Virus record (IMG/VR): IMGVR_UViG_3300042261_001024
Span: 1 to 25,497 of that record
From: a virus
Direction: 5' to 3' (one strand)
DNA: 25,497 nt
Shown here: positions 1 through 25,497 of the stretch, in pieces
Layout: each line of letters begins with the position of its first letter
Position numbering within the stretch: the stretch's first letter is position 1
The notes under the pieces: generated by a model
Databases searched by the model: none
Told to the model about the DNA's origin: nothing
Seen by the model: the letters and a program-made list of their open reading frames with translations, nothing else
Position numbers and translations under genes: made by a program

Positions 1-222
1 ATGATCGATGGTTTGGCAGTAATTGTAGTAATCAACCAGCTCAGCATGAAGCTCAGAGACACCTGCTGGCATGCCACCACCTAGTGTTCGGACAGCAACG
101 TCCAACCACTCGGGGCAGCCATTGGCATCTACAGCTTCTTGCTCATAGTGAAGCTGGGTCGATTCCCCGCCATGCCAAACGACACGATCAGATGAATACG
201 TGTTGGGTTGATAAATAAACAT
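1..222 (-). CDS. hypothetical small protein, truncated by window edge
   Basis: An open frame runs leftward from an ATG at 222 to the window edge, giving at least 74 residues without a stop, so the C-terminus is missing. The protein starts MFIYQPNTYSSDRVVWHGG and is acidic and aromatic-rich, with no signal peptide or membrane segment. I do not recognise the family. It is the most downstream visible gene of a minus-strand series of tiny genes; its ATG lies 2 nt after the stop of the preceding gene (225), so the two are probably translationally coupled. The intergenic repeat found between the other genes of this series is absent here. Confidence 0.6.
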   Translation of the reverse strand, partial: MFIYQPNTYSSDRVVWHGGESTQLHYEQEAVDANGCPEWLDVAVRTLGGGMPAGVSELHAELVDYYNYCQTIDH

Positions 223-224
223 GA

Positions 225-392
225 TTACTTAGGTGCAATGATGTTGGAGAGAGCAGCGCGATAGCCATTGATCTCAGTGACCAATGCCTTACGCCGCTCC
301 TTAAGTTGAGCACGAATGTGGTCAGGGGTTTGATTCTCAGCCACCTTGACCGCAGCTACGGCAAGAAGCTGAGATAACTTGGCACGGAACAT
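225..392 (-). CDS. hypothetical 55-aa helical protein
   Basis: The frame can extend upstream to a GTG near 446, but that part reads through copy 1 of the intergenic repeat, whose other copies precede different genes. I therefore prefer the ATG at 392, giving 55 residues starting MFRAKLSQLLAVAAVKV. The protein is predicted largely helical, with an Ala/Val-rich N-terminal half and a basic middle (KERRKALV). No Shine-Dalgarno sequence is evident. Its function is unknown. It belongs to the minus-strand small-gene series and is followed after 2 nt by the next gene. Confidence 0.55.
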   Translation of the reverse strand: MFRAKLSQLLAVAAVKVAENQTPDHIRAQLKERRKALVTEINGYRAALSNIIAPK

Positions 393-404
393 GGCAAGAT
401 GTAA

Positions 405-471
405 GCCACCCTCAGTGGGTGGCAAGAACTGGGCAGGGGATTGCACCCTGCCTCCCGCTTTGACGGATCAG
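405..471 (-). repeat. structured intergenic repeat, copy 1
   Basis: Read on the minus strand, this copy starts CTGATCCGTCAAAGCGGG directly after the TAG stop of the upstream gene. It then forms a hairpin with a 7-bp stem (GGCAGGG/CCCTGCC) around the loop TGCAATC, followed by a second hairpin GCCACCC/GGGTGGC. The second loop (ACTGA) is shorter than in the other copies, so this is the most diverged 3' half. Short flanks AGCTG and CAGTT can pair around the first hairpin. Function unknown. Confidence 0.75.
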
Positions 472-681
472 CTAGTCGGCCATAGCCATACGCTGCTCGT
501 ACTCCATGTCAATGGCATGGAAACGAACATCTTGAATACGCTGGAATAAAGCTTCAATCTGCTGATTAGCTAAAGCAAGTTTGCCATCAGCAGAAAGAAA
601 AGTAACGTTCTCATCGCCTTCGGCAAACACCTCCATGCAATGCATAAGGAAATCAGCTTCTGTTGAAGTAAGTTGAAGCAT
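472..681 (-). CDS. hypothetical 69-aa protein
   Basis: An ATG at 681 opens a 69-residue frame (MLQLTSTEADFLMHCMEVFA...) ending in TAG. The protein is acidic, Met-rich and predicted mostly helical (QQIEALFQRIQDVRFHAIDM). It contains two cysteine-free halves, has no membrane segment, and belongs to no family I recognise. No Shine-Dalgarno is visible; the start lies about 14 nt after repeat copy 2. It is flanked by repeat copies 2 (upstream) and 1 (downstream), so it looks like one cassette in a series of gene-plus-repeat units. Confidence 0.6.
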   Translation of the reverse strand: MLQLTSTEADFLMHCMEVFAEGDENVTFLSADGKLALANQQIEALFQRIQDVRFHAIDMEYEQRMAMAD

Positions 682-694
682 GGTGCTAAGTTAT

Positions 695-769
695 TGTGCG
701 GTGCCCATCTCCGCTGGGGGCAATAACTGTGGGAGGGTTTGCACCTCCCAACCCGCTTTGACGGATCAG
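695..769 (-). repeat. structured intergenic repeat, copy 2
   Basis: On the minus strand the copy begins CTGATCCGTC, and the TGA in it is the stop codon of the upstream gene. Hairpin 1 has the stem GGGAGG/CCTCCC with loop TGCAAAC. Hairpin 2 has the stem TGCCC/GGGCA with loop CCAGCGGAGAT. Stem bases differ from copy 3 in a pairing-preserving way while the loops stay identical, which points to a conserved RNA or single-strand structure. The core GCCCATCTCCGCTGGGGG (+ strand) is shared exactly with copy 4. Confidence 0.85.
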
Positions 770-1014
770 CTGTAATCCTCGGGAAGCTCAACGAGCTCCG
801 CAAGAACCTGGTGTTGCAACTCCGAGTGGCCAGCAATCTTCAGACCCCATGCGGCGATCTGAAGTGCTTGCTCACGGCTAAGAAGCTGCGAGTGCCCGTC
901 CTCCATCCAGAAACGGATGGTGTCGAAGGCTCGTGCACCAAGCTCCTCCCTGGTAGGAAGCAGCAGACCTTCTTGCTGAAGGCCGTTGGTGCTGACGGTG
1001 TTGAAGACGCTCAT
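766..1014 (-). CDS. hypothetical 82-aa protein
   Basis: The ATG at 1014 opens an 82-residue frame (MSVFNTVSTNGLQQEG...) with a predicted helical, acidic C-terminus (QVLAELVELPEDYS). A GGAG motif overlaps the region just upstream (ACGGAGCGCCATG), a weak but plausible ribosome site. The TGA stop lies inside the first bases of repeat copy 2, and copy 3 sits upstream of the start. No domain is recognised. A longer frame on the opposite strand is a shadow and has no ribosome site. Confidence 0.65.
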   Translation of the reverse strand: MSVFNTVSTNGLQQEGLLLPTREELGARAFDTIRFWMEDGHSQLLSREQALQIAAWGLKIAGHSELQHQVLAELVELPEDYS

Positions 1015-1028
1015 GGCGCTCCGTAGTG

Positions 1029-1103
1029 TGTGCGGTACCCATCTCCGCTGGGGGTAAGAACTGGGACAGGGTTTGCACCTGCCCGCCCGCTTTTACGGAT
1101 CAG
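1029..1103 (-). repeat. structured intergenic repeat, copy 3
   Basis: On the minus strand the copy starts at the TGA stop of the 26-aa gene (CTGATCCGTAAAAGCGGG). Hairpin 1 is GGGCAGG/CCTGTCC (one G-U pair) with loop TGCAAAC. Hairpin 2 is TACCC/GGGTA with loop CCAGCGGAGAT. Compared with copy 2 (TGCCC/GGGCA), both sides of hairpin 2 have changed together (G-C to A-T), which is direct covariation evidence. The flanks GACTG and CAGTT can pair around hairpin 1. Confidence 0.85.
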
Positions 1104-1180
1104 TCGTGTACGTAACCAACAACACAGCTGATCACAAAGATCAGAATCAGTGCAGTTGTTTCGTGGTTAGTAAAAGCCAC
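1100..1180 (-). CDS. 26-aa single-pass membrane peptide
   Basis: A GTG at 1180 is preceded on the minus strand by a clear Shine-Dalgarno AGGAG 7 nt upstream (CAGGAGATCCCTGTG). It opens a 26-residue frame that is polar at the N-terminus (VAFTNHETT), then a continuous hydrophobic stretch ALILIFVISCVVGYV, then HD and a TGA shared with repeat copy 3. The composition is that of a single transmembrane helix with an outer charged end. Small membrane peptides in phages can act on the cell envelope or on membrane proteins, but the target here is unknown. The strong ribosome site, against weak sites for its neighbours, supports expression. Confidence 0.6.
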   Translation of the reverse strand: MAFTNHETTALILIFVISCVVGYVHD

Positions 1181-1192
1181 AGGGATCTCCTG

Positions 1193-1268
1193 TTGTGCGG
1201 TGCCCATCTCCGCTGGGGGCAATGCTGAGTGGGGGATTTGATCCCCCGGCATCACGCCTGGTACTCAG
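1193..1268 (-). repeat. structured intergenic repeat, copy 4 (variant 5' half)
   Basis: The downstream half matches copy 2 exactly over about 30 bp (TGCCC/GGGCA hairpin with loop CCAGCGGAGAT). The upstream half has lost CTGATCCGTCAAAGCGGG but keeps the architecture with different sequence: an outer 6-bp stem CTGAGT/ACTCAG (overlapping the TGA stop of the upstream gene) and an inner hairpin GGGGGA/TCCCCC with loop TCAAA. Conservation of shape without sequence argues that the fold matters. Confidence 0.8.
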
Positions 1269-1516
1269 AAAGGAATGTCATCAGATTGCGAATTCCACCA
1301 TGCGTTAGCCGCATGTTGGTCATCAGTAATCCAGCCTTCCTCTTCAGCTTGTACTTCCAGCATCCATTGAGGTGTGTTAACAATCTCTTGAATGCCACGA
1401 AGGTATGCAAGCTGGCGGTCGGTAGTCATGACATTGAATGCAATGGGATGTTCTGCGTGGTACGGGTGCGCAGCCCCCGAAGACAAATTAAATCCAACCG
1501 AATCCAACCATTTCAA
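1265..1516 (-). CDS. hypothetical protein, up to 83 aa
   Basis: The frame from a TTG at 1516 gives 83 residues. An internal ATG at 1429 would give 54 residues starting MTTDRQLAYLRG. The protein is Trp/Gln-rich and acidic (QAEEEGWITDDQHAANAWW) with no recognised domain. A GAGGG lies about 13 nt before the TTG and no ribosome site precedes the ATG, so the start is unresolved. It is the first gene of the minus-strand series, downstream of the ~400 bp non-coding block, and its stop overlaps repeat copy 4. Confidence 0.55.
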   Translation of the reverse strand: MKWLDSVGFNLSSGAAHPYHAEHPIAFNVMTTDRQLAYLRGIQEIVNTPQWMLEVQAEEEGWITDDQHAANAWWNSQSDDIPF

Positions 1517-1916
1517 CGCCGAAGCAATCCCTCTTCACACCGTCGCAACCTCCACGTCAACCCCTTGCCACTGTCTTATCTTGGAAAAGTCCAGTGATAG
1601 CAAGGGATTTGGGGAGTCGCGCCCGAGTTCTAGGGGTAAATGTGTTGATTTCAAGACGAAAACAAAGGATTTAGGTTAGGTGTGCTAGAAAATTTATGCG
1701 TAGGGCTTGTCAGCATACACTGACATCCCACGGGTAAATTTTGGACCACCCACCCATTCTTTTTTTTCTTCCCACATTTCACTTCGGCTAATGGTTGGGA
1801 GAAGCGTCAGATAATTTTGGACCCTATTTGCCATATATAAGGCCCTTCTTTTGTATAACAGTGATACATAAAATGCTTTTTGTAATTATTTTCCCTAATT
1901 AGCCCAAAAAATGCCA
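1517..1916. other. non-coding, dyad-containing probable control region
   Basis: No convincing gene is present on either strand. Three structures stand out. A hairpin at 1703-1729 (TGTCAG/CTGACA, loop CATACA, extended by GGG/CCC) is one. An 11-bp direct repeat AATTTTGGACC occurs at 1737-1747 and 1813-1823. An operator-like dyad TGTAT-n7-ATACA lies at 1852-1868. The block lies upstream of the minus-strand small-gene series and downstream of the 1967-2182 gene terminator, so it is where the promoter of the minus series should be. A weak candidate promoter on the minus strand is TTGCTA-n17-GATAAG near 1575-1603. Confidence 0.45.
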
Positions 1917-1945
1917 CAAAAAAGCCGGGGTTTTAGGCCCCGGCT
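1917..1945 (-). terminator. intrinsic terminator of the 1967-2182 gene
   Basis: On the minus strand an 8-bp GC-rich stem (AGCCGGGG/CCCCGGCT, 7-nt loop) is followed directly by a run of T. It sits about 20 nt after the stop of the 1967-2182 gene. On the + strand the stem is followed by the AT-rich GATTTAAATTT, so weak bidirectional function is possible. Confidence 0.85.
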
Positions 1946-1966
1946 GATTTAAATTTAATGCTTTGT

Positions 1967-2182
1967 TTATAAACCTTCTTTTTTCCGCTTGTAAGCCAGT
2001 GTTGCTCGCTTCGCTTTTTCAAATGCTTCCTCATCTGGAAGCTCATATGCCAAATTCATCTTGGCATCAGTAACAAAATTACGCACATCTAACGAATCGC
2101 TCCCTTTTACCGCCATGTCCATGGCTTTGTTCTTTATCGCTTCCAGTGCTTCGACCCTTTTTTGGCGCGTTCCAGCGTCCAT
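1967..2182 (-). CDS. hypothetical 71-aa helical charged protein
   Basis: An ATG at 2182 opens a 71-residue frame (MDAGTRQKRVEALEAIKNKA...) rich in Lys, Glu and Ala and predicted almost entirely helical, with a basic C-terminus (TLAYKRKKEGL). No domain is recognised. It is a single-gene unit ending in a strong intrinsic terminator and divergent from the large + strand structural block starting at 2283. That isolated, divergent placement is common for regulators, but no DNA-binding motif is evident, so a role is not assigned. Confidence 0.65.
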   Translation of the reverse strand: MDAGTRQKRVEALEAIKNKAMDMAVKGSDSLDVRNFVTDAKMNLAYELPDEEAFEKAKRATLAYKRKKEGL

Positions 2183-2282
2183 TGCTGTTTTCTTTGGTTT
2201 ATTTACTCAATATAACCCAAATAATTCTTGAGTTTTTTACTTATAGAATGTAAAAAGGCTTAAAAGTACCAAATAATTTCAA
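2183..2282. promoter_or_regulatory. divergent intergenic spacer
   Basis: This 100-bp AT-rich spacer separates the minus gene (start 2182) from the + strand gene at 2283, so it must hold both promoters if each is transcribed from here. A -10-like TAGAAT lies at 2244-2249 for the + direction, but no well-spaced -35 is visible. No Shine-Dalgarno precedes the 2283 ATG. Confidence 0.4.
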
Positions 2283-4526
2283 ATGGCTTTATCTCCTGCG
2301 GATTTTTACGCATACAGCCGCGCAACAGGGGTTGAAATCCCGGAAGATCCGCAAGAAAAAGCGGCAATGGCACCGGAAGTACTGGAATTTCGTCGTAATC
2401 AACTCAAAGCCCCACAACAAGAGTCAAATCCACTCCAGTTCCTTGGTACATCCGCACTTGCAGTAGGTGCAACCATTGGTGCCGGCTTAGCAGCCCGTCG
2501 ATTCCTGGGACGTGGCCAACAAATTCCCAAAGGACCAGCCAAATCTGCAACCGCTGGCGTTACACAAGCTGATCTTGACAAATTACAAACAGCAGCTGGC
2601 AGAAAAACACAAGTTAATTTTGACGATTGGTTGGCAGAACAACAACGTTTAGAGCGTCAACAGGTTTATGAAACAGTTGCTGCAAAATCTGCAGAAGAAT
2701 TACCACCTATTTACAGGCCCAAAGGCGATATTCAAGAAGACGTTTTAATTACTAGCCCAATAACCGGTGAAATTTATAAACGTGGACAAAGCCCTCAGGG
2801 TACATCAGCAACATACGTAGCTCCTTCCAAAGAACCGGGAGAAATTGCAGGATTTACATCGGTAAGCGTATCGGAAGCATTAGGAGACCCAACTGACAAA
2901 CTTTTAAGAGAGCTGGGTGAAATGCAAGCAGCTCGCAAGAAAGAACTGACATCCCGCATGAGTCAAGCGTATGGACAACGTTTGCAAAAAACAGCGGACG
3001 AATTAATTGAACAGCTTCGTTCTGAAACTGTTGACCTCACTACACTCCAGAACGCAACTGAAAACTTACAACGCGCTCAATTTGCAGGTGCCGTCGAATC
3101 TGGCGAGGATCAAATGACTGGTCGCATAAAATCCCAGTTGCAACGTAATGAAGATTACGACATGTCTCAAGTTGAAATGCTTGAGAACATTGCATCTCAA
3201 AATCAACCTCAAGTTATTGGTTATGAACCGGACGCAGCAATTAATCAAGCAGCTTCTCAACTACCCGACGGTTTACCTGTTGACCAAGCTGAACTTTTAA
3301 CAACAAAAAAACCTAAATATTTTATTCGCGAACGCGTGTTTCAACAACCAGGTGCACGTCTTCAAGAAGAAGCAAAAAAAACGCAACGTTATCAAACTCC
3401 TACTCCTGTTTCGGTAATAGGTCGTTATCCGCCAGCCCCTCAAAACCCTCCCTCTCCTTACGTAAAATTTCCGGGTCAATTTGGCAGTTCAACAGGCGAA
3501 GCTATCGTTGTTAGTCCGGTTGAACCTGTTGCCGGTTTAACAAATATTCGCCGGGGTAATGTTGAATTTACAGCCACTGAAGCACGTTTGGGTCCGACTG
3601 GCCGTCCTGCGCGATTTACTGTTTTGCCTCTTGGAACACCAACGGAAGGTAGGACTTTTACTGGTTCGTCAACGCCAACAATGAGCGCAGATGAAATGGC
3701 CGCAAAATTAACTGAAATGCAACTTAGCCAAGAAAAACAAATTCAAAACACAATGGCTCGTGGTTTAAGTGAAGCGCGAGCAAAGCGAAACATTCAATTA
3801 TCCGAAAGTCAACGCCAGGCAATCGAAGAATCTCTTCCTGGTTTTTCGCCGGAAGACTTAATGAGTCGCACTGGAGTTGTTGGATATGGTGATATTTTAG
3901 AAGCTGAACGTTTTGCAGAAGAACAAACATCCAAGTCAGGTCGTTTAAAAGCGTTAGAAGAAGGTGGTTTTTTGGAAGAACAAATTGATCCCGGTCAACT
4001 TCGCGTTGCACCGCAACAAGTTCGCCCTGGTGTGATGATTCGCCCTGCATCTAAAACTTCTTATCGAGGAATGACGGGCCGTCCAGGTTTTGGTATTTAT
4101 GGTGAGCAAGCTCCTGGCACCGCAGGAACGCCTGGTTTTGGTGCTGGTGCCGTAGAAGCTAGAAAAATAATTAAAACAGAAGGTGAAGAACGTGGAGTCA
4201 CAACACCACGAGCTTTTATTCCTGGCGTTGATGACCCTCAAATGAGAACGCCAGAAGGTTTTGTCTATACAGAAGAAGCAATGACGCAACCAACACAGGC
4301 TCGTGGAGGTTACCGGCGTTATGGGACGCAACCCCCCACGCGACCAGAGGCTGCACTTGAGGCCTTTGATGCTTCGCGTCATTTGCGGCAGCTTCAACAA
4401 GCTGGTCGTTTCGAAGAGGCTCAGGCTTTTGTTGATAAAATGAAAGAAGAACGTGGCATTACTGCTTTGGGTCAGTCGCAACCTTTGCGTCAACCAATAA
4501 ATCGACGCGGCAAGTTCGGAGCTTAA
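2283..4526 (+). CDS. large low-complexity virion-like protein (747 aa)
   Basis: This 747-residue protein has a hydrophobic Gly/Ala-rich segment at about residues 51-75 (FLGTSALAVGATIGAGLAAR), then a long Gln/Glu/Arg/Pro-rich body with short coiled-coil-like stretches (about 225-275 and 500-545) and a Gly/Pro/Arg-rich C-terminus. No enzymatic motif is seen. It is the first and largest gene of a + strand block running into terminase and head genes without an obvious terminator. Large, mostly disordered proteins with one membrane-prone segment in this position often are internal or ejected virion proteins; that role is inference. Codons are AT-rich compared with the capsid gene. The start is the first ATG, without a Shine-Dalgarno. 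Confidence 0.75.
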   Translation: MALSPADFYAYSRATGVEIPEDPQEKAAMAPEVLEFRRNQLKAPQQESNPLQFLGTSALAVGATIGAGLAARRFLGRGQQIPKGPAKSATAGVTQADLDKLQTAAGRKTQVNFDDWLAEQQRLERQQVYETVAAKSAEELPPIYRPKGDIQEDVLITSPITGEIYKRGQSPQGTSATYVAPSKEPGEIAGFTSVSVSEALGDPTDKLLRELGEMQAARKKELTSRMSQAYGQRLQKTADELIEQLRSETVDLTTLQNATENLQRAQFAGAVESGEDQMTGRIKSQLQRNEDYDMSQVEMLENIASQNQPQVIGYEPDAAINQAASQLPDGLPVDQAELLTTKKPKYFIRERVFQQPGARLQEEAKKTQRYQTPTPVSVIGRYPPAPQNPPSPYVKFPGQFGSSTGEAIVVSPVEPVAGLTNIRRGNVEFTATEARLGPTGRPARFTVLPLGTPTEGRTFTGSSTPTMSADEMAAKLTEMQLSQEKQIQNTMARGLSEARAKRNIQLSESQRQAIEESLPGFSPEDLMSRTGVVGYGDILEAERFAEEQTSKSGRLKALEEGGFLEEQIDPGQLRVAPQQVRPGVMIRPASKTSYRGMTGRPGFGIYGEQAPGTAGTPGFGAGAVEARKIIKTEGEERGVTTPRAFIPGVDDPQMRTPEGFVYTEEAMTQPTQARGGYRRYGTQPPTRPEAALEAFDASRHLRQLQQAGRFEEAQAFVDKMKEERGITALGQSQPLRQPINRRGKFGA

Positions 4527-4528
4527 TC

Positions 4529-4753
4529 ATGGCTGAAGGAAAGAAAAAAGAAAAAAAGTGGATTCAAGGCATGGAGATGAAGGAAGGCGCCTTCACAGCC
4601 AAAGCCAAAAGAAAGGGAATCACCTCGGCTCAGCTCCAGGAGAATGTGCTTGCCAACCCAGAAAAGTACGACGAAAAAACGGTAAAACAAGCTAACCTTC
4701 GTAAAACGTTAGTAGGCTTGCACAATAAAAAGAAAAGTAAAAAAGAAGGCTGA
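4529..4753 (+). CDS. small lysine-rich protein (74 aa)
   Basis: This 74-residue, very basic protein has lysine clusters at both ends (EGKKKEKKW and HNKKKSKKEG). Its centre, EGAFTAKAKRKG followed by ANPEKYDEKTVKQANLRKTL, resembles a small protein family I recall from phages and viruses (a Gly-Ala-Phe-x-x-Lys-Ala motif, then Asn-Pro-x-Lys-Tyr, then Lys-Gln-Ala-Asn-Leu). The function of that family is not known to me. The ATG is 2 nt after the preceding stop, and the stop overlaps the next ATG (TGATG), so it is coupled to both neighbours. DNA binding or packing inside the capsid is possible from the charge alone. Confidence 0.75.
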   Translation: MAEGKKKEKKWIQGMEMKEGAFTAKAKRKGITSAQLQENVLANPEKYDEKTVKQANLRKTLVGLHNKKKSKKEG

Positions 4754-5406
4754 TGGCTAAAGACGCACGGTTAGATCTTGGTCGTTACGTTCAAAATCCT
4801 TTTGACAATACAGCGCAACTAAAACGGCGTTTAGATTTTAATGAACTGTTTGAGTCCAAGCCTTCAACAGGCCAATACCCCTGGAACCCATCAAGATTTA
4901 ATGAGACGGACTTAATGCGTCGCATGATGACGCGGAAACGTACATTAAACCCACGTCTTGAATTCGTACCTAATACTCCATTCTTTGATGACAACTCTCA
5001 GGTAACCCCTGAGTATGACATGTTTGGTCTAGGTCGTTTTAATCGGCCAGAAGATTATGATTTTAATGAGGGACGTGCACGAACAGCGTTGCGCCCTCAA
5101 GATCAACCAGATTTCAATCCAATGTGGATGGAGGCGTACAAAATTAGCCCAACCCTAAATCCGGGTAAGATGGCTAAAAATCCAATGCCACGTATGCGTA
5201 ACCCAGATCCCAATGGTTATCTGATGGCTATGGCTGAGAAGCGGGCCGAGAATGAAGTGGAAGATAAACCCTCAATTGCTCAACTTCTTGACCGTCAAGG
5301 TTTAATTAAAGCAGAACAGGCAGAAGCAGAAGCCAAAGCAGGTGAAACAACCGCTGATGACAATGAACTTGAAACAAACGTTTCCCCTGGGAAAACAGTA
5401 AGTTAA
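4753..5406 (+). CDS. hypothetical virion-block protein (217 aa)
   Basis: This 217-residue protein has an Asn/Pro/Arg/Phe-rich body with many aromatic residues (PRLEFVPNTPFFDDNSQ) and an acidic, Ala/Glu-rich tail from about residue 165. It has no membrane segment and no recognised domain. The ATG overlaps the stop of the 4529 gene, and AAGAAGG just upstream can serve as a ribosome site. It lies between a basic small protein and a series of glycine-zipper proteins, suggesting a structural role only by position. Confidence 0.65.
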   Translation: MAKDARLDLGRYVQNPFDNTAQLKRRLDFNELFESKPSTGQYPWNPSRFNETDLMRRMMTRKRTLNPRLEFVPNTPFFDDNSQVTPEYDMFGLGRFNRPEDYDFNEGRARTALRPQDQPDFNPMWMEAYKISPTLNPGKMAKNPMPRMRNPDPNGYLMAMAEKRAENEVEDKPSIAQLLDRQGLIKAEQAEAEAKAGETTADDNELETNVSPGKTVS

Positions 5407-5439
5407 CTCTCGATAGAATACATAAAAAGGTAAAGAAAT

Positions 5440-6009
5440 ATGCGTGCGCTTCTCGGCAGGCTTGCAAACATCGCTAGAAGCAATCCTGACGTTGCGGCGC
5501 AGGTTGGAGCCGGTAGTGCCCTTGCCGGTGGCTTTGGTTTGTTAAGCGGTAGTGTTCCAGCAGCTGCAACATATGCGGCGGCAGATTTCTTAACGTCTTA
5601 TCCTGCAACCCTGGCAGCCAGGAAGCTGGGGCAAAAGTACATCACAAAACCCGTCAACATTTTAGGTAAAAAAATTGCACCTGAAACAGTACGCGGCGGC
5701 CTAGAAACAACAACAAACGTTTTGGCTTCTGTTGGCGCACCATTCGCTGTTGATGCTGCTGTTGGTCGTTATTTATATCCGCAACCAACTGTTGAATCCC
5801 AAAGCCAACAAATTATGCAAGAAATGCAGCAACGCGCTGCAGTCAATCAGTTAGAAGGACCACAAGCCGTAGCACCTGGCACCCAATTCCAGATGCAAGG
5901 TCTTGAGCACACCTTCTTAAAAAACTATGTCAAACCACAAAACTACATGAGTAGCTTAATGCCCGGCTATGACGAAACCTTGGCTCAACTTCGCTCGCCG
6001 CTGGGATAG
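5440..6009 (+). CDS. glycine/alanine-rich membrane-active protein (189 aa)
   Basis: This 189-residue protein has two hydrophobic, small-residue-rich regions: residues 18-60 (VGAGSALAGGFGLLSG and following) and 92-112. A Gln-rich stretch follows (about 117-150) and then a polar C-terminus. The G-x-x-x-G/A spacing is typical of glycine-zipper segments in proteins that insert into membranes, including phage ejection proteins and holin-like proteins. An AAAGG motif lies 9 nt before the ATG. It is one of four similar-looking proteins in the window (also 6012, 7002 and 17137), which argues for a shared virion function rather than lysis. Confidence 0.65.
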   Translation: MRALLGRLANIARSNPDVAAQVGAGSALAGGFGLLSGSVPAAATYAAADFLTSYPATLAARKLGQKYITKPVNILGKKIAPETVRGGLETTTNVLASVGAPFAVDAAVGRYLYPQPTVESQSQQIMQEMQQRAAVNQLEGPQAVAPGTQFQMQGLEHTFLKNYVKPQNYMSSLMPGYDETLAQLRSPLG

Positions 6010-6011
6010 AC

Positions 6012-6977
6012 ATGAATCCAATTCAATTTTTACAAAATCTTAAAACTGGTGTTCGCAAAGCGGACATTGCTCAGCGTGAATCCAATTTAAATATTGAAGG
6101 AGGACTTGGATATGGTCAAAGCATATTAGATCCACGTTTTAAACGTGAGATGCAAAAACAAGGTGTTACTTTTCGTGAAACACCAGGGGAATTTTTGGGA
6201 GCCTATGTTTCTCGCTTGATTGTCGACGCTGCTAATGATGGAACGCGCACGTATTGGTGGCGTTACAACCATCCGCTTGCCATTGCTCAACGTGGAGTAG
6301 AGGCGGGTGTTTCCCCAATTGAGTCTCCAACAGCGCGTGCTGCAACTGCATTGGCAATTGCGGCTCCTGCAATTTCTGCCGCTGGTACGTTTAATTTATT
6401 AAACCCAGGCGAGTTGTTTAGGCCCAAAGGATTTGCACAGACATATTCAGAGCCTGGTACCGATGATCGCCGCGAAACTTCTCAACCTGCACAAGAACTT
6501 ATTGAACGGTTTTTCATGGGCAGAACGGGTGATCCTTTAAAGTATGAAACAGCCAAAAAAGATATCCCATCTTTAACTCCACAACGTTATGCCAATTATC
6601 AAAATTTTATTTATAACGATAGAGGCTTGCTTAATTTAGGGATTCTTAAAGGAACTTCCGAAAATTTACAAGGCTACCCAGAAGCAAGGATGTTAGGATT
6701 CCCGGTTACTATTCCAATGGCAGCGGGTTTTGCGGCCGGCTCTCTTGGTGCAAGAGAAGCAATGATTGCAGGACGATCTCGTACTCCAGCCGGGAAACGC
6801 CTTACAACTTACTATCCACCTAAACAACGTGCTGTACGTGGCATGCTCGGTGGCGCACTTGGTTCTATTGCTGGCGTTACTGCTGGCAATGTTACAAATG
6901 AAATTATTGCGTCTGCAAATCGCCCGCAACTTCCAACGACAACGCAATATCAAGATTTAACTTCTGATAGAATTTAA
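6012..6977 (+). CDS. multi-hydrophobic-segment virion-like protein (321 aa)
   Basis: This 321-residue protein has three Ala/Gly-rich hydrophobic segments at about 108-130, 230-255 and 277-302 (for example MLGGALGSIAGVTAG), separated by polar, Arg- and Tyr-rich regions. The N-terminal 100 residues contain TYWWRYNHPLAIAQRG, an aromatic amphipathic stretch. No enzyme motif is seen. The ATG is 2 nt after the preceding stop, so translation is coupled. The pattern of long polar linkers and short Gly-zipper segments fits an internal protein that crosses or lines a membrane during genome delivery; this is inference. Confidence 0.65.
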   Translation: MNPIQFLQNLKTGVRKADIAQRESNLNIEGGLGYGQSILDPRFKREMQKQGVTFRETPGEFLGAYVSRLIVDAANDGTRTYWWRYNHPLAIAQRGVEAGVSPIESPTARAATALAIAAPAISAAGTFNLLNPGELFRPKGFAQTYSEPGTDDRRETSQPAQELIERFFMGRTGDPLKYETAKKDIPSLTPQRYANYQNFIYNDRGLLNLGILKGTSENLQGYPEARMLGFPVTIPMAAGFAAGSLGAREAMIAGRSRTPAGKRLTTYYPPKQRAVRGMLGGALGSIAGVTAGNVTNEIIASANRPQLPTTTQYQDLTSDRI

Positions 6978-7001
6978 ACAAATAAAGTACATTAGTTCAT
7001 A

Positions 7002-7886
7002 ATGACCCCGGAAGAATTAGCCAGGCTACAAGCGGGTCTTGATCCACGCGCTTACTATTCTGAATATGATTTACAGCGCCGTGCACAAGCTGGCGAAATT
7101 CCTGCGGAGGCCTTGCAATCCCGTGGCGCTACCACTGTTGCACCTACAGTTCGTCTTTCTCCTCAAGAGCGTGCACAGAAACTAGCAGGACAAACGCTGC
7201 AGAACGCTCAAAAATTAATGGGTGATCTCGGTGCGCTTCCTTTTGGTCGCATTGGTCTTGCCGGTGGCTTAATCCCTGGTGTAACCACTGCTATGTCGGA
7301 GGTTGCAGCGGGTCGACCCGTTGGCGCCGGTGGTGCTCTTGGTGGCGCTGCACTTGGCGGTATTGGTGCTGCAGGGGTAGCTCGCTTGCTTCCAACCACT
7401 GGTCGGTTTGGCTTCGTGGGCAAAGCTGCTCGCGTAGGTCTGCCGTTCCTTGGTGCAGGTGCCGGTTCACAGCTTGGCGCAGAAGGTGCAGAGTACGCCC
7501 GCCAACAATTAACTGGCATGCCCACAAAAGGTAAAGAACAAGAATTTGCTTCTCAGATTGCAGCTGCACGTACACTTTCCGAGCTTGGTTTAAGTCAATT
7601 CCGCACACAAACGGGCATTGAAACCAGTGCTGTTAAAGATTTAACCAAGTTCTATTCTGATCAAGCCTATTTGGATCTCCAACGTAACATGCCGTTGGTC
7701 AACCAAATGAAGAACGCTGACTTGGTTCGTCAACAAGCGCTGCTTGCTTCTCAAGGTAATCAGCTTGCACGCTTAAGTGTTCTTGGTACTGCTGGTCAAC
7801 TTGCAACAGGCGGCCAAGCCGAAACTGGTGCAACCCTTCGCACAATGCTTACTTCTAATCCTTATGCCAATGCGGTATTGAGGTAA
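7002..7886 (+). CDS. glycine-zipper virion-like protein (294 aa)
   Basis: The polar, helical N-terminus (1-75) is followed by an exceptionally Gly/Ala-rich hydrophobic core at 78-165 (GAGGALGGAALGGIGAAG is typical), then a polar Gln-rich C-terminal half. No signal peptide is seen. The 24-nt gap before the ATG lacks a Shine-Dalgarno. Long Gly-zipper cores like this can oligomerise in a bilayer. Position in the block upstream of terminase suggests a virion-associated membrane-penetrating role, but a minor structural or chaperone role cannot be excluded. Confidence 0.65.
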   Translation: MTPEELARLQAGLDPRAYYSEYDLQRRAQAGEIPAEALQSRGATTVAPTVRLSPQERAQKLAGQTLQNAQKLMGDLGALPFGRIGLAGGLIPGVTTAMSEVAAGRPVGAGGALGGAALGGIGAAGVARLLPTTGRFGFVGKAARVGLPFLGAGAGSQLGAEGAEYARQQLTGMPTKGKEQEFASQIAAARTLSELGLSQFRTQTGIETSAVKDLTKFYSDQAYLDLQRNMPLVNQMKNADLVRQQALLASQGNQLARLSVLGTAGQLATGGQAETGATLRTMLTSNPYANAVLR

Positions 7887-7888
7887 AT

Positions 7889-8302
7889 ATGGCTATTAAC
7901 TTTTTTGGAAAAAATGCTCCTGATTTTGGTTTGGCAGGTAAATACCAAGAAATAATGAGTCGTCCCAAAACTAAAGAACAAGCAGAGGCTGAGCTTTACG
8001 GAGACGTTGGCGATATTCTTAAACAGCAAAAGTATTTATTGTCTCCAGAAGGCATGAAGGCTCAGCTTGAAATGGCAAGGGCTGACGCTAGAGAAAAAGC
8101 AAAGCAAGGTTTAATGTGGAGCACGTTGGCAAAACTGCCCGAAACCATGGCTGCAGCTGCTAGTCCATATGGTGGCCCCGTTGGTGCTGCCATGGCATAT
8201 CAAGGTGTTGCAGCAATTCCTGGAATTTACTCTTCCACACTTGCCAGTTATCCGCAATTACAAATCCCTGGTTCTTCTACTCAACAATATCGTTACTTTT
8301 AG
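7889..8302 (+). CDS. hypothetical protein (137 aa) with C-terminal hydrophobic region
   Basis: This 137-residue protein starts MAINFFGKNAPDFG. It has a charged helical middle (about 25-75, KAQLEMARADAREKAKQG) and an Ala/Gly/Pro-rich mildly hydrophobic region at about 85-120, ending in a Gln/Ser/Tyr tail. GAGG lies 8 nt before the ATG, a reasonable ribosome site, and the gap from the previous stop is 2 nt. No family is recognised. Composition links it with the neighbouring 7002 and 8321 proteins as a possible virion component. Confidence 0.65.
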   Translation: MAINFFGKNAPDFGLAGKYQEIMSRPKTKEQAEAELYGDVGDILKQQKYLLSPEGMKAQLEMARADAREKAKQGLMWSTLAKLPETMAAAASPYGGPVGAAMAYQGVAAIPGIYSSTLASYPQLQIPGSSTQQYRYF

Positions 8303-8320
8303 GTGAGGTAGAATAAAGCC

Positions 8321-8926
8321 ATGGATCCGTTTAAAGCGGGACTTTCTTTTCAAGGGAGCTTTGCCTCGGATCTTTTGGGGAAAGGCTTTTCAACAGCAGG
8401 CTTTTCGACGCCAGGCGGCCTTTCGGGGGCCGGTTTTGCAGGTGGAGGTAAAAAACCAATGGCATTTGGATTTGATGATGCAGTATTAGGCGTTGGCATG
8501 CTTGGCCAAGGCTTCTTTGGCATGCTTGGTGCTCAGCGCCAAGCTGAAACACAAGCGTCTATTGCCAATGCTCAGATGGCTGCTCAGGCAGATGCCATCC
8601 GCAATGCCAGGGAAGCACAAAAAGGCCAGTTAGGCCTTGGGATGTTCAATTCCATTTTTGGTGCCACCACCGCTCCAGATATTGAATTTGGTCGTCAGCT
8701 TGCTGCAAAACGAACTGAGTTTGCAGAATTTATTCCTAAACAAATGGGTTTAGGCCGAGAACAAGCTCGTTGGGAAACCGCATTTCGCACATCGCCTGAA
8801 ATGCTGGAAGCAAATCGGCGTGAGCGCATGGGGCGCCTACAAGAAACAATTGCCGGCTATATGGCGCAACCGACTGGCATGTTTGGTCCAATTAAACGTA
8901 TTAATATAGAAGCATTAGCAGGTTAA
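8321..8926 (+). CDS. Gly/Phe-rich then coiled-coil protein (201 aa)
   Basis: Residues 1-50 are Gly/Phe/Ser-rich (LSFQGSFASDLLGKG). Residues 52-72 form a hydrophobic Gly-rich segment (DAVLGVGMLGQGFFGMLGAQ), and residues 73-110 a Gln/Ala-rich probable coiled coil (ETQASIANAQMAAQADAI). The rest is Arg/Glu-rich helical. This architecture resembles small internal virion proteins of podoviruses in outline (a membrane segment followed by a Gln/Ala helix), but no sequence family is recognised. GAGG at 8304-8307 is 13 nt before the ATG. Confidence 0.65.
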   Translation: MDPFKAGLSFQGSFASDLLGKGFSTAGFSTPGGLSGAGFAGGGKKPMAFGFDDAVLGVGMLGQGFFGMLGAQRQAETQASIANAQMAAQADAIRNAREAQKGQLGLGMFNSIFGATTAPDIEFGRQLAAKRTEFAEFIPKQMGLGREQARWETAFRTSPEMLEANRRERMGRLQETIAGYMAQPTGMFGPIKRINIEALAG

Positions 8927-8930
8927 AACT

Positions 8931-9833
8931 ATGGGTGGCGGCCGCTCACAACAAGTGTCATATCAGGCTCCACCGCCTGATAATACTTTTGCAAAGTATT
9001 TAGAATATCAACAACAAAAAGAAGCAAAAGCTGAAGAGCGTGCTGCAGCAGAACGTGCAGAACAAAAAGCAGCAGAAGAAGCTCGCAAAACAGCAGGCGC
9101 TGCTAACTACGGCGCTTTAAAGTCTGGTGTTGAACAACAACTTCGCCAAGGTTTATTAAGTTACGAAGACGCTACTTCTCGTTTGCGTGACTATCAAACC
9201 AAATACGACATGGCTCCGGTAGAAGGAGACATTTCACAGCTTGGTCAAATTTATAGTCAAGAGTTACTTCCGGGGCGTAGGCAAACTGCTGTTGGTTCGG
9301 CCTATGAAGAGATTCTTGGTCGCCAGGCTACAGAAGAAGAAAAGACCCGCGCCATGGAGCGCTTTAGCCAGGGTTATTACACTTCTAATCAAGACTTGCG
9401 TGACGCTCTCTACAAGAGCACCGAGTATCAAGATAAATACAATCAAAGTTATTTAGATAATTATTACGACACCAAATTTGGCAAGCAATCTGTTGATGCG
9501 ACTGGAAAGAAAACGGGTCAGCGCACATTTAAGTTTTCGCCAAGTCTTCTCCCAACAATGGGTGCGGATCAAGCCGCAGGTCTACAGGCTCGCACTGGCA
9601 TTAGCATGCCACAGTTTGGCGATGCTTTTACAGGCACACCGGCTGAGCTAGAAGAGCAACAACAGAACATTCGTGACAGCCGTCAGTTCCTTTACAGCGC
9701 TGGTCTCACCAACCTTCAAGGTGAAATTGATAAAGAAGTTCAAAAATTAAAAACTGAAGGCAGTAAAGAGCTCGCCAAAATTCAATCACAAGGTTCGATT
9801 TATAATACGTTGGTTGGCAGTTTTAATTTCTAA
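8931..9833 (+). CDS. coiled-coil protein with DUF4214-like segment (300 aa)
   Basis: The N-terminal residues 20-55 form a strongly charged Ala/Glu/Lys/Gln coiled coil. Residues 124-167 (AYEEILGRQATEEE... to ...YKSTEY) match the pattern of DUF4214-type repeats: Y-x-x-hL-G-R, an acidic turn, a mid Gly-Tyr, then a Ser-x-Glu-Tyr end. Such repeats occur in secreted or surface and phage structural proteins. A second coiled coil lies at about 235-290. It is the last large gene of the first structural block. A virion role is likely but the exact position is unknown. The match is by eye and should be treated as tentative. Confidence 0.65.
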   Translation: MGGGRSQQVSYQAPPPDNTFAKYLEYQQQKEAKAEERAAAERAEQKAAEEARKTAGAANYGALKSGVEQQLRQGLLSYEDATSRLRDYQTKYDMAPVEGDISQLGQIYSQELLPGRRQTAVGSAYEEILGRQATEEEKTRAMERFSQGYYTSNQDLRDALYKSTEYQDKYNQSYLDNYYDTKFGKQSVDATGKKTGQRTFKFSPSLLPTMGADQAAGLQARTGISMPQFGDAFTGTPAELEEQQQNIRDSRQFLYSAGLTNLQGEIDKEVQKLKTEGSKELAKIQSQGSIYNTLVGSFNF

Positions 9834-9842
9834 AATTAAAAT

Positions 9843-9851
9843 TGCTATAAT
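9843..9851 (+). promoter_or_regulatory. extended -10 promoter upstream of tandem small genes
   Basis: TGCTATAAT is a perfect TATAAT hexamer with an extended TGn element. It lies in the 41-bp gap before the 9875 gene and predicts a leader of under 20 nt. The -35 region (TTAATT around 9823) is poor, as tolerated by extended -10 promoters. A near-identical TGCTAAAAT precedes the capsid gene at 17772. Confidence 0.55.
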
Positions 9852-9874
9852 TATTTCAGACCGTAATAGTTGAA

Positions 9875-10054
9875 ATGACTAGCTCCGTTCCTACCGGCCA
9901 ATCCGGCACTGAAGATTACTTCGATATCACCAAGTTCGAAGAGCTGCTCAACCGCCTTGAGGGCTCCAAGGGCCGTCAACAGCGTCAGAAGTCCCTGGAA
10001 GGTCGTCGTGACATCTTCGCTCAGGGTCTCGCCAGCATGATGAGCAATTTCTGA
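9875..10054 (+). CDS. tandem small gene, copy 1 (59 aa, MTSSVPTGQ-tagged)
   Basis: This 59-residue protein starts MTSSVPTGQSGTEDYFDITK and continues into a basic helical region (LEGSKGRQQRQKSLEGRR) and a hydrophobic, Met-rich end (LASMMSNF). It has no cysteine and no recognised family. Its codons are mostly C- or G-ending (GGC, TCC, TTC, AAG, CTG), like the capsid gene, suggesting high expression. It follows a good extended -10 promoter but has no Shine-Dalgarno. The following gene (10067) encodes the same protein with one substitution. A role in the virion or in packaging is suggested by its location only. Confidence 0.85.
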   Translation: MTSSVPTGQSGTEDYFDITKFEELLNRLEGSKGRQQRQKSLEGRRDIFAQGLASMMSNF

Positions 10055-10066
10055 TCTTAATCAGTC

Positions 10067-10246
10067 ATGACGAGTTCTGTTCCCACAGGCCAATCTGGTA
10101 CCGAAGATTATTTCGATATCACTAAATTTGAAGAGCTCCTGAATCGTCTTGAGGGTTCTAAGGGTCGCCAACAGCGCCAAAAATCTTTAGAAGGCCGTCG
10201 CGATATCTTTGCTCAGGGCCTTGCCACGATGATGAGCAACTTCTGA
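10067..10246 (+). CDS. tandem small gene, copy 2 (59 aa, recoded duplicate)
   Basis: The 59-residue product is identical to that of the 9875 gene except Ser to Thr at residue 54. At DNA level about 32 of 59 codons differ synonymously, with copy 2 favouring T- or A-ending codons (TCT, GGT, TTT, AAA, TTA). The gap between the copies is 12 nt and contains a small hairpin CTGAT/ATCAG (10051-10064) covering the stop of copy 1. This is not a recent tandem slip; either an old duplication under very strong protein selection or capture of a diverged allele explains it. Function unknown. Confidence 0.85.
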   Translation: MTSSVPTGQSGTEDYFDITKFEELLNRLEGSKGRQQRQKSLEGRRDIFAQGLATMMSNF

Positions 10247-10271
10247 TTTTTTCTTGTAAGATTTATAAGCC

Positions 10272-10520
10272 ATGACCAGCAGTGTGCCCACTGGACAAAC
10301 CGATGTTGATGATTGGTTTGATCTAGACAAATATCGCCAAGCTGCTGGCGTGGCTTACGAATTTTCCAAGAAAAAGATGGAGACTGCTGGTGAACAAGAA
10401 CGTGAGACCATTGGGAAGGGCGCAGAAGAACAACGCGCTTCCGGTCAGCAGCAACAGGAATTCAAACAGTCCGACGAAGCCCGCGATTACAAACAAGCTC
10501 AACGAGCTTATCGATATTGA
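10272..10520 (+). CDS. third MTSSVPTGQ-tagged protein (82 aa)
   Basis: The first nine residues MTSSVPTGQ are identical to those of the two preceding genes. They are followed by an acidic-aromatic segment DVDDWFDLDKYRQ aligned with EDYFDITKFEE. Beyond residue 25 the sequence is different: a long polar Glu/Gln/Lys helix ending AQRAYRY. The shared head on different bodies suggests a modular N-terminal tag, perhaps for binding a common partner such as portal, terminase or capsid interior. The last 131 nt overlap the next gene in another frame. Confidence 0.75.
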   Translation: MTSSVPTGQTDVDDWFDLDKYRQAAGVAYEFSKKKMETAGEQERETIGKGAEEQRASGQQQQEFKQSDEARDYKQAQRAYRY

Positions 10521-11007
10521 GCTATTTGACGCCTGGGTTGATAATTTAGATTCTGCGTCTCAAGAAGCTTTTACAGCGTTTGCTTCTGAGAACTATTCAG
10601 TAGTAGAAATTTACTTATACTCCAGGTTCCTGGGATACACCGGAAGCATTACCGCGTGTGATCTTTGGGTTAATCAACATTACACAAAACCTGATCATCG
10701 GAAAACACTCTTGTATGAGATCTCCGAAATGCAGGAAGACATCCGTAAATTACGGGAAGCAGTAGAAGATAATACCGTCAAGCGTGATGCGGGTGTTGCT
10801 CGCATTGCTTCCATGCAAAAAGAATTGCGTGGTGCTATTGCACAAGTAGAAGAATTTACAAACGTCAAAGATCGCAAAGGTCTTCTGATGGCTGGTGCCG
10901 ATAGAGCCATTCGTGAGTTGATGTTTATTTTTAAAGATGACCCCATTGAAGTTCCGCTGGAAGAGGCAACTCTCAGCGTGTGGGCTCGCATGCAACTTGA
11001 AGAATAA
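10390..11007 (+). CDS. putative small terminase subunit (205 aa)
   Basis: The GTG at 10390 has a GGAG 7 nt upstream, so I accept it although the frame overlaps the 10272 gene by 131 nt; residues 1-43 would be dual-coded. The clearly coding part starts near ELFDAWVDNL. It has an acidic helical N-terminal region with a possible helix-turn-helix (about 60-95, containing YLYSRFLGYTGSITACDLW), a central coiled coil (about 100-150) and a C-terminal helical domain. That order and the position upstream of the large terminase fit a small terminase subunit that recognises DNA and feeds it to the motor. No family signature is certain. Alternative: a non-ATG start near 10516. Confidence 0.5.
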   Translation: MNKNVRPLGRAQKNNALPVSSNRNSNSPTKPAITNKLNELIDIELFDAWVDNLDSASQEAFTAFASENYSVVEIYLYSRFLGYTGSITACDLWVNQHYTKPDHRKTLLYEISEMQEDIRKLREAVEDNTVKRDAGVARIASMQKELRGAIAQVEEFTNVKDRKGLLMAGADRAIRELMFIFKDDPIEVPLEEATLSVWARMQLEE

Positions 11008-11045
11008 ATACATTTAGAATAAATTACATAGAAACAGTTAAGTCA

Positions 11046-11408
11046 ATGGGTGCAGAAAAGAACATTCGTTTGGCGGGTGATGCCAGGCGTCGTCAATTAG
11101 AGGGTTTGGCGCAACGTCGTGCCGCTGCCGCTTCTGCGCCCTCTACAACTGGTGGTCCCAGTGATAATCCGATGGTTGTTGGTGAGCAAACAGCTGTTGC
11201 TCCCAACACGTTATTGCGTCAGGAAATGTACGCCCAACGTCCGGGCATTCAATCCCCTCTTCAAACTCAAGGCCCTCAGTTCAGCGAAGGCATCACAACT
11301 GACCCTACTTTCCTGGGCCGCGTTTCCGATGGCTCTCCTGATTACGAGCAAATGAAACAGCGCCTTCGTGGGTTAACTCAACTTCGCAACACAGGAGCTC
11401 GCTTCTGA
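11046..11408 (+). CDS. hypothetical Arg/Gln/Pro-rich protein (120 aa)
   Basis: This 120-residue protein has a basic helical N-terminus (RLAGDARRRQLEGLAQRRAA), a Pro/Ser/Thr-rich disordered middle, and a polar C-terminus with RLRGLTQLRNTG. It has no membrane segment and no known domain. The upstream gap is 38 nt without a Shine-Dalgarno. The stop overlaps the ATG of the next gene (TGATG). Its place between the putative small and the large terminase suggests a packaging or head-assembly accessory, which is inference. Confidence 0.65.
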   Translation: MGAEKNIRLAGDARRRQLEGLAQRRAAAASAPSTTGGPSDNPMVVGEQTAVAPNTLLRQEMYAQRPGIQSPLQTQGPQFSEGITTDPTFLGRVSDGSPDYEQMKQRLRGLTQLRNTGARF

Positions 11409-11566
11409 TGCCTAAGGATAAAATGCCACCTCAGCTTCTTGAACACTTCAAGAAAAAAGAAGCCAAGAAAGAGGATGGTACTGAAATGAGCGATAAAGAA
11501 AAACGTCGCGCCGCTTTAGATAAAGCACGTAAATATCAAGAGCAAAAACGTAAACCTAAAAAATAA
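11408..11566 (+). CDS. small highly basic protein (52 aa)
   Basis: This 52-residue frame (MPKDKMPPQLLEHFKKKEAK...) starts at an ATG overlapping the preceding stop. Lys and Arg make up over a third of residues, with a basic helix EKRRAALDKARKYQEQ and a KRKPKK end. The frame is short but intact, tightly coupled, and similar in character to the 4529 and 14287 products. A DNA-binding or packaging-related role is possible from charge. No family is recognised. Confidence 0.65.
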   Translation: MPKDKMPPQLLEHFKKKEAKKEDGTEMSDKEKRRAALDKARKYQEQKRKPKK

Positions 11567-11598
11567 GTTAGTATTCAGTAATACCCTGAATACACATC

Positions 11599-13125
11599 GT
11601 GCCTTCTTATATTCACTTAGCTCATCGTCGTAACGCTCGCGCTGCTTCTAAGAATTACAAAGTACGCGATAACAAAAATGAAGAGCTTCTGGAGAAGGCC
11701 CGTCAAGACTTTGGTTATTTTTGTGAATACGTCGCAGATAAGCCACCTGCCGTACATCACAAAAACTGGCATCGTCACTTTATTACAGAAGAAGATAGTT
11801 CCTGTTTAATTCGTATTGCGGGACCCAACATTGACCTGCTTGCTCCCCGTGGTTCAGCCAAAAGTACAGTTCTTGGTTTGTTAACTGCTTGGGCTATTGG
11901 CATCCATACACAAGCCAAACTTCCGCTTCAAATTCTTTACTTGTCCTATACGGTTGACATTGCTCGATCCAAGTCGGCCACAATTAAACGCATTATTGAA
12001 AGTAAAAGATACCAAGAAGTTTTTCCAAAAGTACGGCTTTTAAAGAACGTTACAAGTAATGAGTATTGGTCTATTGACCATAAATTTGCTGGCATTGACG
12101 TAACAGGTGACGAACAATTTACGCTTTGCGCTGCAGGCCTTAAGGGTTCAGTGACCTCCAAACGTTCTCACCTTGTCATGATTGATGACGCCATTAAATC
12201 GGCGGCGGATATCTCCAACCCAGATATTCGTAAAACAATGCAAGACAACTGGAACGCGGTGATTGCTCCCACCATGTTTGAAGGTGGCCGAGCGATTTGC
12301 CTTGGTACCCGCTTTAGGCATGATGACATTCACGCCACCACATTTAACGAACAAAACAACTGGACCCAGATTGTCCTTTCCGCTATCCAGGTGGATCCCA
12401 TCAGTGGTGATGAGCTTTCCTATTGGCCAGAAATGTGGTCACTGGATTATTTAAAAGAAAAGAAACGACAAGCGCCTATTGCTTTTTCGTTCCAGTACAT
12501 GAATCAAATCGTTCGCCAGAACGAACTTTCCCTGCCGCCAGAACTTTTAATTAAAGCTGAAATCTCAACTGAGTTTGATGCCCTTGGCATTGGGGTTGAT
12601 TTGTCTGCTGGTACGAAAGAAAAGAACGATTACACCGTGATGATCCTGGGTGGTCGTATTGGTGACAAAATTCACATTATTGACTATCGGCGCCTACGCG
12701 TCATGGGCAACCTTGAAAAGCTTGATGCCATGAAGGAGTTGTTGCACGATTGGTCCATCATTGGCCGTGACGAAAACGGTCACTACTTTCCGACTTATTC
12801 GACGTGTGATATTTGGTCAGAAGCTGTCCAGTACCAGGCTTCCCTCGAAGCTGACTTTAAACGGGTCTGCTTGAATGACGAAGCTCTCTATAACTTGATT
12901 TGGCACCCAGTCAAAGGTTTCCGTGCAGATAAGCTGGCACGATTTAGGGGAATCATGGGAATGTTTGAAGACCGCAAGATCATCTTTAATCGTTTCCGCA
13001 ATTTCACAAATCTCTTCGAGGAACTCACGAATTTCGGCGTCAGTAGTCATGATGATACGGTTGACGCGTTAGTATGGTTGGTAACCGGATTAATGCGAAA
13101 AGGTAAATTACAACTTGATTACTAG
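11599..13125 (+). CDS. terL: terminase large subunit (508 aa)
   Basis: This is the DNA-packaging motor ATPase and headful nuclease. The Walker A is PRGSAKST at residues 83-90; the Walker B is HLVMIDD at 191-197, with the second Asp in the catalytic position; GTRF at 236-239 fits the coupling motif. The C-terminal RNase-H-like nuclease shows Asp334 (GVDLSAG), Asp404 (CDIW) and the HDDTVDA motif at 484-490, with RADKLARF (442-449) ahead of it as in Terminase_6C-type proteins. The 508-residue length is normal. The start is a GTG with no strong ribosome site. It docks on the portal encoded at 14436. Sure of the function; the subfamily is not determined. Confidence 0.93.
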   Translation: MPSYIHLAHRRNARAASKNYKVRDNKNEELLEKARQDFGYFCEYVADKPPAVHHKNWHRHFITEEDSSCLIRIAGPNIDLLAPRGSAKSTVLGLLTAWAIGIHTQAKLPLQILYLSYTVDIARSKSATIKRIIESKRYQEVFPKVRLLKNVTSNEYWSIDHKFAGIDVTGDEQFTLCAAGLKGSVTSKRSHLVMIDDAIKSAADISNPDIRKTMQDNWNAVIAPTMFEGGRAICLGTRFRHDDIHATTFNEQNNWTQIVLSAIQVDPISGDELSYWPEMWSLDYLKEKKRQAPIAFSFQYMNQIVRQNELSLPPELLIKAEISTEFDALGIGVDLSAGTKEKNDYTVMILGGRIGDKIHIIDYRRLRVMGNLEKLDAMKELLHDWSIIGRDENGHYFPTYSTCDIWSEAVQYQASLEADFKRVCLNDEALYNLIWHPVKGFRADKLARFRGIMGMFEDRKIIFNRFRNFTNLFEELTNFGVSSHDDTVDALVWLVTGLMRKGKLQLDY

Positions 13126-13134
13126 ATCGTAAAA

Positions 13135-13449
13135 TTGAAAAAAAGCTTTTTCAAGGTGGGCCCAGAATACATTGCGATTACTGTTACTGCAGTAATTTCT
13201 GCCATAACTGGTGGAGGTTGGGCAGCAAATAAAATTTTAGATCGTCAAAAAGAAAAAGTGCAACAGGCAATTGATTACACAAATTCTCAAAAAAGAAGAA
13301 TTGACGTTTTAGAAGACCAGATTAATCGCATGCCGCTGGACTACGTTTTAAAAGTGGACTTCCTGCGAGAGATCCAAGAAATGCACAACAACTTTAGACA
13401 GATCAACGATAAACTTGATAAGCTTATGGAAAAGCTTTTGTCAAAATGA
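13135..13449 (+). CDS. N-anchored membrane protein with coiled coil (104 aa)
   Basis: Starting from a TTG at 13135, the protein has one transmembrane helix at about residues 10-33 (EYIAITVTAVISAITGGGWA). A Lys/Gln-rich helix follows, then a predicted coiled coil at about 55-102 (INDKLDKLMEKLLSK at the end). A single N-terminal anchor plus long coiled coil is seen in inner-membrane spanins and some holin-associated proteins, but also in virion proteins, so lysis is only a guess. The stop overlaps the next ATG (ATGA). The gap from terminase is 9 nt. Confidence 0.65.
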   Translation: MKKSFFKVGPEYIAITVTAVISAITGGGWAANKILDRQKEKVQQAIDYTNSQKRRIDVLEDQINRMPLDYVLKVDFLREIQEMHNNFRQINDKLDKLMEKLLSK

Positions 13450-13628
13450 GTTACATTTTGGAAGTACAAGAGGACGAAAACGGCGACCAATACATTGTTT
13501 TGCCTGACGAAATAATTGAAGACCTGGGCTGGCAAGAGGGCGATGTTTTGAATTGGGACGTGCGCGGAGAGGGTATTGTTCTTTCAAAGGTGAATGATCC
13601 TGCGGGTTATGAGGTGTTAGAGGATTAA
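13446..13628 (+). CDS. AbrB/SpoVT-like swapped-hairpin protein (60 aa)
   Basis: The 60 residues follow the AbrB/MazE-type pattern: a first strand YIVLPDEIIEDLGW (strand, then short helix), then the turn QEGDVLNWDV and a last strand GIVLSKV. In this family two chains swap hairpins to form a DNA-binding barrel. Here the protein is acidic (many Asp and Glu), unlike typical DNA-binding members, so it may bind protein rather than DNA. The ATG overlaps the stop of the upstream membrane protein. No toxin gene is adjacent, so an antitoxin role is not supported. It could be a late regulator. Confidence 0.6.
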   Translation: MSYILEVQEDENGDQYIVLPDEIIEDLGWQEGDVLNWDVRGEGIVLSKVNDPAGYEVLED

Positions 13629-13654
13629 AATAAGAAAATCAAGAGAATAAAGAA

Positions 13655-14287
13655 ATGTTTTACGGCGGTGAACGAAACGTCCCTGGCGCACCTGGTAATT
13701 TATTGGGCGGCGGGATTCCATTGCGTCAACTGTTTCCGGGCGCACCTTCCGACATTCCTTTTACTCCGGGTATGCCAGGCATAGTTCGCCCTGGAACTAA
13801 ACAAAAATTAAAAGACATTTTTCCGCATTTTCCCGGGGGATATGGCGGTGAAGAGGGTGGTCCACGTTATGGCACAACACCGGGGGGAATTGCGGGCAAT
13901 CCTGCGCCCCACGGAAAAATGTATGAGCAGCAGCCTAGAGATTATTTAGACCAAAGGATGCCAAACTATCCTCCGGGTTTCGGCCCTCAACCACAACAGG
14001 GTCAGCCGCAAATTCCACAACCCGGAACTCCCGTACAACTTGAACTGCCTTTTGCAATGCGTGGTTTGCAGGGCCCTGTTCCTATGGGTAATGCAGGCGC
14101 ACTGGCCACCAGCCCTCAAGGCCCTTATACACCACTGCCAGCCCCTGGCTGGAACCCAGGGATGATTAAACCTCCTGGTAATCCTAATTTTCGTCCGCGT
14201 CCCATGATGGAAAACATCGGTCCCACAGGTGCACCAATCCCATGGCCTTGGCAAGCCGCTGGATTCCAAAATAAATTTGTTTCCTGA
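13655..14287 (+). CDS. Pro/Gly-rich disordered protein (210 aa)
   Basis: This 210-residue protein is dominated by Pro and Gly throughout (for example FGPQPQQGQPQIPQPGTP), with scattered aromatics and Arg. It has no predicted secondary structure, membrane segment or domain. An AAAGAA run precedes the ATG; no clear Shine-Dalgarno is seen. It lies just before the portal gene, and the next small basic gene overlaps its stop. It may be a flexible virion or assembly protein; no function is recognised. The frame is intact and has no competing open frame of similar length, so coding is likely. Confidence 0.65.
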   Translation: MFYGGERNVPGAPGNLLGGGIPLRQLFPGAPSDIPFTPGMPGIVRPGTKQKLKDIFPHFPGGYGGEEGGPRYGTTPGGIAGNPAPHGKMYEQQPRDYLDQRMPNYPPGFGPQPQQGQPQIPQPGTPVQLELPFAMRGLQGPVPMGNAGALATSPQGPYTPLPAPGWNPGMIKPPGNPNFRPRPMMENIGPTGAPIPWPWQAAGFQNKFVS

Positions 14288-14412
14288 TGAAACGTAAAAA
14301 ACTAGTCAAGAAAGCACTTAAACACCCGGAGCTTTACGCTCCAGCGGAAATTGCTTACTTTAAGCGCTGGCTTTGGCAAAAGAAACAAGACAAAAAAACT
14401 GCTAAGATTTAA
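14287..14412 (+). CDS. small basic protein (41 aa)
   Basis: A 41-residue frame (MKRKKLVKKALKHPELYAPA...) starts at an ATG overlapping the previous stop (TGATG). It is strongly basic at both ends, with an amphipathic Leu/Tyr/Trp centre (EIAYFKRWLWQKK). It resembles short RNA- or DNA-binding peptides by composition only. A -10-like TGCTAAGAT at its 3' end (14400-14408) might drive the portal gene. No family is recognised. Confidence 0.6.
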   Translation: MKRKKLVKKALKHPELYAPAEIAYFKRWLWQKKQDKKTAKI

Positions 14413-14435
14413 TCAAAGCAAGAGGCAAATAGTTA

Positions 14436-16772
14436 ATGGCCGCCGACGCTAAATCAAGACTGAAAGAAATTATTGACTCCTATCTTGAAAAAGATGGTGG
14501 AGCAATGATTGATACTGGCGTCGTTGCCTCCCATTTAGCTCAGATGAAACTCTTTGGCATTCGCCAAGGGGTTGAGTTTTTTCCGGCACAAGATAATTTT
14601 GGCAATCAACGCAAAGACTTTATCGATCGTGTAATCAAATACAATCAAATTGATACGCGCCTTGATTCCATCTGGGATTATTTCCTTTGTGATGGCCAAG
14701 GTCTTTTTTATATTCGTCCTACACAATCTAATTATCGTCTTTACTACTTCCGTCGTCACGAATACAGAACTTACTACAACGTTGACGGTGAGCTTGACGA
14801 AGTCGTAATCATCTACAGCTATAAGGTCCGTCGTGGTTTTGGTTACGAGCAAGAAATTCAGGCAGGCAGTTTAACAGGTCCTGCCACCATGGGGCAAGGA
14901 GCCAAACGATATATTCGTCTTTCGATTAAAAAATCACAAATTGAAGAGACACATTCAGAAGGCGAAATGTCTTTTGAGCAACCACAATATTCCGTAGCAG
15001 GTAAAACTAAAACCTTTAGAAACACGCTTGGTTTTATTCCTTGCGTTGAAATCTTCAACAATCCCAAGGGCTTTGCAACCGAAGGCTTTGGTGAGTTTGA
15101 TGCGCTTGCCAATCATATTTGCACGCATGACGAACTTGTGCGCACCATGCGCAAGAACGTTCAATTCTTTGGTAACCCAACACTGCTTTCTTCTCGTCCT
15201 AAGACAGACCTGATGGAGTCTGGTGGTGATGCTGTGGTTCAGCGTCCTTCTATTGCCGCCAACTCTGGGTTTGTTGGCATGGGTGCCCTCAGCCAGTCAC
15301 GCTTTAAAGCTGATCCGATTGCTCGTGGTGTTGACGGCCAGATTAGGGTTCCACGCGTTATTGCAAACCTGGAGCCAAACGACCGAGTTGGTTACATTGT
15401 TCCAGATGCCATTACGGGTGACCAAAACTCATTTGCTCGCCAGTACCGGGAAGAAATTAGAACTGCACTTGGCGGTGTTGATGAGCTTTCTATTTCTGCT
15501 GGTGTGACAGCAACTGAATATAAATCTTTGTTTGGACGTGTTTCAGCAACATCCAAGAAAAAAGCAAATTCAATTTATACCTATGGTATTTGTCGCTGTT
15601 TGGAACTGATTATTTACCAAGAAGAACGGTTGTTCCGCGAAACGCTAGCCGCAGCTGCTGGCATGGAAAAGCCAATTACTCCTCCCGAAGGCGCAACACA
15701 AGAAGAAATTAATATGTACGAAGATGCAATGAGCATCTTTGAGGATCGCGTCAAGCAGTTAATGATGGCTTGCTTGCGCACTCAACAAATCCCTCCCGGT
15801 GTTTTAGGTTTAATTCCTGATGGCGATATCACCATCCAATGGCGCTGGTTGGGACCCGTTTACGAAGATTCGACCCAGGATGTACTTAACAACTCCATTG
15901 TGGTTCGAAATCTGCAAGAATTAGGTGTTGATAGCATTGAAGCACTGAAATACCTCTTCCCGTCAAAAACGGATGAGGAGCGGGCCGCGATGTTATCGGG
16001 GTTCCCGTTCAGGATGGTGGGTGAATTGCAGAATGCATATTCTCAATTCGCTCGTCTTGTGGGGGGAATGATGCAGACCCCTCACCCGCAATCACCGGAT
16101 TTACCGATGGCTGCGGATCCGCGATTGGATTTGACCCCATATCTGTATCGCACTTTAGAAGCTCTACAAAAGGAGATGAGTTATGCAGGACGCTACCGTC
16201 CAATCGATCCCACAGACGAGCCCAGTACAACCGGCGGTGGCTCCAAGCAGCTACGTGGCTCCGGCACCGGCTCAACAGGCAGCCCCGGTGGCGTATCAGG
16301 TGGGTACCAGCTACCCCCAAGCGGTACCTCAGGCAGCCCCCAGCTACCAATCAGCCCCTACTCAGTACGCCCCCCAATTCCAACAGGAAGCACCCCAGGC
16401 GAATCCATGGGAATCGGCGTTCAACAAGGTGGTGAACCTGCTGAGCGCACCAGTTCAATCCCCGTTCCAGGGTCAACCGTCAGCACCGACGACTCAGTTT
16501 ACCCCGGCCAATTACGGACAAGCCAGCAGCCAAGCTACGCCACAATCGGCGACGCAGACCTGGCAAGCCAACCAGGCTTACTCGCCCAGCTCTTCCCAAA
16601 CCTCCTCGAATCCATCCTTGGAGCAAATCGCGGATTACCTGGGGCTGAGCAACGACAGCCGCCAAGTGATCGAGGCGTTCGGGGTCGAAGCTCCGGCAAT
16701 TCTCAACCAGTACGCCCTGAACCTGGAAGGGATGCTGGACAACGCCGTCGAGTGGGGAAGCCGCGCCGCTAA
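14436..16772 (+). CDS. portal protein (778 aa; last ~196 residues overlap next gene)
   Basis: This is the dodecameric vertex ring for DNA entry and tail attachment. The fold is inferred from length, position after terminase and before scaffold and capsid, and the alpha/beta body (SIWDYFLCDGQGLFYIRP and YYFRRHEYRTYYNVDGELDEV near residues 85-130), which resembles podovirus-type portals. Central regions have the long helices expected for clip and stem. The body seems to end near residue 583 (LEALQKEMSYAGRYRPI). The remaining Ser/Gly/Pro-rich tail is encoded in the region where another gene runs in the +1 frame. Whether that tail is functional or an accidental frame extension is unclear. Confidence 0.8.
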   Translation: MAADAKSRLKEIIDSYLEKDGGAMIDTGVVASHLAQMKLFGIRQGVEFFPAQDNFGNQRKDFIDRVIKYNQIDTRLDSIWDYFLCDGQGLFYIRPTQSNYRLYYFRRHEYRTYYNVDGELDEVVIIYSYKVRRGFGYEQEIQAGSLTGPATMGQGAKRYIRLSIKKSQIEETHSEGEMSFEQPQYSVAGKTKTFRNTLGFIPCVEIFNNPKGFATEGFGEFDALANHICTHDELVRTMRKNVQFFGNPTLLSSRPKTDLMESGGDAVVQRPSIAANSGFVGMGALSQSRFKADPIARGVDGQIRVPRVIANLEPNDRVGYIVPDAITGDQNSFARQYREEIRTALGGVDELSISAGVTATEYKSLFGRVSATSKKKANSIYTYGICRCLELIIYQEERLFRETLAAAAGMEKPITPPEGATQEEINMYEDAMSIFEDRVKQLMMACLRTQQIPPGVLGLIPDGDITIQWRWLGPVYEDSTQDVLNNSIVVRNLQELGVDSIEALKYLFPSKTDEERAAMLSGFPFRMVGELQNAYSQFARLVGGMMQTPHPQSPDLPMAADPRLDLTPYLYRTLEALQKEMSYAGRYRPIDPTDEPSTTGGGSKQLRGSGTGSTGSPGGVSGGYQLPPSGTSGSPQLPISPYSVRPPIPTGSTPGESMGIGVQQGGEPAERTSSIPVPGSTVSTDDSVYPGQLRTSQQPSYATIGDADLASQPGLLAQLFPNLLESILGANRGLPGAEQRQPPSDRGVRGRSSGNSQPVRPEPGRDAGQRRRVGKPRR

Positions 16773-17133
16773 CGCGATCCAAGGCTATGCCAACTTTGCT
16801 GTTAACGAGCACCAGGAGAACCTGGCCTACAACGAGATTCTGACCAATCCCGATGTGCTCAGCGACTATACGCTGAAGTTCTTTGGTCCGGAAGGTCCGT
16901 ACCCTGTGTACGAAAGCGAGACCGAACTTGAGCGTCCTGGTTATCGCACTGAAGCGATCAACCCTGCCATGGGTCAGTTCCCTGCTCCTCCTGCTGCTTC
17001 CGCTCCTCAACAACCTGAGAATTTCTGGGGCGGCTTCCAAGAGCAAATGACGCGTGATCCTCAGAATGCCTGGCGCCTTCTGAATCAAGCCCAGCCTCAA
17101 GTTGTTGCCAACAAACTGTTCGTGATGGAGTGA
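16183..17133 (+). CDS. putative scaffolding/head-assembly protein (316 aa)
   Basis: The ATG has the strongest ribosome site in the window, AGGAGATGAG at 16171-16180, so start and expression are well supported even though the first 590 nt lie inside the portal frame. Residues 1-145 are Pro/Gln/Ala/Ser-rich and disordered, with one helix (WESAFNKVVNLLS). From about 146 the protein is acidic and helical (SLEQIADYLGLSND...LNLEGMLDNAVEW). Position between portal and capsid, acidic helical body and short basic-poor C-terminus (QPQVVANKLFVME) fit a scaffold that is later lost. Codons are C/G-ending, like the capsid gene. Confidence 0.65.
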   Translation: MQDATVQSIPQTSPVQPAVAPSSYVAPAPAQQAAPVAYQVGTSYPQAVPQAAPSYQSAPTQYAPQFQQEAPQANPWESAFNKVVNLLSAPVQSPFQGQPSAPTTQFTPANYGQASSQATPQSATQTWQANQAYSPSSSQTSSNPSLEQIADYLGLSNDSRQVIEAFGVEAPAILNQYALNLEGMLDNAVEWGSRAANAIQGYANFAVNEHQENLAYNEILTNPDVLSDYTLKFFGPEGPYPVYESETELERPGYRTEAINPAMGQFPAPPAASAPQQPENFWGGFQEQMTRDPQNAWRLLNQAQPQVVANKLFVME

Positions 17134-17136
17134 GCA

Positions 17137-17754
17137 ATGGTAAACCTTGCTGGCAAATACGCTAATTTAATCAGCAAGAGACCTGTTGCCTCTGCGGTGG
17201 CTGGCGGCTTAAGTGCCGCTGGCCTTGCCACCCTTGGCAATATCGTTTCGGGCCAAGCTCAAGGAGAAGGCTCAGGTCGCCTTGGCCTTGAGGCGTTAGG
17301 CGCAGCTGGTTTAGGCGCAGCCGTTGGATCTCAAATTCCCGGTTTACGCGGAAGAGCAGCAAGTATGATGAGAAACATTGGGGCAGTTAGTCTTGGCAAC
17401 CCCGGTGCAGTCGCTAGACGCGCAAAAATGTCGCCAAGTGAAATTCAATCTGCCGAGTTTGCTCGTGACATTTTAAATAGTGCGGTTCAGTCAGGTGAAA
17501 ACCCTGCCAAATTAAGAAGCGATCTTAAAGCCTCTGCACGTCGCACACAAACAGGCATCAATACTGTCGGCATTCCACTTGCCCTAACAGCTGCTGGCGG
17601 ACTTGGCGGTATGATTGGCGGTGGCATTGGAAATGTTGGACAATTAGTTGGCATCCCTGGTTTACAGCAAGACATGCCAGTTGATCCTGAATCCTATGGC
17701 TCCAGCAATTCGGCTGGGGCACGCTATAAAACGCCCACTATGCAGTACGTGTAA
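17137..17754 (+). CDS. glycine-zipper protein between scaffold and capsid (205 aa)
   Basis: This 205-residue protein has Gly/Ala hydrophobic segments at about 16-37 (VASAVAGGLSAAGLATLG), 48-66 and 143-172 (GGLGGMIGGGIGNVG), with a basic polar middle containing KMSPSEIQSAEFARDIL. It resembles the 5440, 6012 and 7002 proteins in composition and segment style. The start is 3 nt after the scaffold stop (TGAGCAATG). A membrane-active virion protein next to the capsid gene is plausible; lysis is less likely in this position. AT-rich codons resume here after the GC-rich scaffold gene. Confidence 0.65.
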   Translation: MVNLAGKYANLISKRPVASAVAGGLSAAGLATLGNIVSGQAQGEGSGRLGLEALGAAGLGAAVGSQIPGLRGRAASMMRNIGAVSLGNPGAVARRAKMSPSEIQSAEFARDILNSAVQSGENPAKLRSDLKASARRTQTGINTVGIPLALTAAGGLGGMIGGGIGNVGQLVGIPGLQQDMPVDPESYGSSNSAGARYKTPTMQYV

Positions 17755-17859
17755 TTAAATAAATTACCAACTGCTAAAATTCTTGTTAGATAAGACACAT
17801 GTTGTCTGAATCTTTCACCCGATAAAAACACTTCCTGAGACACTGGAGGATAAACTAAA
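17755..17859 (+). promoter_or_regulatory. major capsid gene leader and promoter
   Basis: The 105-bp gap holds an extended -10-like TGCTAAAAT at 17772-17780, a small hairpin AGACA/TGTCT with loop CATGT at 17793-17807, and a strong Shine-Dalgarno GGAGGA at 17845-17850, 9 nt before the GTG start. It is the longest leader in the head region, consistent with separate strong expression of the capsid gene. Confidence 0.55.
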
Positions 17860-19026
17860 GTGTTCATTGATAACGACTTTCCAAAGATTTTGGGCGCGGA
17901 GCTTTACCGCCCCCACCCTGCGTATATCGCAGAAATGGCTGTGGAGCCCGTGGTCGTTCATGACTTCACTCGCCAGCCTGGTCAAACCGTTCAGTTAGAC
18001 CGCTACAAGTTCTGGGGTACCCCTGGTACTAAGGACAGCCGTGAGCGCGTGGCTGACCAAACCATCGGTACTGCCAACAGCCGCAACATCACCAAAGAGA
18101 AGGTGCTTGTTGTGCTGAAGGAATACACCGGTCCTGCGGACCCGGGCGATCCGACCGAGCCGTCGACCTTCAAGATTGCTCGTGAGACCCTGATCACAGC
18201 TCAGCGCCTTCTGCTGGACACGGGCAACCTCAACATGTTCCACCAGTCCATCGGTAGCCTGACGCTGCTCGATGACTACCGTCGTTGGCGCGACCGCGTG
18301 TTCATTGATGAACTCGCCAAAGCCGAAGCCAATGGTGCCGCTTCTAGCACCCAAGGTGGTTACTACTTCCCTGGCGGTAAGACCAAGAACGCTTCTGGTC
18401 AAATCACCTACACCGCTACTGAGTACACCGCTGATGTGCAGCAGTTCTCGGTTCGCACCGACCTGCTGACCGTGGTGAAGGATCTGCGTAAGCGCAACGT
18501 GCCGACCTTTGCTGATGGTCTGTATCGTTGCATCTGCGATCCCACCTTCATGATGCACCTGCGTCGTGATCCTGACTTCCGTGAGATCGCCCGTTACTCC
18601 GGCAACCCTGGTCAAGGCATGTACATGGGCAACCCCATGATGCCGAACAACACCAGCTTCTACATGGGTCCCCAGGCCGGCCAAGGCTACTTCCTGGCTG
18701 GTGAACCTGTTATGCCGACTGGCGTGCAGTTCGAAGGTGTGAAGTTCTTCGAGTCGACCAACTTCCCGACCAAGAACGTGACAACCTCCTTCGCTGGTAC
18801 CGGTGGCACCTACGCTTCCCAAGAAGTTGCCCAAGGTTACTTCTTCGGTCCCCAGGCAATCGGCGTTGGCATCGGCGGCCCGAATGCTCAGGTGTTGATC
18901 AACAACAACGATGACTTCAGCCGCTTCATCATCCTGATTTGGCAACTGTACGCTGGCTTCGAAATCCTGAACAAGGACTTCGTGACCACCGCGTTCAGCT
19001 ATGTCTCCGATGACGGCGACGTTTGA
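17860..19026 (+). CDS. major capsid protein (388 aa, probable HK97 fold)
   Basis: This is the shell protein of the head. The 388-residue length, position after portal and scaffold, and dedicated leader with strong ribosome site all fit. The N-terminal part (PAYIAEMAVEPVVVHDF then TVQLDRYKFWG) and the central LRKRNVPTFADGLYRCICDP, followed by DFREIARYSG, resemble capsid proteins of the N4-gp56 type by eye. The C-terminal part is Gly/Phe-rich with FFGPQAIGVGIGG. The start is GTG. Codons are strongly C-ending, as expected for the most abundant protein. A long minus-strand open frame opposite it is an artefact of that bias. Confidence 0.85.
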   Translation: MFIDNDFPKILGAELYRPHPAYIAEMAVEPVVVHDFTRQPGQTVQLDRYKFWGTPGTKDSRERVADQTIGTANSRNITKEKVLVVLKEYTGPADPGDPTEPSTFKIARETLITAQRLLLDTGNLNMFHQSIGSLTLLDDYRRWRDRVFIDELAKAEANGAASSTQGGYYFPGGKTKNASGQITYTATEYTADVQQFSVRTDLLTVVKDLRKRNVPTFADGLYRCICDPTFMMHLRRDPDFREIARYSGNPGQGMYMGNPMMPNNTSFYMGPQAGQGYFLAGEPVMPTGVQFEGVKFFESTNFPTKNVTTSFAGTGGTYASQEVAQGYFFGPQAIGVGIGGPNAQVLINNNDDFSRFIILIWQLYAGFEILNKDFVTTAFSYVSDDGDV

Positions 19027-19058
19027 TTCTCGTAATACTTAAACAAAAGGACAAATAA

Positions 19059-19856
19059 ATGACCTATCTTTCGTCTAAAAAAATCTACCCAGGTAACTGG
19101 GCAGAAGCCCTGAACGGCTGGTATAAGAATATTGATACCAACGACGACGGTACTAATAACGCTTCCAAGGGTGGCCCCACTTCCGTGCTGGCTACCCCTG
19201 GTTACCGTTATTTCCAGCAGCGTGGTTACGTTGCGGTGACCCAAACCTCCGGTTCACCCCTGGTGACCGGCACCGTGATTGTGCCTTCTCCTTACCGTCA
19301 AGATGACACCCGCCCCGACATCACCGGCATGGTGATTTCCGGCTCTGCTGCCCAGCCGATCTATGTGTATCGCGCTGCTATCTCCGTGGCTTCTGGCTGG
19401 GGCGATGGCCGTGTTGCTAGCGGTGTGTATGCCGCCACCGGTAACGTGATCTCCTTCGGTCGCGATTCCAGTGGTCCTACCGCCGCCTCTGGTGTTGGCG
19501 AAGGTCCCATCCAGGCCAATCTGACCTCCACCGTTTCTGGTGACGCCGCTACCAAGATCTACTTCGCTGGTGGTAGCCAGGCCTTTGGTACCAACCCCTT
19601 CATCACCGCTACCGGTGCTGCTGGTGTGTCCGGTGGTACTCTGTACTACACCAACACTGGTGCCGTGACCCTGAAGGTGTTTGCCAAGGGCGCCGCTAAT
19701 GATACCAGCACCTCCGGTGGTATCTACATTTCGGACGCTGATTCTTCCGCTGGCAAGACCGGCTACCTCGCTGTTGAGGTGTGCTACATCCAGCCCGATG
19801 ACGCTCCTGCTTACGACGATATCGAAGCATATCTTCCTAACCGCACAGTTAGCTGA
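19059..19856 (+). CDS. putative head decoration/structural protein (265 aa)
   Basis: This 265-residue protein is rich in Gly, Thr, Ser and Ala and in short beta strands (for example TGTVIVPSPY, VYRAAISVASGWG). It has no membrane segment and ends in an acidic stretch (DDAPAYDDIEAYLPNRTVS). It follows the capsid gene directly and shares its C-ending codon use, indicating comparable expression, as for a head cement or decoration protein. AAAAGG lies 10 nt before the ATG. It resembles the 23850 product in size and beta-rich composition but not clearly in sequence. A minor tail protein is the alternative. Confidence 0.65.
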   Translation: MTYLSSKKIYPGNWAEALNGWYKNIDTNDDGTNNASKGGPTSVLATPGYRYFQQRGYVAVTQTSGSPLVTGTVIVPSPYRQDDTRPDITGMVISGSAAQPIYVYRAAISVASGWGDGRVASGVYAATGNVISFGRDSSGPTAASGVGEGPIQANLTSTVSGDAATKIYFAGGSQAFGTNPFITATGAAGVSGGTLYYTNTGAVTLKVFAKGAANDTSTSGGIYISDADSSAGKTGYLAVEVCYIQPDDAPAYDDIEAYLPNRTVS

Positions 19857-19868
19857 ATAGGTTAAACT

Positions 19869-19893
19869 AGGACCAGAAATTAAATCTGGTCCT
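19869..19893 (+). terminator. hairpin between decoration gene and HhH gene (attenuator-like)
   Basis: A perfect 8-bp stem AGGACCAG/CTGGTCCT with loop AAATTAAAT starts 12 nt after the 19856 stop and ends 1 nt before the ATG of the next gene. There is no T run after it, so it is not a standard terminator. It contains the only purine-rich AGGA ahead of that ATG, so folding would hide the ribosome site and lower translation after the highly expressed head genes. Confidence 0.5.
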
Positions 19894-19894
19894 T

Positions 19895-20305
19895 ATGCTT
19901 TACCAGCACAAAAAAACTGGAGCCCGCGTCAAAGTTGTAAGCGAATGGGATAACGGCGATTGGTTCATGGTCGAAGACCAGGACGGTCGCCTTTATACTG
20001 CTTACAAGAATGAATTGCTGCCCGACGAAGCCGCCACCAAAAAGGTGATAGCTTTACAGGTTAAAGACAAGGCTTCTCAAGAAGAGCCTCGTACTTTTCC
20101 TCCCGATAACCGCTTAAATATCAACGCTGCAACCGCTCAAATGATTGCAGATCACATTAAGGGTATCGGTCTGAAAACAGCACGAGAAATTAAAGATCTT
20201 CAAATGTCCTTATCGGGTGAAAGATTTAATTCTCTTGAGCAGTTAAAGCAAATCAAACGTGTTGACTGGGATGCAGTTTTAGCAGCGGACTTGATTCGCG
20301 TATAA
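19895..20305 (+). CDS. helix-hairpin-helix protein with N-terminal SH3-like part (136 aa)
   Basis: Residues 1-42 look like a small beta barrel (ARVKVVSEWDNGDWFMVED). Residues 73-134 follow the ComEA-type double helix-hairpin-helix pattern: LNINAAT, then GIGLKTAREI (hairpin at 90-92), then FNSLEQLKQIKRV. In that family the hairpins contact the DNA backbone non-specifically. In a head or connector setting it could instead be a protein-protein module (the HhH-like fold recurs in head completion proteins). The start is immediately after a hairpin that may limit its translation. It ends at a strong terminator. Confidence 0.65.
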   Translation: MLYQHKKTGARVKVVSEWDNGDWFMVEDQDGRLYTAYKNELLPDEAATKKVIALQVKDKASQEEPRTFPPDNRLNINAATAQMIADHIKGIGLKTAREIKDLQMSLSGERFNSLEQLKQIKRVDWDAVLAADLIRV

Positions 20306-20321
20306 CCCATCTCTTGATAAG

Positions 20322-20346
20322 CCCCTGGAATACCAGGGGTTTTTTA
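20322..20346 (+). terminator. intrinsic terminator after head gene block
   Basis: CCCCTGG/CCAGGGG (7 bp, loop AATA) is followed by six T. It lies 17 nt after the HhH gene stop. It is the clearest + strand terminator in the window and marks the end of the head transcription unit. Confidence 0.92.
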
Positions 20347-20373
20347 TTTTAAAATAAAAGAAAAGAGTAATAA

Positions 20374-21117
20374 ATGGCAGGGCTGATTTCAGCTGGCTCT
20401 ATTGTCGACCCAAGGGAAGATGTTTTCGCTACCAGTGGCGCCCATCTTGATGTACGCGTTATTCCAAGGTTTGGCGCACAGCAAGGAAAACGAATTAACC
20501 CTGAAACAGCACGAACACTCCTTCAAAACGTACTGATCGGCACAGGTAAAACACCTCTTGTTCAACAGGTAGGCAAAGACTGGCGTTGGAACTTTCCAAT
20601 TACAAGTAAATTTGGCCCTAGGAATACAAGAATTCCCGGCGCCTCTACTTACCACGAAGGTATTGATGTTGCTGGCGGCATGATTGCCCCCGGCACCCCA
20701 GTTGCCTACAAGGGCTACGGTTCTTATCAACCCGATCGTGGCTTTGGGACTATTCGCACAACTGATCCACAGGGAAACCCTTACGACATTCAACTACTTC
20801 ATACGAAACCTGGTGCAAAAGCTGAAGTAGGCTCTACTATTGCACCAAATGCACCACAGCTGCCACAAGATCCCCGACAACAGCAGCAACAATTAGACAC
20901 TAGAACATCGGATATTCTTGAAGCGTTTTTATACGGCACGGAATATCAAAAAGGACAAAAACAAGAACCAACTTTAAAAGATCAACTTGTAGCCGGAGTA
21001 TTATCTCAGGTTTTAAAACCGCAATCAACTTTTATTTCTCGTTACATCCAAGAAGAGCCATACATCCAAGGACAAGCGGCCTCTACCTATGACTATTTGT
21101 ACGGTCAGTTTCTTTGA
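20374..21117 (+). CDS. M23-like metallopeptidase with permuted motif order (247 aa)
   Basis: The core at residues 76-150 carries the M23/LytM signs: SKFGPR, the zinc motif YHEGIDVAG (His94 and Asp98), GTPVAYKG, and a LLHT His143 in the catalytic position. The usual C-terminal HLHFE-type motif is not after this. Instead a similar sequence, SGAHLDVRVIPRFG with INPETARTLL, lies before it (residues 21-53), so the domain reads as a circular permutation with HLD in place of HLH. M23 enzymes cut cell-wall peptide bridges; a virion-borne one would help penetration. The C-terminal 100 residues are Gln-rich, then helical, with no domain known. The start follows a terminator, without a clear Shine-Dalgarno. 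Confidence 0.65.
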   Translation: MAGLISAGSIVDPREDVFATSGAHLDVRVIPRFGAQQGKRINPETARTLLQNVLIGTGKTPLVQQVGKDWRWNFPITSKFGPRNTRIPGASTYHEGIDVAGGMIAPGTPVAYKGYGSYQPDRGFGTIRTTDPQGNPYDIQLLHTKPGAKAEVGSTIAPNAPQLPQDPRQQQQQLDTRTSDILEAFLYGTEYQKGQKQEPTLKDQLVAGVLSQVLKPQSTFISRYIQEEPYIQGQAASTYDYLYGQFL

Positions 21118-21128
21118 TTACTTCAATT

Positions 21129-21134
21129 TATAAT
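21129..21134 (+). promoter_or_regulatory. -10-like TATAAT before the original adaptor gene start
   Basis: A perfect TATAAT lies in the 39-bp gap between the M23-like gene and the truncated gene copy at 21157. No good -35 is visible at 16-18 bp. If active, it originally served the gene now interrupted by the HNH insertion. Confidence 0.35.
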
Positions 21135-21156
21135 GAATTGATAACAGGCAGTAGCT

Positions 21157-21252
21157 GTGCAGCTCTCTGATTTCGATAAGAGCCGGGTCCGGTATCATCT
21201 GGGCTACTTTACCGTTTCGGTTCCAGCGGGTGACTATGCCCGCCCTTCATAA
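21157..21252 (+). pseudogene. orphan 5' fragment of the 21770 gene
   Basis: From GTG 21157 the frame encodes VQLSDFDKSRVRYHLGYF and on to GDY (27 residues identical to the start of the intact 21770 gene), then diverges (ARPS) and stops at 21250. This is the left-over 5' end of the gene in its original place, directly downstream of the M23-like gene. At codon level 16 of the 27 shared codons differ from the intact copy, all silently. A 31-residue peptide could still be made, but a function is unlikely. The end overlaps the 3' end of the opposing HNH gene. Confidence 0.8.
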
Positions 21253-21728
21253 TTCAAAAATAAATTAATATCTACACACTTTTCTCCTCCCTTTAATTTA
21301 ATTAACGCAGCATATTTTTCTGGAGCTCTTGTTTTTATGTTGTGGCAAGTTCCGCATAAAATTTGACATTTTTTAATTTCATTTATAATTCTTTTTTTGT
21401 TTGTTTTTATTTCTCCTCCTACGTTAAAGCTTTTGCTATGCAAATGATCAATATCTAATCCTTCGGCCTCTTTGTTATATCCACAAACCGAGCACCCATA
21501 AAACACTTTTAAAGCATTAACCCATTCCCTCAATTCTTTTGCTTTTTCTTTTTGGTATTTTTTGCTTTGTTCTCTATTCTTTGCAAAAGCCTCCGGGCTC
21601 ATCCACAAGGGTTGACGTGTTCCATTTGGTTTTATTCTGCCCCACTGGCGAAAAATATAGCCATCTTCACGCACATCTCCAAATTTAAAAGGTTCACCTG
21701 TTTTAGGATTTAACTCACACGGTTTCAT
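21234..21728 (-). CDS. HNH homing endonuclease (164 aa)
   Basis: From the ATG at 21728 the protein has an N-terminal G/F-rich region (KFGDVREDGYIFRQWGRIK) and PLWMSPEAF, as in many phage and virus HNH endonucleases. A Lys/Glu helix follows, then the HNH domain: Cys79-x2-Cys82, DIDHL with His95, and Cys125-x2-Cys128-His129-Asn130 as the zinc and catalytic end. An upstream TTG at 21764 would add 12 residues. It is the only minus-strand gene in the right 23 kb and splits a duplicated gene start, so it is a free-standing homing endonuclease that nicks or cuts an allele lacking it. Codons are AT-rich. Confidence 0.88.
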   Translation of the reverse strand: MKPCELNPKTGEPFKFGDVREDGYIFRQWGRIKPNGTRQPLWMSPEAFAKNREQSKKYQKEKAKELREWVNALKVFYGCSVCGYNKEAEGLDIDHLHSKSFNVGGEIKTNKKRIINEIKKCQILCGTCHNIKTRAPEKYAALIKLKGGEKCVDINLFLNYEGRA

Positions 21729-21769
21729 GAAGATTGCTGTCGTAGAATTGTTTAATCGAGGCAAGGCTT
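21237..21769. mobile_element. homing endonuclease insertion with recoded target 5' end
   Basis: Homology between the truncated start (21157-21236) and the intact start (21770-21849) ends exactly where the endonuclease gene ends (GGTGACTA at 21229-21236). The extra DNA is therefore the HNH gene plus a new, silently altered copy of the target 5' end. The insertion has kept the target gene functional by supplying a replacement start. The exact right boundary cannot be set because the donor tract may continue into the intact gene. Confidence 0.75.
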
Positions 21770-22231
21770 GTGCAATTATCTGATTTTGATAAAAGCAGAG
21801 TGCGTTATCACCTAGGTTACTTTACTGTATCCGTTCCCGCTGGTGACTACAGCCGACTTGAAGAAGCGATGAATACGGTTCCAGATTCTTATTTTTACGA
21901 CAAACTTATTATTCAATTAGGTCGCTGTGACACAGCCGAAAAGAAAACGGAGGTGGCGACTTCGCCTTCGACTCGGTTGGAAAGCATTGCTGGTGACGTT
22001 GACCGTACAATTCGGTCAAGCAATGCCAGGGAAGCGCTTAAGGTCTGGGACGAGATCTATCTTTACGAGACCAATCGATTAGCCAATATTCTTTACGTCC
22101 CCAACTACAAAGATCCATTCCAGGCGCGTTACCGTTATGAACGCTCAGGTGCTGAATTTATTCAAGCTTTACCTGGTCCTGCTGACACTGCAGTGGGCTC
22201 TCGTATTTATTTGCGTGAGGTTTGTCGATAA
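21770..22231 (+). CDS. putative head-tail adaptor/connector protein (153 aa)
   Basis: This intact 153-residue protein starts from GTG (VQLSDFDKSRVRYHLGYF). It is acidic and mixed alpha/beta with a central helix (SIAGDVDRTIRSSNAREALKVWDEIY) and C-terminal YRYERSGAEFIQAL. Size, position downstream of the capsid genes and upstream of tail-like proteins, and conservation of its first 27 residues under heavy codon change suggest an essential connector or neck protein, but no family is recognised. Its 5' end is the version delivered with the HNH insertion. The stop overlaps the next ATG (TAATG). Confidence 0.65.
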   Translation: MQLSDFDKSRVRYHLGYFTVSVPAGDYSRLEEAMNTVPDSYFYDKLIIQLGRCDTAEKKTEVATSPSTRLESIAGDVDRTIRSSNAREALKVWDEIYLYETNRLANILYVPNYKDPFQARYRYERSGAEFIQALPGPADTAVGSRIYLREVCR

Positions 22232-22869
22232 TGTGGAATTTAGTGGGCCGAGTTGGTAGTTTATTTACGGGCGCTGGTCGGTTACCTAGATCCTTTAGGC
22301 CCGGCCCAACATCTGGCGCGGGTAAAGTCTTTCAAGCACTCGGTGGAATCGAAAGCGCTTCCCTGGGTTTAGGCGCCATGTTGTACGGTTCTGACCTGTT
22401 ACAACAGCAGATGGAGCGTATGGGCCTTATTCCAACAATAAAAAAACCAAGCGCGGGGGGTTCTTCTCCACCCAGAAAAACCCCTCCGGCCCCCGACTTG
22501 AATACGAGTTTATATGGTGGGCCGCAAGCCGGACAACTGACACCCCCTGTACCTCCTTTAATTGGAGCGGGGGTCATGTCTAACGGGGCCGGTGTTCCCG
22601 CACAACGTGAAAATGTTCTTAACCGCTCACTGTCTCAGGAAGTACTTAACGCTGCTCAGCAGTACGCTGCTCCTACAAGTGTCCCTCTTTCTGCCTTCTA
22701 TGAGGGCCAGCAGCAATTGGGTAGGAGCATGATGCAGAAAGGAAACCTGGTGAGCGAACTCCAAGCCTTAGGTGCGGGGACGGGCATGACACCCGAAAAC
22801 TTCCAGCAGTGGGTGAAAGCCAACCCGGGCCTTGCTTACCGCGAGATGTTGCGTCTAAAACAAATGTGA
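22231..22869 (+). CDS. hypothetical Gly/Pro-rich protein (212 aa)
   Basis: I take the ATG at 22231 that overlaps the previous stop (TAATG); a TTG three codons earlier is also open. The product has a basic Gly-rich N-terminus (GRVGSLFTGAGRLPRSFRPG), a short hydrophobic Gly/Leu segment near residues 38-55 (ALGGIESASLGLGAMLYG), a Pro-rich linker (about 78-115) and a Gln/Ala-rich helical C-terminus. Composition is like the other glycine-rich virion-type proteins of the window. No domain is recognised. Confidence 0.65.
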   Translation: MWNLVGRVGSLFTGAGRLPRSFRPGPTSGAGKVFQALGGIESASLGLGAMLYGSDLLQQQMERMGLIPTIKKPSAGGSSPPRKTPPAPDLNTSLYGGPQAGQLTPPVPPLIGAGVMSNGAGVPAQRENVLNRSLSQEVLNAAQQYAAPTSVPLSAFYEGQQQLGRSMMQKGNLVSELQALGAGTGMTPENFQQWVKANPGLAYREMLRLKQM

Positions 22870-22871
22870 CC

Positions 22872-23555
22872 ATGGCACCCAAAACTGTTCAACAACTTTT
22901 TAACCTTAAGCCAGAAGAGCTTAATGCTCTGACCGTTTTATCGGGTCTTGAAGGTTTTCGCGGGGGACAAAATGCCCCTGACGTTGCAGCTGTTGCGGCC
23001 AATGCTTTATCCCGCCGTCTTCAAGGTGGCTGGGGTGGCGTTGACATTCGCAATATTGCAAAAGCTCCTGGACAATATGTTGCTCTTGATAATTACAGCA
23101 TGCAGCAAATTGCTGATCCTGCATTCGGAGCAAAGGTTCTAGGCGGCCCAGAGGAGTTCAACCGTCTTCGCAATATTGTTAATAACCCACAGTTCGTTGG
23201 AGAACAGTTTCGTAAATCAAGGGGTGCACAGTCATTTAGAGGTACTGCTGCATATGATGCACGCAAACCAGGCGATTACATGCCCGTACCGGGCCAAAGT
23301 AATTTTTACTTCAATCCCCTGGAACAGCAAACGTATCAAAAAGGTTTACGCCTTTTTGATCAACCAGCAGTTGCGACAAGTCCGCCTCTTGCGCCACCGC
23401 CTTCGGTTTCGTCAGTACTAGCCCCGATCCTTGGAGGCAACCTTGGCCGATCTGAACAAAAGAAAAGTCTTTCTCAGCTTTTTGTTCAGGAAGCACTTAA
23501 TAGTGTGTTGCCTGCCCTTGGAACAATTCCGACCTTCTTTGGCACTCTTCGCTAA
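22872..23555 (+). CDS. SleB/CwlJ-like cell-wall hydrolase domain protein (227 aa)
   Basis: The ATG at 22872 is 2 nt after the previous stop, and I prefer it to an upstream open extension that overlaps the 22231 gene. Residues 20-147 follow the Hydrolase_2 (SleB) pattern: LSGLEGFRGG with Glu27 as the likely catalytic acid, VAAVAANALSRRL (38-50), IAKAPGQYV (62-70) and SNFYF (143-147). Such enzymes cleave peptidoglycan glycan strands. The C-terminal Pro-rich and helical part (about 160-227) is not recognised and may anchor it in the virion. Together with the 20374 M23-like protein it suggests two wall-cleaving activities in the particle. Confidence 0.6.
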   Translation: MAPKTVQQLFNLKPEELNALTVLSGLEGFRGGQNAPDVAAVAANALSRRLQGGWGGVDIRNIAKAPGQYVALDNYSMQQIADPAFGAKVLGGPEEFNRLRNIVNNPQFVGEQFRKSRGAQSFRGTAAYDARKPGDYMPVPGQSNFYFNPLEQQTYQKGLRLFDQPAVATSPPLAPPPSVSSVLAPILGGNLGRSEQKKSLSQLFVQEALNSVLPALGTIPTFFGTLR

Positions 23556-23818
23556 TGGCTAGGTTTTCTGATTACTTAGATACTGGTTATTTACCAGGTG
23601 AAGTGCGGCGCTCTTCCTACGGGGAGGCGTCACCTTTTTCTGCGTTAACTTATGAATTATCCAAGAGGTTTAAATTTAAACCGCAAAGCGATATTGCCGG
23701 AAAATATATGAGTGAGTTCAGTGGTTTATATGCTAATCCCGAGTTTTTGGTTGACTCTTCAATGAAGTTACCAAATGATTTTCTTGGTTTCTTGCAGGCA
23801 TCTCAATCGGCAAGATAG
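23555..23818 (+). CDS. hypothetical protein (87 aa)
   Basis: This 87-residue protein starts MARFSDYLDTGYLPGEVRRS and is aromatic-rich and mildly basic. It has no membrane segment and no recognised domain. The ATG overlaps the preceding TAA (TAATG), so translation is coupled to the wall hydrolase. A TATAAT box follows directly after its stop, so it probably closes a transcription subunit. A structural or assembly role is only suggested by context. Confidence 0.65.
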   Translation: MARFSDYLDTGYLPGEVRRSSYGEASPFSALTYELSKRFKFKPQSDIAGKYMSEFSGLYANPEFLVDSSMKLPNDFLGFLQASQSAR

Positions 23819-23820
23819 CC

Positions 23821-23826
23821 TATAAT
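23821..23826 (+). promoter_or_regulatory. -10-like TATAAT upstream of 23850 gene
   Basis: A perfect TATAAT lies 24 bp before the GTG start of the 23850 gene in a 31-bp gap. No -35 match is visible at the usual spacing and there is no TGn extension, so activity is uncertain. A leader of under 20 nt would result, as at 9843. Confidence 0.4.
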
Positions 23827-23849
23827 AATTAAAAACGTCGAGTGTCGTA

Positions 23850-24629
23850 GTGGCTTCTACATCTACCAACAAGCAGCCTGTTCTCGTAGACCGTCCGTTG
23901 TTTGATTCCGTGCGAATCACTACGCAGACAGTCGGCAGCGCATCAAGCAATACTTTATTTGTTCAGGGTGGCCAGGCACCGTCCATCCTCGTGGACATGG
24001 ACGCTGAGTTGTCGGAAGATAATAACAATGGTGGTGTGGTTGATTCCATTACGATTGTTCGCAACGATAACTATCGGGATGCTGATTACACAATCAGCTC
24101 TGGCACTTCCGGTAACGTAATTTCTTTAACAAGCGGTCAGCTTGTTTTCATCGAACATACCGGTGTTTTGGGTACCGCTGCAATGAGCGGTTACGGCTAT
24201 TACACATACACCGGCAACAGCACATTGACCGGCGTCAATACTTCTTTAATTTTCTCGGGCGGTACAACCAGCGGCTTTAGCTATAACGGCGTTGCTTACG
24301 GTTATCAGCCAGCCGTCACCTTTGTGTTTTACCACACCCGTGGTACCACAACCCCAATTCCCGGTAGTGGTGATTACCGCGTGCTGTTCTCCAAGACGGT
24401 CCCTGCCAATAGCGGTCAAGTTGATTGCGCTGACTCAATGCCTCAGCTTGCCTATCCGATGCCACAGGCTGGCAACACCACTGGTTTAGGTAACACAGCA
24501 CCCCTGCGGAACAAGGGCATTTACCTGGAGCGCGGCGATCGCATTTATGTGGGTGTGTTCCCAGACGGCCCCAATGTTTCCGGTTACACCGCAGGCGCTC
24601 ACGTTTACGCACAAGGCGGTTTCTTCTGA
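23850..24629 (+). CDS. beta-rich virion structural protein (259 aa)
   Basis: From GTG at 23850, the 259 residues are rich in Gly, Thr, Ser, Val and Tyr with alternating strand-like segments (for example VISLTSGQLVFIEHTG, GYGYYTYTGNSTL). The protein contains one Cys (VDCADSM) and ends in a Gly/Phe patch. The composition is typical of tail or decoration proteins made of beta-sandwiches. It resembles the 19059 protein in size and character. It is followed 3 nt later by another structural gene. No named family is recognised. Some C-ending codons suggest good expression. Confidence 0.65.
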   Translation: MASTSTNKQPVLVDRPLFDSVRITTQTVGSASSNTLFVQGGQAPSILVDMDAELSEDNNNGGVVDSITIVRNDNYRDADYTISSGTSGNVISLTSGQLVFIEHTGVLGTAAMSGYGYYTYTGNSTLTGVNTSLIFSGGTTSGFSYNGVAYGYQPAVTFVFYHTRGTTTPIPGSGDYRVLFSKTVPANSGQVDCADSMPQLAYPMPQAGNTTGLGNTAPLRNKGIYLERGDRIYVGVFPDGPNVSGYTAGAHVYAQGGFF

Positions 24630-24632
24630 TTC

Positions 24633-25497
24633 ATGGCGAAACAGAGTGGAAGCTCTTTTGGTAATTTTCAAAAAACACAACAGTTTGATCCTCGGCCAGT
24701 AAAGCCGATTACCACAGAGTTTTCCAAGGGATCCGTTCCAGATTCTTTATATGCGGTAAATCGTGAATCGGCATGGTCACGCTGGCGGCGTGGCTACGAA
24801 ATTGCAACTGCTTGTTTTTACGATAATTCTTACGACTATCCGTTTACTTACGCGGTTCCCGTTCCAAGCGGGACACCTTCAACTACTGGAAACCCACCAA
24901 CAATTCCTGGTGTCTTTAAAGGTTTTCCAACAACCAATAAAGAATTCGGCATGCACTGGGCAGGTGTTCGCACTGCAGGCAGCCTAAGGTTTGACAATGT
25001 TAACGATAGTTCTGGAGTAACCGCCTCCATCGCTTCTGTCACAGAAGATTCTGAATATTGGTATGTACAGCTTTCAGGTAGCTGGAGCCCCTCCACCCCA
25101 TTACCTCCGCCGCTTTACGTTGCAATCCCAGGTGTACCAGGGGGATTAAAGGCAATTAACGGTGAAATTTTAGAAGACAGAATTATTACTCAAGGCGGCG
25201 TTCCAATTACACGCGACACCATTGATCCGAACACTCAAAAACGTTATGGGTACGTCCAAGCAGTCCTGGTGGATACCAATCCATTTACTGGTGTTTTAAA
25301 GCTACGTAAAGCAGGATCCGTGGAAGCAACGCCAGACCGTGCGTTGGTTACGCCTGCAACCAGACCTCCGAACGTCGGGCGTTTCTTTATGACAGGAACG
25401 CGTTACTGCTGTTCTTGTCAAGACTTTACGCGTAGAGACTACGCGTTTATGACATCTTTAAATACCGTTTCAGAATCATTGCGTGACAAGTTTCCTC
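24633..25497 (+). CDS. virion structural protein, truncated by window edge
   Basis: An ATG 3 nt after the preceding stop opens a frame that stays open to the window end, giving at least 288 residues. The N-terminus is polar (MAKQSGSSFGNFQKTQQF). The middle is beta-rich with Pro/Thr linkers (PSGTPSTTGNPPTIPG) and has WYVQLSGSW. Near the end, TRYCCSCQDFTRRDY is a Cys-Cys-x-Cys cluster followed by Asp-Phe, which could bind a metal or iron-sulfur centre or form disulfides. Context suggests a tail or baseplate protein. The C-terminal part is needed for classification. Confidence 0.7.
   Translation, partial: MAKQSGSSFGNFQKTQQFDPRPVKPITTEFSKGSVPDSLYAVNRESAWSRWRRGYEIATACFYDNSYDYPFTYAVPVPSGTPSTTGNPPTIPGVFKGFPTTNKEFGMHWAGVRTAGSLRFDNVNDSSGVTASIASVTEDSEYWYVQLSGSWSPSTPLPPPLYVAIPGVPGGLKAINGEILEDRIITQGGVPITRDTIDPNTQKRYGYVQAVLVDTNPFTGVLKLRKAGSVEATPDRALVTPATRPPNVGRFFMTGTRYCCSCQDFTRRDYAFMTSLNTVSESLRDKFP

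Follow-up and report, generated by a model that had tools for sequence, protein, structure and literature searches.

What are the repeats that separate the tiny genes at the left end of this phage sequence, and what do they do at gene junctions? The window, that is, the whole stretch of DNA analysed, is a 25.5-kb IMG/VR virus record; among named relatives, Synechococcus phage S-EIV1 comes out best (70.7% identity, covering 26% of a query of 8 kb). The plus strand encodes terminase and capsid families; left of position 1430, the minus strand carries tiny genes without known function, with four repeats of about 75 nt between them. Six minus-strand reading frames, five of them from the tiny-gene series, gave neither a Pfam match above threshold nor a PHROG match. 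The parts of the region are listed below in the order in which they are read; TLS denotes a tRNA-like structure and P3 the stem-loop that follows it.

1265–1429, minus strand: gene A, 54 aa, function unknown; 3' end in TLS 1; no Pfam or PHROG match.
1224–1269, minus strand: TLS 1, class II; acceptor-like arm of 7 nt with a terminal U-C mismatch, D-like hairpin GGCGUGAUGCC, T-stem of 5 bp, loop AUCAAAU; gene A stop UGA (1267–1265) inside.
1197–1223, minus strand: A73-like base, UU linker and pseudoknot-type P3 GCCCCCAGCGGAGAUGGGCACCGC, after TLS 1.
1100–1180, minus strand: gene B, 26 aa, probably started by the GTG that follows P3 and a Shine-Dalgarno hairpin (mechanical ORF 1100–1255); 3' end in TLS 2.
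1059–1105, minus strand: TLS 2, class I; 5+7 bp, loop UGCAAAC; gene B stop UGA (1102–1100) inside.
1032–1058, minus strand: C73, UU linker and pseudoknot-type P3 ACCCCCAGCGGAGAUGGGUACCGC, after TLS 2.
766–1014, minus strand: gene C, 82 aa, function unknown; 3' end in TLS 3.
725–771, minus strand: TLS 3, class I; 5+7 bp, loop UGCAAAC; gene C stop UGA (768–766) inside.
698–724, minus strand: A73, UU linker and pseudoknot-type P3 GCCCCCAGCGGAGAUGGGCACCGC, after TLS 3.
472–681, minus strand: gene D, 69 aa, function unknown; stops at TLS 4; Pfam match sub-threshold only.
427–473, minus strand: TLS 4, class I; 5+7 bp, loop UGCAAUC; 5' end straddled by gene D stop UAG (474–472).
405–426, minus strand: C73, UU linker and plain-hairpin P3 GCCACCC-ACUGA-GGGUGGC, after TLS 4.
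225–392, minus strand: gene E, 55 aa from the ATG at 392; first gene after TLS 4; own 3' end without a TLS; no Pfam or PHROG match.

A preliminary description of this DNA had placed four copies of a two-hairpin repeat on the minus strand, at 471–397, 769–695, 1103–1029 and 1268–1194. They are indeed there, with the stems and loops that it gave, and three of them carry CTGATCCGT(C/A)AAAGCGGG where the upstream gene stops. The repeat had been said to lie between every gene, and is found at four of the five minus-strand junctions: genes E and F (225–392 and 1–222) adjoin with no copy between them. Likewise, the loop CCAGCGGAGAT, held to be fixed, recurs in the other copies but not in copy 471–397, which has the different hairpin GCCACCC-ACTGA-GGGTGGC. 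The plain two-hairpin view had to be given up, having overlooked a third stem: the bases flanking CTGA on its 5' side are paired with those on the 3' side of CAG and, because of this pairing, the elements start 1–2 nt further upstream, at 1269, 1105, 771 and 473.

The element is a TLS followed by a second stem-loop, and this fold is well supported. What had been taken for a first hairpin turns out to be a T-arm, whose stem is capped by a T-loop of 7 nt (UGCAAAY, UUCGAYU or AUCRAAU); its 3' strand runs into a second stem, the 5' strand of which overlaps the end of the upstream gene. Class I elements, read on the minus strand, consist of the P0 5' strand (typically A-R-C-U-G), an unpaired A, the P1 hairpin UCCGU-YAAA-GCGGG, one base, the 7-bp P2 with loop UGCAAAY, the P0 3' strand C-A-G-U-U, an unpaired base, UU and P3.

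The repeat goes beyond chance resemblance, the motif CTGATCCGTNAAAGCGGG being found in 112 IMG/VR stretches. These were fetched by the P1 pattern and gave 75 distinct copies of 51 nt, 73 of which were aligned (set A1), L103 and L118 being set aside by eye as chance coding matches. P1 is fixed by the search pattern and hence uninformative in this set, where P2 alone covaries: 156 cells are changed on both sides, giving a score of 0.392 against a shuffled mean of 0.095, a value reached by none of 500 shuffles. When 37 class I copies, lengthened at either end by two bases, were given to RNAalifold, it returned unprompted a P0 of 5 bp, a P1 of 5 bp and a P2 of 7 bp, with compensatory changes in 11 of the 17 pairs; this set was hand-picked for variety and draws in part on the structure scan described below, hence a bias towards paired acceptors. 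Conservation of fold rather than of sequence, as first proposed, is therefore borne out, and the test named at that time as able to overturn it, covariation in a larger number of copies, went in its favour (0.585 versus 0.158 in shuffled alignments, 0 of 500 shuffles reaching the score).

P0 was not predicted by RNAalifold in set A1, cut at CUG/CAG, and a MAFFT alignment of all classes together (A4) left the 5' strand unaligned and was kept out of the counts. For the acceptor-like stem of class II, 36 copies have on average 5.86 of 7 pairs, against 5.68 when permuted (maximum 5.86), so that permutation lends it no support. Within the window, three copies have no fold of lower energy than the TLS fold, and all three stems recur in the minimum-energy fold of the class II copy.

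Four features liken the element to a tRNA. The loop follows the pattern U-N-C-R-A-N-Y, with 7 nt and a G-C closing pair, U27, G28, C29 and A31 being invariant in the 73 copies; U-G-C-R-A-N-Y closed by G-C is the T-loop pattern. Loops of tRNA type, UUCGAYU, UUCAAYU and AUCRAAU, occur in other copies, for instance as GGUUCGAYUCC.

The second feature is the length of the stack. A set of 134 class I copies was selected with the outer P0 bases left out of account; beyond CUG/CAG, the first place is paired in 99% of them (permutation maximum 96%), the second in 87% (permutation maximum 82%) and the third in 18%. Since pairing stops at this third place, P0 has 5 bp, and T-stem and acceptor-like stem together measure 7+5 = 12 bp, the value found in tRNA. 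Among 73 distinct divergent copies, the total is 12 bp in 37, 13 in 19, 11 in 10 and some other length in 7, with the stack split as 6+6, 5+7 or 7+5; the 15 copies parsed at less than 12 bp count against the rule.

The third feature is the trailer. Among 140 class I copies picked without regard to their tails, 124 have A at position 73, all have U at position 74 and 139 have U at position 75; thus, in 139 of 140, N73-UU stands in the place of CCA, a CCA-less end with an unpaired discriminator such as is found in RNase Z substrates. Two observations count against this: position 73 is C rather than A in two of the four window copies, and four of the five tails in the array of phage S-CBP42 read UCUGG, without UU. 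As a fourth feature, one class retains AGCUGGUGCGCA, which we take to resemble a shortened tRNA D-region; as a matter of sequence, the GG in the short D-like region of classes III and IV is suggestive, and only suggestive, of an elbow contact between D-loop and T-loop.

The element is not a tRNA that annotation had overlooked: this candidate was rejected when ARAGORN reported no tRNA in the window, and the TLS lacks an anticodon arm. Among 18 other loci, ARAGORN was positive only for L165, a real tRNA-Gly, and L014, a tRNA-Leu located elsewhere. Rfam gave no match at gathering score over the whole window and, at relaxed E-values, no tRNA-type family or riboswitch worth following in half of S-EIV1 or, with E up to 10, in window positions 1–2300, L040, L045, L157 and the S-CBP42 array.

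A structural scan, defined by a T-loop, a 12- or 13-nt strand, perfect pairing and an NUU tail, gave 249 matches in 1.34 Mb, versus 2 in dinucleotide-shuffled sequence; the spurious-looking L009:2596, L033:1617, L046:2480 and L097:9165 were kept among the 249 and among the 78 representatives. Distinct matches amount to 216: 148 belong to class I and had already been gathered by the search, and 68 do not.

Relatives of the TLS are found in S-EIV1-like phages and in several T7-like cyanophages. Three near-complete EIV1-like records contain 4, 4 and 5 elements, all within about 1.2 kb, and S-EIV1 itself has two; in these phages the elements are confined to one tiny-gene cluster. Model R1 matched 24 of 25 chosen records, its scores of 25–30 bits for L103, L118 and L154 being those of sequences fetched by the same pattern. 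Of the T7-like cyanophages, NATL2A-133 has two TLSs, S-SBP1 three, S-CBP2 two, and S-CBP42 one before the capsid gene plus an array of five between small genes. A host origin was rejected: the class I pattern has two matches in bacterial and archaeal genome contigs, both in unrelated MAGs and judged by eye to be chance, because the P2 stem fails to form.

Upstream of the capsid gene, 19 cyanopodoviruses show a TLS in 8 cases, 117–173 nt from the start codon, a tRNA-Gly in one (NATL1A-7), a T-arm without a clear acceptor in two (S-CBP2 and P60) and nothing in 8; the last two groups count against the reading proposed below. A relaxed scan, allowing one mismatch and long D regions, was positive in 9 of the 19, namely the 8 with a TLS and the one with the tRNA, against 56 of 3000 random control windows; P-SSP7/P-SSP2 and Syn5/S-TIP28 are near-identical pairs and not independent. 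The NATL1A-7 gene (L165:634–704) is a genuine CCA-less tRNA-Gly(UCC) directly upstream of the capsid gene, with the trailer U-UUGGC, and its equivalent place hints that TLSs may descend from tRNA genes. No TLS was seen, by eye and by folding, before the capsid gene of the Pelagibacter phages HTVC025P and HTVC019P.

Other elements were noted in the same sequences. Downstream of the place held by the capsid-upstream TLS or tRNA, L159, L162, L158 and L165 have the motif GGTGGGATAGACCACA in common, perhaps a promoter of the phage polymerase. S-EIV1 (L005) contains, between 25892 and 43012, six copies of an element of about 28 nt like GTCCTGAGTATGACATTAAAGTGCTCAC, mostly in small-gene gaps; a similar sequence replaces P3 in L061 and L064. 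On its minus strand, at about 41485 and 40785, two similar structured RNA elements, CCCTGGGC...GTCCCAGG, lie between small genes, and L005:21433–21518 gives a sub-threshold match to RT-17 RNA (33.3 bits, gathering score 40.4). In the window, positions 9875–10250 hold a tandem pair of 184-nt repeats, 80% identical, that spans two reading frames of 59 aa.

The position of the element relative to the upstream stop codon is strongly constrained. Enough upstream sequence was available for 211 distinct copies, 5 of which have no assignable ORF. In the remaining 206, the stop lies between the TLS 5' end and the 3' cut proposed below in 183, upstream in 23 and beyond it in none. The commonest in-frame stop offset is +3 (119 copies), followed by +2 in 26; as a background, a stop this close occurs at 3.1% of random positions (85/2760). 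Where UAA or UAG takes the place of UGA, the partner strand changes along with it and the acceptor pairing is kept. Orientation is equally consistent: 192 of 201 TLSs have a same-strand stop close to their 5' end, while 20 have one at the mirror place on the other strand.

What follows the UU is structured as well. Of 208 distinct tails, our parser finds 100 that lead directly to a pseudoknot-type structure and 97 that lead directly to a plain hairpin; 11 lead to neither. In the pseudoknot type, stem S1 is paired in 400 of 400 cells and S2 in 394 of 400, above the maxima of 370 and 369 obtained in 1000 permutations; the two stems may be alternatives rather than simultaneous, because the third loop joining them has about 1 nt. 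An intrinsic terminator was rejected, as none of the seven terminator-like sites falls within a TLS or a P3; the one at 1193–1179 is the Shine-Dalgarno hairpin. At this site, and at many loci past a pseudoknot-type P3, the next gene's start codon is often folded together with its Shine-Dalgarno sequence in a small hairpin whose two sides change in step (ACAGGAG..CCUGUG, CACGGAG..CCGUG, CAUGGAG..CCAUG), a pattern reminiscent of gated initiation.

We propose that the element is a two-part punctuation mark in polycistronic phage mRNA, at which the RNase Z of the host cuts between the discriminator-like base and the trailer, N73^UU, and we assign this reading a probability of about 0.6. The first part would be the TLS, with its stack of about 12 bp, T-loop, discriminator-like base and UU in place of CCA, usually holding the upstream stop codon in its 5' strand; the second, a stable hairpin or pseudoknot right after the UU, would form the 5' end of the downstream message. 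Host RNase Z would read the T-arm/acceptor stack and cut after the discriminator. The upstream mRNA would thereby retain its stop codon and acquire a TLS as its 3' end, perhaps CCA-tailed and resistant to 3' exonucleases, and the downstream mRNA would begin with P3 as a protective structure. While a ribosome is terminating, it would cover the acceptor-like strand and may thus delay cutting until it leaves the stop codon.

RNase Z is described as reading the tRNA elbow and as cutting CCA-less precursors after the discriminator (PMC4810234, PMC8549757). The RNase Z family is present in the control genome, that of Synechococcus elongatus. A downstream U is said to stimulate the enzyme, reportedly in Pellegrini's 2012 work on subtilis, which would explain the nearly invariant UU. 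A processing site, one of the functions suggested in the preliminary description, is the best supported of its guesses; the tRNA-like nature of the fold had escaped it.

Processing of the type known from mitochondrial tRNA punctuation, with a 5' cut by RNase P and a 3' cut by RNase Z excising the TLS, would make use of the same 12-bp T-arm/acceptor stack, which both enzymes read, and RNase P is known to act on tRNA-like mRNA elements (PMC4919922). For three members of the five-copy S-CBP42 array, the scan put the stop 8–15 nt before the TLS, so that neither cut would do harm there. In 183 of the 206 copies, however, the 5' cut would fall at or before the stop codon and would remove or split it, so that the mRNA would be left with no stop; a 3' cut after A73 would not spoil the stop. 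Excision by RNase P was dropped as the main reading on this ground, and we consider it unlikely.

The same stop codons could also be read as a sign that the TLS acts on the terminating ribosome with no cutting at all, by favouring recycling, blocking drift or allowing reinitiation at the next start. The fixed place of the in-frame stop in the acceptor-like strand (119 of 206 at +3, 26 at +2) and the maintenance of acceptor pairing when UGA becomes UAA or UAG suit a translation element. Action on the ribosome, on the other hand, leaves the unpaired base and UU at the CCA position and the 12-bp ruler without explanation, and fits poorly with the 23 copies whose stop is upstream of the TLS and with capsid TLSs 117–173 nt from the start codon. 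We regard it as quite unlikely.

The genes on either side of the element vary among relatives: the 24 copies with one upstream family have 15 different families downstream, and the 21 copies with another likewise have 15. Neighbour families were defined by a stricter clustering, single linkage at 1e-5 having fused nearly everything. TLSs are more similar to each other when the upstream gene is common (0.769) than when only the downstream gene is (0.724), and P3s when the downstream gene is common (0.733 versus 0.708); the effect is small, and was reached by 5 of 500 label permutations for the TLS and 2 of 500 for P3. The border between TLS and P3 thus looks like a module boundary.

This variety would be expected of a mobile or recombination module for small-gene shuffling, with the structure acting in DNA. 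Comparable modules are the promoter-stem-loop cassettes of T4-type phages and the attC sites of integrons, with core sites GTTRRRY and RYYYAAC. The same gene families have many different neighbours across the element, which in EIV1-like phages is confined to one tiny-gene cluster and carries its own in-frame stop. Against such a module stand the kept gene orientation (192 of 201), the tRNA-specific features, the single ruler shared by several unrelated sequence classes and the lack of a promoter-like site at the elements: for the promoter types scanned, window positions 1–2300 contain one site, on the opposite strand, and a promoter stem-loop cassette of the T4 type was rejected accordingly. 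Shuffling can, moreover, be a by-product of common sequence. The neighbour variety agrees with gene shuffling at these places, yet does not by itself make the element the recombination site suggested in the preliminary description, a role we hold to be improbable. A decoy or regulatory RNA domain, binding host RNase Z, CCA-adding enzyme or EF-Tu to inhibit or sense it, would match the several TLS copies per genome and the tRNA mimicry known in RNA viruses, but the tight coupling of the TLS to stop codons and to the hairpin after it suggests action in cis and makes this idea highly improbable.

Punctuation by RNase Z might be part of a wider scheme, which we put forward tentatively and hold to be possible rather than probable: a cyanophage mRNA 3'-end code, in which each cassette would comprise a 5' fold, a gene and a pseudo-tRNA holding the gene's own stop. 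Ribosome and RNase Z would compete for one strand, so that cutting would be translation-gated; the 3' end would be tRNA-like, possibly CCA-tailed, and interchangeable marks would allow free shuffling. If punctuation by RNase Z is true, phages of several genera hand mRNA processing to the host enzyme for tRNA 3' ends by means of a mimic that includes the stop codon, and the reordering of the tiny-gene cluster without loss of expression is explained. The proposal offers a direct and cheap test of how cyanophages derive separate messages from one transcript, and short mRNA-end signals for cyanobacterial expression work.

Our literature text search found no description of intercistronic tRNA mimicry in DNA phages. 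Such mimicry, its several sequence classes and the stop codon in the acceptor-like stem appear to be new here, whereas tRNA mimicry as punctuation is already known in mitochondria and a few eukaryotic RNAs. MascRNA and menRNA and the t-elements of plant mitochondria are eukaryotic and occur as single elements. Like the TLS, mascRNA and menRNA (of MALAT1 and MEN-beta) and the t-elements are tRNA-like, lie within longer RNAs and are recognised by tRNA-processing enzymes (PMC4919922); unlike it, they are neither at stop codons nor in DNA phages. In mitochondrial tRNA punctuation (Ojala 1981), too, tRNA-shaped elements between genes mark the processing sites of polycistronic transcripts; there they are working tRNAs cut at both ends, while the TLS has no anticodon arm, overlaps the stop codon and fits a 3' cut alone.

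The 3' tRNA-like structures of plant RNA viruses make the 3' end of an mRNA a tRNA mimic, as is proposed for the TLS. CCA is added to such ends (PMC4477674). They are located at the ends of RNA genomes, whereas the TLS recurs at gene junctions. In T7, intercistronic structures that serve as RNase III sites yield phage mRNAs that are separate and stable. The TLS is likewise intercistronic, and the cyanophages bearing it include T7-like ones; the T7 sites, however, are long duplex hairpins without T-loop or tRNA ruler. The tRNA-like domain of tmRNA recalls the TLS in its GCUG/CAGC acceptor end, UUCRA T-loop and short D region without a D-stem; the TLS differs from it in lacking a tag reading frame, a G-U identity pair at 3:70 and CCA.

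Follow-up and report, generated by a model that had tools for sequence, protein, structure and literature searches.

Closest described systems

Polyubiquitin and histone gene families follow birth-and-death evolution under purifying selection. The phage gene array described here resembles them in that the protein is kept while its silent sites saturate, and in that copies are gained, lost and decayed; it differs from them in its low copy number, with no more than three copies within a single operon. The histone genes of yeast (PMC4700949) are duplicated genes of tightly interacting complexes, which combine strong purifying selection with interlocus gene conversion. The likeness lies in near-identical proteins made from two copies, sporadic conversion and strong protein constraint. 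The phage case differs in that the copies stand in tandem, the small gene is uncharacterised, and the copies range from partly homogenised to silent-saturated. Judging by titles and abstract openings, a narrow literature search on silently diverged tandem duplicates in phages gave nothing on this case, which may still have been published. The evolutionary pattern is thus of a known kind, and the protein family is uncharacterised.

Among phage records, only Synechococcus phage S-EIV1 (KJ410740) was found to have a relative of the 59-aa protein studied here. We compared it with the window, by which we mean the whole stretch of viral DNA analysed (25,497 nt). The S-EIV1 array (AHV82214-AHV82216) has the same order as that of the window, namely a 59-aa gene, a second small gene and an 82-aa gene, and the same promoter-like box. 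Slot 2 of S-EIV1 is, however, occupied by a diverged 53-aa paralog, whereas slot 2 of the window holds a near-identical copy. The window belongs to the S-EIV1-like cyanophage lineage: the array, the terminase and capsid-region genes are common to both, and megablast aligned 19% of the window's first 25 kb to S-EIV1, with an identity of 78.7%.

The array and its gene neighbourhood

The genes and elements considered are the following (positions in the window):

8931-9833, plus strand: gene for a 300-aa protein upstream of the array (context); open reading frame with no Pfam family
9842-9851, plus strand: TTGCTATAAT, a promoter-like box of the extended -10 type, with its end 23 nt upstream of the copy-1 start codon; the only match in the window
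9875-10054, plus strand: 59-aa gene, copy 1 (slot 1); open reading frame, matched at a coverage of at least 80% in 109 of 109 other distinct loci
10055-10066, plus strand: spacer of 12 nt between the copies, read from the sequence; without the promoter-like box in the upstream scan
10067-10246, plus strand: 59-aa gene, copy 2 (slot 2); open reading frame with 32 silent differences and S54T relative to copy 1, orthologous to copy 2 of locus L001
10272-10520, plus strand: paralog of 82 aa, which has the N-terminal motif MTSSVPTGQ..DDWFDLDKY in common with the 59-aa genes; matched by the copy-1 query over residues 1-49 with E 2.4e-6 and present in 108 loci at a coverage of at least 80%
11599-13125, plus strand: terminase large subunit (context); PHROGs phrog_38 with E 1.4e-73 and Pfam Terminase_6C with E 1.8e-9

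Since the weaker 82-aa paralog follows the 59-aa pair as a third member, the locus reads as a three-gene tandem array. Its neighbourhood includes genes for a terminase, a virion structural protein and a major head protein according to PHROGs. The 300-aa gene gave one weak PHROGs match to a DNA ligase (E 0.002), which we did not credit. The major head protein gene (17860-19026) stands out by a GC3 of 0.69, as compared to 0.27-0.53 in most genes of the window and 0.59 in the next gene. On the minus strand, at 21234-21764, there is a 176-aa open reading frame with a CxxC...H...CxxCH pattern similar to that of an HNH endonuclease.

Relatives and the states of slot 2

A search of IMG/VR with copy 1 gave 259 stretches coding for a related protein; 80 loci were kept and two further queries added loci. 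L081-L083 were left out as duplicates of the window, and merging of identical or contained copy DNA resulted in 110 distinct loci. The 59-aa gene was found in 20/20 of the long records searched, with the matches of each record in one cluster. Bacterial and archaeal genomes were scanned for cellular relatives as well, and of the 219 stretches with the pattern, none was confirmed.

The 110 distinct loci harbour one copy in 69 cases, two in 39 and three in 2, so that 41 have two or three copies. When 6 loci without a hit to the 82-aa gene and 6 truncated loci were set aside, the remaining 98 loci with complete flanks comprised 43 with one copy, 34 with two, 1 with three, and 20 in which a single copy is separated from the 82-aa gene by a longer gap. 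Five of these 20 gaps gave a hit to a diverged 53-aa paralog. Of the remaining 15, 12 were inspected, and each has an open frame in slot 2 with the related core F-x-LD-x-Y-R-x-LL-x-RL. The copy counts and the longer-gap frames therefore define three states of slot 2: empty, near-identical copy, and diverged paralog of 46-53 aa. Gain, loss or decay of copies among the relatives is evident from the counts in the 98 loci and from L029, in which the second copy (1285-1470) is decaying, with an in-frame TAG and several replacements. Together, these data describe a core gene array, so far uncharacterised, that is typical of a widespread cyanophage lineage and combines a conserved promoter-like box with a variable slot 2 and C-terminal module fusions.

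Two copies of one protein with different codons

The first-pass annotation of this DNA had reported two adjacent 59-aa genes, 12 nt apart, which differ by one replacement (Ser54Thr) and about 32 synonymous codons, and our count agrees with it exactly, including the gap at 10055-10066. Of the 180 nt, 35 are not the same in the two copies; they are spread over 33 codons, and all but 2 of them fall on third positions. Synonymous changes account for 32 of these codons, the remaining one being codon 54 with AGC in copy 1 and ACG in copy 2. The resulting protein identity of 98% rules out a chance homology of the two copies. A further claim, that copy 1 uses C/G-ending and copy 2 T/A-ending codons, was right in its direction but too sweeping: C/G-ending codons make up 39/59 in copy 1 and 27/59 in copy 2, and from copy 1 to copy 2, 21 of the 33 differing codons change from C/G-ending to T/A-ending, while 9 run the opposite way and 3 end in G or C in both copies.

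Silent sites are saturated, not over-diverged

If codons are drawn independently, with the usage found in 18 genes of the window, the copies are expected to have 33.2 silent mismatches (sd 3.5). The 32 observed match this expectation, and therefore the silent sites of the pair are saturated, not over-diverged. Statistics were calculated for 40 in-genome pairs, L029 with the stop in its second copy being left out. Their silent mismatch forms a continuum from 0.17 to 0.56 with the window pair at its upper extreme, and against a position-specific expectation for the family the top z value of the 40, 1.14, belongs to the window pair, the others reaching down to -4.0.

The same combination of conserved protein and different codons was found between phages. 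In a control with slot-1 genes of different loci, 96 of 5,995 pairs showed at most one amino acid difference (last 46 residues) together with a silent mismatch of at least 0.45. Thus, the pattern is not peculiar to duplicates within one genome. Where the 205-aa neighbour is still 92-95% identical between loci, the silent mismatch of the slot-1 genes is already near saturation (median 0.40), with a median of 3 core amino acid differences. Silent saturation is reached early, and so two copies that encode one protein with different codons can be accounted for without a special mechanism. This provides a quantitative null for what looks like a striking anomaly: a short constrained phage gene becomes silent-saturated while its neighbours are still more than 90% identical.

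The first-pass annotation had instead held that, besides protein constraint, selection or recombination avoiding DNA identity is needed, and had suggested that the direct repeats could thereby be lost less often through recombination. Silent mismatch above the independent expectation was looked for as the mark of selection against DNA identity, and was not found. The mismatch of the window pair is the largest of the 40 pairs scored, but it equals what independent codon choice gives, and even this largest z among in-genome pairs stays at 1.14. The longest identical run in the window pair is only 11 nt, but a run as short as this occurs in 26% of shuffles (P=0.26), so that the spacing of the differences is ordinary; in other lineages, identical runs between the copies reach 60-107 nt. 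The observation that none of the in-genome pairs has a silent mismatch below 0.17 is also a prediction of an avoidance model and counts against the explanation that we prefer (see below), although collapsing of near-identical repeats in metagenome assembly may be its cause. We consider selection for different DNA as largely refuted and most improbable.

Constraint on the protein

That the protein is under strong constraint, as had been proposed before, is supported by its conservation in comparison to neighbouring genes and by the between-phage pattern described above. The median identity of the 59-aa protein to copy 1 in other loci is 81%. Its identity exceeds that of the 300-aa neighbour in 74/74 loci and that of the 205-aa neighbour in 109/109 loci. 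It is not the most conserved protein of the block, since it leads the terminase in only 15/90 loci and the 82-aa protein in 30/108.

At equal silent mismatch, pairs within a genome have fewer amino acid differences than pairs between genomes. This was seen in a comparison of 20 clusters (first two copies per locus, open reading frames of at most 75 aa, one locus per cluster), in which 18/20 clusters lie below the between-genome median with a mean percentile of 0.16. The excess similarity could mean that the copies are co-adapted partners of one assembly, whose proteins are matched by selection in each genome while the DNA is saturated, which would be concerted protein evolution without homogenisation of DNA. 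However, silent sites that saturate early make a poor clock, and together with the mosaic tracts they confound it, so that the comparison is a weak one that leaves room for additional co-constraint within genomes. For this reason we downgraded concerted protein evolution; because of the fewer amino acid differences it is retained as a distinctly doubtful reading.

Age of the duplication and exchange between the copies

The nearest relative of the window is L001, and the 3.7 kb around the array are 93.1% identical between the two. Over the last 46 codons, copy 1 of the window differs from copy 1 of L001 by 2 nt and copy 2 from its counterpart by 7 nt. The check proposed in the first-pass annotation, whether the copies group with their counterparts as after an old duplication, thus gave a positive answer for this relative, and because the copies group slot by slot, the duplication appears to be older than the split between the window and L001. 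With silent saturation at a conserved protein (32 versus 33.2 ± 3.5) and orthologous slots in the window and L001, two marks of an old duplicate under purifying selection are present, the gain, loss or decay of copies among the relatives being a third.

In several relatives, the copies carry traces of exchange. Runs of identical codons are longer than in shuffles in 13/40 pairs at p<0.05 and in 7/40 at p<0.01, the latter being L030, L033, L162, L007, L020, L064 and L043. L030 and L043 are mosaics; the two copies of L030 are nearly identical over their 5' part and diverged over their 3' part. Such identity tracts within diverged pairs, which are the mark of gene conversion between duplicates, suggest that the copies probably recombine in relatives. 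In the window pair they are absent, and the run test revealed no recent conversion tract there (p_run 0.99). Two outcomes which the first-pass annotation had named as speaking against its reading do therefore occur among relatives, namely DNA identity between copies, in the form of the long tracts in the seven loci listed above, and a decayed copy, in L029 with its in-frame stop.

Trees of half-genes contain few exclusive sister pairs from one genome (8/40 for the 5' part and 5/40 for the 3' part). Thus, number and age of the duplications are not fixed by the trees, and a copy could have been imported from a relative. In that case slot 2 would have come from a related phage via recombination, and the silent differences would be divergence between phages. 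The scarcity of in-genome sisters is in line with this, as is the fact that copy 1 of the window has 28 copies from other loci nearer to it in DNA than its own partner, and copy 2 has 27. However, DNA ranks carry little signal at saturated silent sites over 46-59 codons, both window copies carry the protein states of their lineage, and in the tree of the 5' half the smallest group with both window copies contains two other sequences only, which fits a group of four formed by the window and L001. We regard an import as unlikely, albeit worth keeping in mind.

The explanation we prefer, with a probability of roughly 70%, is an old tandem duplicate in one operon, kept under purifying selection and, in some lineages, affected by gene conversion in pieces. 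Among the S-EIV1-like cyanophages, a small core gene would have been duplicated in tandem long ago within the lineage. Purifying selection would hold the protein while the silent sites drift to saturation, and short conversion tracts would re-copy parts between the genes in some lineages, with none lately in the lineage of the window.

Promoter-like box and expression of the array

The motif TGnTATAAT, which we take to be of the kind named extended -10, precedes slot 1 in 76/102 loci, and TATAAT or TAAAAT is found there in 102/102. The strict box is mostly located 22-28 nt from the start codon of slot 1. In the upstream scan, TGnTATAAT was found before 0/34 slot-2 genes and 0/103 of the 82-aa genes. 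The distinct loci (622 kb) contain 78 plus-strand matches to TTGNTATAAT, every one of them immediately upstream of slot 1 (78/78). In the whole long records there are a few matches elsewhere, and the box is nearly unique in these genomes. Its position suggests one promoter for the whole array. According to the preferred explanation, both copies would be co-expressed from this single strong promoter upstream of slot 1, and the second copy may have been kept mainly for dosage.

A different use of the two copies, as a source of two expression levels (an idea already put forward in the first-pass annotation) or of slightly different isoforms, seems very unlikely to us. The higher content of C/G-ending codons in copy 1 brings it nearer to the major capsid gene, and there may be a translational difference between the copies. 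However, a general codon bias of slot 1 was not supported, as GC3 is higher in slot 1 in 24 of 41 loci, lower in 11 and equal in 6 (mean 0.506 versus 0.480), and separate control was not seen, the second box that it would call for being missing before slot 2. Regarding isoforms, departures from conserved residues are more numerous in slot 2 in 6 clusters, fewer in 1 and equal in 13, but residue 54 is not fixed by slot, since L012 and L020 have Thr in copy 1 and Ser in copy 2.

Predicted structure and possible role

No Pfam or PHROGs family matched the 59-aa protein at E 0.1, and a PDB search gave only two weak matches (E 0.9). AlphaFold2 with 88 sequences predicted a disordered N-terminus and one helix at residues 18-57 (mean pLDDT 77.7, pTM 0.36), and a prediction without alignment gave two helices. 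The protein is small, uncharacterised and predicted to be mostly helical, and it counts among the core proteins encoded in the head/packaging gene block. Since its gene adjoins terminase, virion structural and capsid genes, since a disordered N-terminus is predicted to be combined with a long helix and a basic middle, and since the module also forms the C-terminus of longer proteins, our best proposal is a small, highly expressed component of the head or virion.

Longer forms of the array genes

Longer open reading frames that carry the 59-aa module as their C-terminal part are found in L009 (4203-4658), L061 (3207-3512), L064 (3367-3681) and L152 (2926-3183), and the N-terminal parts of these frames differ. 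A Pfam search with the four longer forms gave nothing useful. The fused gene of L009 begins with MGAQ, and because the adjoining gene has the same start, its sequence suggests a chimera. In L043 (3398-3955), the 82-aa paralog has grown to 185 aa via repeats of approximately 11 residues of the GEQERLG type.

Follow-up and report, generated by a model that had tools for sequence, protein, structure and literature searches.

The window, a 25.5-kb IMG/VR virus record (25,497 nt) related to the freshwater cyanophage S-EIV1, very probably (we estimate about 0.83) contains a mobile HNH cassette of ~610 bp that was inserted at about codon 30 of a conserved phage gene, spreads by homing and supplies the gene with a replacement end. 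The terminase, virion and capsid proteins of the window match phage families. The conserved 153-aa product of the target gene (21770–22231) is 89% identical to an S-EIV1 protein and belongs to phrog_29158, a family of unknown function; its structure model reached a pLDDT of only 33, and the label "adaptor-like" in the original prediction could not be upheld. The cassette consists of an antisense HNH gene, a leader with promoter-like and ribosome-binding signals, and a divergent version of the first 30 codons. Insertion pushed the native start upstream as a relic and put the carried start in frame with the body of the native gene, leaving the protein essentially unchanged. The features are as follows:

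20374–21117, plus strand: gene flanking the insertion on its left (upstream) side, which in phage S-EIV1 is an M23 peptidase; from tblastn to relatives.
21118–21156, plus strand: the target gene's native leader, which includes a promoter-like TTTATAAT box at 21127–21134; a similar leader precedes the start in empty relatives.
21157–21252, plus strand: relic, the displaced native 5′ end, comprising 27 identical codons, Ala-Arg, then diverging sequence and a TAA stop at 21250–21252; 76/81 nt to the empty relative L013 (the relic of L099 is 81/81 to its isogenic empty relative L105).
21234–21728, minus strand: HNH endonuclease gene, 164 aa (phrog_3106, E 3e-24; model pLDDT 91.6).
21729–21769, plus strand: element-carried leader, read from the sequence, with promoter-like TAGAAT at 21743–21748 and Shine-Dalgarno-like GAGG at 21758–21761; the leaders of L098 and L099 are similar (0.69–0.76 identity).
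21770–21859, plus strand: replacement 5′ end, start codon and codons 1–30, with Ser28; the differences end at codon 30 in an isogenic pair.
21860–22231, plus strand: native body of the target gene, right flank; the body of L008 is 91.9% identical.

The two starts, at 21157–21237 and 21770–21850, encode the same 27 residues (VQLSDFDKSRVRYHLGYFTVSVPAGDY). Our recount agreed with the original prediction that they differ in 16 of 27 codons (18 of 81 nucleotides) and that every change is silent; when 18 changes were placed randomly, the protein was preserved in 0 of 20,000 trials. In a flank-duplication screen with 266 control windows, in which the best control gave an E of 6e-5, the window pair scored about 9e-18, and the four relic-bearing loci of the target gene all reached ~1e-17 or better. 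The gap between the copies is occupied, as had been described, by the HNH gene, which is intact and lies on the minus strand; alignment with relatives begins at the ATG at 21726–21728, which is therefore a likelier start than the TTG at 21764. The homology was also said to end exactly at the HNH stop, which is close but not precise: the relic continues past codon 27 with GCC CGC (Ala-Arg, codons 28–29) and breaks at about codon 30. Since relic homology runs past the HNH stop, a TAG at 21234–21236, this stop codon lies inside target-gene sequence.

At the target-gene site, the HNH gene is absent from all 80 of the 80 best (close) relatives, and S-EIV1 is likewise empty. The left copy, leader included, looks like a native start, L013 being the example given above, and HNH-less relatives carry the single, 21157-like start that had been expected of them. 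The right copy has no close match among empty loci; a search for an HNH-less relative with a 21770-type start found none, the best empty match being 68/81. Between the near-isogenic L099 (with the cassette) and L105 (with none at the site), identity is 97.6% across the 4,009 nt that end at nt 89 of the gene. The relic of L099 is identical to the native start of L105 at all 81 positions, and relative to L105 a 520-nt insert has entered at a single point, near nucleotide 89. The functional start of L099 matches the native one at 65/90 nt, through silent changes and A28S with none beyond codon 30, and identity returns at codon 31 (body 352/369). In a second pair, L098/L062, the body is 97.8% identical and the start just 59/81. 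Whenever the bodies of an empty pair are at least 95% identical, the starts are at least 96% identical. Therefore, the start alone was replaced, and the L099/L105 comparison bears out the earlier proposal that the element brings a replacement 5′ end while the gene is kept intact. The insertion is precise, and the displaced end can be told from the carried one: the former matches close relatives, the latter does not.

The same breakpoint recurs in different phage backbones. Relics at four loci (the window, L082, L098 and L099) all break after GDYAR, each matching its own backbone, and the corresponding functional starts carry 16–18 silent codon differences, with Ser28 replacing Ala28. Of 98 empty loci, 95 have Ala28, and all 13 cassette loci, which are not independent of one another, have Ser28; the contrast gives a Fisher p of 5.5e-8 when six element starts are compared with 81 distinct empties. 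Five further contigs, L083–L087, possess the HNH gene and carried start and lack both relic and native leader, so that the relic either is not obligatory or has been lost over time. These contigs could represent the ancestral donor state or relic loss.

The HNH genes are under purifying selection: they are intact, with dN/dS of 0.04–0.16 (0.09–0.16 for the window HNH against its relatives), and the HNH residues (DH) and zinc-knuckle CxxC residues are invariant. The HNH profile matched no PDB sequence, and a fold search gave only a weak HNH match, 4h9d (E 0.03). Relatives at 66–72% amino-acid identity occupy the same place in the same orientation at the target gene. Target specificity follows HNH clade, as the HNH tree groups by target, with values of 100/99 for the target gene of the window and 99/98 for the terminase large-subunit gene (terL); the grouping for the HHH-domain gene is weak (85/39).

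We propose that the HNH enzyme would cut the uninterrupted gene near codons 28–31 in a co-infecting phage, and that repair from the cassette-bearing genome would copy the cassette in. Relic and leader would provide the homology on the left, the gene body that on the right. With Ser28 at the junction among its differences, the carried end would have diverged far enough to leave no intact site, and the divergence of the two copies would make recombination between them less ready. We infer this cleavage, homing and resistance of the carried end.

The original prediction had attributed the silent changes to purposeful recoding that destroys the cleavage site; the comparison does not establish this, as the divergence does not exceed the family background. 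Empty family members are identical on average at 65.4 of 81 nt in the start, and among random empty pairs 39% have no more than 63 positions in common; 18 differences in 81 are thus ordinary within the family, and the divergence may just be that of a foreign end. Apart from purposeful recoding and the exact boundary at the HNH stop, the earlier model was largely right. L098 and L099 have carried starts that agree at 87/90 nt (96.7%), compared with 81% for their relics and bodies, and their carried leaders show 0.93 identity, against 78% at the nucleotide level for their HNH genes. The higher likeness of the starts than of the HNH genes is unexplained by simple joint descent of the cassette. 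Across the element starts of L098, L099, L082 and L084, identities of 87/90 and 82/90 stand against 78% and 74% for the HNH genes, so the starts are more conserved. Starts and leaders thus look as if they had been subject to DNA-level selection or separate exchange, and Ser28 at the junction, together with conservation of the carried end at the DNA level, hints at resistance.

Judged by sequence, gene-end replacement occurs at four different genes of a freshwater cyanobacterial virus family, including the essential terminase. We counted 35 sites in 33 contigs, some of them near-copies of one another, with two cassettes per phage in two cases (L099 and contig 3300034122_001663). At the 3′ end of an HHH-domain gene, 13 contigs carry a related HNH gene, about 45–52% identical to that of the window. 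In this class the functional end has its own stop and a terminator-like repeat, the HNH gene follows the 3′ end of the gene, and the native end with its terminator forms a relic on the far side of the HNH gene; near-identical empty phages (L038, L040, L052 and L073) have an HHH-gene end of the relic type. These duplications are short (10–11 codons), and the class is supported by isogenic comparison, not by the flank-duplication screen. L111 has an HNH gene at the HHH gene with no evident relic. At the 3′ end of terL, 15 contigs carry a sense-strand HNH gene after the terminase gene, and a 19-codon end, stop included, is duplicated, with 9–16 codons differing, mostly without amino-acid change. 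For the terL pair L325/L358 (L325 being the L245 contig), whose flanks are about 99% identical near the site, the relic matches the native end at 56/57 positions and the gene copy at 35/57. The 3′ end of a DUF3310 gene is the target in L117/L118.

Several further arrangements were observed at these and other genes. In L145 (2730–3225), the same end duplication at the DUF3310 gene accompanies a different type of nuclease, which on inspection looks NUMOD4/HNH-like. In L140 (2730–2785) and L141, the functional DUF3310 end is followed by a second gene-end relic with no nuclease, probably the scar of a lost cassette. The HHH-gene 3′ ends of L046 and L050 mix native and carried types without an HNH gene; these chimeric ends are probably scars of cassette loss by excision or conversion. 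Two ends, IDGTTGLRTCDE and IDGTTGLRSCDS, each closed by a stop, flank an HNH gene in L287 (1500–3000; E 8e-5), which makes this a possible fifth target gene. The terminase large-subunit gene of L095 (2561–3800) contains an intein-like insert with C...HN-C ends, seen by eye in the translation. Within the window, 9875–10258 holds a 192-nt tandem repeat with two 59-aa genes (9875–10246; 58/59 residues and 150/192 nt identical). We considered it as a second silent duplication and rejected it in favour of an ordinary family of tandem genes: the copy number in relatives ranges from one to three, in tandem, and a nuclease was not seen there.

We weighed three other origins for the duplicated start. 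Illegitimate recombination between two divergent phages could have left tandem start alleles beside an HNH gene that is a neighbour by chance, without homing. Such an event would fit the divergence between the copies, which is at the normal inter-lineage level, and L083–L087, where the HNH gene is simply upstream with no relic, might be its donor state. We nevertheless regard it as unlikely, given one breakpoint in four backbones, the same design at three further target genes, HNH clades tied to their targets, and clean point insertions between flanks about 97–99% identical. One illegitimate recombination event may, however, have produced the first capture of a gene end.

A metagenome assembly chimera joining two strains at a conserved gene would fit two facts: the relic-bearing cassette loci are all assembled metagenomic contigs, and the gene ends are conserved at the protein level. 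It is nevertheless highly improbable, because many samples yielded independent contigs with the same junctions and with the HNH gene intact in every one; the HHH class has 13 contigs and the terL class 15. We also give very little credence to a splicing element, either a group I intron or an intein, that restores the gene at the RNA or protein level. An HNH gene inside coding sequence is typical of both, but here it is antisense, and in the terL class the gene end and its stop come before the HNH gene. Moreover, splicing would be redundant for a second copy that comes with a start and leader of its own. No match to Rfam intron families was found in 20900–22300, and with the gene restored in DNA by the carried end, the intron reading was rejected. 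A homing HNH cassette with a replacement gene end thus remains the preferred reading.

It is an even call whether such gene-end-replacing cassettes make up a general class of phage mobile elements that has so far gone unrecognised, a third way beside introns and inteins of living inside coding sequence. In it, different HNH clades and at least one nuclease of another type (L145) would each have captured one end of one gene with its promoter or terminator, and the carried end would be under DNA-level selection as the element's immunity to its own enzyme. The replacement of gene ends explains how a homing endonuclease can reside in essential phage genes (terminase and conserved structural-region genes) without intron, intein or gene splitting. 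It predicts that selfish elements repeatedly swap the ends of conserved phage genes, and the predicted silent tracts and scars would resemble recoding or recombination. With near-isogenic empty and full pairs and predicted cut sites for several nucleases, homing, immunity and loss are now testable.

Among phage elements, the cassette has the intact nuclease gene and the sporadic presence with empty alleles that characterise free-standing HNH homing elements. It resembles the seg and mob genes of T4 as sporadic selfish endonuclease genes with empty alleles in relatives and conserved neighbours; T4-type genes are free-standing or split a gene (mobE in nrdA), and a replacement gene end is not described in the passages searched (PMC2988022). 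Nor is one described in the searched passages of a phage nuclease survey (PMC10448857). The HNH genes of Skunavirus, mostly HmuI-like, have recurrent locations with phylogeny linked to location, and a term search of that study found no gene-end duplication (PMC12724721). The phrog_3106-type HNH proteins of Klebsiella phage KP34 and T7-like phages belong to the same family, at 37–43% identity, and in KP34 and others the HNH gene adjoins the DUF3310 gene at its 3′ end. Beside 13 cultured-phage HNH loci (KP34, EFA-2, 536_P3 and ten others), no convincing relic was found, only weak or tRNA-gene-consistent matches.

The closest parallel lies in fungal mitochondria, where, as the original prediction had pointed out, elements follow a comparable logic; we found no description of gene-end duplication in phages in the open-access literature. 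Mobile ORFs in fungal atp6, atp9, cox2 and nad3 bring along a divergent C-terminal end, the native end is displaced, and the resulting hybrid gene is expressed, with examples in Allomyces atp6 and Glomus atp6, atp9, cox2 and nad3 (PMC3630166). In a fungal survey, a free-standing GIY-YIG gene was duplicated along with the atp9 N-terminus (PMC7487136). The phage cassettes share with the fungal mobile ORFs a nearly synonymous, in-frame replacement end and a displaced native end that matches close relatives (PMC3630166). The fungal ORFs encode LAGLIDADG or GIY-YIG enzymes and replace mainly C-terminal ends in mitochondria, whereas the phage cassettes encode HNH enzymes, reside in tailed phages and affect both 5′ and 3′ ends. 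Unlike the fungal ORFs, they also supply promoter- or terminator-like signals and comprise several dedicated HNH clades. As an HNH nuclease in a tailed phage, the element of the window therefore works like the fungal mitochondrial mobile ORFs and is not a member of their class.
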